Origin: Paraburkholderia sp. ZP32-5 | Lineage (GTDB): Bacteria; Pseudomonadota; Gammaproteobacteria; Burkholderiales; Burkholderiaceae | Direction: 5' to 3' | Length of the DNA: 64,000 bases | Assembly: GCF_021390495.1 (NCBI RefSeq) | Contig: NZ_JAJEJP010000002.1 | Location: forward strand, 1,984,001 to 2,048,000 | Shown here: piece after piece, positions 1 to 64,000 of the stretch | Numbering within the stretch: position 1 is the stretch's first letter | Layout of the letters: each line of letters starts with the position of its first letter | The notes under the pieces: model-generated | What the model saw: only the letters and a program-made list of their open reading frames with translations | Databases searched by the model: none | What the model was told of the DNA's origin: nothing | Made by a program: the position numbers and the translations under genes

Positions 1-8
1 GCTGTCAT
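1..8 (-). CDS. Start of a minus-strand gene leaving the window (partial)
   Basis: On the minus strand an ATG at positions 8-6 is preceded, with 5 nt spacing, by a full GGAGG Shine-Dalgarno sequence at 18-14. Only the first codons (M-T-A) lie in the window, so nothing can be said about the product. An in-frame upstream ATG at 33-31 also exists but has no comparable ribosome site. The call rests on the SD/ATG arrangement alone. Confidence 0.35.
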
Positions 9-743
9 CGAAGCCTCCGGGATAGAACGACATGGCAGACGCGAACCGCACGGTTGACGGACGGGAGGCGCGTGCCTGTCTGGCGGATTAAGAAAACAGA
101 GTAGGACATTTTACGGCTCGCGCACACCTGCAACGCGAGCGGATTCCCACGCACATGTCATGCCCGGCCTCGCTGCCCGAGGCGATCTACGTGGTGCGAA
201 AACAGATGAATGCGCGATGCGCTCAGGTATCGACGATGCCGGTCGACTCACGACTCCGCATCGTTTACGTCGATTATTTTTTCGGCGCATGACGGACGCG
301 TGACGAGCGGATGCATCGGCGGATCGGCGCGATGCGCGGTCGAATTCGCGGTCGCTTTGTGGTCGAATCCGCGCAGTTCTTCTGCCGAACCGAATTGCTA
401 TAGAGACGCGCATTACTCCGACCTGATGCGCCGAGCAGTTCGACAGCGCCGCGCGAGGTTGACAGTTAGTTGCCTATGGATCCCCGCATTGAACAGAGTG
501 TTCACGGTGCACTGTCATGCACCCGTTATGCACGTATCCCTGCACGTTTACCCGGTCTCTGTAACAATCGCGGATGTTATTGCGTCGCGCCCAATCACCT
601 TTCGTATTGCCTTCACGTCTTGACGAAAGGACAACGCAGCGCGCGCATCCTTCCGAACACAACCCGCTGCTCACGCGCACCCGCCTCCGCTTTCCAACCA
701 GAGACCGGCCGCGCGCCGGCATGTATAACCGACGAGCCACGCC
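9..743. other. Intergenic region, about 735 bp, no supported gene
   Basis: Open frames here (for example 111-413 minus and 210-623 plus) give Arg/Ser-rich peptides with no recognisable domain and no good ribosome site. They overlap one another on both strands, as expected of chance frames in high-GC DNA. The region presumably holds the promoters of the leftward gene at the edge and of the rightward MFS gene, but no convincing promoter or operator was identified. Confidence 0.5.
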
Positions 744-2180
744 TTGTCCGATAAGCTCAGCCCTTCCGTCGACGGCCACGCGCCCGCCCTTCCGGCCAAC
801 GACAAAATGTCCGCCGCCAACCGCCGCGCGATGTTCGCGATCATGCTCGCGGTCACGCTCGCCACGCTCGATACCGCAATCGCCAACACCGCGCTGCCGA
901 CGATCGGCGCCGATCTGCACGCGACGCCCGCGGCGTCGGTCTGGATCATCAACGCCTACCAGCTCGCGATGGTCGCGACGCTGCTGCCGCTTGCCGCGCT
1001 CGGCGATATCGTCGGGCATCGGCGTATTTACGTCAGCGGCATCGCGCTATTCACGCTGAGTTCGCTCGGCTGCGCGATTGCACCGACGCTGCCGCTGCTC
1101 ACCATCGCGCGTATCGTGCAGGGCGTCGGCGGGGCCGCGATCATGAGCGTGAACGCCGCGCTGATCCGCCATCTGTATCCGCCGCATCGGCTCGGTCGTG
1201 GACTCGGCACCAATGCGCTGGTCGTCGGCGTTTCGTTCGCGATCGGACCGACGGTGGCTTCGCTGATCCTGTCGGTTGCGACGTGGCCGTGGCTATTCGC
1301 CGTCAACGTGCCGCTCGGCGTGCTCGCGCTGACGTTCGCGTTACCGGCTCTGCCGCATACCGCGCAAGGCAAGCATCAGCTCGACCCGATCGCGGCGGTG
1401 CTCAACATCGTGACGTTCGCCGCGCTGATCTTTGCGCTCGGCGAGGCGGCCCAGCGCGCACCGATGCAGATCGTGCTGAGCTCCGCGGCGCTCGCGCTCG
1501 TCTGCGGGCTGCTGCTGATTCGCCGCGAAGCAGGTCATCCCGCACCGATGCTGCCCGTCGATCTGTTCAGGCGGCCGGTGTTCGCGCTATCGGCGGTGAC
1601 GGCCATCTGCTCGTTCGCCGCCCAGGGGCTCGCGTTCGTGTCGCTGCCGTTCTATTTCGAAGACGTGCTGATGCGCAGTCAGGTCGAAACCGGCTTCCTG
1701 ATGACGCCGTGGTCCGCCGTGGTCGCGCTCGCCGCGCCACTCGCGGGCCGTCTGTCCGATCGCTATCCACCGGGTCTGCTCGGCGCGATCGGGCTCGCGA
1801 TACTGTCGGCGGGGATGGCCTCGCTCGCGCTATTGCCCGCGCATCCTGACGTGCTCGACATCAGCATCCGCATGGCGATTTGCGGCGCGGGCTTCGGCTT
1901 CTTCCAGTCGCCGAATCTGAAGGCGATCATGGCAAGCGCACCGCCGGAGCGCAGCGGCGGCGCGAGCGGCACCATCGCGACTTCACGGCTGCTCGGACAG
2001 ACCACCGGCGCGGCGCTCGTCGCATTGTGCTTCGGGATTGCCGGCCGGCAGCATGGGCCGATGCTGGCACTCGGGCTCGGTGCGTTCTTCGCCGGCGCGG
2101 CGAGTCTCGCAAGCGGATTGCGGTTGTTCGCGCCATCGCATCGCGCCGCGGGTGGGCAAACGAAAACAGCGGCGAAGTAA
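744..2180 (+). CDS. MFS drug:H+ antiporter, DHA2 (EmrB/QacA) type
   Basis: A 478-residue inner-membrane transporter with the usual length and hydrophobic pattern of 14-helix DHA2 efflux pumps. Visible signatures are the TM1 block LDTAIANTALPTI (DHA2 motif with its Asp) and the loop 2-3 motif A GDIVGHRR. The motif C region reads GPTVAS, so the usual paired glycines are missing. It probably exports a hydrophobic or cationic compound by proton exchange; the substrate cannot be read from sequence. The frame opens at TTG 744 without a clear SD. An in-frame ATG at 807, just before the first helix, is an equally good start and would remove 21 residues. It stands alone, with no adjacent regulator or membrane-fusion partner. 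Confidence 0.85.
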   Translation: MSDKLSPSVDGHAPALPANDKMSAANRRAMFAIMLAVTLATLDTAIANTALPTIGADLHATPAASVWIINAYQLAMVATLLPLAALGDIVGHRRIYVSGIALFTLSSLGCAIAPTLPLLTIARIVQGVGGAAIMSVNAALIRHLYPPHRLGRGLGTNALVVGVSFAIGPTVASLILSVATWPWLFAVNVPLGVLALTFALPALPHTAQGKHQLDPIAAVLNIVTFAALIFALGEAAQRAPMQIVLSSAALALVCGLLLIRREAGHPAPMLPVDLFRRPVFALSAVTAICSFAAQGLAFVSLPFYFEDVLMRSQVETGFLMTPWSAVVALAAPLAGRLSDRYPPGLLGAIGLAILSAGMASLALLPAHPDVLDISIRMAICGAGFGFFQSPNLKAIMASAPPERSGGASGTIATSRLLGQTTGAALVALCFGIAGRQHGPMLALGLGAFFAGAASLASGLRLFAPSHRAAGGQTKTAAK

Positions 2181-2352
2181 CGCGGCGGGAACGGTGGGAA
2201 TAGAAAGAAACGGAACGAAGCGAAAACAACGCTCCGTCGAAAGAGTCCGCTTGAAGCAGCGGGCAGGCAGGTGCAGAGAGCGGGACTGAAGCAGAAGTCA
2301 GGCAGAAGCACGAGGCGGCAATCGTACCCGCCGCCTCATGCGAAACCAATCC

Positions 2353-2388
2353 AACACAAGCAACACAAGCAACACAAGCAACACAATC
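2353..2388. repeat. Four tandem copies of a 9-bp unit AACACAAGC
   Basis: AACACAAGC occurs three times without interruption (2353, 2362, 2371), followed by a fourth copy with one change (AACACAATC, 2380). It lies in the convergent gap between the MFS gene and ltaE, ending just past the ltaE stop. It is a slippage-prone microrepeat with no evident function. Confidence 0.85.
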
Positions 2389-2394
2389 AGCACA

Positions 2395-3402
2395 TCAGCG
2401 CGCGGCGAAATACCCCTTCACCGCCGCGACGAACGTGTCGATATCAGCGCGCGACACGTCCTTATGCGTGACGAAGCGCGACGCGTACAGCATCTGCGTG
2501 AGGATGCCGCGCTCCTTGAGCCACGCTTCGAGCGGCCCGCAATGCTGCTGCGGAAACTGCGCGAACACCATGTTGGTCGCGACCGACTGCACCTTCACCT
2601 GATCGATCGTCTCCAGACCGGCGGCCAGATGCGCGGCATTCGCGTGGTCGTCGGCAAGGCGTTCGACGTTGTGATCGAGCGCGTACAAACAGGCTGCCGC
2701 CAGCACGCCGGCCTGGCGCATGCCGCCGCCGAGCACCTTGCGCCAGCGGTGCGCAACGTCGATCAGCGCGCGGCTGCCGACCAGCACCGAGCCGACCGGC
2801 GCGCCGAGACCCTTCGAAAAGCAGATCGACACCGAATCGAACGGGCCGGCGAGCGCCGCAACCGGCTTGCCCGACGCAACCGCCGCGTTGAACACGCGCG
2901 CGCCGTCGAGGTGAACCGACAGACCGCGCTCGCGCGCGAGTTGCGTCGCCTCGTCGACATAGCCGGCCGGCAGCACCTTGCCGCCGATCGTGTTTTCCAG
3001 CGCCAGCAGACGTGTGCGGGCGAAGTGATCGTCGAGCGGCTTGATCGCGGCGGCGATCTTTTCGAGCGGGATCGAGCCGTCGGCGGCATTTTCGAGCGGC
3101 TGCGGCTGGATGCTGCCGAGCACCGCGGCGCCGCCGCCCTCGTATTTGTACGTGTGCGCGAGCTGGCCGACGATATATTCGTCGCCGCGCGCGCAGTGCG
3201 CCATCAATGCGGCGAGATTGCTTTGCGTGCCGCTCGGGAAGAACAGCCCCGCTTCCTTGCCGGCGCGCTCGGCCATCGTCGTCTGCAGACGCAGTACGGT
3301 GGGGTCGTCGCCCCAGACGTCGTCGCCGACTTCGGCCGCCGACATCGCCGCGAGCATCGGCGGAGTCGGACGGGTTACGGTATCGCTGCGCAAATCGATC
3401 AT
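2395..3402 (-). CDS. ltaE: Low-specificity L-threonine aldolase
   Basis: A 335-residue PLP enzyme of fold type I that cleaves L-threonine or L-allo-threonine to glycine and acetaldehyde in the cytosol. The N-terminus IDLRSDTVTRPT and the block FSKGLGAPVG are family hallmarks; the PLP lysine is Lys197 with the start used here. The Asp that pairs with the pyridine nitrogen is in HLDGARVFN near residue 166. The start at 3402 is chosen because AAGGA lies 7 nt upstream. The frame extends 31 codons further upstream but that segment is Arg-rich and unlike the family. No operon partner; the MFS gene converges on it. Confidence 0.93.
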   Translation of the reverse strand: MIDLRSDTVTRPTPPMLAAMSAAEVGDDVWGDDPTVLRLQTTMAERAGKEAGLFFPSGTQSNLAALMAHCARGDEYIVGQLAHTYKYEGGGAAVLGSIQPQPLENAADGSIPLEKIAAAIKPLDDHFARTRLLALENTIGGKVLPAGYVDEATQLARERGLSVHLDGARVFNAAVASGKPVAALAGPFDSVSICFSKGLGAPVGSVLVGSRALIDVAHRWRKVLGGGMRQAGVLAAACLYALDHNVERLADDHANAAHLAAGLETIDQVKVQSVATNMVFAQFPQQHCGPLEAWLKERGILTQMLYASRFVTHKDVSRADIDTFVAAVKGYFAAR

Positions 3403-3578
3403 TGTGGGTCCTTGTGCATCCATGAATGACAGCCTACGGCAGCCGGCCGCGCGTGCGTTCCTCGTGGAAAGCACACGCGGCGGCGAACAAGCCACACAGT
3501 GTATTCAATTAAAGCGGCGCTGAAAATCGGCGCATCCCCGAACAGAGCGCCGCGCGCGCCATGAACGACGGACGGTGA

Positions 3579-4358
3579 TTAGCCGCCCGGCTTCGGCAAC
3601 CACTGCAGCGGGTCGACCGGCTGGCCGTTCTGACGCACCTCGAACTGGATCGACGCGACGCCGCGGCTATCGACGCCGACTTCGCCGATCGTCTGCCCTT
3701 GCGCGACCGCATCGCCTTCCTTGACGAGCAACTGGCTGTTCTGGCCATACGCGGTGATCAGCGAGTCATTGTGCTTGATGATGATCAGCGGGCCATACGC
3801 TTCGATACCGGTGCCCGCGTACACCACCCGGCCGGTGGCCGCGGCCTTTACCGGATCGCCGGGCTGGCCGCCGATCACGATGCCGTTCGACTTGCCCTGC
3901 GCGAACTTTTTGAGGATCGGGCCGCGCAATGGCCATTGCAGCACGCCTTGCTGCGGAACCGCCGCCGTCGGCGCGCCCGGCACGGCGCCTGGCGCGGCAC
4001 CCGGCGCCGCCGGCGCGACAGCAACAGGCGGGGTGACGATGCTGCCCGAAGCGATCGGCGGCGACACCCGCAGCACCTGGCCCGCCGCAAGCGGCGCGTT
4101 GACCGCGAGACCGTTCCATGCGGCGAGGTCCTGCGGCGTGCGGCCATACGCCGACGCGATGCCGGCAAGCGTGTCGCCCGGATTCACGCGGTAGAAGCCG
4201 GCCGGCACGGAGACCGTCGACAGGCTCGTCGCGTTGGGCGGCGCGTTGTTGTAGAACGGCGTGCTCTCCCACGGCATCGTCGTGCAGCCAGCGACCAGCG
4301 CGCCGAGCGCCGCCGCCGTCAGCAGGCGGATCCCCGTCAGTTGCCATTGTTCTGTCAT
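3579..4358 (-). CDS. NlpD-like LysM/M23 lipoprotein, apparently non-catalytic
   Basis: A 259-residue envelope lipoprotein. A signal peptide ends in the lipobox LVAGC (Cys25). A LysM domain follows (about residues 53-96, YRVNPGDTLAGIAS), then a Pro/Ala-rich linker, then an M23 (LytM) domain (about 140-255). The metal ligands expected of active M23 enzymes are absent: the first His position reads NGIVIGG, the middle Y-x-H reads AYGQN, and the HxH motif reads IQFE. That pattern matches amidase activators such as NlpD/EnvC, which bind peptidoglycan and switch on cell-division amidases instead of cutting. ATG 4358 has AGGA 7 nt upstream; the longer frame to 4409 is rejected. A canonical nlpD beside pcm/rpoS is probably elsewhere, so this may be a paralog. 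Confidence 0.85.
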   Translation of the reverse strand: MTEQWQLTGIRLLTAAALGALVAGCTTMPWESTPFYNNAPPNATSLSTVSVPAGFYRVNPGDTLAGIASAYGRTPQDLAAWNGLAVNAPLAAGQVLRVSPPIASGSIVTPPVAVAPAAPGAAPGAVPGAPTAAVPQQGVLQWPLRGPILKKFAQGKSNGIVIGGQPGDPVKAAATGRVVYAGTGIEAYGPLIIIKHNDSLITAYGQNSQLLVKEGDAVAQGQTIGEVGVDSRGVASIQFEVRQNGQPVDPLQWLPKPGG

Positions 4359-4544
4359 GTGATTTTCCTCGACGTATTTCCCGATCGGATTAAATCGTTG
4401 CGCAAGCATTTAACGTGCCGCCGTACTGCCGTGCATTGATGCGCGGCCGACGCGGCTATCGCGACAGGCGCTGCGGAGCCTGTCTATTATGCGCGACGGC
4501 CACGGGGGCGCCGCCGCGCGGGCGCCGTCAAATTGCCGTGTTCT

Positions 4545-4856
4545 TCAGACGCTGCCCTGCGTTTCGACGACCAGCACGCGCGCCACGCCGAGCGGATGGG
4601 CGACATGCTCGGTGCCCACCGACGCGTAGAACACGTCGCCGGTTTCGAGCACCGTCGAGCGTTCGACGCCGTCTTCGCGATAGCGCATCTCGACCCGGCC
4701 GTCGAGCACGGCGAACACTTCCTCGCCGTCGTTGACGTGCCACTTGTACGGCTGGTCGGTCCAGTGCAGACGCGTGGTGATGCCGTTCATGCTGGCGATG
4801 TCGAGCGCGCCCCATGGACGCGTCGCGGTAAAGTCCCTGCTGCGGATGATCTTCAT
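4545..4856 (-). CDS. Small single-domain cupin protein
   Basis: A 103-residue protein that is a single cupin barrel. Cupin motif 1 can be seen as WHVNDGEEVFAVLDGRVEMRY and motif 2 as GDVFYASVGTEHVAHPLG, supplying the His and Glu residues that usually bind a metal. Short cupins of this kind act as isomerases, dioxygenases or sugar- or ligand-binding proteins, and no substrate can be assigned. It stands alone on the minus strand; the start at 4856 is the first ATG and has only a weak ribosome site. Confidence 0.8.
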   Translation of the reverse strand: MKIIRSRDFTATRPWGALDIASMNGITTRLHWTDQPYKWHVNDGEEVFAVLDGRVEMRYREDGVERSTVLETGDVFYASVGTEHVAHPLGVARVLVVETQGSV

Positions 4857-5100
4857 GGTCGATGAGCGGTGGGCAGTCGCACGGACCGCGCGGCATGGTC
4901 CGCCCGGGCTCCGGCGGCGCTTGCGCGGCTGGCCCTCATTATAGGTCTGACGGCTCGCCGGCCCCCATTAACGCACCCGCAGCGCACCCGCGCGCAGCGA
5001 TTCGTCCGATTATTGAAACCCTTAGGTCGTCGCCTATACTCACTCAAGCCGCGTGGCACACCCTGTACGACAAGCGTCTGGATTCTGGGAGGAGTCGAGG

Positions 5101-5421
5101 ATGAACAAAGCCACCTTTCTGGCCGTGCAACTCAACGTCGACGATGTAGCGGCGTCCCCCGGCCTCGTCGAGTTGCTGAACACCCACCTGGTTTTTGCCG
5201 CCGATGTTGCCGAAGCCGCCGATGCGCTGGTGCAACTCGCGAGCATCGCGGGACTGGCGAGCGGCGTCGAAGCGAGTGTCGAGCTTCCCGCCGTGGCGAT
5301 AGAGCGGCTGCGCGAGGCGCTCGATAATCTGAGCGGCTACGACGAATCCTGGCTGCTGGCGCTCGAACCGAGCCGCGCGCTGTTCGACGAGATCGGCCGC
5401 CGACATCGCACGTTGCATTGA
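5101..5421 (+). CDS. Conserved-looking hypothetical protein, 106 aa
   Basis: Not recognised. The product is 106 residues, soluble, rich in Ala, Leu, Val and acidic residues, with alternating helical segments, no cysteine and no signal peptide or membrane segment. The start at 5101 is well supported by GGGAGGAG 6-7 nt upstream; 16 upstream in-frame codons are rejected. A strong intrinsic terminator follows at 5481-5514, so it looks like a complete monocistronic unit. Confidence 0.75.
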   Translation: MNKATFLAVQLNVDDVAASPGLVELLNTHLVFAADVAEAADALVQLASIAGLASGVEASVELPAVAIERLREALDNLSGYDESWLLALEPSRALFDEIGRRHRTLH

Positions 5422-5480
5422 GCGGCGCACGGCGAACAGACCGCTCAAGCCACACAGTAAACAACAGGCCGTAAACGACA

Positions 5481-5514
5481 AAACGCCATCCGATCAAACC
5501 GGATGGCGTTTTTT
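5481..5514 (+). terminator. Intrinsic terminator after the 106-aa gene
   Basis: AACGCCATCCG pairs perfectly with CGGATGGCGTT across a 7-nt loop and is followed by TTTTTT. It ends transcription from the plus-strand gene at 5101-5421 and faces the minus-strand DUF4148 gene. Confidence 0.9.
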
Positions 5515-5632
5515 CTTGCCCGCCGCCTTCGCGCTGTTCCGCGAGGCGGCGTCTACATCAGACTACGTACAAACTTTGCTGCAACTCGTATCGGCGCTTC
5601 GTTACGGCTTACTAGCGGCTTAGTTACCGAAA

Positions 5633-5968
5633 TTAGTTGCCGAAATACACCGAGTTACGGTCCGACTTGGCCGGGCTCGCTGCATGGCCAGCTTGCGACG
5701 TGCTGACAGCCGGTGCGCCGTAGCCGCTGGTGTTCGCCGTGTTGGCTGCGAGTGCCGTGTCGTTTTGTGCCTGGACGCGAGCTTCGGCAGCCTGGATGTC
5801 CGTCGGGTAGTCGAGGTCGCTGGCGATCGGGTTGTAGCCGGCCTTTTCCAGTTGAACCAGTTGCGCACGGACTTCAGCGCGGGTAACCGGCTGGTTCGTT
5901 TGAGCGAACGAAGCAACAGGAGCAGCAAGGGCGGCGGCGATAGCAACTGCGGAAATCAGGGTCTTCAT
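5633..5968 (-). CDS. Secreted DUF4148 family protein
   Basis: A 111-residue exported protein. A typical Sec signal peptide (Lys3, then an Ala/Val/Ile core, cleavage after SFA near residue 22) is followed by the DUF4148 core, recognisable from TRAEVRAQLVQLEKAGYNP and a following Ala/Gln/Asn-rich tail. The family is abundant in Burkholderiales, usually as short periplasmic or secreted proteins without known activity, and is often strongly expressed and stress-responsive. The start at 5968 is fixed by GGAGG 6 nt upstream; the extended frame to 6028 is rejected. It is monocistronic. Confidence 0.9.
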   Translation of the reverse strand: MKTLISAVAIAAALAAPVASFAQTNQPVTRAEVRAQLVQLEKAGYNPIASDLDYPTDIQAAEARVQAQNDTALAANTANTSGYGAPAVSTSQAGHAASPAKSDRNSVYFGN

Positions 5969-6227
5969 GATTAACCTCCAAGAACTTGTTTGTGGTGCAT
6001 CAGGGTTTTCCCTAACGCTTGATCGCAAGTTTAGGAGGGTTGCGGACTAGGGAAAACCCCTAAATCAACGAAAGTCTATTTTCGTTTCCGCAATAATCGC
6101 CGTGCGTTCTTTACAAAAGCCTGAAACAACATCGATCCTGACAATAATCTTACGGATCGCAAGACTAGGGCATCGGGCTCATCCGGCGCGCATTTCGATC
6201 ACGCGCGCCGGATCGCTAGTCAGCCAT

Positions 6228-7637
6228 TCAGCCCCAGTGCGCGTGGAAGCTGCCCGGCTTGTCGATGCGCTCGAACGTATGCGCGCCGAAGAAGTCGCGC
6301 TGCGCCTGCACGAGGTTCGCGGGCAGACGCTCCGAGCGATACGCGTCGAAATACGCGATCGCCGACGCAAAAGCCGGCACCGGCACGCCCGCATTGACCG
6401 CCGCCACCACGACTTCGCGCAACGCAGCCTGATAGTTCTTCGCGATGTCGTGGAAGTACGGATCGAGCAGCAGGTTCGCGAGCGCCTTGTCCTTCGCGTA
6501 GGCGTCGGTGATCTTCTGCAGGAAGCGCGCGCGGATGATGCAGCCCGCGCGGAAAATCTTCGCGATCGTGCCGAAGTCGAGATCCCACTTGTACTCTTCC
6601 GATGCCGCGCGCAGTTGCGCGAAGCCCTGCGCGTACGAGATCACCTTGCTGAAGTACAGCGCGCGGCGCACCGATTCGATGAACGCATCGCGCGCGCCAC
6701 TGAGCGGCTTCGCCTGCGGCCCTTCGAGCACCTTGCTCGCGGCCACTCGCTGATCCTTCAGCGACGACAGCACGCGCGCAAACACCGCTTCGGTGATCAG
6801 CGGCAGCGGCGCGCCAAGATCGAGCGCGTTCTGGCTGGTCCACTTGCCGGTGCCCTTCTGCGCGGCGCGGTCGAGAATCACGTCGACCAGATCCTTGCCG
6901 GTCTCGTCGTCCTTCTTGCCGAAGATCTTCGACGTGATTTCGATCAGATAGCTGTCGAGCTCGCCCTGATTCCACTCGGTATAGACCTTGCCGAGTTCTT
7001 CGTTCGACAGGCCGACCACCTGCTTGAGCACCGCATAGCTCTCGGCGATCAGCTGCATATCGCCGTATTCGATGCCGTTATGCACCATCTTCACGAAGTG
7101 GCCGGCGCCGTCCGGTCCCATGTACGCGACGCATGGCTCGCCGTCCGGCGCCTTCGCGGCGATTTCGGTGAGGATCGGTGCAACGAGGTCGTAGGCATCG
7201 CGCTGGCCGCCCGGCATGATCGACGGGCCTTTCAACGCGCCTTCCTCGCCGCCCGACACGCCCGTGCCGATGAAGTGCAGGCCCGCCTTCGCGAGTTCCT
7301 GGTTGCGGCGGATCGTATCGGTGAAATGCGTGTTGCCACCGTCGATCAGGATGTCGCCCGCTTCGAGCAGCGGCTTCAGCGACGCGATCGTCGCATCGGT
7401 CGGCGCGCCGGCCTTGACCATCAGCAGAATGCGGCGCGGCTTTTCGAGCGAGTCGACGAACTCTTCCAGCGTGAAGGCCGGCACCAGTTTCTTGTCCGGA
7501 AATTCGGCGATGAGTTCGTCGGTTTTCTCGCGGCTACGGTTGTAGACCGATACCGCGTGGCCGCGGCTTTCGATGTTGAGCGCCAGATTGCGGCCCATGA
7601 CCGCTAGCCCCACCACGCCGATTGCCTGTTTGCCCAT
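6228..7637 (-). CDS. gnd: 6-phosphogluconate dehydrogenase, decarboxylating
   Basis: A 469-residue cytosolic enzyme of the oxidative pentose phosphate pathway that converts 6-phosphogluconate to ribulose 5-phosphate and CO2 with NADP+. The N-terminal Rossmann domain shows [15 protein letters not shown], followed by NRSREKT. The substrate block [20 protein letters not shown] and the catalytic Lys/His region [17 protein letters not shown] are intact. The C-terminal helical tail ends [12 protein letters not shown]. The length is that of the long (E. coli-like) form. Start 7637 has GGAG 7 nt upstream; the extension to 7685 is not used. No zwf or edd neighbour is present in the window. Confidence 0.96.
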
Positions 7638-7882
7638 GTGAATTCTCCAGAGTCGAATGAATGTCGTGACGCCGCGTCGCGCCAAACGCCGGCGCGGCGT
7701 CGAGGGTGAAAGGATAAAAGAAATGCACGCTTACCGCTTGGCGGCGGGCAGTGAGCGCGGGTGTTTTGGCGGTTCCGCGGCATCTGCCCATGCGTCTTTG
7801 CCTGTGCGTCTTTGCTTATGCACCTGTCCCACGCGCGCATCAACGAAAACGCACGCCGTTGGACCTACACGTTACCCACGTA

Positions 7883-8494
7883 TCAACTTGCTGCTCGCTT
7901 GCTGAACACCAGACTGAAATTGTTCGCCGGCATCGCCACGACTTTTTCGCACGCGAGCCCCGCCGCCTCACCGAGCGCGACGACGGCCTCCATATCGCGC
8001 ACGCCCCACTCGGGATCGCGGCTCTTCAGCCATTGATCGAACGCTTCGTTGCTCGGCGCCGTGTGCGCGCCGCCGCGTTTATACGGACCGTACAGATACA
8101 GCACGCCGCCATCGACGAGCCGCCGCCCCACTCCATCGAACAGCGCCTGCGATGCGCTCCACGGCGAGATATGGATCATGTTGATGCACACCACCGCGTC
8201 GAGCGTATCGACGCCCCAGTCCGGCTGATGGACATCGAGCGCGAGCGGCGCGCGCAGGTTCGGCAGTCCCGCCTGCGCGCTCCACGCGGCAATCGATGCG
8301 CGCGCATCGGCGTCGGTATCGCTCGGTTGCCAGTCCAGCTTGGGCAGTGCGCCGGCGAACCATACCGAGTGCTCGCCGGTGCCGCTCGCGATTTCAAGCA
8401 CGCGGCCGCGAGGCGGCAGCGCGTCGCGCAACACCGCGAGGATCGGTTCGCGATTGCGTTCGGCGGAAGGCGAATGTTGCCGGGCGTCGGTCAT
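7883..8494 (-). CDS. DUF938 family SAM-dependent methyltransferase
   Basis: A 203-residue class I methyltransferase. Motif I is VLEIASGTGEHSVWFA (residues about 32-47), followed by an acidic motif II region QPSDTDADA and the conserved block INMIHISPWSA typical of DUF938. The C-terminal segment PANNFSLVFSKR is also family-specific. The methyl acceptor is unknown. It lies in a minus-strand run with the PPOX protein and the SIR2 gene, but with 32-55 bp gaps, so co-transcription is possible and unproven. Confidence 0.85.
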   Translation of the reverse strand: MTDARQHSPSAERNREPILAVLRDALPPRGRVLEIASGTGEHSVWFAGALPKLDWQPSDTDADARASIAAWSAQAGLPNLRAPLALDVHQPDWGVDTLDAVVCINMIHISPWSASQALFDGVGRRLVDGGVLYLYGPYKRGGAHTAPSNEAFDQWLKSRDPEWGVRDMEAVVALGEAAGLACEKVVAMPANNFSLVFSKRAAS

Positions 8495-8526
8495 GGTCGG
8501 TTCGGTGATTTTCGGTGATCAGTCAG

Positions 8527-9144
8527 TTAGTACAAGGTTGCCCGCACGCGCGCAGGCAGATCGCGGTCGTAGGCGGCGGCATCGAACTCTTCGCCGTCGC
8601 CGGCGGCCATGATGCGCCGCAAAATCTCGCCCGTGCTCGGCAGTTGCGTGCGTTCGATCTGACGCGCCGGGTCCCACAGCTTCGAACGCACGATCGCCTT
8701 CGAGCAGTGGAAGTACACCGCGTCGACGTCGATCAGCAGCACGGTGCGCGGCAGTTTACCGTCGACGGCGAAACTGTCCAGCAGCGCGGGCTCGTCCGAG
8801 ATCCGGCCACGGCCGTTCACGCGCAAGGTTTCGCCGACGCCCGGCACGACGAACAGCAGCGCGAGCCGCGGATCGACGATGATGTTGCGCAAGCTGTCGA
8901 GCCGGTTGTTGCCCGGACGGTCCGGCAGCGCGAGCGTGCGTTCGTCGACGCAGCGCACGAACCCCGGCACATCGCCGCGCGGCGAACAGTCGAGGCCCTC
9001 CGGGCCGCTCGTCGCGAGCACCACGAACGGCGCCGCCTCGATAAACGCGCGGTAGTCCTCGTTCACATACGGGATCTCCTTGCGCAGCGCGCGCTCGCCG
9101 GGCTCGCCGTACAGGGCTTCGAGTTGTTCGATCGTCGTCAGCAT
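8527..9144 (-). CDS. Pyridoxamine 5'-phosphate oxidase-family flavoprotein
   Basis: A 205-residue split-barrel protein expected to bind FMN or F420-like flavin. Visible PPOX features are FVVLATSGPEGLDCSPRGD near the N-terminus, the strand LPDRPGNNRLDSLRNII, and VNGRGRISDEP in the middle. This pattern is that of the MSMEG_1061-like subgroup of the superfamily and not of PdxH, so a role in vitamin B6 synthesis is unlikely. The substrate is unknown. The start at 9144 is the first ATG; 32 bp separate its stop from the start of the DUF938 gene downstream. Confidence 0.8.
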   Translation of the reverse strand: MLTTIEQLEALYGEPGERALRKEIPYVNEDYRAFIEAAPFVVLATSGPEGLDCSPRGDVPGFVRCVDERTLALPDRPGNNRLDSLRNIIVDPRLALLFVVPGVGETLRVNGRGRISDEPALLDSFAVDGKLPRTVLLIDVDAVYFHCSKAIVRSKLWDPARQIERTQLPSTGEILRRIMAAGDGEEFDAAAYDRDLPARVRATLY

Positions 9145-9198
9145 GGGGCCTGCCTGAAAGAAAGTTGCAATTGAAGCGTTGCAATTCGTGCGGGCCGC

Positions 9199-10068
9199 TC
9201 AGTCGCCCGCCAGCATCCCGGCGAGCGCGCTCAACGTGGCGCCGGCCGGCGCGGCCACTTTCAGCGCGAGCAGCGGATCGGCACGCGTACGGCCGAGATT
9301 GATCGCCGCGATCGGCTTGCCCTGCCGCTGTGCCCATACGCAGAACCGGTAGCCGGAATACACCATCAGCGACGAACCGGCCACCAGCACCGCGTCGGCC
9401 GCGTCGAGCGCCTGCGAGGCCGCTTCGACGCGCGCCTTCGGCACGTTCTCGCCGAAAAACACCACCGACGGTTTCAGCAGCCCGCCGCAGTTCGAACACG
9501 CGGGCACGCGAAAACCGCCGAGATCGTGCCATTCGAGATGCGCGTCGCCGTCGGCGGCGGCTTCGGCCGTGACGTCGAGCAGTGCCGGGTTGTCGGCTTC
9601 GAGCGTTTGCTGGATCGACGCGCGCGCATGCTGCATGCCGCAGTCGAGACAGGTCACGCCGTCGATCCCGCCATGCAGCTCGATCACGTCGCGGCTGCCG
9701 GCGCGCTGATGCAGACCGTCGACGTTCTGCGTGACCAGCGTCGGCACATGGCCTGCCGCTTCGAGCCGCGCGAGCGCGACGTGCGCGGCGTTCGGCTGCG
9801 CCCGCGCGACCAGCGGCCAGCCGACCATGCTGCGCGCCCAGTAGCGCTGACGCATCGCGAGCGTGCCGAGAAATTCCTGCAGCGTGATCGGCGGCGAGCG
9901 CTTCCACGCGCCATCGTCGTCGCGATAGCCGGGAATGCCGGAGTCGGTGCTGATGCCCGCGCCGGTCAGCACGAACAGGCGTGGATAACGCTGCACGAAG
10001 CGGTGCAGATCGTCGAGCGTGTGTGCGTCGATCAGAGGGTCGTTCGGCGTGAGCTGAAGGTCGGTCAT
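9199..10068 (-). CDS. NAD-dependent SIR2-family protein deacylase
   Basis: A 289-residue sirtuin that removes acyl groups from protein lysines using NAD+ and releasing nicotinamide and O-acyl-ADP-ribose. Landmarks in order: NAD-binding GAGISTDSGIPGYRD, TQNVDGLHQRAG, catalytic His in ELHGG, a four-cysteine zinc site (CLDC and CSNC), then GSSLMVYSGYR and AINLG. The length and the wide zinc module resemble class II sirtuins. ATG 10068 is the natural start, though its SD is weak; the frame continues 59 codons upstream through the neighbouring 10098-10337 gene in another frame, which is rejected. Adjacent to that small gene by 29 bp. Confidence 0.92.
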   Translation of the reverse strand: MTDLQLTPNDPLIDAHTLDDLHRFVQRYPRLFVLTGAGISTDSGIPGYRDDDGAWKRSPPITLQEFLGTLAMRQRYWARSMVGWPLVARAQPNAAHVALARLEAAGHVPTLVTQNVDGLHQRAGSRDVIELHGGIDGVTCLDCGMQHARASIQQTLEADNPALLDVTAEAAADGDAHLEWHDLGGFRVPACSNCGGLLKPSVVFFGENVPKARVEAASQALDAADAVLVAGSSLMVYSGYRFCVWAQRQGKPIAAINLGRTRADPLLALKVAAPAGATLSALAGMLAGD

Positions 10069-10097
10069 GACGGGAACGGTGGCAAATCGTGCGCGGC

Positions 10098-10337
10098 TCA
10101 GTGACGCGTGCGCGGGTCTTTCGATTTCCGCGGCTTCGGTTGCGGGTTCTGCTGTGGATCCGGCGGCGCCTGATGGCGTTGCCGCCACGCCGTCAGCGCG
10201 ATCTCGTAGCGTTCGAGCGCTGCGTCGTAGAGATCGAACACACACTGAGTGCAGCCGCTATGACAGCAGTCTTCGAGATCGGGCTGCACGGGCGGCTGCG
10301 GCGGCGGATCGTCGTCGCGGGGTGTGGCTCGGGGCAC
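10098..10337 (-). CDS. Oxidoreductase-like domain small protein
   Basis: A 79-residue protein with a Pro-rich N-terminus, the Cys-rich core CCHSGCTQCVFDLYDAALERY and a basic Pro/Lys tail. The core matches the 'oxidoreductase-like' N-terminal domain found in short beta-proteobacterial proteins and in fungal/plant mitochondrial proteins; its biochemical role is not established, but a metal or redox site formed by the four cysteines is plausible. The start is a GTG at 10337 with no clear SD, so it may be wrong by several codons. It lies 29 bp upstream of the SIR2 gene on the same strand. Confidence 0.75.
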   Translation of the reverse strand: MPRATPRDDDPPPQPPVQPDLEDCCHSGCTQCVFDLYDAALERYEIALTAWRQRHQAPPDPQQNPQPKPRKSKDPRTRH

Positions 10338-10474
10338 GGCGGGCGCGGCTTTCGCGTGGAGACGGAAAGCGCTCAGTATATAGGTTCAATGCGGGTTGAA
10401 TGCGGGCCGAACGCGGGTTGAGCGCGCGCTTCCACGAAGGCCCGCGCTCCCGCCTGTGCTCCGTCAGATGCCGC

Positions 10475-11239
10475 TCAACCGCGCCCGACGAACGGCATCT
10501 TGGTGGCCATGATCGTCATGAACTGCACGTTGGCCGACAACGGCAGATTCGCCATATGCAGCACCGCGTCGGCGACATGCTGCACATCCATCAGCGGCTC
10601 GACCGCGATTTCGCCGTTCGCTTGCGGCACGCCACGCGCCATCCGCGCAGCCATCTCGGTCGCCGCGTTGCCGATGTCGATCTGTCCGCACACGATGTCG
10701 TATTTGCGGCCGTCGAGCGAAACCGCCTTGGTCAGGCCGGTGATCGCGTGCTTGGTCGCCGTATAGGCCGCACTGTTCGGCCGCGGCGCATGCGCGGAGA
10801 TCGAGCCGTTGTTGATGATGCGGCCGCCGCGCGGGTTCTGCGTCTTCATCAGACCGAATGCCGCGCGCGTGCACAGGAACACGCCGTTCAGATTGGTATC
10901 GACGACCGAGCGCCATATGTCGATATCGAGTTCATCGAGATCGACCGGCGGGCCGTTGCGCCCCGCATTGTTGAACAGTACGTCGAGCCGGCCGAAGCGC
11001 GCGCGGATCGTGTCGAACAGCGCGGCCACGCTAGCGGCGTCCGTCACGTCGCACGATACCGCGAGCGCGTCGCCGCCCAGTGCGGTAATTTCAGCGGCGG
11101 CCGCATCGAGCGGGTCCTGGCGGCGCCCGGCGAGCACCACGCTATAGCCATGCTCCGCCAGCTTGAGCGCGCACGCGCGGCCGATGCCGCTGCCCGCGCC
11201 CGTCACCAGCGCCACTTTCCTGTTTTCCGTTTCCGCCAT
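10475..11239 (-). CDS. Short-chain dehydrogenase/reductase (SDR)
   Basis: A 254-residue classical SDR. The cofactor loop is [16 protein letters not shown], with AGRRQD after strand 2, favouring NADP(H). The structural motif NNAGRNG, the catalytic Ser in NNGSISAH and the catalytic YTATK are present. These enzymes oxidise or reduce an alcohol/carbonyl with NAD(P), and the substrate cannot be assigned. The start at 11239 has AGGAG 7 nt upstream. It is isolated from its neighbours by more than 130 bp on each side. Confidence 0.9.
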
Positions 11240-11465
11240 CGTGCATCTCCTGTGTGTTGTGTTGTGCCGGCTCAGAGGTGCATATCGGACAACTGTCGAC
11301 CGCTGTTAAGCGCCTCTTTTCGCCCTGCACCATACAACATCAGATGACTGATCGCAAACCTGCGCATTGCCGTTGCGGGCGCATTGTTCGCGCAGCAGAC
11401 CGACGTCTTTCAGCCCGCTTTCACTATCGAAACGCGCCGCGCGAGCAAGTACGCGTCAGCTGGCG

Positions 11466-12878
11466 CTACACGCGGAAATCGGCCGCCATATCTTCGTCCG
11501 TGCGCGCTTCGAGCTTGCCCGCGCGGCACGCTTTCATGAACACGTCGTAATCCTGCTCGACCTGATCCGCGTAGCTCATCGCGTAGCCGGTCAGTGCCTC
11601 CGCGAACTGCTCGCCGCGGCCGATATACGAGCTGATCTCGATCGCCTGGCCGCTCGCCTTCGCGTGCGCGCGCGCCATGATCCAGCCGCACAGCCCCGCG
11701 TAGCCGTCGAGCAGATCGCTGTCGAACAGTTCGATATTCGCGGACAGCTTCATGTCGCGCAGCTGGCGCGCATAGAAATGCCGTCCGAGCGGCCCGGTCG
11801 CCCAGCCGAGAAAGATATCGCTGGCCGCCTGCAGCATCCGCTGTCCGTACACGACGCGCTCGCCTTCATGCTTGACGGCCGGCGACTTGTGGAACCGCGC
11901 GATGACCGACGGGCGCGCTTCCTTCAGTTGCAGGAACAACGGCTTGTTCATGTGATCGACGAGCAGCGCCACCAGACAGCGCGTGCCGACGCTGCCCACA
12001 CCGACCACCTTGAACACGATGTCCTGCATCGTGAAGTGATCGAGCAGTTCGCGGCGGTCGTGAGACATCGTCTTCCGATAGTCGGCCCACATGTGCTCGA
12101 CCATTTTGTCGACATTGCCCTTGCGGAACGCTTCGGATTCTTCCGGCGTGAATAGCGTGGTCGCGCCGAGCACGTGAAAAAGCGCGGGCGGCGCGTCGTT
12201 GATCGTCCAGCGGTCGCCGTCATGCGAGGCCATCTTTTCGAGCAGGCTTTCGTGCGTGCGGCTCGCGGCGCGTTCCATCGCGCGCCGCACCGCGCGTCGG
12301 CGCTCGGGCGTCAGCGCGGTTTCCGCCATATGGTCGAACGTGATGCGGTCGTACCACAGTTCGAGCGCACCGCGCTGCGCATACTGGGCCATCCGGTCGC
12401 GATACGAGTTGACCGCGGTCATCACGAGGCTCTCGGCGGTACCGCGGCTCAGGCGCATATGGCGGGCGGCCACCACGAAGCTCGCGGTAAGCCGCTTCAG
12501 ATCCCATTCGAATGGGCCGACCGACACTTCGTCGAAGTCGTTCAGATCGAAGATCAGTTGTCGCTCGGGTGTCGCGAAGCCGCCGAAGTTCATCAGATGG
12601 CCGTCGCCGCAGATCGGTATGCTGAGGCCCGAGTCGTGCACCTTCGAGAGATCGTGCGCCTGCAGGATCGCGCTGCCGCGAAAGAACGTGAACGGCGACA
12701 CGGCCATGCGTCCATAGCGCAGCGGCACGAGATTCTCGACCCGGCCCGCGCTGCTCTCCTTGAGCAGTTCGATCGGGTCGCGCCGCAGCTCGCCGACCGC
12801 GCGATGGCTGGAACGCTTCGAATGCTCACGGGCGGCACGGCCACGAGCTTCCCGTTCAGCGATGGTGCTGGCTTTCAT
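11466..12878 (-). CDS. DUF2252 family protein
   Basis: A 470-residue cytosolic protein of the DUF2252 family, which has a kinase-like (aminoglycoside phosphotransferase-related) fold. Blocks seen: RYGRMAVSPFTFFRGSA, GDGHLMNFGGFATPER, the FDLNDFDEVSVGPFEWDLKR segment with the acidic residues expected around a phosphate/metal site, and GVGSVGTRCLVALL. Family members are poorly characterised, often isolated genes, and have no proven substrate. Start 12878 has GGAG 7 nt upstream; the extension to 12953 is rejected. Monocistronic. Confidence 0.88.
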   Translation of the reverse strand: MKASTIAEREARGRAAREHSKRSSHRAVGELRRDPIELLKESSAGRVENLVPLRYGRMAVSPFTFFRGSAILQAHDLSKVHDSGLSIPICGDGHLMNFGGFATPERQLIFDLNDFDEVSVGPFEWDLKRLTASFVVAARHMRLSRGTAESLVMTAVNSYRDRMAQYAQRGALELWYDRITFDHMAETALTPERRRAVRRAMERAASRTHESLLEKMASHDGDRWTINDAPPALFHVLGATTLFTPEESEAFRKGNVDKMVEHMWADYRKTMSHDRRELLDHFTMQDIVFKVVGVGSVGTRCLVALLVDHMNKPLFLQLKEARPSVIARFHKSPAVKHEGERVVYGQRMLQAASDIFLGWATGPLGRHFYARQLRDMKLSANIELFDSDLLDGYAGLCGWIMARAHAKASGQAIEISSYIGRGEQFAEALTGYAMSYADQVEQDYDVFMKACRAGKLEARTDEDMAADFRV

Positions 12879-13158
12879 GCGGTTTCTCCGTTTTGCGAAT
12901 CTGACCGGCGATGACAGAGACTGCTTGATTTGGCACGGCAACTGGCACGACAAAGCGAAACAGCCAGGCGTGAATCTTCCTATACCTTGGCCTTACGGCA
13001 ACTTGATGGCAGCGCCGCCGCGCGTTACGCGGGAACTGTTGCTCGAATCACGCTATTCACGATCATAGCGGGCCGGAACAGATCGCCGCAAAAAATGCCG
13101 CCGTCCGTTTGCGCGCGAGTCCACGCTGCGACGCGCGGTGCCCGGGTAGAATCGGCGC

Positions 13159-13842
13159 ATGCGCCCACCCTCCGTCCAGCAGCGCGAGCCCGAGCTTCCG
13201 CTGCACACGCCCAGTGTGTCGTCGCTGACCCTGGCGGCGGTTATCGCCGTGATCGCGTGGATTTCGATCTTCGCGCAAGCCGACGTCACGATCGACCGCA
13301 CGCTCGCGCGCGGGCTCACCGTGCTCGACGGCCTCGCGCGGATGAGCAGCTATCTGACCAACCTGACCGTGCTCGCGTGCGCGATCTGCTTCACGAGCAT
13401 CGCGCTATGGCAGCATCGCTCGCCGCTCGTGCGCTTTTTCCGCCAGCCGACCGTGGTGACCGCGGTGGTCGTGTATATGGTGTTCGTTGGCATCGCGTAT
13501 AACCTGCTGTTGCGCGGCATCTGGACACCCACTGCCTACCGGCGCGTGCTCAACGAGTCGCTGCATAGCGTGCTGCCGATGCTCGCCGCGCTCTACTGGG
13601 TGCTGTTCGTGCCGCGCTTCCAGTTGCGGCCGCGCCACTGCGTGCTGTGGCTCGTCTATCCGCTCGCGTATCTCGGCATCACTTTCTGGCGCGGCAGTCT
13701 GTCGGATTTCTATCCGTATCCGTTTATCGATGTCGAAACGCTCGGGCTCAGACAGGTGCTCGTCAATTCCGCGCTGCTGTTCGGCGGGTTTTTGATGCTG
13801 CTGGCGGTGTTTGTCGGTATCAACTTCGGGCGGCGGCGCTGA
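13159..13842 (+). CDS. Pr6Pr-like six-helix membrane protein
   Basis: A 227-residue integral membrane protein with about six hydrophobic segments (starting near residues 25, 65, 98, 135, 160 and 200). The order and motifs (SYLTNLTVLACAI near residue 65, LNESLHSVLPMLAALYW near 133, YPLAYLGITFWRG near 165) match the Pr6Pr/FAR-17a-like family of predicted membrane proteins. The function is not established. The start at 13159 follows a weak purine stretch; the first hydrophobic segment begins soon after. Stands alone on the plus strand. Confidence 0.75.
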   Translation: MRPPSVQQREPELPLHTPSVSSLTLAAVIAVIAWISIFAQADVTIDRTLARGLTVLDGLARMSSYLTNLTVLACAICFTSIALWQHRSPLVRFFRQPTVVTAVVVYMVFVGIAYNLLLRGIWTPTAYRRVLNESLHSVLPMLAALYWVLFVPRFQLRPRHCVLWLVYPLAYLGITFWRGSLSDFYPYPFIDVETLGLRQVLVNSALLFGGFLMLLAVFVGINFGRRR

Positions 13843-14129
13843 GGCTTTGATGGGGCGTCCGTCATGCGCGGGTTGCTCTCTTAGCCGCGTCATAACCGTC
13901 TCATAGCTGCTCGATAGCCACTTTCTGGCCACTCGTTGCCGCGCCGTTTTCAAGTTCCTGCGCAAGTTCCAGCATCGCCGCCCGCCGTGTCCGCCAGGCG
14001 CACTTCTTGCGGCCCTCCGGGACTGTCGCAGGTCGCCGCCCTACCGGCGCGGCCCGCGCGACACCCTCGTCTGGCGCGCTTGCAATCGCAACGCGCTCAC
14101 ACGTAAATATGACAACGGGAGCGATGCAT

Positions 14130-14405
14130 ATGGACACGAATTCAGCGGAAGGCACAGTCAACGAAATCGCCGGCAAGGTGCAAAGCGCGGCGGGCGACGT
14201 ACTCGGCGATGCCGGTATGCAGGTGGCGGGCAAGGCGCGCGAGTTGAGCGGCAAGGCACAGCAGCTCTGCGCGAATACGACGAGCCTCGTGCGCGACACC
14301 GCGGTCGAAAACCCGTTCACGACGCTTGCGGTCGTTGCGCTGGCCGGCTTCGTCGCGGGCGCGCTGTGGTCGCATAACTCGGCGGATCGGGATTATCGGC
14401 GTTAA
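14130..14405 (+). CDS. CsbD/DUF883-like membrane-anchored stress protein
   Basis: A 91-residue protein. The first half is a CsbD-like amphipathic helical region (GTVNEIAGKVQSAAGDVLGD, then AGKARELSGKAQQLC), and the C-terminal third has one hydrophobic helix with small residues (TTLAVVALAGFVAGALW) followed by a polar RDYRR tail. Such proteins are induced by general or osmotic stress in other bacteria and may sit on the inner membrane or on ribosomes. ATG 14130 has GGGAG 8 nt upstream; ATGs at 14109 and 14124 are alternatives. Monocistronic. Confidence 0.78.
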   Translation: MDTNSAEGTVNEIAGKVQSAAGDVLGDAGMQVAGKARELSGKAQQLCANTTSLVRDTAVENPFTTLAVVALAGFVAGALWSHNSADRDYRR

Positions 14406-14468
14406 GGCCCGCGTTAAGCGATAGACGTGATGCGGGCGATTTGCCTCAAGCAGTCGCCCGCTGCTTCA

Positions 14469-15278
14469 TCAGGCGCTTTTCTTCTTGCGGCCGGCGCCCA
14501 TCTCCAGTTCCACCCACGTCGGCGCGTGATCGCTCGCATGCGGCTCGCCACGCACCCAGCGGTCGACGCCCGCATCGCGCAAACGCGGCGCGAGTTCGTC
14601 GCTCAACAGCAGATGATCGATGCGCAACCCCGAATTGGTCTCCCAATGCCGGCGGAAATAATCCCAGAATGTATAGACGCGCTCATCGCCGAAATGCGTG
14701 CGTAGCGCATCGGTCCAGCCTTGCGCGAGCAGCTTTCGATAACGCTCGCGGCTTTCCGGCTGCAACAGCGCGTCTTTAAGCCAGGAGCGCGGGTTATAGA
14801 TATCCTCGTCGGTCGGTACGACGTTATAGTCGCCGGCCAGCACGACCGGCTGACCGCTTTTGAAGAGCTTCGCCGCGTGTGCCAACAGATGATCGAACCA
14901 CGCGAGTTTGTAGTCGAACTTCGGACCGGGCTGCGGATTGCCGTTCGGCAAGTACAGTGACGCAATCACCAGCCCGCCTGCCTCGGCTTCCAGATAACGG
15001 CTATGCGTATCGGCCTCGAAGCCGGGCAAGCCGCGCCGCCGTTCGACCGGCGCTTCGCCCTTCGACAGGATCGCCACACCGTTCCAGGCACTCTGCCCTT
15101 GCCACAGCGCGCCGTAACCGGCGTCACGCAGTGCTTCGGCCGGAAATGCGCTATCCACTGCTTTCAGTTCCTGCAGGCAGACGATGTCCGGCGCCTCGCG
15201 CTCGAGCCACTGCAATAACGCCGGCAAGCGCGAGCGGATGCCGTTGATGTTGAACGTCGCAATCCGCAGCTTCGTCAC
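14469..15278 (-). CDS. xth: Exodeoxyribonuclease III / AP endonuclease
   Basis: A 269-residue DNA-repair nuclease of the exonuclease III family that cleaves at abasic sites and degrades DNA 3' to 5'. Signature blocks: RIATFNINGIRSRL (metal-site Asn), DIVCLQELK (metal Glu), GDYNVVPTDEDIYNP (catalytic Asp-x-Asn), LRIDHLLLS and the C-terminal SDHAP (catalytic Asp-His). All expected residues are present. The start is GTG at 15278 with GGGAG 8 nt upstream. The tail is Lys-rich (GRKKKSA). Not in an operon. Confidence 0.94.
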   Translation of the reverse strand: MTKLRIATFNINGIRSRLPALLQWLEREAPDIVCLQELKAVDSAFPAEALRDAGYGALWQGQSAWNGVAILSKGEAPVERRRGLPGFEADTHSRYLEAEAGGLVIASLYLPNGNPQPGPKFDYKLAWFDHLLAHAAKLFKSGQPVVLAGDYNVVPTDEDIYNPRSWLKDALLQPESRERYRKLLAQGWTDALRTHFGDERVYTFWDYFRRHWETNSGLRIDHLLLSDELAPRLRDAGVDRWVRGEPHASDHAPTWVELEMGAGRKKKSA

Positions 15279-15348
15279 GATCGTTTCTCCCTGGCCGCCA
15301 GGTTCGGCCCGCGATGATCTGCTATGACAGGCGATGACCCGCTATGAC

Positions 15349-15567
15349 CTAACCCGCCGCGACATCGCACCACTCGATCGCCCACGAGCGCGCGCAGCAG
15401 ATCGCATCGGCTTCAGTCGCAAAGCAATCGATGTCACCGGAATCATGCGATTGAAAGGCTTCGTTGCGCCGCGGCACGCGGGTGATCTTTGCGCGTGCGT
15501 AGTAGACGCCCTCATCCGCGCGACGGGCACGGCAGTCGATATGGAAATGCAGATAGTCGAATTGCAT
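15349..15567 (-). CDS. Small hypothetical protein, 72 aa
   Basis: Not recognised. A 72-residue cytosolic protein starting MQFDYLHFHIDC, with five cysteines and a high content of Ala, Arg and Asp. ATG 15567 is preceded by AGGAG at 5 nt, which supports translation; the upstream in-frame codons run through a repetitive CATG-rich stretch (15599-15645) and are rejected. It follows xth on the same strand after a 70-bp gap in the upstream direction. Confidence 0.55.
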   Translation of the reverse strand: MQFDYLHFHIDCRARRADEGVYYARAKITRVPRRNEAFQSHDSGDIDCFATEADAICCARSWAIEWCDVAAG

Positions 15568-15949
15568 CGGCGCTCCTGTGAACTTGCGCGTGCGGGTCAT
15601 GTATCTACTCATGCATCCGCTCATGCACCCACTCAAGCATCATCACGCGTCAGTCATGCATTAACCGGGGCCGAACGATATGCTGACGGCCATCGCGACT
15701 CACGCCAGCACCGCCCATACCCGGGCTCCGACCGCCAGTCGCGACGTTCATTGCCAATATTAGCGTGCATTAATTGCGCAGTTCGGCTTTGATCTTGCAC
15801 TGTTTTTTTAATACCGTTCTACCAGCCACGGCACCGAGATTGCTGCGCTTTGCCTTGTCTGTCCTCTTTGTCTGTTCTGTTTCAACGCGATGCGTTGGAC
15901 TTCGACGCATCAGCCTGCATTGACCTTTCAATGGAGTTATCCGAACGTC
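15568..15949. other. Intergenic region upstream of the aldehyde oxidoreductase operon
   Basis: About 380 bp between the divergent 72-residue gene and the paoABC-like operon. It contains short imperfect repeats of an ACTCATGCAYCC-like unit (about 15605-15645) and, near 15795-15890, a stretch of lower GC that probably carries the operon promoter. No operator, riboswitch or RNA gene was recognised. Confidence 0.4.
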
Positions 15950-16657
15950 ATGTCCACGCATACCGACTGTCAGGATTCAGACGACGCAGCCTCTGCGGAA
16001 TCAGGCTCGCAGCCGTCACATCCGTCACGCCGCCGCTTTCTTCAATCGGCGGCCGCGGCCGCGACGATCGGCGCGGCCCCGCATCTGCGCGCGCAAACGC
16101 CAACGCCAGCCGCGCCGCCCGCGCCAGCTAATGCAGCAGTACCGCCACGCCCGGTCACGTTGAACGTGAACGGCCGCGCCTATACGCTGCAACTCGAACC
16201 GCGCGTGACGCTGCTCGACGCATTGCGCGAATACGCGGGGCTGATGGGCACCAAGAAAGGCTGCGACCGTGGCCAGTGCGGCGCCTGCACGGTGCTGGTC
16301 GAAGGCCGCCGCATCAACTCATGCCTGACGCTCGCGGTGATGCACGAAGGCGAGAACATCACGACCGTCGAAGGACTCGCATCCAGTGACGGCGTGTTGA
16401 GCCCGATGCAGCGCGCGTTCATCGAACACGATGCGTTTCAGTGCGGCTACTGTACGCCGGGGCAGTTGTGCTCGGCGACTGCCCTGCTCGGCGAATTCCG
16501 CAACGGCGCGGCGAGCACCGTCACCGCCGACGTGCGCATGCGTCCGGCCGCGCTATCGGACGAAGAGATCCGCGAGCGCATGAGCGGCAATATCTGCCGC
16601 TGCGGTGCCTACGCGAACATCGTCGCCGCGGTGCGCGCCGCGCACGGCAACGCATAA
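15950..16657 (+). CDS. paoA: Periplasmic aldehyde oxidoreductase, [2Fe-2S] subunit (PaoA-like)
   Basis: The 235-residue small subunit of a xanthine-oxidase-family molybdoenzyme. A Tat signal (SRRRFLQ followed by an Ala-rich core, about residues 25-50) exports the folded complex to the periplasm. The ferredoxin-like domain has [13 protein letters not shown] plus a further Cys (INSC), and the second all-helical domain has CGYCTPGQ and CRCGAY, giving eight cluster cysteines. The start at 15950 leaves the usual short N-region. Eleven bases separate its stop from the FAD subunit, which has its own GGAG site, so the three subunits form an operon. Substrates of E. coli PaoABC are aromatic aldehydes, and this one is likely similar. 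Confidence 0.93.
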
Positions 16658-16668
16658 CGGAGACCGGC

Positions 16669-17670
16669 ATGGATGCGATCTCCTACGAACGCGCCGGCGA
16701 TGTGGCCGGCGCAGTACGCGCCGCGCAGCAGCCGGGCGCGGTATTTATAGGCGGCGGCACGAATCTGCTCGATCTGATGAAGGGCGGTGTCGCGCGGCCG
16801 ATGCGGCTCATCGACATCACGCATATCGGCGGGCTCGATTCGATCACCACGTTGCCCGGCGGCGGCATCCGCATCGGCGCGCTGGTGCGCAACAGCGATG
16901 CGGCCAATCACGCGCTCGTGCGCGAGCAATACCCGCTGCTGTCGCAGGCGTTTCTGGCCGGTGCGTCCGCGCAGTTGCGCAACATGGCAACGGTCGGCGG
17001 CAATCTGCTGCAACGCACCCGCTGCGGCTACTTCTACGACACCGCCTTCACCCAATGCAACAAGCGCATGCCCGGCAGCGGCTGCGCGGCACTCGACGGC
17101 CACAACCGCATGCACGCGATTCTCGGCGCGAGCTCGCAATGCATCGCGGTCAATCCGTCGGATATGAGCGTCGCGCTCGCCGCGCTGGAGGCGATCGTGC
17201 GCGTCAGCGGCCCCGGCGGCGAGCGCACGATCGCGTTCGCGGATTTTCATCGGCTGCCCGGTGACCGGCCCGATCTCGATACCACGTTGCAGCCCGGCGA
17301 ACTGATCACCGCGGTCGATCTGCCGCCGCCGCTGTTCAGCGCGCACTCGCACTACCTGAAGGTCCGCGATCGTGCCAGTTATGCGTTCGCGCTGGTGTCG
17401 GTCGCCGCCGCGTTGCAGATGGACGGCGAGCGCGTGCAAAGTGCGCGCATCGCGCTCGGCGGCGTCGCGCACAAGCCGTGGCGCGCGAGCGCGGCCGAGC
17501 AGATGCTCGCCGGCCAGCCGCTGACGCAGACCGCACTGCGGCACGCTGCCGCCGCCGCGCTCGACAGCGCGCAGCCGCGGCGCGACAACGGCTTCAAGGT
17601 CCAGCTCGCGCAACGCGCGATCGTCCGCGCGGTCAATCAGGCCGCCGGCAACGTGGGAGGTGTCGCATGA
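16669..17670 (+). CDS. paoB: Aldehyde oxidoreductase FAD-binding subunit (PaoB-like)
   Basis: A 333-residue subunit that passes electrons from the Fe-S clusters to FAD. FAD-binding blocks: [16 protein letters not shown] near the N-terminus and [18 protein letters not shown] in the middle, the latter including the cysteine-containing insert [20 protein letters not shown] that in PaoB-like and 4-hydroxybenzoyl-CoA reductase-like subunits can hold an extra [4Fe-4S] cluster. The C-terminal CO-dehydrogenase-flavoprotein domain ([16 protein letters not shown]) follows. ATG 16669 has GGAG 6 nt upstream. Its stop overlaps the next start in an ATGA junction, which suggests translational coupling. Confidence 0.93.
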
Positions 17671-19889
17671 ATCTGATCGGACAGCCGCTCGATCGTATCG
17701 ACGGTCTGCTCAAAGTGACCGGCGATGCGCGTTACGCGGCCGAATTCCCCGAGGCGCGCCTCGCGCACGCGGTGCTGGTGACGAGCACGATTGCGCGCGG
17801 CACGATCGCGTCGATCGATGCGAGCCGTGCGCAGGCCTTGCCCGGCGTGCTGCTGGTGATGACCTACCAGAACGCGATGCGTTTGCCGAACGGCGGGCAG
17901 CCCGCGCTCGCGCCGCCCGCGGGCCGGCGCCTGTCGCTGCTGCAGGACAACGAGGTGCACTACAACAACGAGCCGGTCGCGGTAGTCGTGGCCGATACGC
18001 TTGAACATGCAACCGATGCCGCGCGCCAGTTGCGCATCGTCTATCAGCCGGGCAACGCGGCACTCGATTTCGCCGCGGCGAAGCAAACCGCGCATGCGCC
18101 GGTGAAGCCGCAGGGCCGCCAGACCGATACGCAGCGCGGCAGCTTCGAGGACGGCATGCAAAGCGGCGCCGTGCATCTCGACGCGACCTACACGACGCCG
18201 ATCGAGCATCACAACCCGATGGAGCCGCACGCGACGATGGCGCATTGGGACGGCCCGCAGCTCACGCTGTTCGATTCGACGCAGGGCGTGAGCAACGCGG
18301 CGCAGGCGGTCGCCAAGGTGTTCGGCATTGCGCCGAACGATGTGCGCGTGATCTCGCCGTTCATCGGCGGCGGCTTTGGCTGCAAGGGCTCGTCGTGGTC
18401 GCATGTGTCGCTGTGCGCGATGGCCGCGCGGCAAACCGGCCGGCCGGTGCGGCTCGCGCTCGAACGCCCGCAGATGTTCGGCATGGTCGGCGCGCGCCCG
18501 CGCACCGAGCAGCATTTCGTGATCGCCGCGAAGCACGACGGCACGCTGACCGCGATGCGCCACGACAGCATCTCGAACACGTCGACGATCGAAGACTGGA
18601 CCGAGACCTGCTGCATGGTCACGCGCATGCTGTACGCGGTGCCGAATCAGATCACCACGCACCGGCTCGTGCAGTTGAATCTCGGCACGCCGACCTTCAT
18701 GCGCGCGCCGGGTGAAACCACCGGCTCGTTCGCGCTCGAATCGGCGATGGACGAACTCGCCGTCGCGTTGAAGATGGATCCGCTCGCGTTACGCATCAAG
18801 AACTACGCGGAAAGCGATCCGCAGGAAAACAAGCCGTGGTCGGGCAAGTCGCTGCGCGAGTGCTACCAGATCGGCGCCGAAAAATTCGGCTGGTCGCGCC
18901 GTTCTCCGGCGCCGCGTTCGATGCGCAACGGCAACACGCTGATCGGCATGGGCATGGCAACCGCGACCTACCCGGCCAATCGCAGCGAGGCATCGGCCAT
19001 CGCGCGGATTCTGCCAGACGGAACCGCGATGGTCGCATCGGGCACCCAGGACATCGGCACCGGCACCTATACGGTGATGACCCAGGTCGCCGCCGATGCG
19101 CTCGGCTTCGCGCCGGAGCAGATTCACTTCGCGCTCGGCGATTCGACGTTGCCGCGCGCGCCGGGATCGGGCGGCTCGCAATCGGCGGCGAGCGTATCGC
19201 CGGCGGTGCGCGACGCGGCGAGCCAGGCACGCAACCAGTTGATCGCGCTCGCGCTGGCCGACGCGGCATCACCGGTGCATGGCCTGCCGCTCGACGACGT
19301 GAGCGTCGAAAACGGCTGGGTGACGAGCCGCGCGCAACCGGCCAAGCGCGATCCGGCCGCGGCGATCATCGCGCGCGCGGGCGGCAAGCCGATCGAGGCG
19401 ACCGCGACGGTCAAACCGGGCGACGAGAAGCAGAAGTACTCGTTCCATTCGTTCGGCGCGGTGTTCGTCGAGGTGCACGTCGATGCGGAACTCGGCACGA
19501 TCCGCGTGCCGCGCGTGGTGGCCGTCTACGACGTCGGGCGCGTGCTCAACGAGAAGACCGCGCACAGCCAGATGCTAGGCGGGCTCGTGTGGGGCATCGG
19601 CGCGGCGCTGCAGGAGGAAAGCACGCTCGATACGCGCTACGGACGCTTCACGAATGCGAACCTCGCCGAGTATCACGTGCCGGTGAACGCTGATATCGAT
19701 ACGCTCGATATCACGTTTATCGACCGGCCCGATCCGTATATCAACTCGCTCGGCGTGCGCGGTATCGGCGAGATCGGTATTACGGGCGTGCCGGCGGCGA
19801 TTGCAAATGCGGTGTATCACGCGACCGGCGTGCGGGTACGCGATTTGCCGATTACGCTCGATAAGGTGATGGGGGCGGTGCGGGTGTGA
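17667..19889 (+). CDS. paoC: Aldehyde oxidoreductase molybdopterin-binding subunit (PaoC-like)
   Basis: The 740-residue catalytic subunit. Cofactor contacts typical of the xanthine oxidase family are visible: [14 protein letters not shown], and a Gln- and Gly-rich stretch [10 protein letters not shown]. The base catalyst is Glu702 in GIGEIGITG. The large subunit has no signal of its own and would be exported with PaoA through Tat. It oxidises aldehydes to acids with water as the oxygen source. The start overlaps the paoB stop (ATGA) and has GGAGG 6 nt upstream. A chaperone gene of the PaoD/XdhC type is not seen immediately downstream, but a MocA-like gene is (20086). Confidence 0.93.
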
Positions 19890-20085
19890 GGTGTGGCGGG
19901 AGGCGGTGGCCACCGAGGTTTCACGCTTGGAGTCGGTCGTGGGCGCTTCGTAAGTGATTCATGAGCGCTCAATGGTGAGAGGCCGCGCTTGCGCGCGGCC
20001 TTCGCATCAGCGTTGACATTCGCGCTTGCCTCTCATCCCGTTGCATCGCACAATCGGCTTCATCCCCTCTTTCTGGTATCCGCCG

Positions 20086-20673
20086 ATGGCCTATGCCTCG
20101 CTCGCCACCGGCGTATTGCTCGCCGCCGGTTTCGGTTCGCGCTTCGATCCGAGCGGTCTGCACAACAAGCTTCTCGCGCGTCTGCCCGATGGCACGCCGG
20201 TCGCGCATGAAGCCGCGCACCGGCTGCTGCGGGTCGTCACGCGCGTGCTGGCCGTGGTGCGGCCGGGCTCCGACGCGTTGGCCCGCGTGCTCAACGACGC
20301 CGGCTGTGACGTCGTGTTCGCGGCGAGCGCCGAGCGCGGCATGGGCGCAAGCCTCGCCGCGGGTATCGAGGCAAGCGACGACGCCGAAGGCTGGATCGTC
20401 GCGCTCGCCGACATGCCGCGCATCGCGCTGCCGACGATCGAAGCGGTAGCCCGCGCGCTGGACGGCGGCGCCCCGCTCGTTGCGCCGTTCTACCAGGGAC
20501 AGCGCGGTCATCCGGTCGGTTTCGGCGCGCAGCATCGCGATGCGCTGCTCGCGCTTGACGGTGATACGGGCGCGAAAACGCTGCTGATGACGCAGGCGCT
20601 GACGCGCCTGGATATCGATGATCCGGGGGTTTTGCGGGATGTGGATACGCCGGAGGATTTGCAGCGGATATAG
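20086..20673 (+). CDS. mocA: MocA-like molybdenum cofactor nucleotidyltransferase
   Basis: A 195-residue NTP transferase. The nucleotide-binding start is GVLLAAGFGSRFDPSG followed by NKLLARLPDG, the acidic metal site is VALADMPRI, and the C-terminal region shows the RGHPVGFG block seen in MocA/MobA-like enzymes. MocA adds CMP to molybdopterin to make MCD, the cofactor of PaoABC-type enzymes, and its place 196 bp downstream of paoC fits. MobA-like GMP transfer or a general nucleotidyltransferase are alternatives. ATG 20086 matches the domain edge; the frame opens at 20026. The SD is weak. Confidence 0.8.
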   Translation: MAYASLATGVLLAAGFGSRFDPSGLHNKLLARLPDGTPVAHEAAHRLLRVVTRVLAVVRPGSDALARVLNDAGCDVVFAASAERGMGASLAAGIEASDDAEGWIVALADMPRIALPTIEAVARALDGGAPLVAPFYQGQRGHPVGFGAQHRDALLALDGDTGAKTLLMTQALTRLDIDDPGVLRDVDTPEDLQRI

Positions 20674-20969
20674 CACCGGGGTTTCTGCACTGCTGCGAGA
20701 AAATCGTCTCCGTTCGTCCCAAAGCGGCCATCAACCTTGCGTGCGCGAATGACCGCTTGTGTCCGGTCAAGCGACACCGCCCAGCTATGATTGGTGCTGG
20801 CGATAGGGTTATCCTGCAACAGGAATGACTGCTGTTGCCCCGGTGCCTTGCCGGGCACGTGGTCCGGCAACCGGCGCGGACATTCTGTCGTCCTCCAGCC
20901 ACGTCGCAACATGCGGCGACCGGCATCCGCAGTCAGCGTTCGATCACGGTTCTGTGACTAGCCAACATC

Positions 20970-22097
20970 ATGCGCGACACCTTATCGCTTGCCGTTCGCG
21001 ACACTTTTGGCGCCTTGAAGGCTGAGCTTTCCTGGCGAACGTTGAGGGCACGATTTCGCAGCTGCGCCGAGGCGATTCTGGCCACGGTTCTTGCAATATG
21101 TGTAAGCCGATATCTCAGCCTGACCGAAATCTGGTGGGCAGCTATCTGCGCGTTTTCATTGACGGGCCTTACATTGAAGGTGGCTCTCGATCTGGGCGTG
21201 CAGCAGATAGCCGGCACATTCGGCGGCACGATCATCGGCCTGATGCTGTCGCCCGTCGCAAGTTCGAGTGCGACCGTGTTCGTTCTGTCGATGGCCGGCT
21301 TGTCCGCGGCGGGTCTCTACCTGGCGACGAAACGATCGATGGGCTACATGTGGATACTATCGACGGCACTGGCCATATTCGTCGTCACAACGGCCCACGC
21401 TAACCCAAACGTTGAACTGCACGGCGTCGCGTCGTCCTTGTGGCTCAATGCGTCGATTGGCACGCTCGTCTACCTGAGCGTTGCAGTGGCGGGTTCGGCT
21501 GTGGCGCTCCTGTGCCGCAAGTACGAGCCAGGCGCCCCCGAAAGCGGTCCGGTCATGGCGCACGCGCTGACGGGCGGCGAGCTCGGCCGCGTGCCACATG
21601 CGATGATCGGCGCGATTGCACTGTCAGCGCTCGCCTATCTCGCATGGCGTTATCCGCTGGACGGTTTTCCACAGGCGATGACGACAGCACTCGTCGTCCT
21701 GATGGTTCCTGTCGACGCACAGGGAACATGGTCGCCGTACCGCGTCGTGCAGAGGATGTGTCACCGGCTTCTCGGCTGCGCATTGGGCTGCGTGGTGGTA
21801 CTCGCCGTATTGCCGCTCACGACAGGAAGTCTCACGTACAGTCTGATTGCCGTATGTGTCCTCGTGTGGCTTGCTTGCTATGTCCGCTTTGGGCATTCCG
21901 ACGCTAGCTATCTCGGCACCCAATTCGGAGCAGTCGTCATCTTGACGTTCGTTCACGACAGTGTCTGGTTGAGCGACAGTGTCACCGTTGCATACCATCG
22001 GCTGGTGGGAATCGTGGCTGGTAACGTGGCGCTCGCGCTAGTGCTTCTGCTGGTGACGGTGGGGTCGACTCTCCACTTCGGGCGCCGCGCCCAGTAG
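20970..22097 (+). CDS. FUSC-family membrane protein
   Basis: A 375-residue membrane protein with two sets of about five hydrophobic helices (roughly 35-150 and 210-365) joined by a short polar segment, the arrangement of the FUSC family (fusaric-acid resistance/aromatic-acid efflux relatives such as AaeB). The cytoplasmic C-terminal extension of full-length AaeB is missing, so this is a short form. Such proteins normally work with a membrane-fusion partner; none is adjacent. Base composition and codon choice are visibly more AT-tolerant than in the neighbouring genes, which may reflect transfer. The start at 20970 has no clear SD. Confidence 0.75.
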   Translation: MRDTLSLAVRDTFGALKAELSWRTLRARFRSCAEAILATVLAICVSRYLSLTEIWWAAICAFSLTGLTLKVALDLGVQQIAGTFGGTIIGLMLSPVASSSATVFVLSMAGLSAAGLYLATKRSMGYMWILSTALAIFVVTTAHANPNVELHGVASSLWLNASIGTLVYLSVAVAGSAVALLCRKYEPGAPESGPVMAHALTGGELGRVPHAMIGAIALSALAYLAWRYPLDGFPQAMTTALVVLMVPVDAQGTWSPYRVVQRMCHRLLGCALGCVVVLAVLPLTTGSLTYSLIAVCVLVWLACYVRFGHSDASYLGTQFGAVVILTFVHDSVWLSDSVTVAYHRLVGIVAGNVALALVLLLVTVGSTLHFGRRAQ

Positions 22098-22416
22098 CCA
22101 GGATTGCCGACCGCCAAGGCCCCGTTTAGTGATGTCGGACCCAGTGGATGCTGTGCGGTGCTGTTGAACGTCTGCTTCGCGCCCCTTACCGCGCGTTCGT
22201 GGGTTACACCTGAACATGCGCCACGGGTGGTTTTGAGTCGGCCCGGCATCCGCGACGTGCGTGCGGCGAACACCTCACCGCGCTGACAGCTGCAGCGGCC
22301 TACCGCGGAGTTCCCGAAACGGCAATCCCGGCAGCCTCATCAATCCGGTCTTCCAGTCTCACGAATTCCGTTTCCTCGCACTGCCCCCGACTTGCTCCCG
22401 CAGATCTTTGCTCGCA

Positions 22417-22436
22417 TACTGTATATTCATACAGTA
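22417..22436 (+). promoter_or_regulatory. LexA (SOS) box in front of udgX fusion gene
   Basis: TACTGTATATTCATACAGTA is a dyad CTGT-N8-ACAG with an A/T-rich spacer and flanking TA, almost identical to the E. coli LexA consensus (TACTGTATATATATACAGTA). It ends 11 nt before the ATG at 22448, so bound LexA would cover the promoter or transcription start. There is no other gene it could serve on the minus strand within 300 bp. Confidence 0.88.
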
Positions 22437-22447
22437 TTTTGCAAGTC

Positions 22448-23965
22448 ATGAAGCTCATCCGGATCGAACCGATTTTTACCGCCTGGCGCCACGCGGCGCG
22501 CGAGGCGCTGCGCGACGGCATCGCGCCTGAGTCGATCGAGTGGGTCGAATCCGACGCGGCTACCGCGCCGCACACCCCGCCGGCATCCGCATGTCGCGAA
22601 GCCGCGCAACCCACCACGCCCCCCGCCCCCACCGCAATCTCCCGCGATCTGCTGACGCAGCTGGAAACCGCCGCCTGCTTCCGCGCCGACGATCGCTGGG
22701 CGCTGCTCTACCGCATCCTGTGGCGCTGGACGCACGGCGAGCGCAGCGCCGTCGAGCCGCACGATCCCGACGGCGCGCTGCTTGCGCAACGCGTCGAGGC
22801 GGTCGAGCGGGAAACCGCCAAACTCGTGCTTGGCACACTGTTCAGACGGCGCGATCCGTCGATGGGTCCGCCGGAGTTCGTCGGCTGGTACGCGCCGTAT
22901 CACGATCTGCTCGAACGCGCCGCCCCACGGTTCGTCAAGGGCATGGGCGATTCCACGTGGATGCTCGCCACGCCGCGGGGCGCCGCGTTCTGGAACGGCA
23001 TGCTGTTGCGCATCGGCCAGACGGCCGCGGAAGAACGTATCGAGGCCGAGCACGCTTTGCCGGCGAGCACGATGATCGGCGAAGCCATCACGAGCGAGCC
23101 AATCGAGGCGCTGTGGCTCGCCTGGTATGCGAGCGCCGTCAACGCGCAATCCATACCGGTGCCGCTGCGTTACTGGCGTATGCCCCCCGCCGGGCCGCCG
23201 CTGCCCGCGCAGCTTGCCCGCGAGCGCACGCGCGTCGGTGCGCGACACGCCGCCGTCAGCGTGCCGGACGCGCCACCCGCCGACACTTCCCCGCTCACGC
23301 CGCCGTTGAGCGAGCCGGACGGCCCACTCGCCACCTGCCGGCGCTGCGGACTGTGGCGCAACGCGAAACAGGCCGTCGCGGGTGTCGGGCCGGCTGATGC
23401 GGCGATCATGTTGCTCGGCGAGCAGCCCGGCGAATACGAGAACCAGCACGGCGAACCGTTTGGCGGCGCGGTCGGTGAATTGCTCGATAGCCTGCTCGCA
23501 CGCGCCGGTCTCGAGCGCGCGGCGTTGTATCTGACCTATGCGGTCAAGCATTACAAATGGGACCTACCGCTTCAGCCGCAGCCCGATCAGCCGCGTCGCT
23601 CCCCGCAGCACGTGAGCGGGCAGCGCGTCCATCGCACGCCGGAGCGCAGCGAAGTCGAGGCTTGTGCGTACTGGCTGGACGAAGAGCTGAGCCGGGTCGC
23701 GCCGCGCGTCGTCGTCACGCTCGGGCCGGCCGCGCTGAAAGCGTTGACCGGAGCGCACGTCAATCTGTCGGAATACCTCGGACTCACGATCGCGCATCGT
23801 GGGCGCCTGATCGTGCCGACGTGGCATCCGTCGTATGCACTGCGCACCGCCGATGCCAGGCTGCGCGACGACATCGTCGCGAACATCGTGACGGCGTTCA
23901 AACGAGCAGCGGCGTTAGCGGCGGACGATACGCAAGCGGCTAACGAAATCAGCCACGCGAACTGA
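22448..23965 (+). CDS. udgX: DUF4130 / UdgX family uracil-DNA-binding fusion protein
   Basis: A 505-residue two-domain DNA-repair protein. The N-terminal ~240 residues form a DUF4130 domain (RADDRWALLYRILWRW, PPEFVGWYAPYHDLLERAAPRF, MLLRIGQTAAEERI). After a Pro-rich linker and a CRRCGLW segment comes a family-4-like UDG domain with GEQPGEYENQHGEPFGG (from about residue 324), the UdgX R-loop with His395 in GQRVHRTPERSEVEAC, and the C-terminal WHPSYALR. In UdgX that His forms a covalent bond with the uracil site. Four UDG Cys ligands may hold Fe-S. Start 22448 has no SD and is 11 nt after a LexA box, so the gene is probably SOS-induced. A radical-SAM partner often found next to such genes is not in the window. 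Confidence 0.9.
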   Translation: MKLIRIEPIFTAWRHAAREALRDGIAPESIEWVESDAATAPHTPPASACREAAQPTTPPAPTAISRDLLTQLETAACFRADDRWALLYRILWRWTHGERSAVEPHDPDGALLAQRVEAVERETAKLVLGTLFRRRDPSMGPPEFVGWYAPYHDLLERAAPRFVKGMGDSTWMLATPRGAAFWNGMLLRIGQTAAEERIEAEHALPASTMIGEAITSEPIEALWLAWYASAVNAQSIPVPLRYWRMPPAGPPLPAQLARERTRVGARHAAVSVPDAPPADTSPLTPPLSEPDGPLATCRRCGLWRNAKQAVAGVGPADAAIMLLGEQPGEYENQHGEPFGGAVGELLDSLLARAGLERAALYLTYAVKHYKWDLPLQPQPDQPRRSPQHVSGQRVHRTPERSEVEACAYWLDEELSRVAPRVVVTLGPAALKALTGAHVNLSEYLGLTIAHRGRLIVPTWHPSYALRTADARLRDDIVANIVTAFKRAAALAADDTQAANEISHAN

Positions 23966-24063
23966 GCAGACCTCGCGCACCTTCATCTTCAGTAAAACGG
24001 CGCACGTATGCGCAAAACGGCGATTGTTCCGCAGCACGAGGCAAGCCCTAAAACACCGCTCGC

Positions 24064-24954
24064 TCACACCGTCTGAAACAGATGCGCGCACATGAAATCG
24101 ACGAACACGCGCAGTTTCGACGACAACTGCCGATTCGACGGCCACAAGATCGAGAACTGCCCAGGCGCGATCGCGAGATCGCCGAGCACCGTGACGAGCG
24201 AGCCGCAAGCCAGTGCATCGCACACGAGGAAGTCAGGCATGAAGCCAATGCCGAAGCCGGCGATCACCGCGCCGCGCAGCGCCTCCATGTTGTTGCAGGT
24301 CATCGCGGTACGCAGGTTCGGCGGCTCGCTGCCTCCTTGCGCGAGCGGCCACGGCTGCAGCTTGCCGGTGGTCGGGAAACGGTAGCGCACGCAGCCATGC
24401 CCGGCCAGTTCGGCGAGTGTGCGCGGCAGGCCGGCACGTGTGGCGTATTCGGGCGATGCGCACAACACGAAGCGAAAAGGACCGAGCCGGCGCGACATCA
24501 GGCTCGAATCGGTCAGCGCGCCGCTACGGATCACCGCGTCGAAGCCACCTTCGACCACGTCGACGAGCTGGTCGTTGAAATCGAGATCCAGCTCGACCTC
24601 CGGATAACGTGTGCTGAACGCGGGCAGCACCGGCAGCAGAAAGCGATAGCCGATCACGGGCAGGCTCACGCGAATCCTGCCGCGCGGCGTTTGCGCGGCT
24701 TCCGACAACATGGCCTCCGCGTCGCGCAATTCTTCGAGAAGCCGGTGGCAACGCTCGTGAAAAAGCCGCCCTTCTTCAGTCAGCGTGACACGGCGCGTCG
24801 TGCGATGAAAGAGCCGCACGCCGAGCCCGTGTTCGAGCTTCGCAATCGTCTTGCCGACCGCCGAAGCCGAAATGCCGAGCTTGCGGCCGGCCGCGACGAA
24901 GCTGAGCGTCTCCGCGGTGCGCACGAACGCAACGATGCCGTTCAGGTTGTCCAT
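24064..24954 (-). CDS. LysR-family transcriptional regulator
   Basis: A 296-residue LTTR of the DsdC/PecT-like short class. The N-terminal winged HTH is FVAAGRKLGISASAVGKTIAKLE (written in part), followed by LGVRLFHRTTRRVTLTEEG. The effector domain covers about residues 90-290. It is divergent from the DHA2-type MFS gene at 25110 with about 155 bp between start codons, the classical layout for a LysR protein controlling its neighbour and itself. The shared gap contains no exact T-N11-A dyad that could be singled out with confidence. The ligand is unknown. Confidence 0.88.
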   Translation of the reverse strand: MDNLNGIVAFVRTAETLSFVAAGRKLGISASAVGKTIAKLEHGLGVRLFHRTTRRVTLTEEGRLFHERCHRLLEELRDAEAMLSEAAQTPRGRIRVSLPVIGYRFLLPVLPAFSTRYPEVELDLDFNDQLVDVVEGGFDAVIRSGALTDSSLMSRRLGPFRFVLCASPEYATRAGLPRTLAELAGHGCVRYRFPTTGKLQPWPLAQGGSEPPNLRTAMTCNNMEALRGAVIAGFGIGFMPDFLVCDALACGSLVTVLGDLAIAPGQFSILWPSNRQLSSKLRVFVDFMCAHLFQTV

Positions 24955-25109
24955 AACGGTGATTCCCGAAGAGTGATCGAATCGATTACGGATTTCTAGT
25001 CCGCTATATACGGATTGCCGCGTTGTTTTTCGCCGATTGAATCGAAATTATCCTTCATCGCTCGGCTGGATGCGTCGTTCACGCATCGGCATTTCCCAAA
25101 GGAGCGATG

Positions 25110-26732
25110 ATGAACACCCCGAATTCTGGCGACTCGACGCGGCGGCTCGTCGTGCTCGCCGCGGTCTGCATGGCGGCGCTCGCGTTGCCGCTCGCGTTCT
25201 CCGGCGGCGCGGTCGCGACGCCCGCAATCGGCCGCGATCTGGTCAGCGGCCCCGTCGCGATGAACTGGATCACCAACGCGTTCATGCTCGCGTTCGGCAG
25301 TCTGTTGATGGCGGCGGGTACGCTCGCGGACCGCTTCGGCCGCAAGCGGCTGTTCGCGTACGGCGTCGCGGGCTTCACGCTGAGTTCGCTGGCGCTCGGC
25401 TTTGCGCCGTCGATCGTGCTCGTCGATCTGTTGCGCGCCGCCCAGGGCGTGGCGGCCGCGGCGGCGCTCGCGGGCGGCACCGCCGCGCTCGCGCAGGAGT
25501 TCGACGGTCACGCGCGCACCCGTGCGTTCAGCGCGCTCGGCACGACGTTCGGCATCGGCCTCGCGTTCGGCCCCGTGCTCGCCGGCTGGCTCATCGCGCA
25601 GTTCGGCTGGCGGGCGATCTTTGCGACCGGTGCGCTCGCCGGCGCGTTGTCGCTCGCGTTCGGCGTGCCGCGCATGCGCGAGTCCCGCGACCCGCACGCG
25701 AGCCGGCTCGACTGGGCGGGCACGGTGACGTTCACGGCCGCGCTCACCTGCTTCACCTGCGGCGTGATCGAAGCGCCGTCGCGCGGCTGGACGTCCGCGT
25801 TCGTGATCGGGCTACTCGCGGCATTCGTCGTGTTCGCGCTGGCCTTTGTCGTCGTCGAAAGCCGCGTCGAGCGGCCGATGCTCGATATGTCGCTGTTCCG
25901 CTATCCGCGCTTCGTCGGCGTCCAGGTGCTGCCGATCGCGACGTGTTACTGCTATATCGTGCTGCTGGTCGTGTTGCCGCTGCGCTTCATCGGCATCGAC
26001 GGCCATGACGAACTTCACGCGGGCGGGCTGATGCTCACGCTGTCGGCGCCGATGCTGATCGTGCCGTTCGTCGCGGCGATGCTGACGCGCTGGCTGTCAG
26101 CCGGCACGATCTCGGGCCTCGGGCTCGTGATCGCCGCAGGGGGACTGCATGCGTTGCGCGGCGCGTTAGCGGATGGCGCGGGCGGCGCGGACGCGCACGC
26201 AGTCGGGGCGATGCTGGCGATCGGCATCGGCGCGGGGTTGCCGTGGGGATTGATGGATGGTCTGTCGGTCAGCGTGGTGCCGAAATCGCGCGCCGGAATG
26301 GCCACGGGCATCTTCAGCACGACGCGGGTCGCCGGTGAAGGCGTCGCGCTTGCGGTGGTCAGCGCAATGCTCGCGTCGCTGATGCAGGGACATCTGTACG
26401 CCGTGGCCCCGCATGCTGAACCGTCGGCGATTGCCGAAGCGGCCGCGCGACTTGCGACCGGCGATCTTGCGCATGCCGCGGCGCGCCTGCCAGAGGTCGC
26501 GCGGACCTCATTGCAAGCGGCCTATTACGCCGCGTTCGGCCGTGTGCTCGATGGACTCACGATCATCACGCTGCTATGCGCGGTCGTTGCATTCGCTTTT
26601 CTGAGCCGGGTTCGCGTGCAGGACGAGCCGGTTGGCGCGCAAACTCAAGCCGACGGCGCGGATACCGTCGGCTCCGCATCGATAGAAAACGCTGTGTCGC
26701 AGGGCGTCGAACTCGCGCGCGAGGATAGCTGA
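25110..26732 (+). CDS. MFS transporter, DHA2-like, 14 helices
   Basis: A 540-residue inner-membrane transporter, with hydrophobic helices throughout to about residue 500 and a polar acidic tail of ~40 residues. Motif A is ADRFGRKR in loop 2-3 and motif C is FGPVLAGWLI in helix 5. The helix-1 segment lacks the DHA2 Asp (AFSGGAVATPAIG). It probably exports a small hydrophobic compound. Two adjacent ATGs exist (25107, 25110); AAAGGAG lies 5 nt before the second, so 25110 is preferred. A LysR gene is divergent and is the likely regulator. Confidence 0.85.
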   Translation: MNTPNSGDSTRRLVVLAAVCMAALALPLAFSGGAVATPAIGRDLVSGPVAMNWITNAFMLAFGSLLMAAGTLADRFGRKRLFAYGVAGFTLSSLALGFAPSIVLVDLLRAAQGVAAAAALAGGTAALAQEFDGHARTRAFSALGTTFGIGLAFGPVLAGWLIAQFGWRAIFATGALAGALSLAFGVPRMRESRDPHASRLDWAGTVTFTAALTCFTCGVIEAPSRGWTSAFVIGLLAAFVVFALAFVVVESRVERPMLDMSLFRYPRFVGVQVLPIATCYCYIVLLVVLPLRFIGIDGHDELHAGGLMLTLSAPMLIVPFVAAMLTRWLSAGTISGLGLVIAAGGLHALRGALADGAGGADAHAVGAMLAIGIGAGLPWGLMDGLSVSVVPKSRAGMATGIFSTTRVAGEGVALAVVSAMLASLMQGHLYAVAPHAEPSAIAEAAARLATGDLAHAAARLPEVARTSLQAAYYAAFGRVLDGLTIITLLCAVVAFAFLSRVRVQDEPVGAQTQADGADTVGSASIENAVSQGVELAREDS

Positions 26733-26952
26733 TGTAATCCATTGCCCGACTTGATTGCTGGCAGTCCCACACCCCGCTCACCGAAGGCACACAGCAGACA
26801 CATCGCGGGCACACCGCTTGCGCAATGCACAATCGCGCGCAATCCGTGGCGATTGCGCCTAAGCTGTTGTGACGCCGCGTTTTTCGCGCGCCTGCGTTGC
26901 AATCCACGCTTCGCCTCACGCTGGCCGCGCCCTCCTACCCTACCCGCACGAC

Positions 26953-27660
26953 ATGAGCGAAACCACCCCACGCCTGTTCATTGTCTCCCCCCATTTCGAC
27001 GATGCCGTCTTCAGTTGCGGCGCATTGCTCGCCGCTCATCCGGATGCCGCCGTCTGCACGGTATTCGCCGCGCCGCCTGAACACGACATGCACACCGAAT
27101 GGGATCAAAAGGCGGGCTTCACGAGCGCGCGCGAGGCGATCCGCGAGCGCACACGCGAAGACAATCACGCACTCGAAGTGCTCGACGCGATTCCGCTGCG
27201 CATGCCGTTTCGCGACAGCCAGTACGCCGATTCGCCGTCGATCAGCCAGATGGCCGCCGCGCTCGAGGAAACGATCTACCGCTCGACCGCCAACACGCTG
27301 CTGATGCCGCTCGGCCTCTACCACGACGATCACGCGCGCGTCTTCGAAGCGTGCTGCGAGCTGCTGCCGCGGCTCACGCATCTGGACTGGTTCGGCTACG
27401 AGGAAGCGATTCACCGGCGCACGCCGGGCGCGGTGCAGGCGCGCCTCGCCGATCTCGCGCAGCGCGGCATCGTCGCGACGCCGGCGACACCGGACGCCGG
27501 CCATACGATCGACGCGCAGCGCCGCGCGCAGATCAAGCGCGAGGCGGTCAGCGCATATGCAAGCCAATTGCGCGCGTTCGGCGCCGGCAACTACGACGAC
27601 GTGTTCGCGGTCGAGCGTTACTGGCAATTGAGCGTCGGCCGCCATCGGGCGAAAAGATAG
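26953..27660 (+). CDS. PIG-L family N-deacetylase
   Basis: A 235-residue hydrolase of the PIG-L/LmbE family, which removes acetyl groups from N-acetylglucosamine-containing substrates with zinc. The metal motif PHFDDAVFSCG is near the N-terminus (the family has PHxDD), and a second metal His is in LYHDDHARVFE. The start at 26953 puts PHFDD at residues 12-16, usual for the family; the frame extends 28 codons upstream but that part looks non-coding. The substrate could be a glycan, a glycolipid or a thiol precursor. No glycosyltransferase is adjacent. Confidence 0.85.
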   Translation: MSETTPRLFIVSPHFDDAVFSCGALLAAHPDAAVCTVFAAPPEHDMHTEWDQKAGFTSAREAIRERTREDNHALEVLDAIPLRMPFRDSQYADSPSISQMAAALEETIYRSTANTLLMPLGLYHDDHARVFEACCELLPRLTHLDWFGYEEAIHRRTPGAVQARLADLAQRGIVATPATPDAGHTIDAQRRAQIKREAVSAYASQLRAFGAGNYDDVFAVERYWQLSVGRHRAKR

Positions 27661-27763
27661 GCAAAAGTGGCCAGCAGGAAGCGTGGCCAGCGCCTACGCT
27701 AGAAGCGAAATAGCCGGCGTCGCGACAGATATGAGCGGCTCATGAATGGGCATGAGCCAAGGC

Positions 27764-27808
27764 AGCAGAAGCAGCAGAAACAGCAGAAACAGCAGAAACA
27801 GCAGAAAC
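27764..27808. repeat. Five tandem copies of a 9-bp unit AGCAGAAAC
   Basis: AGCAGAAGC at 27764 is followed by four exact AGCAGAAAC copies (27773-27808). In the frame of the small gene at 27884 it would encode a Ser-Arg-Asn repeat if translation began at ATG 27746, but the better ribosome site lies downstream of the repeat. It is a slippage-prone microsatellite similar in unit length to the one at 2353-2388. Confidence 0.85.
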
Positions 27809-27883
27809 GCTGGAAGCAGCCTGAATCACCCAGAATCGCCCGCACGCGCCGGACCCGCGCTTTTCAACCGCAAAGGTGACGCA

Positions 27884-28036
27884 ATGAGCTACGACATGCA
27901 CACCAGCCCGATTCCCGACCCGAATGCCGATCCGAACCGCGATCCGGAAGCCGACCCGCTCGTGCCGCCGTCGCCGGGCCATCATGTCGAGGAGCCGCAG
28001 CGGCCCGACGGGCCGCCGGACAAGGATCCCGTGTGA
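27884..28036 (+). CDS. Proline- and aspartate-rich small protein, 50 aa
   Basis: A 50-residue polar protein made largely of Pro, Asp and Glu (PIPDPNADPNRDPEADP near the middle), with no hydrophobic core and probably intrinsically disordered. ATG 27884 is preceded by AAAGG at 7 nt. The composition is strongly biased but the frame keeps a normal high-GC codon pattern, supporting real translation. Similar tiny Pro-rich proteins are common in Burkholderiales; no function is known. Confidence 0.6.
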   Translation: MSYDMHTSPIPDPNADPNRDPEADPLVPPSPGHHVEEPQRPDGPPDKDPV

Positions 28037-28222
28037 GTGGTGCCGGCGGCGCAGTGCTTTCGTGCGCCGGCATCTTCCTTCGTGACGGGAAGCGACCGAG
28101 GCAGGCCGCGTGAATGGTGAATGCTGCTCATCGCCAGGCCGGGTCGATCAGGGCCCGGCGCGACGACTGGCATTTAACCGCGGGCCGAGGCGCCCGCGTG
28201 GGGCACCCGCGTAACGAGTCAA

Positions 28223-29290
28223 TCAGCGCATCAACTCGCTAAACCCCTGCAGCAAACGATCGATATCGGCCGCCTGAATGTTGCCCATCGTCGAAATGCG
28301 GAACAGTTCCGCCGACAGCCCGCCCTGCCCCGCATAGATGACGAAGCCGCGCGCCTTCAGTTCGTCGTGCAGTTGCGGATAGGCGATGCCTTGCGGCAGC
28401 CGGTACGCGCGCAGCACCACCGACGACTGCTCCGCCGGCAACACACTGCCGATACCGCGCGCTGCAAGCCCCGCGCGCGCCTGCTCGGCAAGCGCCGCAT
28501 AGCGCGCATGACGCGCGCGCCAGCCGCCTTCGTCGGCCAATTCGCGCAGCGCTTCGACGAGCGCGTAATACGCATGCACGGACGGCGTAAACGGCGTGTT
28601 GCGCTGATCCTGCAAGCGCGCGAGGCGCCCGAGATCGAGGTAGTACGTGCGGCTCGCCGCCTGCGCGAGCGCCGCGCGCCGCACCAGCACGAACGATGCG
28701 CCGGGCACGCCGTGCAGGCACTTGTTGGCGGTCGCGGCCACCCCGTCGAGGCTCGCATCGGCGAAATCGATCGGTTCCGCGCCGAAGCTGCTGACGCCAT
28801 CCACCAGCAGACGCAGACCGCGCTCGTGGCACAGCGCGCCGAGCGCCGCGATGTCGTTCAGACGCCCGGTGGTGGTTTCGTGATGAATCACCGCGACGTG
28901 CGTGAACGACTTGTCCGCGTCGAGGTGGCCAGCGATCTTCGCGAGATCGGGCGCGGCCATCCAGTCGTGCTTCAGCGCTTCATGCGCGATGCCGTATTGC
29001 GTCGCGATCTGCGCGATGCGCTCGCCGTACACACCGTTTTCGATCACCAGCAGCTTGCCGTTTTGCGGCACCAACGCGGCCGTCATGCTTTCGACGGCCG
29101 CCGTGCCGGAGCCGGTCATCAACACCGCCTGCCATTCGTTCGGATCGAGCCCGTACACGTCGACGAGACGCGTGCGCGCCTCTTCCTGCAAGTCGAAAAA
29201 CTCGCTTTCGCGGTGGCACAGGTCCGTCTGCAACAGGCTGTTGCGGACACGTTCGGTGAGCGTCACCGGACCAGGGTTGAGCAGCAGCAT
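28223..29290 (-). CDS. phnW: 2-aminoethylphosphonate--pyruvate transaminase (synthesis direction)
   Basis: A 355-residue PLP aminotransferase of fold type I that interconverts phosphonoacetaldehyde + alanine and 2-aminoethylphosphonate (2-AEP) + pyruvate. The N-terminus LLLNPGPVTLTERVR, the phosphate-site TGSGTAAVE, the Asp-containing LLVDGVSSFGAEP and the PLP lysine in TANKCLHGVPG are all characteristic. It closes the aepX-aepY-phnW operon, so it most likely works toward 2-AEP here (aepZ role), not in degradation, since no phosphonatase gene is present. AAGGA lies 6 nt upstream of ATG 29290; 25 bp separate it from aepY. Confidence 0.93.
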   Translation of the reverse strand: MLLLNPGPVTLTERVRNSLLQTDLCHRESEFFDLQEEARTRLVDVYGLDPNEWQAVLMTGSGTAAVESMTAALVPQNGKLLVIENGVYGERIAQIATQYGIAHEALKHDWMAAPDLAKIAGHLDADKSFTHVAVIHHETTTGRLNDIAALGALCHERGLRLLVDGVSSFGAEPIDFADASLDGVAATANKCLHGVPGASFVLVRRAALAQAASRTYYLDLGRLARLQDQRNTPFTPSVHAYYALVEALRELADEGGWRARHARYAALAEQARAGLAARGIGSVLPAEQSSVVLRAYRLPQGIAYPQLHDELKARGFVIYAGQGGLSAELFRISTMGNIQAADIDRLLQGFSELMR

Positions 29291-29315
29291 CGGTGTTCCT
29301 TTTCTTGCTTTGGGT

Positions 29316-30479
29316 TCAGGCCGCGCCGATGTGACGCATCAGGCGCGTCTTCACATCGGGCGGCGTGATGGTCGGGCGCGGCAGGCCATCAGGCGTGCCG
29401 CGGCGGATCGTCAGGCGCGCGAAGCGCGGGCCGTCGAGCGGCGGCGCGGTGAACAGCTCGTCGATGACGGCCGGGTCGTCGCTCTCCACCGCCGACGCAT
29501 AACCGCACGCGGCCGCGACGCCCGCGAACGACACCTGCGACGACACCGTCGCCTGGCCGCCGGTGGAATCGTGCGCGCCGTTATCGAGCAGTACGTGCGT
29601 GAGGTTCGCCGGACCGTATGCGCCGAGCGTCGCGAATACGCCCATGCGCATCAGCGCGGCGCCGTCGCCATCGAGCGCAACGACCTTCAGATCCGGACGC
29701 GCGAGCGCGAGACCCAGTGCGAACGGCGTCACGCAGCCCATCGAGCCGACCATGTACAGCTGGTTCGCGCGATCGTCGATCGCGTAGAGTTCGCGGCCGC
29801 AGAAGCCGGTCGATGCAAGCACCACTGTCGAATCGAGCGGCGTATGCGCGATCACCTTTTGCAGCGCGTCGTGGCGCGTCGCCAGTTCGGTCGCCGCCAC
29901 GCCGTGGAATTGCGCGCGCGGCGCAACGTGCGCGCGTTGAGCGGGCGCGCCGCCGTCCTTCAACTCATACGGCGCGACGCTGCCCTTCTGCATCACCAGC
30001 GCGTACGGCCGGCCGGTCGCATCCATATGCTTGATCGCGCGATCGAGCGCCGGGCCGATCGCGTCGGCCTCGGTCGGGAAGGTCTCCCACGGAATTTCCA
30101 TCGTATCGAGCATCGCCGGCGTGATCGGCCCCATCAGCGCATGCTGCGGCTCATCCGCGACGCCCGGCTGACCGCGCCATGTGACGATCAGCAGTTGCGG
30201 CAGACGGAACGTCCACGTGAGCGACGTCAACGGACTCACCGCGTTGCCGAGCCCCGAGTTCTGCATCATCGTGATGCCGCGCCGGCCGTTCTTCGCGCCG
30301 AGCGTGACGCCCGCGATCAGCGCGACCGCGTCGCCCTCGTTGGCCGCCGATACGTAGTGCAGCGATTCGTCCTGCAGCACATAGTTGATGAACGGCGTCA
30401 GATACGAACACGGCACGCCCGCGTACCAGTCGAAACCGCGCTCGCGCGCCGCTTCGACGAATTGCGCGGCTTCGATCAT
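29316..30479 (-). CDS. aepY: Phosphonopyruvate decarboxylase
   Basis: A 387-residue ThDP- and Mg-dependent decarboxylase that converts phosphonopyruvate to phosphonoacetaldehyde, the irreversible step that drives phosphonate synthesis. The N-terminal domain shows [18 protein letters not shown] and [11 protein letters not shown] with the ThDP-activating Glu. The C-terminal domain has the ThDP/Mg motif beginning [13 protein letters not shown] and ending [13 protein letters not shown]. The ATG at 30479 overlaps the aepX stop by 4 bp (ATGA), so translation is coupled. Length and domain order match the family. Confidence 0.95.
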
Positions 30480-32212
30480 TGCGCGCCTCCGCTTGCCGCG
30501 TTGTGCTTCGCCGCGGTGGTCCCATCGCCGACCGCGCTCGCGAACGGTGCCTGCGCATGCGCGAAGTCACCCGCGCGGCGGAAATCGTCGAGATCGTTGA
30601 CACCGCGCCAGTGGCCATGCACGTACTGCACTTCGATCGACTCGCCCGCTTCGATCAGCGCATTGAGCAGCGTCGGCATATCGAGCGACGCGAAATCGCT
30701 ACGTGCCTGCAGTTCGCGCATCACTGCCTGCAAGCGCTCGCGGCCTTCACCGCGCACGTTCAACAGACCCATCCAGCGGCCGTGCGGCGTCTGCGCGCCA
30801 AGTGCCGCCGCTGCATCGGGCCCGCTCGCGACATGACGCAGCACCACCTTGCTGCCGAACAGTCCGCGATCGTCAGCGGCCGAGCACCACGCGAAATCGC
30901 GCACGCTAGCGTTTTCCGCATCGGTCAGCGACGAATCGACGACGACGCTGAACGCCGCCTCGCTTTCCACCAGATCGCGCAGGATATAGCTGCGGAACAG
31001 CAGATCGCCGTACGAGATCACGGTGTCGCCGGCGAGCTTGTCGACGGCGCACGCAAGCGATGCAAGCTCGCCGGTTTGCGCATGCTGTTCGTTGACGACG
31101 AGGCGGATCCCCGCCGTATCGATCGCATCGGCGCGATAGCCGCCGACCACGGTGATGTCGTTGACGCCCTGCTTCTTGAACGCATCGACGAGCCAGCGCA
31201 ACAGCGGCTTGCCGGCGATCGGCAGCATCACCTTCGGACGGTCTTCAGTGACCGCTTCGAGGCCCTTGCCGCGGCTCGCGGCCAGCACGACCGCCGAGCC
31301 GGCCGCGCGGCCGCTCGACAGATAGCGGTCTTCCGCTTCCGAGTATTCGTCGGCGTCCTGCAAACGGAAAATCTCGTTGACCGCGGCAATGCTGTCTTCG
31401 ACGTTGACGAGCGTTTCGCTCGTGTGGATTTCCTTCGCCACGGCCTGCATCGCCGAAGTCGCCGCGCGAATCAGATGGTTCGCCCAGATCACCGTGCTGA
31501 TGCCCGCTTCGCGGAATACTTCGGTCGGCGTGCTGTAGTACTTGGTCGGCACGATCACGAGCGGCCCGCGGCCGGCCCATTCGCGCGCGAATTCGAGGAT
31601 TTCGTCGGGACGCGACAGCTTGCTGTGGATCAGGATCGCGTCCGCGCCGGCCCGGCGATACGCTTCGGCGCGGCGCAGCGCCTCTTCCATGCCCCAGCCG
31701 GCGATCAGTGCCTCGACGCGCGCGACGATCGAGAAATGCTCGTCGGTTTGCGAGTCCTTGCCGGCCTTGATCTTGCCGCAGAATTCGTCGATATCGGCGA
31801 GCGGCTGCGCTTCGCCGTTGATGAAGCTGTTGGTCTTCGGAAACTGCTTGTCCTCGATACACACGCCGGCGATGCCGCGTTGCTCGAGCTTGCGAACCAG
31901 ACGGCGCACGTTGTTGAAGTTGCCATAGCCGGTGTCGCCGTCGAGCAGGATCGGCAGATCGCTCGCGTCGGCCATGAATTCGAGCGTATCGACGACCTGG
32001 GTCCAACTGGCTTCGTTGTTGTCGCGCACGCCGAATTGCGCGGAAATCGCCAGACCCGATCCCCAGATCGCTTTAAAGCCGGCTTCGCGAACGATTCGCG
32101 CGGACAGGCCGTTATGGGCCTCCATCATGAATTCGAGTTCGTTACTGACGAGCATCTGGCGCAGACGTGCGCTACGGGATGTGGAAACGAAAGCGGGTTC
32201 GCGGGCGTTCAT
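30476..32212 (-). CDS. aepX: Phosphoenolpyruvate mutase fused to a nucleotidyltransferase
   Basis: A 578-residue fusion. Residues ~12-295 are PEP mutase: [21 protein letters not shown], the Mg site DGDTGYGN and the class signature [10 protein letters not shown] (120-129) that separates mutases from isocitrate lyases. It converts PEP to phosphonopyruvate, the first step of C-P bond formation. Residues ~307-560 form an NTP-transferase domain ([14 protein letters not shown], then [20 protein letters not shown], later [11 protein letters not shown]). Such a domain could make CMP-2-AEP for transfer to a glycan or lipid (PntC-like role), an inference. The usual GxGxR loop is altered to SRGKG. ATG 32212 has AGGAG 8 nt upstream; the longer frame to 32446 is rejected. 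Confidence 0.93.
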
Positions 32213-32837
32213 TTTCTGTACTCCTGGTGGCGGGCTTATTGATGCTTTTTTATGCCCGGCTGGCAACTGGAAAAGGGCGACTATAGCGGAATTTCTATTG
32301 ACGAGTTTTTGAAATGCCGCGCGGCTTTTGATCGTTGCGATTAAGTGGAGAAATGTGTCGTTTTTTGCGCGTGCCGCCAGATAACGGGATTTTGGATTTG
32401 TTTGGCGTTTTGTGGAATCTTGACTCGGCCACTGACGGCCTGACAACGATCCGGGCGGCCAGATTGTTTTTTGTCTTCAATGCCAGTCCTCCGCGATCTT
32501 TAAATTAACCATTATCCGAAAATAGCGGATTCAATCCGGTCATTGCATGATTGATAAAAGTCTTTTCCAATCAAGGACAATTAATTACTAACGCCGGCAA
32601 AATCGAGCCGCCGGAACGGATTTTCACCAGGCGACTTCGCGTGATTGCAAGCGGCGCAATTTCCCTTTCGAATCATGCGAATGAACAGACAAATAACTGT
32701 CTAATAATCAGACGAATAAACTCCAAAAAAACGGGTATCCCCTGCCCTGAATTAATACCGCGCGATGCCGTAAACAGGGAAAGCGGTAAATAGACCGCAT
32801 TTAATCGACCCGAGAGGCGAAAGCCCAATTTCCTGCT
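32213..32837. other. AT-richer divergent intergenic region, 625 bp
   Basis: This gap between aepX (minus) and the chemoreceptor gene (plus) is markedly richer in A/T than the genes around it, with many T-runs. It must hold both promoters. A TATAGT hexamer on the minus strand (32286-32281) is a possible -10 for the aep operon. No known riboswitch, tRNA or flagellar (sigma-28) promoter could be placed with confidence, and small open frames here have no ribosome site. Confidence 0.45.
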
Positions 32838-34379
32838 ATGACTCTGAACCGAAAACTGGCTTCGATGATTGCCATCCTGTGGGTCGGCCTGATCCTGATC
32901 GGCAGCTTTGGCGCGTGGCAGAACCGCGCGTCGATGATCGCCGACCGGCGCGACCAGCTACGCTCGCTGATCGATCAGGCTAATCATGTCGTTGCCCGTT
33001 ATTACCAGCTCGCGCAGCAGCACACGCTGTCCGAGGACGAAGCCAAAAAGCAGGCGCTCGCGGACATTGCGGCGATGCGCTACGGCACCGACGGCTATAT
33101 CTCCGTCAACGATTCGCAGCCGGCCATGGTGATGCATCCGATCAACCAGAGTCTGCTCGGCAAGAATCTCGCGCAGTTCACCGATCCGGCGGGCAACCAT
33201 CTGTTCGTCGATATCGTCAACGCGGGCAATCACGAAGGCGGCGGCTTCGTCGATTATCTGTGGGCCAAGCCGGGCAGCGAGAAGCCTGTCGCGAAGACCA
33301 GCTACGCGGCGCACTTCACGCCATGGGACTGGTATCTGGTGACCGGTGTGTATATGGACGACGTGCAAAGCGCGTTCTATCGCAACCTGCTGAGCTGGCT
33401 CGCCATCACCGTGACGCTCGGCGCGCTCGCGACGGTCGTGATGCTGCTGGTGCTGCGCAGCATCCGCCGCTCGCTCGGCGGCGAACTCGAAGTCGCCGTC
33501 GAACACGCGCAACTGATGGCGCAAGGCAATCTGGCGGCGCGCGTGCCGGTCGCGCCGCACGACACCGGTAGCCTGCTGCATGCGCTGCACACGATGCAGG
33601 CGGGCCTCGTCGATACGGTGTCGCGCGTGCGTCAGGGCACCGAGAACATCAACGTCGGCGCGAACGAAATCGCCGCCGGCAACACGGATCTGTCGCAGCG
33701 CACCGAGGAGCAGGCGGCCGCGCTGGTCGAAACGGCGTCGAGCATGGACCAGATGACGGTCAACGTGAAGCAGAACGCGGACAGCGCCGCGCAGGCCGCG
33801 AGCCTCGCAAGCGAAGCTGCCGGTGTCGCCACGCGCGGCAGCCTCGTCGTCGAGGACGTGGTGCGCACGATGGGCGAGATCACCGCGAGCTCGCGGCAGA
33901 TCGGCGACATCATCGGCGTGATCGACGGCATCGCGTTCCAGACCAATATCCTCGCGCTCAACGCGGCCGTCGAAGCGGCCCGCGCGGGCGAACAGGGACG
34001 CGGCTTCGCGGTGGTCGCCTCCGAAGTGCGCAGCCTCGCGCAGCGCTCGGCGACGGCCGCGAAGGAAATCAAGGCGCTGATCGAAACCTCGACCCACACC
34101 GTCGAAACCGGCGCATCGCAGGTCGCGAACGCGGGCGCGACGATGGGCGAGATCGTGCAGTCGGTGCGGCGCGTCAACGAAATCCTCGAGGAGATCAGCC
34201 ACGCGTCGCGCGAACAGAGCGCGGGCATCGAGCAGGTCAATCGCGCGGTCGGCGAAATGGATCAGGTGACGCAGCAGAATGCGGCGCTCGTCGAAGAGGC
34301 CGCGGCGGCCGCGCATTCGCTGAAGGATCAGGTTGGTGTGCTGCGTGAGGCGATTGGGAGTTTTGCGTTGCCGGCTTGA
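32838..34379 (+). CDS. Methyl-accepting chemotaxis protein
   Basis: A 513-residue transmembrane chemoreceptor. TM1 is at about residues 8-26. The periplasmic part is a single Cache-type sensor ([11 protein letters not shown], then [16 protein letters not shown]) found in receptors for small organic acids. TM2 is at about 185-208, followed by HAMP and the cytoplasmic signalling coiled coil with the hairpin tip [20 protein letters not shown] (in part), which binds CheA/CheW. No C-terminal NWETF-like pentapeptide for CheR/CheB is present; the protein ends GSFALPA. The ligand is unknown. ATG 32838 has only a weak SD. Confidence 0.93.
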
Positions 34380-34583
34380 GGCTGGATTGAGCCGCGGATG
34401 CACGCTAGCTCGGGTGCCGGTTGGGGCTAACTACTGGTGAGGGACTGCCGACCGGTGGTTACGGTTGCTGGCTAGCGGCTGCCGTCTAACGGCCAGCGGC
34501 CGCCTGTTGCCGGCTGACAGTCAGCGCCAAACGTCTAGCGGCTAGCGGCGCCACGAGCGCTAGCGCATCCCGTCCACCGGCCC

Positions 34584-34620
34584 ACAAAAAAGAAGGCGCT
34601 CCACAGGCCGGGAAGCGCCT
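34584..34620 (-). terminator. Hairpin with T-run on the minus strand
   Basis: AGGCGCT (34594-34600) pairs with AGCGCCT (34614-34620). Read on the minus strand the hairpin is followed by TTCTTTTTT (A-run at 34585-34593), the form of an intrinsic terminator. On the plus strand only CTTT follows. There is no annotated minus-strand gene immediately to its right, so what it terminates is unclear. Confidence 0.6.
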
Positions 34621-34664
34621 CTTTAACACGCCGCGTCGTTGTCGACGCATCAATCGAACGAGTC

Positions 34665-34699
34665 AGCCGCGCGGATTTTTCAAGTCCGTGCGGCTTTTT
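34665..34699 (+). terminator. Intrinsic terminator, plus strand
   Basis: AGCCGCGCGG (34665-34674) pairs with CCGTGCGGCT (34686-34695) with one G-U pair, followed by TTTTT. It is the nearest good plus-strand terminator after the chemoreceptor gene, about 290 bp downstream of its stop. Confidence 0.75.
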
Positions 34700-34959
34700 G
34701 TTTTCGGCGCGGGCATGGCATTCGCGTCGGCGTTCTTTCTTCCACGCGTTCCGCCGTTGCCTCGATTCAAATTCAACGCCTTTCATAACGCTCGCGATTA
34801 AATTACGTTTTATTTACAATCGACCGACGACGGTCCTTGCTCGCAGCCACCCGATAGCATCGAACACCAGGCACATGCGCTGCCCGCAACGACCGTCACT
34901 CCCCCGCCTCCCATCATCCCGGCGGCCTCGCTCCATCGAGACGTCCGTTATCCGCGCCC

Positions 34960-36708
34960 ATGATCCGCCAGAAGAAACCGCAGTCGCACGATCCCTACGC
35001 TCCCGCCGCAAAGAACCCGCTGCTCGTCGCGCGCCTGCCCGCGTGGCGCTCGAAGTTCGTCGTGTTGCTGATGTTCGGTGCGTTCGGCGCGCTCGCGGCC
35101 CGCGCGTTCTGGGTGCAGGTCGTGAACCAGGATTTCTACGTCGACCAGGGGCAGAAGCGCTATCAGCGCACACTCGAACTGGATGCGATGCGTGGCCGCA
35201 TCGTCGATCGTCATGGTTCGATGCTCGCGGTCAGCCTCGCGACTTACGAGATCTGGGCGACGCCGAAGCTGATCGACGAAGCCGCATTCACACCGCTCGC
35301 AAAGCTGCTCGATCTGCCGCTCGCAGAACTGCGCAGACGCTTGAACGGCGAGCGCAGCTTCGTGCTGCTCAAGCGTCAGGTCGATGCCGGGACCGCCGCG
35401 CATCTGGCGCGCCTCGGCCTCGCCGGCATCACGCAGATCGCCGATTCCAAACGCTTTTATCCGGAGGGCGAATCGGCCGCGCACGTGGTCGGCTTCACCG
35501 ATATCGAGGACAACGGCCAGGAAGGCGTCGAACTCGCGGCCAACGAGCGCCTGCAAGGCGTGCCCGGCCAACGTGAAGTGATTCGCGACCGGCTCGGCCG
35601 CGTCGTCTCGGAGACGCGGCCGCTCGTACCCGCGCGCAACGGCGACACGATTCACCTGACGATCGACCGGCGCATCCAGCAGCTCGCGTACGCGCAACTG
35701 AAGGCCGCCGTCGCGCAGCATCGCGCCGAAGCGGGCAGCGTGGTCGTGCTCGATGCGCGCAACGGCGAGATTCTCGCGCTCGCCAACTATCCGAGCTTCG
35801 ATCCGAACGACCGCGCGCGGCTCAGCGGCCGGCAATTGCGCAACCGCGCGGTGATCGATACGTTCGAACCGGGTTCGACGATCAAGCCGCTCGTCGTCGC
35901 GCTGTCGCTCGATGAAGGCAAGGTGCGGCCGCAGACCATCATCGATACCGCGCCGGGCTGGTACCGGATCGGCCCGGCCGTGATTCACGACACGTCGAAT
36001 CACGGCGCGATGAGCGTCGCCGAGGCGGTGCAGAAGTCGAGCAATATCGCGCTCGCGAAGCTCGCGCTGAACCTGCCGGCCGAGACGATCTGGACCAAGT
36101 ATCAGCAGTACGGGCTGGGCACGAAGCCCGAGCTGACGTTTCCGGGCGTGGCCGCGGGCAAGGTGCGGCCGTATCAACGCTGGCGTCCGATCGAACAGGC
36201 AACGATGGCATATGGCTACGGCTTGTCGGTGTCGCTGCTGCAGATCGCGCAGGTCTACACCGCGTATGCGGGCGACGGCGCGATGCAGCGCGTGAGCCTG
36301 TTGCGCGATCCGCACGATTCTCTCGATGCGCCCGTCGGCGCGACCTCCGCGGATCGCAGCCGGCAGGTCACGACGCCCGCGACCGCGCGCGCGATCCGCA
36401 ACATGCTGGAAATGGCCATCGGCGTGGGCGGCACCGGGCGGGCGGCGGCGGTGCAAGGCTATCGCGTCGGCGGCAAGACCGGCACCGCGCGCAAGCAGAT
36501 CGGCGCAACCTATGCGAAGAACCGCTATCGCGCGCTTTTCGTCGGCATGGCGCCGATGAGCGACCCGCGCCTGATCGTCGCCGTGATGATCGACGATCCG
36601 GCCGGCAAGGCGTTCTATGGCGGCACGGTGGCGGGGCCGGTGTTCAGCGGCGTGATGGGGGGCTCGCTGCAACTGCTTGGCGTGCCGCCGGATGCGGCGG
36701 GGGTTTGA
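34960..36708 (+). CDS. ftsI: Peptidoglycan D,D-transpeptidase, FtsI/PBP3-type
   Basis: A 582-residue class B penicillin-binding protein. A short cytoplasmic segment and one TM helix (about 33-52) are followed by the pedestal domain (MRGRIVDRHGSMLAVS is its first motif) and a transpeptidase domain with Ser306 in STIK, SSN at 360-362 and KTG at 506-508, all intact. It cross-links septal peptidoglycan in the periplasm. It is not in the dcw cluster (no mraW, ftsL or murE neighbours), so it may be a second ftsI paralog and not the essential copy. It ends with VPPDAAGV. No SD is obvious before ATG 34960. Confidence 0.9.
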   Translation: MIRQKKPQSHDPYAPAAKNPLLVARLPAWRSKFVVLLMFGAFGALAARAFWVQVVNQDFYVDQGQKRYQRTLELDAMRGRIVDRHGSMLAVSLATYEIWATPKLIDEAAFTPLAKLLDLPLAELRRRLNGERSFVLLKRQVDAGTAAHLARLGLAGITQIADSKRFYPEGESAAHVVGFTDIEDNGQEGVELAANERLQGVPGQREVIRDRLGRVVSETRPLVPARNGDTIHLTIDRRIQQLAYAQLKAAVAQHRAEAGSVVVLDARNGEILALANYPSFDPNDRARLSGRQLRNRAVIDTFEPGSTIKPLVVALSLDEGKVRPQTIIDTAPGWYRIGPAVIHDTSNHGAMSVAEAVQKSSNIALAKLALNLPAETIWTKYQQYGLGTKPELTFPGVAAGKVRPYQRWRPIEQATMAYGYGLSVSLLQIAQVYTAYAGDGAMQRVSLLRDPHDSLDAPVGATSADRSRQVTTPATARAIRNMLEMAIGVGGTGRAAAVQGYRVGGKTGTARKQIGATYAKNRYRALFVGMAPMSDPRLIVAVMIDDPAGKAFYGGTVAGPVFSGVMGGSLQLLGVPPDAAGV

Positions 36709-36810
36709 GGCCTAAGCAGCGGGGCACGCGGTTGGCGTGGTTGGCGTGGCTGTTCCAGTGCCGGTTCGGGTTGCCCTTAGCGTTGCCGTCGGGGCTCGCT
36801 GAGGCTTCGT

Positions 36811-37956
36811 TTAGCGCACCGCCGGCTCCCCACCCGCCTCCACGATGGTCTCGATACGATTGCGTCCGTTGCGCTTGGCCTGATACATCGCGCGATCGGC
36901 CTCCTGCATCATCGTCTGCCCAAGCGACATCGCCTCGGCCGGCGCGCAGTTGACCACCCGCGCCGCCACCCCAATCGACACGCTCAGCGCAATGTGCGTG
37001 CCGTGATCGTCCGTTACATCGAGTCGCTCGACCGCGAGCCGCACCCGCTCCGCCACGGTCAGCGCGTCCGCGCGATCGCCTTGCAGCAGCGCGGCGAACT
37101 CCTCGCCGCCGTAACGCGCGACCGTATCGCCGAGCCGCACCTGCTGCCGCACGCAGGCCGCCACCGCGGCGAGCACGCGGTCTCCGGTCGGATGACCGTA
37201 GGTATCGTTGATGCGCTTGAAACCGTCGATATCGATAAAAAGACACGCAACCGGCACGCGATAACGCACCGCGCGCATCACCTCTTCGCGCAGCCGTTCA
37301 TCGAAGTAGCGGCGATTGGCGAGGCCGGTCAGCGAATCGGTCATGCCGAGCTGCTTGAGCCGCTCGCGATGCGCGACGTTGTCGAGACTCGCCGTCACGA
37401 TGCTCGCGAAGCGCTCCAGAATATCGGTGGCCATGCCCGCGCCGAAACGCGCGGGATCATCGCTGCCCAGGCACAGATAACCGCTGACGCTGGTGCCCGC
37501 GGCAAGCGGCAACAGGATCGCGCTCGCCGGCTCCGTCGCCGGCCCCCGAAGCGGCCCCTGAGCCGGCGCATCGCCGAACAACACACGAAGCGCGTCGTCA
37601 GCGACCTCGTGAGGTCTGCCAAGCCAAGGGCGGCCGTCACCGCACAACGCCTGCGCGGCGAAACCCGCCTCGCGCGACGTCTTCAGATTCGGCAGATCGA
37701 GCGCGTCCAGCGCATTCGGCTCGAGCAGCTCCAGCAGCATCGGCGCGCGGTCGTCGAGCCACAGCGTCACGCTCGCGAGAGAAAACTCCTGCGGCAGATG
37801 GCGAAACAGCGTGTCGAGAAACGATGCGAAATCCTGCGCGCCGATCAAGCGCAACTCGACGTCCTGGAAGCGGCGCAGCGTGCGCTCGTTGTGCTGCACG
37901 GTATCGACGAGCGAACGAAGGCGCTCGGAAAGCGGCGTTTGGGCGAGATTCGTCAC
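36811..37956 (-). CDS. Diguanylate cyclase (GGDEF) with DUF484/GAF-like sensor
   Basis: A ~381-residue cytosolic protein making the second messenger c-di-GMP. The C-terminal GGDEF domain (about 215-370) has the active-site GGEEF, the metal/GTP motif FIDIDGFKRINDTYGH, and RLGD five residues before GGEEF, an intact RxxD inhibitory site. The N-terminal ~200 residues look like a DUF484/GAF sensor (LRLIGAQDFASFLDTLF, LPLAAGTSVSGYLCLGSDD). The frame opens at TTG 38058, but residues before GTG 37956 are encoded by a GC-hairpin stretch and look non-coding, so the later start is preferred; neither has a strong SD. Confidence 0.85.
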   Translation of the reverse strand: MTNLAQTPLSERLRSLVDTVQHNERTLRRFQDVELRLIGAQDFASFLDTLFRHLPQEFSLASVTLWLDDRAPMLLELLEPNALDALDLPNLKTSREAGFAAQALCGDGRPWLGRPHEVADDALRVLFGDAPAQGPLRGPATEPASAILLPLAAGTSVSGYLCLGSDDPARFGAGMATDILERFASIVTASLDNVAHRERLKQLGMTDSLTGLANRRYFDERLREEVMRAVRYRVPVACLFIDIDGFKRINDTYGHPTGDRVLAAVAACVRQQVRLGDTVARYGGEEFAALLQGDRADALTVAERVRLAVERLDVTDDHGTHIALSVSIGVAARVVNCAPAEAMSLGQTMMQEADRAMYQAKRNGRNRIETIVEAGGEPAVR

Positions 37957-38330
37957 GTTATCAGCCGGCGAGCCCGAAGGCGAAGCGGGGCGACGCCCCA
38001 ACCTTACTGATAACGGCCAATGCGCGAAGGTCTTGAGGGCGGCAACGCGGCGCGACAATCAGCGCGTACGCTTAACGTTTGCATTCTCCCGGCTTCGCCG
38101 GTGTGCGCCCGCATTTTTCCCCACGCGCTTGCATTCACTTCCACTCGGTTACACGCGTTGACATTCGTTTGCGCAATCGTCGCGCTTCTTAAGTCTGGCT
38201 TAATTGTTCCCTGCAACTATGACGCTCATCCCCTGTTGAGCCGCCAGAACATCGGCGGCACTTTTTCTTGTGGGGATGTCAAGGACGCGCCAGAAACCGG
38301 CCACTGCCCGAGAAGAAAAGGACGCAAGTC

Positions 38331-38585
38331 ATGGTTGAACAGAAGGTAGTCGAACACCTGCGTGCGATGCCCGGCCATGAATGGACTCGCCAGATTCACT
38401 CCTGCAAGGTTTCCGATCCGTTGCAACCGCCCTGGGGCCGCTCTTACCGGCTCGTCGAATGGACGATGAAACACGCACCCGAATCGAGCCGCCGCGTCGT
38501 TCCCGCCGAAAGTACTCCCCTCGAAATTGCTCAAGCCGTGGTGTCCCACGTGCCAGGTCGACGCTTCTGCCAGCCGGGCGACTGA
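38331..38585 (+). CDS. Hypothetical protein, 84 aa
   Basis: Not recognised. An 84-residue basic soluble protein (VEQKVVEHLRAMPGHEW near the start) with two cysteines and no membrane segment. ATG 38331 is preceded by AAAGGA at about 8 nt. The frame extends 21 codons upstream without a better ribosome site. It lies in a gap between the diguanylate cyclase and the isomerase gene, transcribed opposite to both. Confidence 0.55.
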   Translation: MVEQKVVEHLRAMPGHEWTRQIHSCKVSDPLQPPWGRSYRLVEWTMKHAPESSRRVVPAESTPLEIAQAVVSHVPGRRFCQPGD

Positions 38586-38625
38586 TTCGGGCATTTTTAT
38601 GGCGCACCGCCGCGCCATCGCCGGA

Positions 38626-39288
38626 CTAGCCACGCGGCGTCATCGAATCGCAGTAGTCAAGCGCATCTTCCAGTCTGTCATTCCCCCAGAACATTTCGTC
38701 GCCGACAAAAAATGTCGGCGCTCCGAATATGCCTTTATTTATGGCCGATTCGGTCTGCTCGCGCAGGCGCAGCTTATTGGCGTCGCTTTGCGCTTCGGCA
38801 ATCAGACGTTGTGCGGGCAAACCGAGAGCATCGAGCGCTTCACTCACGACATCGATTGAGCCGATGTCGCGGTCATCGACAAAATTCAGTTGCATGATCT
38901 TGCGGCAATAAGCAGCCATCCATTGCTCGTTCGCACCGAGCACCGCGACGCGCATCGCGAGAAGCGCCGCGCGCGGAAATACGCTGGGACGCGTCAGTGC
39001 AAGACCGTATTTGCGGCATTGCCGCTCCATATCCTTCCATACATACGCACCCTTCTCTTTCTGCAATACGAACGGCGAGTTCTCGAAACCCATCTGACGA
39101 AACACCGGGCCAAGCAGAAAAGGACGCCACAGAACCTGCACGTGCCGCGCCGCCGCCAGCGCCTCGATACGCATCATGCTCAGATAGCTGTAGTTGCTGC
39201 CGAAGTCGAACCAGAACTCGATCGCGCGCGTAGCGCTATTCATGGACGGCGCAGCGGAAGAAACCGAAGAAGTTGTAGCGTCATTCAC
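38626..39288 (-). CDS. DsbA-fold 2-hydroxychromene-2-carboxylate isomerase family protein
   Basis: A 220-residue protein of the kappa-class GST/HCCA-isomerase family: IEFWFDFGSNYSYLSMMRIE (the Ser that replaces the redox Cys of DsbA), LWRPFLLGPVFRQMG, and the C-terminal IFGAPTFFVGDEMFWGNDRL. Characterised members isomerise an intermediate of naphthalene degradation with glutathione; chromosomal homologues have other or unknown substrates. No aromatic-degradation gene is adjacent. The start is taken as GTG 39288, which has GGGAG 6 nt upstream; ATG 39243 and ATG-like 39363 are alternatives. Confidence 0.82.
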   Translation of the reverse strand: MNDATTSSVSSAAPSMNSATRAIEFWFDFGSNYSYLSMMRIEALAAARHVQVLWRPFLLGPVFRQMGFENSPFVLQKEKGAYVWKDMERQCRKYGLALTRPSVFPRAALLAMRVAVLGANEQWMAAYCRKIMQLNFVDDRDIGSIDVVSEALDALGLPAQRLIAEAQSDANKLRLREQTESAINKGIFGAPTFFVGDEMFWGNDRLEDALDYCDSMTPRG

Positions 39289-39417
39289 TGCTGTCTCCCG
39301 AATGGCCGGCGATGCGATTTCACGAGTGTTACCGCGGCGCACCTTGCAAACCTTAACAGTCATATGAAGCGCTTCTGCTTATGATGGGTTCTCCGCTTCA
39401 TACGCCTTAACTACATC

Positions 39418-39501
39418 ATGAATTATCCGTATGACCTGCTCACCGCGACCTTTCTGCTGATCATGGTTCTTTCGTCTGTGATTCTGCTCGCGTTGGCCTG
39501 A
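39418..39501 (+). CDS. Possible 27-aa membrane microprotein
   Basis: A 27-codon frame begins MNYPYDLLTATFLL and continues as an uninterrupted hydrophobic helix ending LLALA, followed by TGA. Composition is ideal for a single-pass membrane peptide, and codon use is normal. Against it: no Shine-Dalgarno sequence precedes the ATG, and the length is within chance expectation. Confidence 0.25.
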   Translation: MNYPYDLLTATFLLIMVLSSVILLALA

Positions 39502-39577
39502 GTACACCGCGGGCAGCTTCCAGGGGATTCTCGAGCCCTTTGCCATCGCACGCATTTCCGTCGAAAAAGTCGAGCTA

Positions 39578-39597
39578 TACTGTACGTATATACAGTG
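39578..39597 (+). promoter_or_regulatory. LexA (SOS) box in front of the 122-aa gene
   Basis: TACTGTACGTATATACAGTG has the CTGT-N8-ACAG dyad with an A/T-rich spacer, 19 of 20 positions of the form seen at 22417-22436 apart from the spacer. It ends 16 nt before ATG 39614. The nearest minus-strand start is more than 280 bp away, so the target is the plus-strand gene. Confidence 0.85.
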
Positions 39598-39613
39598 TTT
39601 TTCGTCTGAACAA

Positions 39614-39982
39614 ATGCGTCTTCCCACCTTCGAGCCCCCTACGCTCGCCGAGCTGCGCATCTGGTGGCGCACGCGCGACGAGCATGCCGTTCAGCGGCTC
39701 ATCCTCGAGATTCAGCGGCAACGTCTGACGTTGCTGGAACTGCGCACTCTGATCGACAACGGTGTGCAGCAGGCGCGCACCGCCGACCGCTCGCTCGTCG
39801 AACGCGGCGAACCGCTGATGACGCTGCGCATCCGGATCGCGCAGGAAGTACTGCGCGTCGGCGATATCGACGATACGCAGCATAAGAGCCGCGCCGAACA
39901 GGAAAGGCTTGCCGTGCGCGCGCAGAGCCAGATGGATCATGCAAGCGAAGGCCGTCTGCGCAGACAGCGCCGTAATATCTAG
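39614..39982 (+). CDS. Putative SOS-regulated protein of unknown function, 122 aa
   Basis: Not recognised. The 122-residue product has no cysteine and no signal peptide, is rich in Arg, Gln, Leu and Glu, and is predicted by eye to be mostly helical (EHAVQRLILEIQRQRLTLLE; later LMTLRIRIAQEVLRVG). The charge is near neutral with a basic tail (EGRLRRQRRNI). Like udgX in this window it starts directly after a LexA box and has no Shine-Dalgarno sequence. A DNA-damage role (cell-division block, nuclease inhibitor or polymerase accessory) is only suggested by the box. It is not in an operon. Confidence 0.7.
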   Translation: MRLPTFEPPTLAELRIWWRTRDEHAVQRLILEIQRQRLTLLELRTLIDNGVQQARTADRSLVERGEPLMTLRIRIAQEVLRVGDIDDTQHKSRAEQERLAVRAQSQMDHASEGRLRRQRRNI

Positions 39983-40089
39983 CGCCGCATGTGGCATAAA
40001 CGCGCCTGTAACGCGTCACGAAAACGCATCACAAGCTCAACTCGGCGGCTTCGGTCAGCTTGCCAGCCACGAGCGCTATTGCCAGCAAC

Positions 40090-40716
40090 TCAGCGCGTTT
40101 GCACCGCCACGCGCAAGCCGAGCGAAATGAACAGCACGCCGATTATCTTGTTCTGCCAGCGAGTCAGCCACGTCAAGCGCTTTACGAGTCTGCCCAACGG
40201 ACGCATGGTCAGCACGATCAGCGTCGTATAGAGCGCGCTCATGCCGACGAAAATCAGCCCCAGCGTCACGAATTGCAGAAACGTCGAGCCATGCTCGGGA
40301 CGCACGAATTGCGGCAGAAACGCGAGGAAAAACAGCGCGGTCTTCGGATTCAGTACTTCAGCGGGAATCGCCTGAAAAAACGCCTTCGAACCCGACACCG
40401 GCGCGACCGCCGGCAAATGCGCGCTCGCCTGCTTCTCGCGCAACGCGCGAATGCCCAGATAGACGAGATAGGCGGCGCCGACGAATTTCACCGCATTAAA
40501 GGCCAGCGCGGAAGTCATCAACAACGCGGAAAGCCCGACCGCGGCGCCCAGTGTGTGCACGAAATCGCCCGTCGCGATACCGAGGCCGGTCAGAATGCCG
40601 ACCTTGCGGCCGCCGTGCATGGTACGCGTCAGCACCAGCAGCACGGCCGGTCCCGGAATCAGAAACAGGCCGAGCACAACGGCAACGAAAGTCCCCAACG
40701 TGGATAGGTCAAGCAT
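40090..40716 (-). CDS. LysE/RhtB-family amino-acid exporter
   Basis: A 208-residue membrane protein with about six hydrophobic segments. The N-terminal LFLIPGPAVLLVLTRTM has the PGP motif of the family, followed by GILTGLGIATGDFVHTLGAA and NPKTALFFLAFLPQFV in the second half. Family members export amino acids or homoserine lactone-like compounds by proton exchange. AAGGAG lies 5 nt upstream of ATG 40716. It is divergent from the IMPACT-family gene with 112 bp between them. Confidence 0.9.
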   Translation of the reverse strand: MLDLSTLGTFVAVVLGLFLIPGPAVLLVLTRTMHGGRKVGILTGLGIATGDFVHTLGAAVGLSALLMTSALAFNAVKFVGAAYLVYLGIRALREKQASAHLPAVAPVSGSKAFFQAIPAEVLNPKTALFFLAFLPQFVRPEHGSTFLQFVTLGLIFVGMSALYTTLIVLTMRPLGRLVKRLTWLTRWQNKIIGVLFISLGLRVAVQTR

Positions 40717-40828
40717 GTCATCTCCTTGCGGACGCGCTGGATCGGTTCAATGGGCGCGCGTTCAGCGGCCCATTGTAGACGAACGCCGGAGGTTCGCCGC
40801 GCGCCCGCCACAGGGGCGATCCGTTACC

Positions 40829-41464
40829 ATGGCGGGCACGGCGCCATTTGCGCGCCTTTATCGACTGACGTTTCCGCCTTTGCCCACCTATACCTTGCCC
40901 GCGCCGCTCACCGCGGAACTCGAGATTCGCAAGAGCCGCTTCATCGCGCACGCGATACCGGTTGCCGATCGCGACGCCGCGATGGCCGAATTGCAGCATC
41001 TGCGCGAACAACATCCGTCCGCGACGCATGTGTGCTGGGCGCTGCTCGCGGGCGGCCAGTCCGGCATGTCCGATGACGGCGAGCCCTCCGGCACCGCGGG
41101 CCGGCCGATTCTCGAAGTGCTGCGGCATCACGATCTGGACGGCGTACTGGCCGCCGTCGTGCGTTATTACGGCGGCGTGAAACTCGGAGCGGGCGGTCTC
41201 GTGCGCGCGTACACCGACGCGATCGCATCAGCGCTGCTCGACGCGCCGCGAGTCGAGCGGATCGCCCAGGTTTCGCTAGGCGTCGAAGTGAGCTATGCCG
41301 ACGAAGCCAAAGTACGTAGATGGATGGATGCCGAAGCCTATGCACTCGTGGACAGCGCGTACGGCATGCTGGTGAAGATGACGATGCGCGTGCCCATCAA
41401 TGCGGTTGACGACGCAAAACGGGCACTCATCGACATGACGCAGGGAAAGGCCGGTTTCTTCTGA
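40829..41464 (+). CDS. yigZ: IMPACT/YigZ family protein
   Basis: A 211-residue two-domain protein of the UPF0029/IMPACT family. The core shows KSRFIAHAIPVADRDAA, THVCWALLAGG, SDDGEPSGTAGRPILEVL and AVVRYYGGVKLGAGGLVRAY, which are the strongest family blocks, and a C-terminal DUF1949-like domain follows. Eukaryotic IMPACT regulates the eIF2 kinase; bacterial YigZ has a ribosome or RNA-related role that is not settled. ATG 40829 has no close SD (AGGGG at 12 nt), so the start may be a little downstream or upstream. Confidence 0.88.
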   Translation: MAGTAPFARLYRLTFPPLPTYTLPAPLTAELEIRKSRFIAHAIPVADRDAAMAELQHLREQHPSATHVCWALLAGGQSGMSDDGEPSGTAGRPILEVLRHHDLDGVLAAVVRYYGGVKLGAGGLVRAYTDAIASALLDAPRVERIAQVSLGVEVSYADEAKVRRWMDAEAYALVDSAYGMLVKMTMRVPINAVDDAKRALIDMTQGKAGFF

Positions 41465-41691
41465 TCGCTTCGCGCCGGTATCCGTCGTGCCGGCATGCAC
41501 CACACGGGTATCCACCATAAATGCAGCCCGGTATGATGGCCGGACCTGCCGGCCCGATCAGCGAATCAACAGACCAGAAGGTCCGGTTTGCAGGTCAACG
41601 GGTCCGGCTCACTGCTACCACGCAGTTCCCGACCGCGACGACTTCATTTGAAAGGCGAACTCCTCTGACTTCGACCGCAGCTTTCTCCAGC

Positions 41692-42267
41692 ATGGCCACG
41701 CCAGCTTCGCCGTTGAGATCCGTCGCGCTCAAGGGGTGCGGCACCGTGCTGCTGCCGCTGATGCTCTCCGCCTGCTCGTGGTCATGGTTCGGCCTCAATA
41801 GCGGCGCGCAGCACGCGAGGACCCATGCAAGCGGCTCGCTCAGCGTCGCCCCGGCAAACGAATTCGTGTATCTGCCGGCGCGTGACGGCCATATTTCACC
41901 GAACCGCATCGAAAACACCGCGATGACCGGGCTCGTGCTCAAGGAAGACATCAATCAGGTCGTGCGCAACAGCGTCGTCAGCAGCCTGCGGATCGCCGGT
42001 TTGCGTATCGACGACAACCGTCGCGTGCTGAGCGGTTCCATTGAAACGTTTACGGTCGACGACACCCGCTCGCCGGCGCTCTGGACACTGAAGATGCACT
42101 ACGTCGTGATCGATGCCGCGACGCAAAAAGTGATGTTTTCGACGACTCGCACCGTCAGGCAGAAGTCACCGAAATTCACGAGCAACACGATTGCGATCGA
42201 AGACACGGTCAAGCTGAGCGTCGACGCGTTGATCGGCGACCCCGGCTTCATCAAGGCAGTCAACTGA
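41692..42267 (+). CDS. Predicted lipoprotein of unknown function
   Basis: A 191-residue exported lipoprotein. A basic N-region and hydrophobic core end in the lipobox MLSAC (Cys28), followed by a Ser/Trp linker and a mixed alpha/beta domain with VVRNSVVSSLRIAGLRID, GSIETFTVDDTRSPALWTLK and LSVDALIGDPGF, reminiscent of the YajG-like or DUF4136-like group of small outer-membrane lipoproteins. The start at 41692 gives a well-formed signal; upstream in-frame codons from 41521 are not used. Located between yigZ and a LysE exporter on the same strand, with gaps over 110 bp. Confidence 0.75.
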   Translation: MATPASPLRSVALKGCGTVLLPLMLSACSWSWFGLNSGAQHARTHASGSLSVAPANEFVYLPARDGHISPNRIENTAMTGLVLKEDINQVVRNSVVSSLRIAGLRIDDNRRVLSGSIETFTVDDTRSPALWTLKMHYVVIDAATQKVMFSTTRTVRQKSPKFTSNTIAIEDTVKLSVDALIGDPGFIKAVN

Positions 42268-42382
42268 TCTGCCCGCATGGCCGCTAAAAGCGCGGCGCTG
42301 TTTCGCTACAATCCGGCTACAGGCATCGCGCGCGATAGACCGCGCGACGCATCGTCATCATCCGTTCAGTGTGCGAGCCGTC

Positions 42383-43003
42383 ATGTCCATTACCGCTTGG
42401 CTGTTCTTCCTGCCCGCCTGCTTCGCGATCAATCTCGCCCCTGGGCCCAATAATCTGCTGTCCATCAACGTGGCCGCGCGTCACGGTTTCGCGAAAGCAT
42501 TCATCGGCGGCAGCGGCCGGCTGCTTGCATTCGCGATGATGCTCGCGCTCGCCGCGACCGGTCTCGCCGTCGTCCTGCATGCGTCGGAATGGATCTTTCT
42601 GGCGATCAAGCTGGCCGGCGCGGCCTACCTGATCTGGCTTGCGATCCAGTTGTGGCGCAGCGACGCGCCGGCCATCGATACGTCGCAACCGCAAGACGCC
42701 GCGCTCACGCGGATTGCGCGTCAGGAATTTTTCGTGGCGGCCGGCAATCCGAAGGCGATTCTGGTTTTCACCGCATTCCTGCCGCAATTCGTCGATGTCA
42801 CGCAGCCGATCCTGCCGCAATTCGCCGCGCTCGGTGCGAGCTTTCTGGTACTCGAATGGGTCGCGATTGCACTGTACTCATGGGCCGGCATGTATCTCGG
42901 CAAATGGCTCGTGCGCGCGAAGATCCGCCGCTGGTTCAATCGTTGCTGCGGCGGTTTTCTGGCGGCGATCGGCGTGAGTTTTCTGCTGGTTCGGCGCGGA
43001 TGA
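42383..43003 (+). CDS. LysE/RhtB-family amino-acid exporter
   Basis: A 206-residue membrane protein with the LysE pattern: CFAINLAPGPNNLLSINVAA (PGP motif) near the N-terminus, FIGGSGRLLAFAMM, and FVAAGNPKAILVFTAFLPQF. It is clearly a paralog of the exporter at 40090-40716 but not a recent duplicate. The reading frame opens 12 nt earlier with a GTG at 42371; ATG 42383 gives the normal N-terminus. No regulator is adjacent. Confidence 0.88.
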   Translation: MSITAWLFFLPACFAINLAPGPNNLLSINVAARHGFAKAFIGGSGRLLAFAMMLALAATGLAVVLHASEWIFLAIKLAGAAYLIWLAIQLWRSDAPAIDTSQPQDAALTRIARQEFFVAAGNPKAILVFTAFLPQFVDVTQPILPQFAALGASFLVLEWVAIALYSWAGMYLGKWLVRAKIRRWFNRCCGGFLAAIGVSFLLVRRG

Positions 43004-43130
43004 AAGTACGTGGCGGCAGCGGCATCGAAGCAGCAGAATGCACTAGCGCTTCTGTCGTGGTCCGTTGTGGTCTTTTGTGAATTGAATCCGCGCCCGCACT
43101 TCCATAAACGATAGCTAATACACGAAGGGA

Positions 43131-43144
43131 AAAACTTTAACTAT
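43131..43144 (+). promoter_or_regulatory. Copy of the AAAACTTTAACTAT motif upstream of the panE-like gene
   Basis: This 14-mer is identical to the one at 49618-49631 and matches 12 of 13 bases of the minus-strand sequence inside the LysR-type dyad at 48603-48625. It is 104 bp upstream of ATG 43249, in an otherwise unremarkable gap. It is a candidate operator of the LysR regulator at 48654-49601. Confidence 0.55.
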
Positions 43145-43248
43145 CGGTATTCGTTTGTCGAACTTATCCTCCAGAAATAACTGTCGCCGCGGCTCGAAAA
43201 ATGCGGTGCCACGCAAACGGCTTTTTTCATCGTCATGGGAGCGACATC

Positions 43249-44226
43249 ATGAAGATCTGTGTCTTCGGAGCGGGAGCGATTGGCGGTTTGATGGGCGTGC
43301 AACTGGCGCGCGCCGGCGCGGATGTGAGCTTTATCGCGCGTGGCCCGCATCTGGCCGCGATGAAAGAGCATGGCGCGCGGCTGATCATGGACGGCGAAAC
43401 GATCAGCGCACCGGTGCGCTGCACGTCCGATCCGCGTGAGCTCGGTGTGCAGGACCTGGTGATCATCACGCTAAAGGCGCATTCGCTGCCCGGTGTCGTC
43501 GATGCGATGCAGCCGCTGCTCGGCAAGCACACGGCGATCGTCACCGGCGTCAACGGCATTCCGTACTGGTACTTCTATCAGCATGGCGGACGCTTCGCCG
43601 GCACGCGGCTCACGAGCATCGATCCGGACGGCAGCCAATGGACCAAGCTCGGACCTGAACGCGCGATCGGCTGCGTGCTGTATCCGGCCGCAGAGATCGT
43701 CGAGCCCGGCGTAATCAAGCATGTGTATGGCAAGAAATTCCCGATCGGCGAACCGAGCGGCGAGCGCACACCGCGCATTCAGCAATTTCACGAGATCATG
43801 CAAGCGGCAGGTTTCGAAGCACCGATTCGCGACAACATTCGCGATGAAATCTGGCTCAAGCTGTGGGGCAATCTGTGCTTCAACCCGATCAGCGCACTGA
43901 CGCACTCGACGCTCGATGTACTGACCAGCGATCCCGGCACGCGCGCGGTGTCACGCACGATGATGCTCGAAGCACAACGTATTGCCGAGCAGTTCGGTGT
44001 GAATTTCCGTGTCGACGTGGAAAAGCGCATCAATGGAGCGGGTGCGGTTGGCGCGCATAAGACATCGACATTGGTCGACCTGGAGAATCGCCGTCCGATG
44101 GAAATCGATCCGTTGCTGACAGTCGTGCAGGAAATGGGCCGTCTGGTTGCCGAACCGACGCCGACGATCGACGTAGTACTCGCACTGATCAAGCTGCGCG
44201 AGAAAATGGCCTTACAGGGCGCTTGA
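43249..44226 (+). CDS. panE: Ketopantoate reductase-family protein (PanE-like)
   Basis: A 325-residue NADPH-dependent reductase. The N-terminal Rossmann motif is FGAGAIGGLMGVQLA; the C-terminal domain has the catalytic Lys region RDEIWLKLWGNLCFNPISAL and the conserved Asn/Ser/Glu segment (ENRRPMEIDPLL). PanE reduces 2-dehydropantoate to pantoate for CoA synthesis, but extra PanE paralogs in oxalate-using bacteria (PanE2 of Methylobacterium) act as oxalyl-CoA reductase. The location beside an oxalate/formyl-CoA locus and the shared upstream motif (43131) favour a specialised role. ATG 43249 has GGAG 7 nt upstream; codons from 43201 are not used. Confidence 0.85.
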   Translation: MKICVFGAGAIGGLMGVQLARAGADVSFIARGPHLAAMKEHGARLIMDGETISAPVRCTSDPRELGVQDLVIITLKAHSLPGVVDAMQPLLGKHTAIVTGVNGIPYWYFYQHGGRFAGTRLTSIDPDGSQWTKLGPERAIGCVLYPAAEIVEPGVIKHVYGKKFPIGEPSGERTPRIQQFHEIMQAAGFEAPIRDNIRDEIWLKLWGNLCFNPISALTHSTLDVLTSDPGTRAVSRTMMLEAQRIAEQFGVNFRVDVEKRINGAGAVGAHKTSTLVDLENRRPMEIDPLLTVVQEMGRLVAEPTPTIDVVLALIKLREKMALQGA

Positions 44227-44261
44227 AACCATCGCGCTTCACGACAGTTTGCGATAGAACC

Positions 44262-44295
44262 AAAAGATCGGACGCCATCACGCGTCCGATCTTTT
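44262..44295. terminator. Bidirectional intrinsic terminator
   Basis: AAAAGATCGGACGC and GCGTCCGATCTTTT form a perfect 14-bp stem around CATCAC, with T-runs on both strands. It separates the convergent panE-like and aldehyde dehydrogenase genes. Confidence 0.92.
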
Positions 44296-44307
44296 TTTAT
44301 TGGCCCG

Positions 44308-45762
44308 TTATTGATCGATCGCGAGCCACACCGCTTTCGGCTCGGTGAAGTTCTCGATCGCCACGTCGCCGTGCTCGCGGCCGAAACCCGAATCTCCGGA
44401 GCCGCCCCACGGCAGACGCACATCGGTATAGCCATAGGTATTGATCCACACGGTGCCCGCCTTCAGATCGCGCGCAACGCGATGCACCCGGCCGAGATCC
44501 GCGCTCCACACGCCGGCCGCGAGACTATACGCGGTGCCGTTGGCGATTCTGAGCGCATCGGCTTCGTCGTTGAAACGGATCACGCTGGCCACCGGCCCGA
44601 AGATCTCTTCCTGCGAAATACGCATTTCGTGCTCGACATTGGCAAACACGGTCGGCTCGACGAAAAAGCCGCGCTCGCCGACGCGCGCACCGCCTGTGAC
44701 AAGTGACGCGCCTTCCGAGCGCCCGGTATCGACATAGCCGAGCACCGTCTTCATCTGCGCGGCGGAAATCAGCGGCCCCATCGAGGTTTCCTTCGCCGAC
44801 GGATCGCCGACCTTGATCGACTTCGCGCGCGCGGCCAGACGTTCGACGACTTCGTCATACACGTCGCGATGCGCAAGAATCCGCGAGCCCGCGGAGCACA
44901 CCTGGCCCGTATTGAAGAACACGCCGGACGCGGCGGCGCGCACCGCATTGTCGAGATTCGCATCGGCGAAAATCACGTTCGCCGACTTGCCGCCAAGCTC
45001 CAGCGTCACGCGTTTGAAGTTGCCCGCCGCGCCTTGCAGAATGCCTCGGCCGACCGAAGGCGAACCGGTGAACGTTACTTTATCGATGCCCGGATGCGAG
45101 ACCAGCGCATCGCCGACCACACTGCCCTTGCCGGTCACGATATTCAGCACGCCCGGCGGCACGCCTGCTTCGAGCGCGAGTTCGCCGATGCGCAACGCGG
45201 TGAGCGGCGTGATCTCCGCGGGCTTGACGATCAGCGTGCAGCCGCACGCGAGCGCCGGCGCGATCTTCCACATGCCGATCATCAGCGGAAAATTCCACGG
45301 CACGATCGCGGCGACCACGCCAACCGGCTCGCGCAACGTGTACGTCAACGCATCGGGACGGGTCGGCACGACCTGGCCGTTGATCTTGTCGCACCAGCCC
45401 GCGTAATACTCGACCGTATCGATCGCGGCGGGAATGTCCTGGCGCATCACCGCGGAAATCGGTTTGCCGCCGTCGAGACTTTCGAGCGCGGCGAGTTCTT
45501 CGAGATTGGCGCGCATCAGACCGGCGAGCCGCTGCAGAATGCGCCCACGTTCAGCGGCTCGGATCGAGTTCCACACCTTCAGCGCGCTGCGCGCCGCGCG
45601 CACCGCGGTATCCACATCGGCCGCGCTGCCTTGCGCCACTCGTGCGATCGGCTCTTCGGTGGCCGGATTGATATCGACGGAATATTCCCCGGTGCCTGGC
45701 GGCAGGCGCTTACCGTCGATCAGCAGATCATGGTGCCTGAGGTCGGTTTGAGTTTCCATCAT
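44308..45762 (-). CDS. NAD(P)-dependent aldehyde dehydrogenase
   Basis: A 484-residue ALDH-superfamily enzyme that oxidises an aldehyde to the acid. Visible: the coenzyme block VVAAIVPWNFPLMIGMWK, the Gly-rich turn FTGSPSVGRGI, the general base Glu in TLELGGKSANV, the catalytic Cys in FFNTGQVCSAGSR, and the late motif SQEEIFGPVASVIRF. Length and end (ENFTEPKAVWL) resemble betaine- or gamma-aminobutyraldehyde-type dehydrogenases, but substrate is not decidable. Two in-frame ATGs (45762, 45759) follow an AAGGAG. It shares a strand with a LysR gene 88 bp upstream and lies in the formyl-CoA locus. Confidence 0.92.
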   Translation of the reverse strand: MMETQTDLRHHDLLIDGKRLPPGTGEYSVDINPATEEPIARVAQGSAADVDTAVRAARSALKVWNSIRAAERGRILQRLAGLMRANLEELAALESLDGGKPISAVMRQDIPAAIDTVEYYAGWCDKINGQVVPTRPDALTYTLREPVGVVAAIVPWNFPLMIGMWKIAPALACGCTLIVKPAEITPLTALRIGELALEAGVPPGVLNIVTGKGSVVGDALVSHPGIDKVTFTGSPSVGRGILQGAAGNFKRVTLELGGKSANVIFADANLDNAVRAAASGVFFNTGQVCSAGSRILAHRDVYDEVVERLAARAKSIKVGDPSAKETSMGPLISAAQMKTVLGYVDTGRSEGASLVTGGARVGERGFFVEPTVFANVEHEMRISQEEIFGPVASVIRFNDEADALRIANGTAYSLAAGVWSADLGRVHRVARDLKAGTVWINTYGYTDVRLPWGGSGDSGFGREHGDVAIENFTEPKAVWLAIDQ

Positions 45763-45850
45763 GAAGCTCCTTGAGTAGGACGTTATGTGGCCTGGCGGCG
45801 CATCGATCGACGACCGCTATTGACTCGCTGCGTTGCGACCGGCAGCCGGT

Positions 45851-46843
45851 CTAGGGTTCATGCAAAAGACTGCCGCCCTGCGTTACGGGCGGCCAGGCGA
45901 AGGTTGGCGCAAGCGGGCTCGCGTTATCGCCGCACGCGCCGCTATGTACAGGCGCATGCACGGCTGCCGTGAACTGCGCCCAGGCCGCCGCCGCATTCGG
46001 ACGCAGCGAACGGTTGCGTCGATGCGCAAGCACAGTGGTGAGCGTCGCTTCGGGAAGCAGCGGACGGCTGATCAGCGCAGCATTCGGTAACGGGCAGTAG
46101 GCATCGACCGGCAGGATGCCGATGCCCAGACCCAGTTCGACCATTCGCGTTACCGCCGCGACGTGCCCGAGTTCCTGTATCGGTCTGCGTTTCAATTCAT
46201 GCGCGACGAGGCTCGGTTCGAGTGCCGCGCGCACGCCCGTGTCGGCATTGAGCGTAATCAGCGGCCATTCGCGCAACTCGCGCCATGCGACGCTATCGCG
46301 CCGCGCGAGCGGATGCGTGGATGGCATCACCGCATGAAACGGGGTGGTGAAAAGAACTTGCGCATGCAACAGGTGGCGATCGAACGGCTCGGTCATCGAC
46401 ACTACGCCGAAGTCCACCTCGCCGTGCTCGACGCTCGCGAGTGCACCGCCTTGCGGCTGATCCCGAACCGACACCATCAGTTCGGGAAACGCGCGCGCGC
46501 AGCGTGCGAGCGCGTGCGGCACCCAGCCTGACGACAGCACGGGATTGCTCGCCAACACCACGACGCCTGTATGGCCATCGTGCGCGGCGCGCTCTTCGAG
46601 CAAGGTCAATTCGATTTCGTCGAGCAGGCCGCCGATTCTTCGCTCAAGGCTCGCACCCGCCTTCGTCAGTTCGACCTGACGCGTGGTGCGGTCGAACAGC
46701 TTCAGTTCAAGCGCCTCTTCGAGTTCGCGCACGCAACGGCTCACCGCCGATTGCGTCAGATCGAAGTCGCGCGCGGCACGCGTAAAACTTCGCTCACGCG
46801 CGACCGCAACGAACACCTTGAGTTGCTGCAGCGAAACATTCAT
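45851..46843 (-). CDS. LysR-family transcriptional regulator
   Basis: A 330-residue LTTR. The DNA-binding HTH is FTRAARDFDLTQSAVSRCVR (residues about 20-39) with LKLFDRTTRQVELTKAG after it. The effector domain spans about 90-295, and an extra ~35-residue Ala/Pro-rich tail follows. It sits between the ALDH gene and the OxlT-type antiporter gene, all on the minus strand, so it may control either. No SD is clear before ATG 46843. The ligand is unknown. Confidence 0.87.
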   Translation of the reverse strand: MNVSLQQLKVFVAVARERSFTRAARDFDLTQSAVSRCVRELEEALELKLFDRTTRQVELTKAGASLERRIGGLLDEIELTLLEERAAHDGHTGVVVLASNPVLSSGWVPHALARCARAFPELMVSVRDQPQGGALASVEHGEVDFGVVSMTEPFDRHLLHAQVLFTTPFHAVMPSTHPLARRDSVAWRELREWPLITLNADTGVRAALEPSLVAHELKRRPIQELGHVAAVTRMVELGLGIGILPVDAYCPLPNAALISRPLLPEATLTTVLAHRRNRSLRPNAAAAWAQFTAAVHAPVHSGACGDNASPLAPTFAWPPVTQGGSLLHEP

Positions 46844-46873
46844 GGCGTCGGTTCGGCTCGCGCGCGTCGCACG

Positions 46874-48229
46874 TTATTCGCCCGTCTGCTCGGGCCAGTG
46901 ACTCATCCGCGACGCGTTGCCGTTGCCGCTTCCCGCCATCGCGAGCACGCCCTGCTGCTGCGGTTCATTGTGCGATTCGATAAAGCGCCGGCGCATCGGC
47001 TCGAGGATGAATTTCGCCGAGATGCCCGCGACGATCGTGATCACGGCGGAGACGATGAAGACCAGGTTCCAGCCGCCCGTCGCCGCCAGTATCGACGCGA
47101 TCGGCACCACCAGCGAAGCCGTGCCTTTCGCGGTGTACAGCGTACCGGCATTGGCTGCCGCATACCGGCTGCCGAACGTATCGGCGCAAGTCGCCGGGAA
47201 GATCGAGAAGATCTCGCCCCAGAACAGGAAGATCAACGCGGCGAACACCATGAACGCATACGGATTGCTGCCGAATTGCATCATGCCGAGCAGCGCGAGA
47301 CCTTCGCCGATAAAGATCATGAACATCGTGTTTTCACGGCCGATCTTGTCCGAAATGAAACCGCACAGCGGACGCGTCAGGCCGTTGAAGATGTTATCGA
47401 TCGACAACGTGAGCGTCAGCAGCGGCAACGTCGCGCCGAAGACCGTCATCGGAATGCGGGCAAGGCCCCAGTCTTTCGCGATCGGCCCGATCTGCGCGGT
47501 GGCCATCAGACCGCCCGCCGCGACCGCGACGAACGACGCATACATCACCCAGAACACCGGCGTGCGGATCATCTGCCGCGCCGGGAAGTCGACCTTCGAC
47601 ACCACGAACTTCGTTTTGCGCGCCGCCTGCTGCCGCAACATCGGACGAATCAACAGCATCGCGAGCAGCAGAATGCTGATCCCCTGCACGAGGCCGAAGA
47701 AAAAGAACGTGTCCTCATAGCCGCGGCGCGTGATCATGTTCGCAATCGGAATTACCGTCAGCGCGGCGCCCGCGCCGAAACCCGCGGCCGTCAGACCCGC
47801 GGCGAGACCGCGCCGGTCGGGGAACAGTTTCAGCGCATTGCCGACGCAGGTGCCGTACACGCCGCCCGCGCCTATGCCGCCGATCACCGCCGCAACGTAC
47901 AGCGTGCCGAGTGTGGTCGCCTGCGAATTGAGCACCCACGATAGGCCCGCGCAGATCGCGCCGCCCGCCACCACCGGACGCGGGCCGAATTTATCGACGA
48001 GCCAGCCTTCGAACGGCACCAGCCATGTCTCGGTCAGGATGAAGATCGAGAATGCGAGCTGGATCGACGCCTCGCTCCAGTTATGCCGCGCATGCATCGG
48101 CGCCACGAACAACGTCCACGCATATTGCAGATTCGCCACCAGCGCCATGCACACCATGCCGATGACCAGTTGCCACCACCGATTCCGCCAGAACGTGCCG
48201 CCGGTTGTTTGCTGGGTGATATTGTCCAT
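46874..48229 (-). CDS. oxlT: Oxalate/formate antiporter, OxlT-type MFS (OFA family)
   Basis: A 451-residue 12-helix inner-membrane transporter of the OFA family. It begins FWRNRWWQLVIGMVCM, has NLQYAWTLFVAPM in helix 1 and GVYGTCVGNALKLFPDRRG in loop 4-5. In the helix-11 region the block LYTAKGTASLVVP keeps the lysine matching Lys355 of Oxalobacter OxlT, which binds the oxalate carboxylate, so dicarboxylate (oxalate) exchange with formate is a reasonable prediction. ATG 48229 is preferred over GTG 48244 because GGAG and AAGG lie between them. It is divergent from a LysR gene (48654) that probably controls it. Confidence 0.9.
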   Translation of the reverse strand: MDNITQQTTGGTFWRNRWWQLVIGMVCMALVANLQYAWTLFVAPMHARHNWSEASIQLAFSIFILTETWLVPFEGWLVDKFGPRPVVAGGAICAGLSWVLNSQATTLGTLYVAAVIGGIGAGGVYGTCVGNALKLFPDRRGLAAGLTAAGFGAGAALTVIPIANMITRRGYEDTFFFFGLVQGISILLLAMLLIRPMLRQQAARKTKFVVSKVDFPARQMIRTPVFWVMYASFVAVAAGGLMATAQIGPIAKDWGLARIPMTVFGATLPLLTLTLSIDNIFNGLTRPLCGFISDKIGRENTMFMIFIGEGLALLGMMQFGSNPYAFMVFAALIFLFWGEIFSIFPATCADTFGSRYAAANAGTLYTAKGTASLVVPIASILAATGGWNLVFIVSAVITIVAGISAKFILEPMRRRFIESHNEPQQQGVLAMAGSGNGNASRMSHWPEQTGE

Positions 48230-48602
48230 GAGCCTTGTCTCCACTATTTATTTAGTGCAGCCGGCCTAAGCGCCGTGCTGGATGCGTACCACCTTATTGT
48301 TATGTCCGAAAATACTTCGCTGTTCCGGAAGATTGAAAATTGGTGCCGCGTAGTGCGCTTTCGCAAAGCGTCCGACTCGAATTTCTCAAAGCGAATTCTT
48401 TCTTTATTCCGATCAGAGTCGCCCGCGCCGGCGGTAAGCATTACAGCCTATATCCCGCTATTTAGTGCGCTGTACCGCACATCTTTGCGTTAACCCGAGT
48501 ACTTTGCCCGCATTAGGCAAATATCACTGAATACTTCATCGAGTACTACGACGGCAATTTCGCAAGCTATAAGATGCATGCTAGGGTCAATGCTGAATTA
48601 CT
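48230..48602. other. Divergent intergenic region between oxlT and lysR
   Basis: About 370 bp, AT-richer than its surroundings, between the divergent oxlT and lysR genes (the LysR dyad itself is annotated separately at its right end). It contains several TACTT/ATACTT and TTTAGTGC direct elements (TTTAGTGC at 48251 and 48461) but no gene. It should carry the oxlT promoter. Confidence 0.4.
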
Positions 48603-48625
48603 CATAATTAAAGTTTGTTATTATG
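48603..48625 (+). promoter_or_regulatory. LysR-type operator, CATAAT-N11-ATTATG
   Basis: CATAAT and ATTATG form a perfect inverted repeat with an 11-bp spacer, the T-N11-A architecture recognised by LysR-type regulators. It lies 28 bp upstream of the lysR start at 48654. The spacer contains, on the minus strand, AAACTTTAAT, which recurs as AAACTTTAAC at 43132 and 49619. Confidence 0.75.
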
Positions 48626-48653
48626 TTGATTCACAATTCCTTATACATCGACC

Positions 48654-49601
48654 ATGACGATGCGCAATGCGACTCTGCGGCAACTGAAGGTCTTTGAAAC
48701 GGTCGCGCGGCACCTCAGTTTTTCGCGCGCCGCCGAGGAATTGCATCTGACGCAGCCGGCCGTTTCGACTCAGGTCCGGCAACTGGAAGACCATGCCGGA
48801 TTGCCGCTTTTCGAGCAGCTCGGCAAAAAGATCTATCTGACGCCGGCCGGCACCGAAATGCTGCACTACAGCCGCGCGATCATGCAGCAGTTCCATGAAG
48901 TCGACGAAGCGATGAGTCAGTTGAAAGGCGTCTCCGGCGGCAAGCTCAATGTCGCGGTAATCAGCGCGGGCGACTACTTCTTTCCGCGGCTGCTGGCCGA
49001 ATTCACGCGCCGTTATTCGGGTGTCGATCTGAATCTCGCGGTCCACAATCGCGAAGAACTGCTGCATCAACTCGCGACCAATCAGACCGATCTTGCCGTC
49101 ATGGTGCGTCCGCCGCACGAAACCGACGCGACCAATGAACCGTTTGCGCCGCATCCGTACGTGATCGTCGCGGCGCCCACGCATCCGCTTGCGCACAAAC
49201 GCAACATCAAGTTCAGCCAGCTCGCGAACGAAGCGTTCATCGTGCGCGAGCGCGGCTCGGACACGTGGAATTCGATGGAAGAAGGCTTTGCCGGACGACT
49301 GTCCAATCTGAAGATTGCCATGGAGATCAAAAGTACCGAGACGATCAAGCAGGCAGTGATTGCCGGAATGGGCATTGCATTCCTGTCCGCGCATACGATC
49401 AGCCTCGAATTGCAATTGGGTCATCTGGTTGTACTCGATGTCGAGAGCTTTCCGGTCATGCTGAACTGGTATGTCGTGCATCGCAAGAATAAACGGCTGC
49501 CGCCGGTCGCGGTTGCCTTCAAACGCTTCCTGATGGAGGAAGGCGCGAATCTGATCGAGAAGATCACTCGCGTGAAGGAACTGAGCGTGCATAAGTCGTA
49601 G
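48654..49601 (+). CDS. LysR-family regulator (CbbR-like), likely regulator of oxlT
   Basis: A 315-residue LTTR. The N-terminal HTH is FSRAAEELHLTQPAVSTQVR, followed by LPLFEQLGKKIYLTPAG, a sequence style close to CbbR/CysB-like regulators of central carbon genes. The effector domain covers about 93-300 (LNVAVISAGDYFFPRLLAEF). It is divergent from oxlT and has a good T-N11-A site just upstream, implying autoregulation and control of oxlT. Shared motif copies suggest that it also acts on the panE-like gene (43249) and the 104-residue gene just downstream (49698). ATGs at 48654 and 48660 are possible starts. Confidence 0.9.
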   Translation: MTMRNATLRQLKVFETVARHLSFSRAAEELHLTQPAVSTQVRQLEDHAGLPLFEQLGKKIYLTPAGTEMLHYSRAIMQQFHEVDEAMSQLKGVSGGKLNVAVISAGDYFFPRLLAEFTRRYSGVDLNLAVHNREELLHQLATNQTDLAVMVRPPHETDATNEPFAPHPYVIVAAPTHPLAHKRNIKFSQLANEAFIVRERGSDTWNSMEEGFAGRLSNLKIAMEIKSTETIKQAVIAGMGIAFLSAHTISLELQLGHLVVLDVESFPVMLNWYVVHRKNKRLPPVAVAFKRFLMEEGANLIEKITRVKELSVHKS

Positions 49602-49617
49602 GCTATAAAAACCCAAT

Positions 49618-49631
49618 AAAACTTTAACTAT
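49618..49631 (+). promoter_or_regulatory. Second copy of AAAACTTTAACTAT, upstream of the 104-aa gene
   Basis: AAAACTTTAACTAT lies inside a small dyad CAATA-N10-TATTG (49614-49633), 66 bp before ATG 49698. It is identical to the 14-mer at 43131-43144. It probably binds the LysR regulator encoded immediately upstream. Confidence 0.6.
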
Positions 49632-49697
49632 TGCAAATCGATCGGCGCTTCTATGCTGCAAGCGAGTTCTCTCACTTGCGAGCCCAGGAGGCCCATC

Positions 49698-50012
49698 ATG
49701 AACCACGCTCAGGTCCAATCCCAATCCGGCACGCGCAATACGCGCACCAGCGCGGATCGCGAAGATCGTCCCGACGACGCGCATCTGAGCGCCTATAACG
49801 CGGCATTCAGCGATCTGGGTCTGCGTTTTCGCTGGGACCGCGCGACGCTCGATATGCTGAACGAATTCAATGGCGAATTGGCGCGCATTACCGCGTATAT
49901 CGAGCGCTATCACCGTCATTTGCATAGCGCATACGATGCAAACTTTCTCGCGCAATTGATCCTGCAAAGAAAGAACCAGTACTACAGCGAATTCGCAGTC
50001 ACCGGTGCTTGA
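49698..50012 (+). CDS. Conserved-looking hypothetical protein, 104 aa
   Basis: Not recognised. A 104-residue soluble protein with a polar, disordered N-terminal ~35 residues and a helical C-terminal part rich in Tyr, Arg and His (FNGELARITAYIERYHRHLH, then AQLILQRKNQYYSEF). No cysteine. ATG 49698 has AGGAGG 6 nt upstream, an excellent ribosome site; the frame from 49653 is rejected. It follows lysR by 96 bp and carries its own copy of the AAAACTTTAACTAT motif, so it is probably part of the same regulon as oxlT. Confidence 0.72.
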   Translation: MNHAQVQSQSGTRNTRTSADREDRPDDAHLSAYNAAFSDLGLRFRWDRATLDMLNEFNGELARITAYIERYHRHLHSAYDANFLAQLILQRKNQYYSEFAVTGA

Positions 50013-50092
50013 ACGCATCGGCGAAGATTCGGGCGGCGGGACTCTGGTCCCGCCATCTGCGCTATTTCCGTGAATGAGTGGTGCATTCATGG

Positions 50093-51055
50093 TTAGCGAC
50101 GCGTCGTCAAATGAGCCGGCCGTCTGCGCGTGCACTCGCGCTGACGGCCATTGCCGCGTCTGCCGTCGCCGAGGCCGAGACCGCGACGATGCGGGTAAGC
50201 ACTCGTGCGCACGATGCCAGATTCGGCATCGCGCAACGTCCACGCCGGTTCTTCTCCGCCATGCCATTCGAGGTTCGATAGCAGACCACGCTCGCCGACG
50301 AGTTTGCCGGCGCTCAGGCCATCGCTGCGCGCGGCAAATGCATGGATATGCAAAGTACAGCCGTCGCCAACCGTTGCGTGCACAGCTTCGCCCACGCCCC
50401 CACGGCTCACCATCAGATGCACCCCCATCGCGGCGGCCAGCGCGCTCATCGCGAGCAACGCGGCGAGTCCGACAGGCTGGGCCTGCTCAGTGACGAACCC
50501 GTAGCCGAGCCAGCCGCATAACAGCACCGCGAACAGATTGACGACATGATGACCCGGACGCGCAACCGCTTCGAGTTGCAGCGCACCGCGCAGCTTGCAG
50601 AACGCAATCGCGGACGCCGCGAAAATCAGCGCGCCGATAAACACCGCTGCGTAAAGCTCGATGCGCTCAGTGTTGGCGCGCGCCACCACCGACAGATAAC
50701 GCGCCACGCCCACCGACACGACCGCCAAACCCATGCCGCTGCCGAGCAACGCGACGAGTCCCGGCCGGCGTGTCAGATCGCAGCCGCGCGCGCGCCATGC
50801 GCCGAGCGCGCTGCCGGCCACGGCCGCGTCGATCACATTGAGGCTGGCACCCAGACCCGCCGCGAGCATCGCGACAAGTACCGACGACAACACACCCGCG
50901 CACCAGTAGGGCCGCTGCATCGAGCGCCAGCTGAACTGCCGTTGTCCGATCGCGGCCAACGCCGCCGTCAGCACCGCGACCGACGCTGCGGCCATAGCCG
51001 CCGCGAGCGGCACGCCCACGCTCATCCACACGGCACTTCCACCGGCTTGCGGCAT
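50093..51055 (-). CDS. Truncated PntB-like membrane protein (transhydrogenase beta, dII part only)
   Basis: A 320-residue protein. Residues ~15-215 align by eye with the membrane domain of NAD(P) transhydrogenase subunit beta: LVALLGSGMGLAVVSVG (PntB LVAILHSFVGLAAVLVG), AVFIGALIFAASAIAFCKLRG (in part) and a late AALLAMSALAAAMGVHLMVS. The proton-channel His91 of E. coli PntB is Gly here, and the NADP(H)-binding domain III is absent; the last ~100 residues are unrelated, polar and Arg-rich. It cannot be a working PntB. ATG 51055 has GGAGG 7 nt upstream, so it is probably still translated. It lies 96 bp downstream of the FAH-family gene in the frc operon strand. Confidence 0.72.
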   Translation of the reverse strand: MPQAGGSAVWMSVGVPLAAAMAAASVAVLTAALAAIGQRQFSWRSMQRPYWCAGVLSSVLVAMLAAGLGASLNVIDAAVAGSALGAWRARGCDLTRRPGLVALLGSGMGLAVVSVGVARYLSVVARANTERIELYAAVFIGALIFAASAIAFCKLRGALQLEAVARPGHHVVNLFAVLLCGWLGYGFVTEQAQPVGLAALLAMSALAAAMGVHLMVSRGGVGEAVHATVGDGCTLHIHAFAARSDGLSAGKLVGERGLLSNLEWHGGEEPAWTLRDAESGIVRTSAYPHRRGLGLGDGRRGNGRQRECTRRRPAHLTTRR

Positions 51056-51151
51056 GCGTGATCCTCCGTGATGCGATGCATCGGTACGACGCGGATCCGA
51101 TTGCGCGGTTTGGCCGCGCGCTCAGACGGCGTTCGTGGTATCGCCCAACCG

Positions 51152-51955
51152 TTACTGCACTGCCGCCTTCGACGCTTCGCCCGGCGCGGCGGCGCTCAAG
51201 CTATTGGTCAGCGTGCCGATGCCGTCGATCGTGACCGACACCGTTGCGCCGTCCTTGATCGAGCCGACCCCGAGCGACGTTCCGCACGCGATCACATCAC
51301 CGGGCTCGAGCGTCAGATCCTGCGAAATCAGACTCACCTGCTCGGCTGGCGAAAAAACCATATCGGCGAGCGGATAGTTCTGCCGCTCGACGCCGTCGAG
51401 CGTCGTCACCAGATGCGCGTGCTGCCACGCGAAGCCGGAGACGATGGCCGGCCCGATGCAGCAGAACGTATCGAATCCTTTGGCGCGGCACCACTGCGGA
51501 AAATGCGGATTCTCGTTCAGCAGATCGGCGGCGGTCACGTCGTTGACGAGCGTATAGCCGAAAATCGCCGCCTCGGCCTCGCGTATATCGACGTCGCGGC
51601 AACGCTTGCCGATCACGATACCGAGTTCGCCCTCGTAGACGATCTTGCCCGCGTAATGACGCGGCCTGCGGATCGTCTCGCCCGCGCCGATCACCGAGGC
51701 CGCCGGCTTCAGCAGAAACAGCGGATGCGTGGGCACGGGCTTTTCGAGCTTCGCCGCCAGCGCGTGATAGTTGTTCCACAGTGCGACGATCTTGCCGGGC
51801 GCGCATGGCGCCAGCGGCGTCAGCGTACGCATCGACAGCACCGCGCCGGTCGGCACCGGCTGCTCGAGACTTTCGTACTCGTGCAGATAAGCGCCTTCGA
51901 CGCGGCCAAACACGATACCGCCGTCGCTCGACATAAACCGCATCCACGTATCCAT
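51152..51955 (-). CDS. Fumarylacetoacetate hydrolase-family protein
   Basis: A 267-residue metal-dependent hydrolase of the FAHD fold. The Glu metal ligands are in YEGELGIVIGKRCRDV, and the blocks IFGYTLVNDVTAADL, GFDTFCCIGPAIV and LEPGDVIACGTSLGVGS are typical. Members hydrolyse or decarboxylate acylpyruvates and related 2-oxo acids (fumarylpyruvate, oxaloacetate). The real substrate is unknown. GAGGAG lies 6 nt upstream of ATG 51955; 25 bp separate it from frc, so frc and this gene are co-transcribed, which implies a role in the same pathway. Confidence 0.9.
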   Translation of the reverse strand: MDTWMRFMSSDGGIVFGRVEGAYLHEYESLEQPVPTGAVLSMRTLTPLAPCAPGKIVALWNNYHALAAKLEKPVPTHPLFLLKPAASVIGAGETIRRPRHYAGKIVYEGELGIVIGKRCRDVDIREAEAAIFGYTLVNDVTAADLLNENPHFPQWCRAKGFDTFCCIGPAIVSGFAWQHAHLVTTLDGVERQNYPLADMVFSPAEQVSLISQDLTLEPGDVIACGTSLGVGSIKDGATVSVTIDGIGTLTNSLSAAAPGEASKAAVQ

Positions 51956-51980
51956 ACGTCGCTCCTCGCGCGCCGCGCCG

Positions 51981-53228
51981 TTAGATCGCGCCGGCCGTGC
52001 GCAATGCGCTGATCTGCTCGGGCGAATAGCCGAGTTCGGCCATCACTTCATCCGTATGTTCGCCGAGCAACGGCGAGCGCTGGACGTCGGTCGGGCTGTC
52101 GGACAGTTTGATCGGATTGCCGACCGTCAGATACTTGCCGCGCTGCGGATGATCGACTTCGACGATCGTGCCGGTCTTGCGCAGCGACGGCTCCGCGGCG
52201 ATCTCCTTCATCGACAGGATCGGGCCGCACGGAATGTCGTGCTTGTTGAGGATCTCCATCGCCTCGAACTTGGTCTTCGTCATCGTCCAGCGTTCGATTT
52301 CGGCGAAGATCTCCTTCAGACGCGGCAAACGCGCGGGCGCGGTCGCGTAGTCAGGGTCCGTCGCCCACTCCTCCTTGCCGATCACATTGCAGATCTTCGC
52401 CCACACCGGCGCCTGCGTGATGAAGTAGATATACGCGTTCGGGTCGGTCTCCCAGCCCTTGCACTTCAGAATCCAGCCAGGCTGCCCGCCGCCCGACGCA
52501 TTGCCCGAGCGCGGCACCGCTTCGCCGAACTCGCCGTTCGGATATTGCGGATACTCCTTCATCACGCCGGTGCGATCGAGCCGCTGCTGATCGCGCAGCT
52601 TCACGCGGCACAGATTCAGCACGCCGTCCTGCATCGCGGCGAGCACGCGCTGACCGCGTCCGCTATGCGTGCGCTGATACAGCGCGGTGACGATGCCGAG
52701 CGCGAGATGCAGGCCGGTGCCGCTATCGCCGATCTGCGCGCCGGTCACCGTCGGCGGGCCGTCGTCGAAACCGGTCGTCGATGCCGCGCCGCCCGCGCAT
52801 TGCGCGACGTTCTCATAGACTTTGCAATCCTCGTACGGTCCAGGCCCGAAGCCCTTGACCGATGCCACGATCATGCGCGGATTGAGTTCCTGAATCCGCT
52901 CCCACGTAAAGCCCATCCGATCGAGCGCGCCCGGTGCAAAGTTCTCGACCAGCACGTCGCATTTGCGAATCAGCGCTTCGAGTACCTGCTTGCCTTCGGG
53001 ATTCTTCGTATCGATCGTCACCGATCGCTTGTTGTGATTGAGCATCGTGAAGTAGAGGCTGTCCACGTCGGGAATATCGCGCAGTTGCTCCCGCGTAATA
53101 TCGCCCGCGCCCGCGCGCTCCACCTTGATCACGTCCGCGCCGAACCACGCGAGCAACTGCGTGCAGGTCGGACCCGATTGCACATGTGTGAAATCGAGGA
53201 TGCGCACACCATCGAGTGCCTTGGCCAT
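51981..53228 (-). CDS. frc: Formyl-CoA:oxalate CoA-transferase (class III)
   Basis: A 415-residue class III CoA-transferase strongly resembling E. coli YfdW and Oxalobacter FRC along its whole length: [35 protein letters not shown], the catalytic Asp in [24 protein letters not shown] and [15 protein letters not shown]. It moves CoA from formyl-CoA to oxalate (or another acid). Two positions that are invariant in the FRCs I recall differ: the Gly loop reads ASGGGQPGW, where others have AGGGGQPGW, and TTGFDDGPP replaces TTGFWDGPP. AGGAG precedes ATG 53228. Its upstream partner is the ThDP enzyme 23 bp away. Confidence 0.93.
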
Positions 53229-53251
53229 GTCGTCTCTCCTGAAAGATGCGT

Positions 53252-55015
53252 TTACTTGTACATGGTCTGGTTCTTCGTGCCCGGCGCGTATTCGCGCGGG
53301 TCGACCCAGATATTGACCACCGCCGAGCGGCCGGTGCGATGAATCGCTTCGCGCGCCCGCTGCAACGCGCCGGCGATCTGCGCGGGGTCGCGCACTTCCT
53401 CGCCGTGGCCGCCGAGCATCTCGGCGAATTTGCTGAATGGCACGTCGCTGAGCAGATTGCCGACGTTGCCGCGCTCTTCGCCGTATTTGGCAAGCTGGCC
53501 GTAGCGGATCTGGTTCATCGCCGAGTTATTGCCGATCACCGCGAGATACGGCGCGCCGAAGCGGTTCGCGGTTTCCATGTCGAATGCGGTCATGCCGAAC
53601 GAGCCGTCGCCGTAATAGCAGAGCACTTCCTTGTGCGGATGCGCGAGCTTTGCCGCGAGCGCGAAGCCGGTGCCGACGCCGAGCGAGCCGAGCGCGCCCG
53701 GGTCCATCCATTGGCCGGGGCGGCGCGGGCGCACTGCCTGCGCGGAAATCGTCACGACGTCGCCGCCGTCGCCGATATACACGGTGTCGTCGGACAGAAA
53801 TTCGTTGAGTTCGTAGGCAACGCGATACGGATGAATCGGCGTGCTATCGGAGCGAAGCAGCGGCATCAGCTTTTCGGTCGCGGTCGCTTCGGCGTCGCGC
53901 AACTGCGCCATCCATTTGCGGCGTGCCTGGCGCTTGTCGTCCTTCAGCCGGCCGCTCGCGGCCTGCAGCACCGCGGCGAGAATCGCGCCCGGATCGCCGA
54001 CGAGGCCCAGATCGATATCGCGATTCTTGCCCACCGTGCGGTAGTCCATGTCGATCTGCACCAGCGTCAGTTCCTTGCTGATGCGTTTGCCGTAGCCCAT
54101 GCGGAAATCGAACGGTGTGCCGACAACGATCAGCACATCGGCATTCGCAAAGGCCTGCGAACGCGTGCGGTCGAAGTGATGCGGATCGCCCGGCGGCAAT
54201 AGCCCGCGGCTCGCGCCGTTGAAATAGCCGGGAATCTCGATGCCGCGCAGCAGCGCAATCGCTTCTTCATGGCCGCGCGCGGTCCACACCTGCTGGCCGT
54301 ACAGAATCGCCGGGCGTTCGGCGTTGACCAGAATGTCCGCGAGTTTTTCGATGTCGCGCGGATCGCCGATCGATTTCGTCGACGCGCGATAGCGGCCCGG
54401 TTGCGGCACGATCGCGCGCGTCAGGTCGACTTCGCGGTCGAGCACGTCGCGCGGAATTTCGAGGTAGGAAGGACCGGGCGCGCCGTTGAAGCACTCGCGC
54501 GCGGCCATCGAGATCATGTCCGCGACGCGCTCGGTGCTCGACACGCTGGCGGCGAACTTGGTGATCGGCGCCATGATGTCGACGTGCGGCAGGTCCTGCA
54601 GCGAGCCCATCTTGTGCTGCGTCAGCGCGCCCTGCCCGCCGATATGCAGGATCGGACTCTCCGAGCGAAATGCAGTGGCGATGCCGGTGACCGCGTTGGT
54701 GCAGCCTGGACCGGCGGTCGTCACGACACAGCCGAGCTTGCCGGTCTGGCGCGCATAGCCGTCGGCCGCATGCGCGGCGACCTGCTCATGGCGCACGTCG
54801 ATGATGCGGATGCCTTCGTCGACACAGCCGTCGTAAATATCGATGATGTGGCCGCCGCACAGCGTGAAGATCGTGTCGACCCCTTCGTTTTTCAGCGCCT
54901 TCGCAACCAGATGACCGCCCGACACGACGCCGGCGCCGCGGGTCTTCTGCTTGAGCGTGTCGTCGGCGGTCGTGCTGCCCGTGGCTGGGCTCAGGGATGA
55001 AACAACTGCGGACAT
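53252..55015 (-). CDS. ThDP-dependent lyase/decarboxylase, 2-hydroxyacyl-CoA lyase 2-like
   Basis: A 587-residue thiamine-diphosphate enzyme. Its N-terminal domain has [16 protein letters not shown] and the ThDP-activating Glu77 in [15 protein letters not shown]. The middle domain is nucleotide-binding. The C-terminal domain has the metal/ThDP motif [20 protein letters not shown] ... GNN. The position next to frc suggests oxalyl-CoA decarboxylase, but hallmark Oxc sequence (GDYEEMDQ with the active Tyr-Glu, EGANTLDN, FNNGGIY) is missing. Instead [11 protein letters not shown] and the tail LGGHGEEV resemble human HACL1 and especially ILVBL/HACL2. It probably splits or joins 2-hydroxyacyl-CoA and formyl-CoA plus an aldehyde. 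Acetolactate-synthase-like activity remains possible. AGGAG precedes ATG 55015. Confidence 0.8.
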
Positions 55016-55123
55016 GGTCGTCTCCTGTGTCGAGATGCTGGTCGATCAGTTGTGCAACGGTTATCGATGGACGCGCGTGCTTCGTGATGCGTCCCGGTTG
55101 CCTCCGACATCGCCCTGAGCCTG

Positions 55124-55150
55124 TCACATACGGTATGTGATATATCAATG
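55124..55150 (+). promoter_or_regulatory. GntR operator copy 1, upstream of the ThDP gene
   Basis: CACATAC-G-GTATGTG is a perfect 15-bp dyad (55125-55139), followed by ATATATCAATG. GGTATGTGATATATCAA (55132-55148) recurs inverted at 55310-55294 and with two changes at 56512. It lies about 110 bp before the ThDP gene start, so it overlaps the operon promoter region. The FCD-class GntR regulator at 55525 is the obvious binder. Confidence 0.75.
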
Positions 55151-55293
55151 TCAATCAAGCTCGGCTTCGGGATCTGTCAGTTCAACGCTCTTGCTTGCTC
55201 AGGCTTGTCCGCCACCGGTTTGCGCCGAAATTGCAACCGTTGCGAGCGCAATTCCAAGGGAAAACACCGACTCGTGCTGCCCGCCCTTCGTTG

Positions 55294-55314
55294 TTGATAT
55301 ATCACATACCATAT
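55294..55314 (-). promoter_or_regulatory. GntR operator copy 2 (inverted)
   Basis: On the minus strand ATATGGTATGTGATATATCAA (55314-55294, one base split here) repeats copy 1, in the opposite orientation. The two sites are about 160 bp apart, a distance that would allow looping. It lies between the gntR terminator and the ThDP gene start. Confidence 0.75.
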
Positions 55315-55420
55315 TTTTTTGAGCGTCAAGCGCGGTTTATCCCGTAGGGTCGTCTGATCCGCAGTCGCTTCCTTGGTCCAAACGGCATCACGCGCGGCGT
55401 CGTTCAGGATTCGATGCGCG

Positions 55421-55459
55421 AAAAAAAAGCCCGCGGTGCTTCTGCACACCACGGGCTTT
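55421..55459 (-). terminator. Intrinsic terminator of gntR
   Basis: AAAGCCCGCGGTG and CACCACGGGCTTT form a 13-bp stem with one wobble pair, and on the minus strand a run of eight T (A-run 55421-55428) follows. It ends the gntR transcript about 65 bp after its stop codon. Confidence 0.9.
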
Positions 55460-55524
55460 CTTCCGTACGTCTGTACTTCTCTATCCGCCGGATCGTTTGA
55501 GCCGGCTACACGCCTACGCCGCCC

Positions 55525-56244
55525 TCAATCGAGAAAATCGCAATTGGCTTCGACGAACGTCGCGAGGTCGAGCGAATGCTGGCGCGTGAGCCGCTCAGCG
55601 AGTTCGGTATCGCGCTTCTCGAGCGCCTCGATGATGCGCAGATGATCGACGATCGAACGCGCCGCGCGGTCGCTCTGCGAAATGGTCATGCGCCGGATCG
55701 CGCGCACGTGGATGAAGATGTTCTTGATCGTGTCGAGAATGATCTGCGACTTCGACAGCTCGACGATCGCCTGATGAAACGCAATATTCGCATCCGAATA
55801 TTCGGCGATATGTTCGGCCGGCGTGGTGTCGCGGAAATTGTCGAACATATGGCGCAGCCGGCCAATTTCCTCGTCCGTCGCATGCAGCGTGGCCAGCCGC
55901 GCGGCCATGCTTTCGAGCGCAGCCCACATCTGGATCATTTCGACGATTTCGCGCTTGCTCTTGCGCACGATGTAGATGCCGCGCCGCGGCACCATGCGCA
56001 GGAAACCTTCCTGCTCGAGCAGCGTCATCGCTTCGCGCACCGGCGTGCGACTCACGCCCAGCGATTCGCTGAGCACGCGCTCGTCGAGACGGATTTCTTC
56101 GCGATTCTGGTAGATGTCCGCGTCGGCGATAGCCTGACGCAGCATCGCATACGCCTTGTCGCGCAAGCTCGCGCTCGCGCCGATCGGCTGCAGGGACAGG
56201 GTCAGCGGAGTGGCCACTGCTTCAGTTTGAAGTTCTGACGACAT
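55525..56244 (-). CDS. GntR-family regulator, FCD subclass
   Basis: A 239-residue repressor. The winged HTH covers residues ~30-90 (LSESLGVSRTPVREAMTLLE is the recognition part), followed by GFLRMVPRRGIYIVRKS and an all-helical FCD effector domain (~100-230) with the metal-binding acidic/His residues expected (DANIAFHQAIVE). FCD members bind small carboxylates such as glycolate, lactate or oxalate-derived acids. The three repeated GGTATGTGATATATCAA sites around it are its probable operators, including one upstream of its own transcript (56512). Its start overlaps the end of the 72-residue gene by 23 bp, suggesting coupled translation. Confidence 0.92.
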   Translation of the reverse strand: MSSELQTEAVATPLTLSLQPIGASASLRDKAYAMLRQAIADADIYQNREEIRLDERVLSESLGVSRTPVREAMTLLEQEGFLRMVPRRGIYIVRKSKREIVEMIQMWAALESMAARLATLHATDEEIGRLRHMFDNFRDTTPAEHIAEYSDANIAFHQAIVELSKSQIILDTIKNIFIHVRAIRRMTISQSDRAARSIVDHLRIIEALEKRDTELAERLTRQHSLDLATFVEANCDFLD

Positions 56245-56440
56245 TCATCGCCTCTGCTCGAACAGGTGCGCGACTCCGCGCCAACGCCGCTTTGCCGCGC
56301 TCGCCCAGACCGACGAAGCGGCCATGTTGCGATGCAAAGTCCGCGACCGACTCGGGAATCCAGTCAGTCAGCAGAACGGTGGCGGCAGAGCCCAAAACCA
56401 TAACAGCGACGGCAAACAGCGCGAGAGGCACAAATTCCAC
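56222..56440 (-). CDS. Small membrane protein overlapping gntR, 72 aa
   Basis: A 72-residue protein with one N-terminal hydrophobic helix (FVPLALFAVAVMVLGSAATVLL, in part) and a basic soluble tail (GKAALARSRAPVRAEA). The start is GTG 56440 with GGAG 6 nt upstream. Its last 23 bases overlap the gntR start in another frame, so the two would be translated from one mRNA. Its function is unknown. It could tether a partner to the membrane near the transporters of this locus, or simply provide translational coupling for gntR. Confidence 0.6.
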   Translation of the reverse strand: MEFVPLALFAVAVMVLGSAATVLLTDWIPESVADFASQHGRFVGLGERGKAALARSRAPVRAEAMNVVRTSN

Positions 56441-56850
56441 GTGTAACTCCGAACGATTGAGGATGCGAATTTCTCAATCATATGCTGCGACGCCGCATTT
56501 TTCAATATTCGGTATGTAGTATATCAATGCATGTTGTTTTCAAGACTATCACTTCACGTTAGCACGCGACAGCGAGGTTAGAGGTTCCATCTCGCGCTGA
56601 CGCTCGGTGTAAACGCTCAAAACGCGCGCTATGCGCGCGGCGGCGTGCGATGATCGCGCATTTTCGACGTGATGCGGATTGTGAGATCCGTGCCGCGTCA
56701 TTAACCTTCCGGACATCCTGCCGCGTAATGAATGCGTCGAGCGCCCCGCCGGCGCCGCGCAATCCCTCGCGACAGCCTGAAAACCCGGCATACGTGCACG
56801 GGGCTGGAGTAAGCGCCGAAGCCGCGGCTTCGTCCAAACGAGGAGACACG
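56441..56850. other. Divergent regulatory gap between gntR unit and MHS transporter
   Basis: About 410 bp. It holds the third GntR operator (56512-56530) and should contain the promoters of both the gntR unit and the MHS transporter. The remainder (56560-56840) is GC-rich, with open frames but no supported gene. Confidence 0.45.
56512..56530 (+). promoter_or_regulatory. GntR operator copy 3
   Basis: GGTATGTAGTATATCAATG matches copies 1 and 2 except for two bases in the middle (GA to AG). It is 72 bp upstream of the small-protein/gntR start and about 320 bp before the MHS transporter, so it could repress either or both. Confidence 0.72.
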
Positions 56851-58170
56851 ATGAGCACCACCCACCCGCAGGCCTCCGCGGCCACCCACCGCAATGCGCG
56901 CAGTCAGGCGCGCAAGGCGGCGCTCGGCAGCTTTATCGGCGCCGTGGTCGACTGGTATGACTTTCTGCTGTACGGCATCGTCGCCGCGCTCGTGTTCAAC
57001 GCCGAGTTCTTCCCGAACGTCGGCCCGGCGATGGGCACGCTCGCCGCGTTCGCCACCTTCGGCGTCGGCTTCCTGTTCCGTCCGCTCGGCGGCTTCGTGT
57101 TCGGCCACTACGGCGACCGGCTCGGCCGCAAGCGCATGCTCGTGCTGACCGTGATGATGATGGGCCTGTCGACGGCCGCGATCGGTCTGCTGCCGTCGTT
57201 TGCAACGATCGGCTGGCTGGCGCCAGTGCTGCTCGTCACGTTGCGGGCGATCCAGGGCTTCGCGGTCGGCGGCGAATGGGGCGGCGCGGCGCTGATGGCG
57301 GTCGAAAGCGCGCCGGAAAAGAAGAAGGCGTTCTATAGCAGCGGCGTGCAGGTCGGCTATGGCGTCGGCCTCGTGCTGTCGACCGGGCTCGTCGCGCTGA
57401 TCAGCCGCTCGATGGACAACGCCGCCTTCCTCAGCTGGGGCTGGCGTCTGCCGTTCGTGTTCAGCGTCGTGCTGGTGCTGATCGCGCTGTGGATCCGCTC
57501 GAGCATGGAAGAATCGCAGGAGTTCGTCGAGAAGGTCGGCAAGCATGGCGAGCATCGCGTGCGTCTGCCGATCGTCGAAGCCCTGCTGCGTCATCCGAAG
57601 GCGTTTCTGCTGATCATCGCGCTGCGCCTCGCCGAGCTGTTCACGATGTATATCGTCACCGCGTTCGCGTTGAGCTATTCGACGACGAACCTGCACATGC
57701 CGCGCGAATTCTTCCTGACCATCGGTCTGGTCGTCGGTGCCATCAGCTGCGTGACGATTCCGTGCTTCGCATGGCTCGCCGATCGCTTCGGCCGCCGCCG
57801 TGTGTACATCGTCGGCGCGCTGGTCGGTATGTTGAGCGCGGTGCCGTTCTTCGTCGCGCTCGAAGCGCGCGCGACCGTGTGGATCGTGATCTTCGCGGTA
57901 TTGCTCGCGAACATCGCGCACGACATGGTGGTCAGCGTGCAGCAGCCGATGTTCACCGAACTGTTCGGTACCGAGTATCGCTATAGCGGCGCGGGCGTCG
58001 GCTACCAGGTGGCGAGCGTGGTCGGCGGCGGTTTCACGCCGTTTATCGCGGTCGCGCTGGTCAGTTTTGCCGGCGGCTCGTGGCATCCGGTAGCGGCCTA
58101 TCTGGCAATCGGCTGCCTGATTTCGGTGCTCGTCGCGGCGCGCATGAAGACCGGCCGCAACATCGACTGA
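56851..58170 (+). CDS. MFS metabolite:H+ symporter (MHS family)
   Basis: A 439-residue, 12-helix proton-coupled importer of organic acids. Hallmarks of the MHS (citrate/alpha-ketoglutarate/KgtP, ShiA) family: VVDWYDFLLYGIVAALVF near the start, GDRLGRKRMLVLTV as motif A in loop 2-3, QGFAVGGEWGGAALMAVE, and WLADRFGRRRVYIVG in the second half. It likely imports the acid processed by the divergent frc/ThDP operon. ATG 56851 has AGGAG 5 nt upstream. A strong terminator follows (58201-58242), so it forms its own transcript. Confidence 0.92.
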   Translation: MSTTHPQASAATHRNARSQARKAALGSFIGAVVDWYDFLLYGIVAALVFNAEFFPNVGPAMGTLAAFATFGVGFLFRPLGGFVFGHYGDRLGRKRMLVLTVMMMGLSTAAIGLLPSFATIGWLAPVLLVTLRAIQGFAVGGEWGGAALMAVESAPEKKKAFYSSGVQVGYGVGLVLSTGLVALISRSMDNAAFLSWGWRLPFVFSVVLVLIALWIRSSMEESQEFVEKVGKHGEHRVRLPIVEALLRHPKAFLLIIALRLAELFTMYIVTAFALSYSTTNLHMPREFFLTIGLVVGAISCVTIPCFAWLADRFGRRRVYIVGALVGMLSAVPFFVALEARATVWIVIFAVLLANIAHDMVVSVQQPMFTELFGTEYRYSGAGVGYQVASVVGGGFTPFIAVALVSFAGGSWHPVAAYLAIGCLISVLVAARMKTGRNID

Positions 58171-58200
58171 TCTCTACGGGCAATTCCGTTGGCAACACAA

Positions 58201-58242
58201 CGGGCCGGCGCGGCGAACACGGCCGCGCCGGCCCGTCTTTTT
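58201..58242 (+). terminator. Intrinsic terminator of the MHS transporter gene
   Basis: CGGGCCGGCGCGGC and GCCGCGCCGGCCCG form a perfect 14-bp stem with a 7-nt loop, followed by TCTTTTT. Confidence 0.95.
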
Positions 58243-58653
58243 CAGCCATCCGCTTTAGCGACCCGCTTCGCGACGCGTCGTTTTGCCTGCTCATTCAGGT
58301 CTATTGTTTGCTGGTTTTGTTATCGCATGCGGCTTTGCGACCCACGGCCAACCCCTCTCCTCCGTCACGTTCGCCGCTCCCCTGAAAGCCTGTTTCCCAC
58401 GATTTGCGCAATGGCCGAGTTGACATCTCCGTTTCATTAGGAACACACCTTATGTCGTCGCAGCTCATATTGCGAAGCGATCTGACACGTCCTATTGTCG
58501 TGCCAGGTGGAAGTTCCGGTGGATAAGTACGGGTCATATGAAATATAAAAACATATAGAAACGGCGCGATTATCTGTACTTGTTACACTACGCCGCCTGC
58601 AAAAAGCGTATTCAAGCGCCGATAACAGAAAGGTTCCTTCAAGGAGACTGACC
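58243..58653. other. Intergenic region upstream of the second OFA transporter
   Basis: About 410 bp with no supported gene. It turns AT-richer from about 58520 and should contain the OFA transporter promoter; no copy of the GntR or LysR motifs described elsewhere in this locus was found in it. Confidence 0.4.
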
Positions 58654-60057
58654 ATGAGCAGCATTAGCGAGCCGGGCGGCCAGCGAAATTCCGCCCCGTT
58701 CTTTTCCAAACAGGCCACCGTCGCGCAACCGGGCTTTTCACGCTGGATGGTGCCCCCCGCCGCGCTCGCCGTGCATCTGTGCATCGGCCAGGCGTATGCA
58801 TTCTCGGTATTCAACGGACCGCTCACGAAAGTGATCGGCATTACGCAGTCCGCACCCGATGACTGGTCGCTGACCACTCTCGGCTGGATCTTCTCGCTCG
58901 CGATCGTGTTCCTCGGTTTGTCGGCGGCATTCGCCGGCAAATGGCTCGAACACGTCGGCCCGCGCCGCACGATGTTTACCGCCGCGTGCTGTTTCGGCGG
59001 CGGCTTTCTGGTGTCCGCGCTCGGCGTGTATCTGCATCAGATCGTGCTGCTGTATCTCGGCTATGGCGTGATCGGCGGGATCGGGCTTGGCCTCGGCTAT
59101 GTGTCGCCGGTGTCGACGCTGATCCGCTGGTTCCCGGACCGCCGCGGCATGGCGACCGGCATGGCGATCATGGGCTTCGGCGGCGGCGCGATGATCGCCG
59201 CGCCGTTGTCGGTCGCGCTGATGAACCACTTCCATAGCGCCACGAGCGTCGGCGTCGCCGAAACGTTCATCGTGCTCGGCATCGTCTATTTCATCTCGAT
59301 GACGATCGGCGCGCTCGCCATCCGCGTGCCGCCGGCGGACTGGAAGCCGGCCGGCTGGACTCCGCCCGAAGCCGCGACGCATCGCATGATCACGCAAAAC
59401 CACGTGCATATCGATCAGGCGCTGAAGACCCCGCAGTTCTATCTGATCTGGCTCGTGCTGTTCCTGAACGTGACGGCCGGCATCGGCGTGCTCGGCCAGG
59501 CCTCGGTGATGATCCAGGAGAGCTTCAAGAACACGGTAACGGCGGGCGCGGCGGCCGGCTTCGTCGGCTTGCTATCGCTGTTCAACATGGGTGGACGTTT
59601 CGTGTGGTCGTCGGCGTCGGACTGGATCGGCCGCAAGAATACCTACGCCATCTTCTTCGTGCTCGGCGCGGTGCTCTATTACCTGGTACCGACCTTCGCG
59701 GCGAGCGGCCAGATCGCGCTCTTCGTGCTGACCTACTGCATCATCCTGTCGATGTACGGCGGCGGCTTCGCGACGGTGCCGGCCTATCTCGCCGACATGT
59801 TCGGTACGGCCTTCGTCGGCGGCATTCACGGGCGTCTGTTGACCGCGTGGGCCGCGGCCGGCGTCGCCGGTCCGGTGCTGGTCAACTACATCCGCGCGTA
59901 TGAAGTCGCGAACGGCGTCGCCAAAGCGGATGCGTACACGATGACCGTGCACATCATGGCCGTGCTGCTCGTGATCGGCTTTATCTGCAACCTGCTGGTC
60001 AAGCGCGTGGATGACAAACACCACATGACCGACGCACAAGTCGCCAAGGGCGCTTGA
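58654..60057 (+). CDS. OFA-family MFS transporter (oxalate/formate antiporter relative)
   Basis: A 467-residue, 12-helix MFS protein of the OFA family, recognisable from FSRWMVPPAALAVHLCIGQA, AFSVFNGPL, GLGLGYVSPVSTLIRWFPD (loop 4-5) and MGGRFVWSSASDWIGRKN. The helix-11 position that carries Lys355 in OxlT is in TAWAAAGVAGP, where the Lys is replaced by Trp, so oxalate binding as in OxlT is unlikely; monocarboxylates such as formate, lactate or pyruvate fit better. AAGGAG precedes ATG 58654. A 42-codon gene starts 10 bp after its stop and probably encodes a companion subunit. Confidence 0.88.
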   Translation: MSSISEPGGQRNSAPFFSKQATVAQPGFSRWMVPPAALAVHLCIGQAYAFSVFNGPLTKVIGITQSAPDDWSLTTLGWIFSLAIVFLGLSAAFAGKWLEHVGPRRTMFTAACCFGGGFLVSALGVYLHQIVLLYLGYGVIGGIGLGLGYVSPVSTLIRWFPDRRGMATGMAIMGFGGGAMIAAPLSVALMNHFHSATSVGVAETFIVLGIVYFISMTIGALAIRVPPADWKPAGWTPPEAATHRMITQNHVHIDQALKTPQFYLIWLVLFLNVTAGIGVLGQASVMIQESFKNTVTAGAAAGFVGLLSLFNMGGRFVWSSASDWIGRKNTYAIFFVLGAVLYYLVPTFAASGQIALFVLTYCIILSMYGGGFATVPAYLADMFGTAFVGGIHGRLLTAWAAAGVAGPVLVNYIRAYEVANGVAKADAYTMTVHIMAVLLVIGFICNLLVKRVDDKHHMTDAQVAKGA

Positions 60058-60067
60058 GGAGATCAAC

Positions 60068-60196
60068 ATGTCGACCGTTCAAACCGCGCATCCGACCAAC
60101 AAGGCGAAGCTCGTCGTGTTCTGGCTCTATGTGATGATTCCGCTTGTGTGGGGCGTGTTCAATACGCTGTCGCAGGCAATGAAGCTGTTCAAATGA
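60068..60196 (+). CDS. MFS transporter small subunit, 42 aa
   Basis: The 42-residue product is a polar N-terminus (STVQTAHPTNKAK) followed by one hydrophobic helix (LVVFWLYVMIPLVWGVFNTL) and a basic end (KLFK). GAGGAG lies 6 nt before ATG 60068 and only 10 bp separate it from the OFA stop, so both are translated from the same mRNA. Tiny single-helix proteins in this position are known for OFA/monocarboxylate MFS carriers, and a role in stability or assembly of the carrier is inferred. Confidence 0.82.
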   Translation: MSTVQTAHPTNKAKLVVFWLYVMIPLVWGVFNTLSQAMKLFK

Positions 60197-60251
60197 AATA
60201 GCGCGCCCTTCCGCATGAGCGGTAGGACGCGCCGGACCACGTACGTTGCAG

Positions 60252-60277
60252 GAGGTCGCGATTCGCGGCCTCTTTTT
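60252..60277 (+). terminator. Intrinsic terminator of the OFA transporter operon
   Basis: GAGGTCGCG and CGCGGCCTC form a 9-bp stem (one wobble) with a 3-nt loop, followed by TTTTT. It ends the transport operon shortly before the convergent DUF3830 gene. Confidence 0.85.
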
Positions 60278-60321
60278 CATTGGCGCACTGTTGTCATGTG
60301 ATTCATGTGACTCGCCGCCGC

Positions 60322-60747
60322 TCAGATCTTCTCGAACACCACGTCCTGCGCGCCTTCCCACAGCACCTTGACACCCAGCTCGCGCAGTTTCTCCTTGCCT
60401 TCGACGATCGTCAGGAAATGATTACCCGCGAGCTGCCCCAGCTTGCTCGCGAAACAGCACGAGCCGTACGCGAGGATGATCTCGGTCTCGCTATAGCCGC
60501 CGGGATAGAACAGGATGTCGCCGACCGAGGGATGGCTCGTGTGATTCTCGAAGCCGACCGCGACACCGTCGTCCTCGAGCTTGAATTCGCCGAGCGGAAC
60601 CCAGCAGCCCTCGCCGCTCCAGCGCACGTGAATCAGCTTCTGGCGATACGGCAGCAGCTTCAGGAACGCGGCCACCGTCCGCGGCGCATCGGGATGGGTT
60701 TCGGCGATAAAGGTGTGGCCGCAGGCCGTCATTTTGAGTCGGGTCAT
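60322..60747 (-). CDS. DUF3830 family protein
   Basis: A 141-residue protein of the DUF3830 family, which has a cyclophilin-like beta-barrel fold: HVRWSGEGCWVPLGEF, PSVGDILFYPGGYSETEIILAYGSC (in part) and GNHFLTIVEG are its recognised blocks. Function is not established; relatives often lie beside hydrolases and transporters of catabolic loci. The start at 60747 trims a long non-coding-looking extension (to 60996). A further ATG at 60732 is an alternative. It converges on the OFA operon and may or may not belong to the locus. Confidence 0.82.
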   Translation of the reverse strand: MTRLKMTACGHTFIAETHPDAPRTVAAFLKLLPYRQKLIHVRWSGEGCWVPLGEFKLEDDGVAVGFENHTSHPSVGDILFYPGGYSETEIILAYGSCCFASKLGQLAGNHFLTIVEGKEKLRELGVKVLWEGAQDVVFEKI

Positions 60748-61204
60748 CACTGGATATCCGCTGTGTCGGGTAGAAGGAGGGTCGGTCAAACGTGGCGGGG
60801 CGAAGGATTGCGAGCGCCATTCTGTCGTCCGATGCAAGGCTTCGACAGATACAGTTGTCCGCGCACCGGTCAGGCCAGTTAGACCACATTGCCGCGGGCG
60901 TCTTCGGGCCGTCTGCCAAGACTCGCGCGGTGAGCCATGCCAGCTTGCGCCGCGCGCCGCCACGAAAGTTCGTAGTTTGCAAGCCGCGCAATGCACAGCA
61001 CACTGCGCAAGTGCGTGATTCCCGCTGAATAGCGGCTGCGCGGCGCGTCGCGCGGGAAGCTTCGGCTGATCGTCCGAGCCTTCGCGAGCATGATCGCGCG
61101 CGGCGGCCCGGCTGCGATATTGGTATTAACTTGCGGGTACTCACCGCGGGGACTACCTATGGATGCACGCCGCGGCCACTAACTGTGACCACCAAGCGTG
61201 GCCA
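60748..61204. other. Intergenic region, about 450 bp, no supported gene
   Basis: Between DUF3830 and the AraC regulator. Open frames on both strands give unrecognisable Arg/Ala-rich peptides without ribosome sites. Near 61165-61203 a GCGGCCAC/GTGGCCAC pair of short repeats is seen. No RNA gene or operator was found. Confidence 0.4.
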
Positions 61205-61969
61205 CTAAGCGCGCAACCGGTAAGCAAGCGGCGTCACGCCATAGCCACGCTTGAACTGCACGGAGAAATGACTGGCACTCTCGAACCCAACCCCTAGCGC
61301 AATTTGCAGTACCGTTTGATCCGTCGCGCGCAACTGTCTCGCCGCTTCTTCGAGCCGCAGTCGCGTAACGAACTGATGCGGTGTCTCGCCGGTCTCGCGG
61401 CGAAACACCCGCGCAAAATGAAAGCTGCTGAGCCCGGCCTGCGTGGCCAGTTCGGCAATCGCCAGATCGTCGGCGAGATGGGCGCGGATGTAATCGATTA
61501 CCCGGCGAATCCGGCGCGGCACCAGCCGCTCGGGCCGCGCGGACTCCGCGCGCTGTGCCTCGCTGCCGCGCGAATAGTGCTGCAGCAGATGCGCGGCGAG
61601 CGCATGAACCAGCGTATCGACATACAGACGCGAATCGGCCGGATCGCGAAAGTGCATCGCGTCGCCGAGCGACAGTTCGCGCGACGCATCCAGCCCCATC
61701 TGTTGCGCGACGCTGTCGAGCAACGCGCGCTCGATGTGCACGTGAACGGTCGACAGCGGCTCATCGCTGATCGATTGCCAGCGCCATGAGATCGGCGCGG
61801 GCGGCACGAACCACAGGTCGTTCACGCGCAGGTCGGCGCTTTCCCAGCGGCCGTTCAGATTGCGTTCGAGATGCTCGGCGCCGCTCGCGAGCGTCATCAG
61901 TGTGAAGTCCCGCAAGCCGGGCGCTTCGAGCAGTTCCTGCCGCGCCGGTTCGAGATACGAGCGCAGCAC
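61205..61969 (-). CDS. AraC-family transcriptional regulator
   Basis: A 254-residue regulator from the annotated GTG 61969. The C-terminal ~100 residues carry two HTH units: IAELATQAGLSSFHFARVFR, then ALGVGFESASHFSVQFKRGYG, and the family ending. The N-terminal half is a beta-rich ligand-binding domain. The start is uncertain. Upstream in another frame an ATG at 62069 with AGGGA 4-5 nt before it opens a peptide (MARIPKLTTTLAYDRYMAG) that runs into VETR just before this frame continues EWRHLVLRSYLEP. A loss of two bases near 61990 would join them, so the true N-terminus may be frameshifted. Confidence 0.8.
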   Translation of the reverse strand: MLRSYLEPARQELLEAPGLRDFTLMTLASGAEHLERNLNGRWESADLRVNDLWFVPPAPISWRWQSISDEPLSTVHVHIERALLDSVAQQMGLDASRELSLGDAMHFRDPADSRLYVDTLVHALAAHLLQHYSRGSEAQRAESARPERLVPRRIRRVIDYIRAHLADDLAIAELATQAGLSSFHFARVFRRETGETPHQFVTRLRLEEAARQLRATDQTVLQIALGVGFESASHFSVQFKRGYGVTPLAYRLRA

Positions 61970-62263
61970 GAGGTGCCGCCACTCGCGTTTCCACGCTCGA
62001 CACGAGTCGCTGGCCGGCCATGTAACGGTCGTACGCGAGCGTCGTTGTGAGCTTTGGAATTCGTGCCATCACGTCCCTTCGAAGGAGGTGCCCTATGAAA
62101 GAAGAAACTCCGCCGTACCGGTTTTGCCGGCCCGCTGTCAGCGCAAGAGTCAGCGCAAGATCGCAAAAATGATAGCAAGGAACCGGCTACCGTCATTTCA
62201 CGAAATCGCTAATCATTGAGGTTGTCGTCTTTCACGCGTTTAGAACGCCGGAGCTACCGTTTC

Positions 62264-63265
62264 ATGGAACATGAATGCGATACGCTGCCGCAGTGGTTGG
62301 CCGGCTCGCCGCAAGGCGAAGCCGGGCACGCGTCGGCAGCATACCCACCAGTGGCATCCGCACCTCCGGCCTACACGGCCAGCCTGCGGCACGCCATGAA
62401 GTCAGCCCACACGGCTGAAGCATCGAAACCGTCTTCCCGCGCCGCGAGCGGTGCCGCGCGCACGGGTTTTCTCACGCTCTTCACCGAGGAGGAAATTGGC
62501 ACGCCGTCGCCAGCGGCGCGTCGAGCCGCGCCGTTGATCAGTCCGCTCGGACGGTTCGGCAGCGCGCAGGACCGCATGGAATTCGTGCGTCAGCGCATCA
62601 GGCAACTGGGCTTCGACTCGTTCAGCTACACGGCCACGCGCACGTCGTCGCATCACAAGACGATGTTCGTGCTGACCAGTTACGAGTCGCAGACCTGGCT
62701 CACGCGCTATTTCCGCGAGCGTTATTTCGAGCTCGATCCGCGCGTCGCGCTTGCGTCGCCGACCGGCATGCCGTTTCTGTGGAACACCATCGACATGCGC
62801 GCCGAGCTGCCGCGCGCGCAACTGCGCAGCGAACGGCTCGGCGGCCTGATCGACATGCTGGAGGCTACCGGCCGCAAGAGCGGGATTCTGACGCAGATGC
62901 CGCTGCCCGAGCCGGAGGTGAGCGCAAGCCTGTGCTTCAACTCGGAGATCGGCAACCCGCGCTGGATGACCGAATCGATCGTCGCGGAAACGCTGATGTT
63001 CGCGCACGCGATTCACGAGTTCATCTGGACCCACGCGAAAAGCGTGATCGGCATCGCGCCCGCGCAGCAGCAGCGCGTGGCACTGAGCAAGCTGCAGCAT
63101 GCGGTGCTGAAAGCGGTCGTGCAGGGGCAGCGGGACAAGGAAATCGCGTATTTCCTCGGGCTGTCGCCGCATAACGTCGACTATCATCTGCGGCGGCTGC
63201 GACAGTTGTTCAACGTGCGCAATCGCGTACAGTTGATCAATGTTGCGCAGGCGTATTTGTCGTAG
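62264..63265 (+). CDS. Orphan LuxR-type AHL-responsive regulator
   Basis: A 333-residue LuxR-family regulator. After a ~100-residue Ala/Pro-rich N-terminal extension comes the autoinducer-binding domain (about 105-260), with the LuxR/TraR residues W, Y, D-P and W visible in WLTRYFRERYFELDPRV and MPFLWN. The GerE-type HTH (about 270-330) has LQHAVLKAVVQGQRDKEIA and LSPHNVDYHLRRLRQLF. No luxI synthase is near, so it is a solo that would detect AHLs made elsewhere. The start is ATG 62264; TTG 62216 is possible. A terminator follows at 63305. Confidence 0.88.
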   Translation: MEHECDTLPQWLAGSPQGEAGHASAAYPPVASAPPAYTASLRHAMKSAHTAEASKPSSRAASGAARTGFLTLFTEEEIGTPSPAARRAAPLISPLGRFGSAQDRMEFVRQRIRQLGFDSFSYTATRTSSHHKTMFVLTSYESQTWLTRYFRERYFELDPRVALASPTGMPFLWNTIDMRAELPRAQLRSERLGGLIDMLEATGRKSGILTQMPLPEPEVSASLCFNSEIGNPRWMTESIVAETLMFAHAIHEFIWTHAKSVIGIAPAQQQRVALSKLQHAVLKAVVQGQRDKEIAYFLGLSPHNVDYHLRRLRQLFNVRNRVQLINVAQAYLS

Positions 63266-63304
63266 TTTGAGTCGCTCGGCTTGAATGTGGGTTGAGCGTG
63301 TGTG

Positions 63305-63344
63305 AGAAAAGGGCGTGACGGTGTAGGCCGTCACGCCCTTTTCT
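63305..63344. terminator. Bidirectional intrinsic terminator
   Basis: AGAAAAGGGCGTGACGG and CCGTCACGCCCTTTTCT form a perfect 17-bp inverted repeat around TGTAGG. The ends supply T-runs on both strands. It separates the convergent luxR and ABC permease genes. Confidence 0.93.
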
Positions 63345-63360
63345 GTTTGCCTTCGAACCG

Positions 63361-64000
63361 TCAGCTCTTCAGCCGATACCCGGTCCGGAAGATCCAGCCG
63401 ACGATCACCAGAAACACCAGCAGAAACAGCAGCGTCATGCCGAGGCTGAGCCCCACCGCCACGTCGCCGAGTTCGAAGAAGCTCCAGCGAAAACCGCTGA
63501 CCAGGTAGACGATCGGATTGAACAGCGTGACGCCGCGCCAGAACGGCGGCAGCATGTTGACCGAATAGAAGCTGCCGCCGAGAAAGGTCAGCGGCGTGAC
63601 GATCAATAGCGGCACCAGTTGCAGCTTCTCGAAGCTATCCGCCCAGATCCCGATGATGAAGCCGAGAAGACTGAACGTGACCGCCGTCAGCACGAGAAAC
63701 AGCACCATCCAGAACGGATGCATGATCTGCAACGGTACGAACAGCCCCGCAGTCGCGAGGATGATCAGCCCGAGCAGGATCGACTTGGTGGCCGCCGCGC
63801 CGACATAGCTGACGACGATCTCCAGATACGACACCGGCGCCGACAGCAGCTCGTAGATCGTGCCGGTAAAGCGCGGAAAGTAGATGCCGAACGACGCGTT
63901 CGCAATACTTTGCGATAGCAACGACAGCATGATGAGCCCCGGCACGATGAACGCGCCGTAGCTGATGCCGTCCACCTCCTTGATGCGCGAGCCGATCGCC
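63361..64000 (-). CDS. ABC-2 type permease (partial, N-terminus beyond window)
   Basis: The last 213 codons of an ABC-2 permease, with five hydrophobic segments: [25 protein letters not shown]-like cytosolic loop [20 protein letters not shown] with the family's conserved coupling pattern, then [30 protein letters not shown] and a C-terminal helix ending GYRLKS. It would pair with an ATPase encoded upstream (to the right, outside). The open frame continues past the right edge ([14 protein letters not shown] near 64000), so the GTG at 63975 is not the real start. Confidence 0.88.

Follow-up and report, generated by a model that had tools for sequence, protein, structure and literature searches.

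The ThDP-dependent enzyme encoded next to frc in Paraburkholderia sp. ZP32-5 probably represents a second, non-orthologous family of oxalyl-CoA decarboxylases, placed on the AcHACL side of the ThDP superfamily. We infer its substrate, its reaction and the cycle in which it would take part. This reading draws on phylogeny, on residue differences from canonical oxalyl-CoA decarboxylase (Oxc), on the exchange of the gene with oxc in gene clusters, on genomes that have Frc and lack Oxc, and on strains among the carriers that are reported as oxalotrophic. As to novelty, a known reaction performed by an unrecognised enzyme family seems most likely.

The ThDP gene and its surroundings

Within the window, i.e. 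the whole stretch of 64,000 nucleotides that was analysed, the features considered here are as follows.

43201..44226, plus strand: PanE/ApbA-family reductase (NF005089, 508 bits, cut-off 223)
44308..45762, minus strand: aldehyde dehydrogenase (passes none of its best 25 NCBIfam models)
45851..46843, minus strand: second LysR-type regulator gene (family name from reading the sequence)
46874..48244, minus strand: oxalate/formate MFS antiporter, OxlT type (TIGR04259, 626.2 bits, cut-off 335)
48654..49601, plus strand: LysR-type regulator gene (family name from reading the sequence)
50093..51055, minus strand: doubtful ORF, partly similar to the beta subunit of NAD(P) transhydrogenase (PF02233, 69.5 bits)
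51152..51955, minus strand: FAH-family gene (PF01557), 25 bp after frc
51981..53228, minus strand: frc, formyl-CoA:oxalate CoA-transferase family (TIGR03253, 749.6 bits, above the cut-off of 504.2)
53252..55015, minus strand: ThDP-dependent enzyme gene (587 aa), candidate non-canonical oxalyl-CoA decarboxylase
55126..55138, no strand: ACATACCGTATGT palindrome, putative GntR operator, with the first base 123 bp before the start of the ThDP gene
55525..56244, minus strand: GntR/FCD regulator gene, upstream of the ThDP gene (PF00392, PF07729)
56650..58170, plus strand: shikimate-transporter-type MFS (NF007414, 827 bits, cut-off 538)
58654..60057, plus strand: L-lactate-type MFS transporter (NF049980, 343 bits, cut-off 320)

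The ThDP gene, called a lyase in an earlier note on this DNA, has no internal stops and heads an operon-like run in which frc follows after 23 bp and the FAH-family gene after another 25 bp. Its product is referred to here as P0001. The neighbour had been taken for a true member of the Frc family, and its TIGR03253 score confirms this; its best solved relative is E. coli YfdW (634 bits). The ThDP gene is thus encoded together with Frc and an oxalate/formate antiporter. Two formate-type antiporters had been proposed: the product of 46874-48244 indeed passes the oxalate/formate model, but that of 58654-60057 fits the L-lactate model. The acid importer of the same proposal corresponds to the shikimate-transporter-type protein. 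An aldehyde dehydrogenase gene does lie in the wider cluster, but 6 kb from frc, past two LysR-type genes, a transporter gene and the FAH gene. Homologs of the LysR-type gene at 48654-49601 occur at loci of the ThDP gene and in some canonical oxc regions, and the PanE/ApbA reductase gene, too, is found near canonical oxc in some relatives. This reductase is a possible oxalyl-CoA reductase, a role known from Methylorubrum. The ORF at 50093-51055 is weakly conserved, with 51-70% identity where it is found in relatives. Elsewhere, the host genome (9.09 Mb assembly, four contigs) also carries oxlT, oxc and frc as a canonical set (Oxc 994 bits, Frc 727 bits), so that the ThDP gene is an extra here. 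P0001 has 17 further matches in this genome, the best-scoring at 29% identity.

A protein search returned 7673 relatives of P0001; among the 120 matches listed, identity was at least 85%, and these came from Paraburkholderia, Cupriavidus, Pandoraea, Thiomonas and proteobacterial MAGs. When species genomes were scanned for loci encoding relatives, the best 80 of 519 had identities of 81-97%, and their matched stretches were all free of internal stops. The ThDP gene is therefore not a chance ORF. Two seed patterns of the scan fall inside P0001, which means that the conservation seen there is in part due to how the loci were selected. The same best 80 of 519 loci belong to beta-, gamma- and alphaproteobacteria and to one record labelled Acidobacteria. 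Further copies were found in Cupriavidus, Caballeronia, Pandoraea, Thiomonas, Labrys and soil MAGs, and a full-length copy is present in 37 of 144 Paraburkholderia genomes. Below the orthologs, the next matches drop to about 35% identity in the draw of 200 genomes from the family, except for two fragments at 77%. Many source annotations of the relatives read "acetolactate synthase".

None of the best 25 of the 52 matched NCBIfam models, acetolactate synthase models included, was passed by P0001. The highest score was obtained with PRK05858, "acetolactate synthase" (451.6 bits, below the cut-off of 587). The model of AcHACL-type lyases, NF058623, gave 362.7 bits against a cut-off of 600 (the L060 homolog scores 811 bits with it), and the Oxc model, TIGR03254, gave 222.7 bits against 739.4. 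The best solved structures by sequence are the AcHACL chains 7pt1-7pt4 and 9qz4-9qz7, at about 283 bits. The motifs by which the earlier note had set the protein apart are present, LGGHGEEV among them, and the OXC stretches GDYEE(M/L)DQ, EGAN(T/A)LD and NN(G/N)GIY, seen in 2c31, 2q27 and 7ayg, are absent from P0001. Together with a separate branch in the tree described below, these scores and missing motifs bear out the claim that the partner of frc is not a canonical Oxc.

Phylogeny and active-site residues

To place the ThDP gene product, we used a maximum-likelihood tree of 41 rows that include 13 orthologs, four OXC, three HACL/S and labelled acetolactate synthases; the tree tool flags long branches. 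The 13 orthologs form one clade, which joins the HICL/AcHACL lineage and a small uncharacterised group (L061, L062) with a support of 99/97, whereas the branching order within this assemblage is weak (88/48). OXC and HACL/S constitute a separate clade (100/100), in which the four OXC rows have a clade of their own (100/100). Labelled acetolactate synthases are placed elsewhere, outside the branch of the ThDP orthologs. The expected grouping with 2-hydroxyacyl-CoA lyases therefore holds for the AcHACL (HICL) lineage, and the separation from both OXC and acetolactate synthases with it, but not for HACL/S. Foldseek likewise ranked AcHACL first for P0001; VIA-align did not distinguish between the candidate families.

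AlphaFold predicts a helix at residues 501-511 of P0001, as described for AcHACL (pLDDT 81.2). The catalytic glutamate of this helix is missing. At the position of AcHACL E493, which is Glu in all seven HICL rows other than the chain of an E493A mutant, P0001 has I503. The proposed catalytic glutamate of human HACL2, E557, lies one helix turn after AcHACL E493 (PMC8760513), and its position in P0001 would be G506, as mapped from the spacing given in that paper and not from an aligned ILVBL sequence. Both I503 and G506 are present in 81 of 81 sequences (P0001 and the 80 loci), in which residues 500-507 are invariant altogether. The HACL2 identity favoured in the earlier note consequently finds no support. 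OXC decarboxylation, on the other hand, is described as needing no proton transfer of the glutamate type (PMC8760513). HACL1-type lyases also are described as having no matching glutamate and are thought to use water (PMC13327070), so that the lack of this residue is by itself no proof against lyase activity of P0001.

Other residues of P0001 are a mixture. R285 occupies the position of the acyl-CoA arginine (R260 in ApbHACL), which is common to the OXC, HACL/S and HICL rows; none of 13 other paralogs aligned (11 from the genome and two from relatives) has an arginine there. P0001 also keeps E77 at the position of OfOXC E56, as well as GGH and LQD as in HICL. The active-site residues of OXC are replaced (Y120 by L139, E121 by Q140, Y483 by I503 and S553 by G579), as are the second acyl-CoA arginine (OXC R408, A425 in P0001) and the ADP arginines (A179 and P301). 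With all of these replaced, the oxalyl carboxylate would have to be bound in some other way, and the loss of the OXC residues that hold it counts against the oxalyl-CoA decarboxylase reading. The C-terminal tail QTMYK is conserved in 79 of 81 sequences, i.e. all those that reach the tail, and might form a CoA lid like the lids of HACL/S.

Exchange with oxc in clusters, genomes and strains

Among the 75 loci with sufficient sequence, 71 have frc on the same strand and no more than 400 bp downstream of the ThDP gene. Counting L137, where the two genes overlap by 12 bp, and L143, where frc is split over two matches, the number rises to 73 of 75; the exceptions are L099 and L139. An OxlT-type MFS gene was identified by ORF clustering in 58 of 80 loci. 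For comparison, 20 canonical oxc regions were chosen by hand and compared by tblastn. In 13 of these 20 regions there is a gene with 70% identity or more to the GntR gene of the window, in 10 an FAH homolog, and in 11 a second frc, closer to the frc of the window. In the canonical region L182, for instance, the order is lysR-oxlT-lysR-panE-gntR-oxc-frc1-frc2-fah. Caballeronia L103 has the same order with the ThDP gene replacing oxc-frc1, plus inserted sucCD and CoA-synthetase genes. In a Pandoraea genome without Oxc (G072, locus L209), one copy of the ThDP gene precedes a Frc of the canonical type (88%).

Conversely, seven hand-chosen regions of genomes having Oxc (L197-L199, L201-L203 and L207) keep the window-type frc cluster without the ThDP gene, and an eighth such region, L200, retains a match over 34% of the gene length. 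We count these regions in favour of the exchange, but the persistence of window-type frc and fah without the ThDP gene counts against the oxalyl-CoA decarboxylase reading. A gene for an NDP-forming acyl-CoA synthetase was found in 44 of 80 loci of the ThDP gene, in 42 of them downstream and on the same strand, vs none of the 20 canonical oxc regions, and a simple swap for Oxc does not explain it. The top NCBIfam score of this synthetase is with a 4-hydroxybutyrate--CoA ligase model (563, cut-off 1300).

The same 200 Burkholderiaceae genomes were scored for the ThDP gene, canonical Oxc and Frc, which were found in 25, 82 (one partial) and 105 of them, respectively. Full or near-full orthologs were counted as the ThDP gene, leaving out fragments in G104 and G167, and the partial Oxc of G145 was counted as Oxc. 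There is a clear complementarity: the ThDP gene is present in 21 of 23 genomes that have Frc and lack Oxc, in 4 of 82 that have both, and in none of the 95 without Frc (Fisher p = 4.6e-16, uncorrected for kinship). For the four genera holding the gene, genomes with and without it number 3/0, 6/0, 11/1 and 1/1 where Oxc is lacking and 3/13, 0/14, 1/6 and 0/19 where it is present; the within-genus p values, all in the same direction, are 0.021, 2.6e-5, 0.0017 and 0.095. The absence of Oxc is in part deduced from draft genomes, which counts against the reading. Of 43 genome entries picked for bearing the ThDP gene, with at least three genomes entered twice, 40 have no Oxc, 42 have Frc and 38 have exactly one Frc; in a further, partly overlapping draw of 25 gene-bearing genomes, Oxc was found in two. 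The co-occurrence of both enzymes in 4 of the 105 genomes with Frc, the host genome included, counts against simple replacement. So do two genomes with Frc (G048, G061) that have neither enzyme, and a MAG labelled Acidobacteria (G218) that has the ThDP gene with no Frc found.

A shared regulatory site was considered as well. The palindrome ACATACNGTATGT was picked from the upstream set of the ThDP gene as the longest frequent palindrome among those tested. For 31 of 77 ThDP genes, among which close relatives are not independent, the upstream region contains it with no more than one mismatch, and so does the window at 55126-55138. Such sites were seen in Paraburkholderia, Cupriavidus and a single unplaced Burkholderiaceae record only, and another 31 of the 77 upstream stretches miss the palindrome by four or more bases. 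Upstream of canonical oxc it was found in 2 of 20 regions with at most one mismatch and in 7 of 20 with at most two; the corresponding numbers in shuffles, made by moving two-base blocks and not by exact dinucleotide shuffling, were 1 and 15 of 1,940. Palindromes of the TGATATATCA type are equally frequent upstream of the ThDP gene (37/77) and occur in 2 of 20 canonical regions.

Several carriers are reported to use oxalate. Table 1 of Kost 2014, which reports halos of colonies growing on calcium oxalate as sole carbon source, lists P. tuberum LMG 21444, P. phenoliruptrix LMG 22037 and P. kururiensis LMG 19447 as oxalate-positive (PMC3886118). All three, matched by collection number, carry the ThDP gene (L064, L085 and L087, respectively). 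Canonical Oxc was not found in their genomes at E <= 1e-150, nor was OxdC at E <= 1e-20 in 14 genomes including these three. An unrecognised route might, however, underlie oxalotrophy in the three strains, which counts against our reading. P. graminis C4D1M (L088) and P. caledonica NBRC 102488 (L123) also have the ThDP gene, with Oxc and OxdC not found; if they equal LMG 18924 and LMG 19076, as we assume, they present the same picture. P. fungorum (L082), matched by species only, has both enzymes. In strain PsJN, a mutant with an interrupted canonical oxc lost growth on oxalate (PMC3886118). We considered this mutant as counter-evidence and rejected it. Genome G294, one of 144 in the genus and the one with an exact match to the published PsJN forward primer, also matches the reverse primer exactly, with an amplicon of 1649 bp vs 1650 in the paper; judging from the primers it should be PsJN, and it has no match to the ThDP gene at E <= 1e-70. 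If so, the PsJN mutant says nothing against the ThDP gene.

Oxalate cycle, alternatives and known systems

The gene acts as a stand-in for oxc beside Frc, homologs of its GntR neighbour are found in 13 of 20 canonical regions and its upstream palindrome in two of them, and carrier strains with no Oxc found are reported as oxalate-positive; for these reasons the genome context points to oxalate and predicts efficient oxalyl-CoA decarboxylation by the ThDP enzyme. In such a cycle, OxlT would import oxalate in exchange for formate, Frc would transfer CoA from formyl-CoA to oxalate, and the ThDP enzyme would convert oxalyl-CoA to CO2 and formyl-CoA, the latter returning to Frc. The enzyme would have come from the side of AcHACL, a 2-hydroxyisobutyryl-CoA lyase, without the helix glutamate that deprotonates the hydroxyl, a step that decarboxylation would not need.

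The phylogeny and the Foldseek ranking are also compatible with a genuine 2-hydroxyacyl-CoA lyase, which would act on a substrate charged with CoA via Frc or a ligase and yield formyl-CoA and an aldehyde destined for a shorter acid. GGH and Q140 are common to P0001 and HICL, the CoA ligase downstream of the ThDP gene in many loci has a parallel in the ligase (HCL) that accompanies AcHACL (PMC7176365), and the aldehyde dehydrogenase of the wider cluster would suit this route. However, the catalytic glutamate is missing at both described positions, even if HACL1-type enzymes manage without it, and neither the close link with Frc, nor the occurrence complementary to Oxc, nor the oxalate-positive strains in which no Oxc was found fit such an enzyme. 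Moreover, an aldehyde dehydrogenase gene is present in only 17 of 80 loci, while 57 of 80 reach 9.9 kb downstream. We consider this alternative unlikely, and the 2-hydroxyacid-shortening cycle envisaged in the earlier note is not supported, given the missing glutamate and a genome context that points to oxalate.

Unlikely, too, is a carboligase of an oxalate regulon, in which a formyl-CoA carbanion derived from oxalyl-CoA or formyl-CoA would be joined to glyoxylate or another aldehyde for assimilation. HACL/S and engineered OXC perform condensations of this kind (PMC11271303, PMC8760513), and genes for a PanE reductase and a CoA ligase are nearby in many loci, but by itself such an enzyme leaves the regeneration of formyl-CoA for Frc in genomes without Oxc unexplained. 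It is tempting to speculate that both activities might be combined, although we would give this bifunctional variant a rather small chance: the enzyme would decarboxylate oxalyl-CoA and pass the formyl-CoA carbanion to glyoxylate or an aldehyde, oxalate carbon would thereby be assimilated through one-carbon extension, and the NDP-forming synthetase would conserve or supply the thioester. If true, nature would have its own version of the engineered OXC/HACL carboligation routes. A divergent enzyme of the acetolactate synthase type without a CoA substrate, as suggested by many source names, by the best NCBIfam score (PRK05858) and by Ile or Val at the E493 position, as in several paralogs, is very improbable, since P0001 does not reach the cut-off of any acetolactate synthase model among its best 25, has the R285 that all 13 other aligned paralogs lack and falls outside the branch of labelled acetolactate synthases, the biosynthetic enzyme that passes its model (L002) being a separate gene.

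If the oxalyl-CoA decarboxylase reading is true, it would have several consequences. One survey that looks at oxalate users treats oxc as the key gene for oxalyl-CoA routes (PMC10192776), and in a 2020 study covering 1396 putative OXC sequences the enzyme is characterised as highly conserved (PMC7190790); full-text searches of open-access literature brought up no title or abstract start naming a second Oxc family, and one might be in print elsewhere. Oxalate users hidden under "acetolactate synthase" names would then be missed or misread. The new family would explain the oxalotrophs without oxc in the table of Kost 2014 and would stand in for oxc in soil and plant-associated bacteria lacking the canonical enzyme. 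The same reaction would have been reached from a 2-hydroxyacyl-CoA lyase lineage without the catalytic acid, which might offer a template for formyl-CoA engineering.

Among known systems, human HACL2 (ILVBL) has, by description, an AcHACL-like helix (PMC8760513), but P0001 has a glycine (G506) at the position inferred for its E557. HACL/S of the HACL1 type (8vza-8vzk, 6xn8) share the ThDP- and CoA-dependent fold and a Q at the position of ApbHACL Q117; however, the three HACL/S rows group with OXC and not with the ThDP gene, HACL/S keep the ADP arginines, and they are described as being without the helix (PMC11271303). Canonical Oxc (2c31, 2q27, 7ayg; TIGR03254) resembles the ThDP enzyme in cluster position, in the association with Frc, OxlT and GntR, in R285 and through the complementary distribution, whereas it differs in model score, in the Oxc active-site residues and ADP arginines that P0001 lacks, and in its branch of the tree. 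The closest system is AcHACL: it is the nearest solved structure by sequence, by Foldseek and in the tree, the GGH and L-Q-D motifs are common to both, as are the helix after the ThDP loop (predicted in P0001) and the lack of the ADP arginine pair. Even so, the two are only about 33-36% identical, P0001 has I503 instead of E493 and A425 instead of the second acyl-CoA arginine and stays below the cut-off of the AcHACL model, and the ThDP gene is linked to Frc and OxlT, not to a 2-hydroxyisobutyrate cluster.

CoA synthetase and CoA ligase genes beside the lyase

An NDP-forming acyl-CoA synthetase gene is present in 44 of the 80 lyase loci (the best 80 of 519), and in 42 of these 44 it lies downstream of the lyase on the same strand, directly after it in locus L099. 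The synthetases of the lyase loci are 71-100% identical, and none of the 20 canonical oxc regions chosen for comparison carries such a gene. None was seen in the window cluster either.

L066:12136-14331, NDP-forming acyl-CoA synthetase, 731 aa (homologs in 43 more lyase loci)

In addition, 19 lyase loci have a gene for a succinate/malate-CoA ligase beta-subunit that diverges from the lyase, its start lying no more than 600 bp upstream; the taxa include Cupriavidus, Caballeronia and P. kururiensis, among others.

L087:6567-8673 (P. kururiensis LMG 19447), succinate/malate-CoA ligase beta-subunit, divergent from the lyase (18 other lyase loci alike)

In the window itself, the poorly conserved ORF 50093-51055 shows partial similarity to the NAD(P) transhydrogenase beta-subunit and is possibly a remnant.

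Lyase and frc in single genomes

The Pandoraea genome G072 has two lyase copies (loci L208 and L209), each adjoining a different frc type. Two Frc-positive genomes, G048 and G061, have neither Oxc nor the lyase; locus L204, listed with G061, still has gntR, frc and fah, and the stretch between these genes contains no match to the lyase.

AcHACL-type lyases

Protein P0170 shares 91% identity with actinobacterial AcHACL (2-hydroxyisobutyryl-CoA lyase); its record bears the name Herrania umbratica, probably as a result of contamination. Within Burkholderiaceae, the L060:1471-3207 protein scores 811 bits on the AcHACL-type lyase model NF058623, above the cut-off of 600, and its relatives are found in Cupriavidus pinatubonensis and Piscinibacter.
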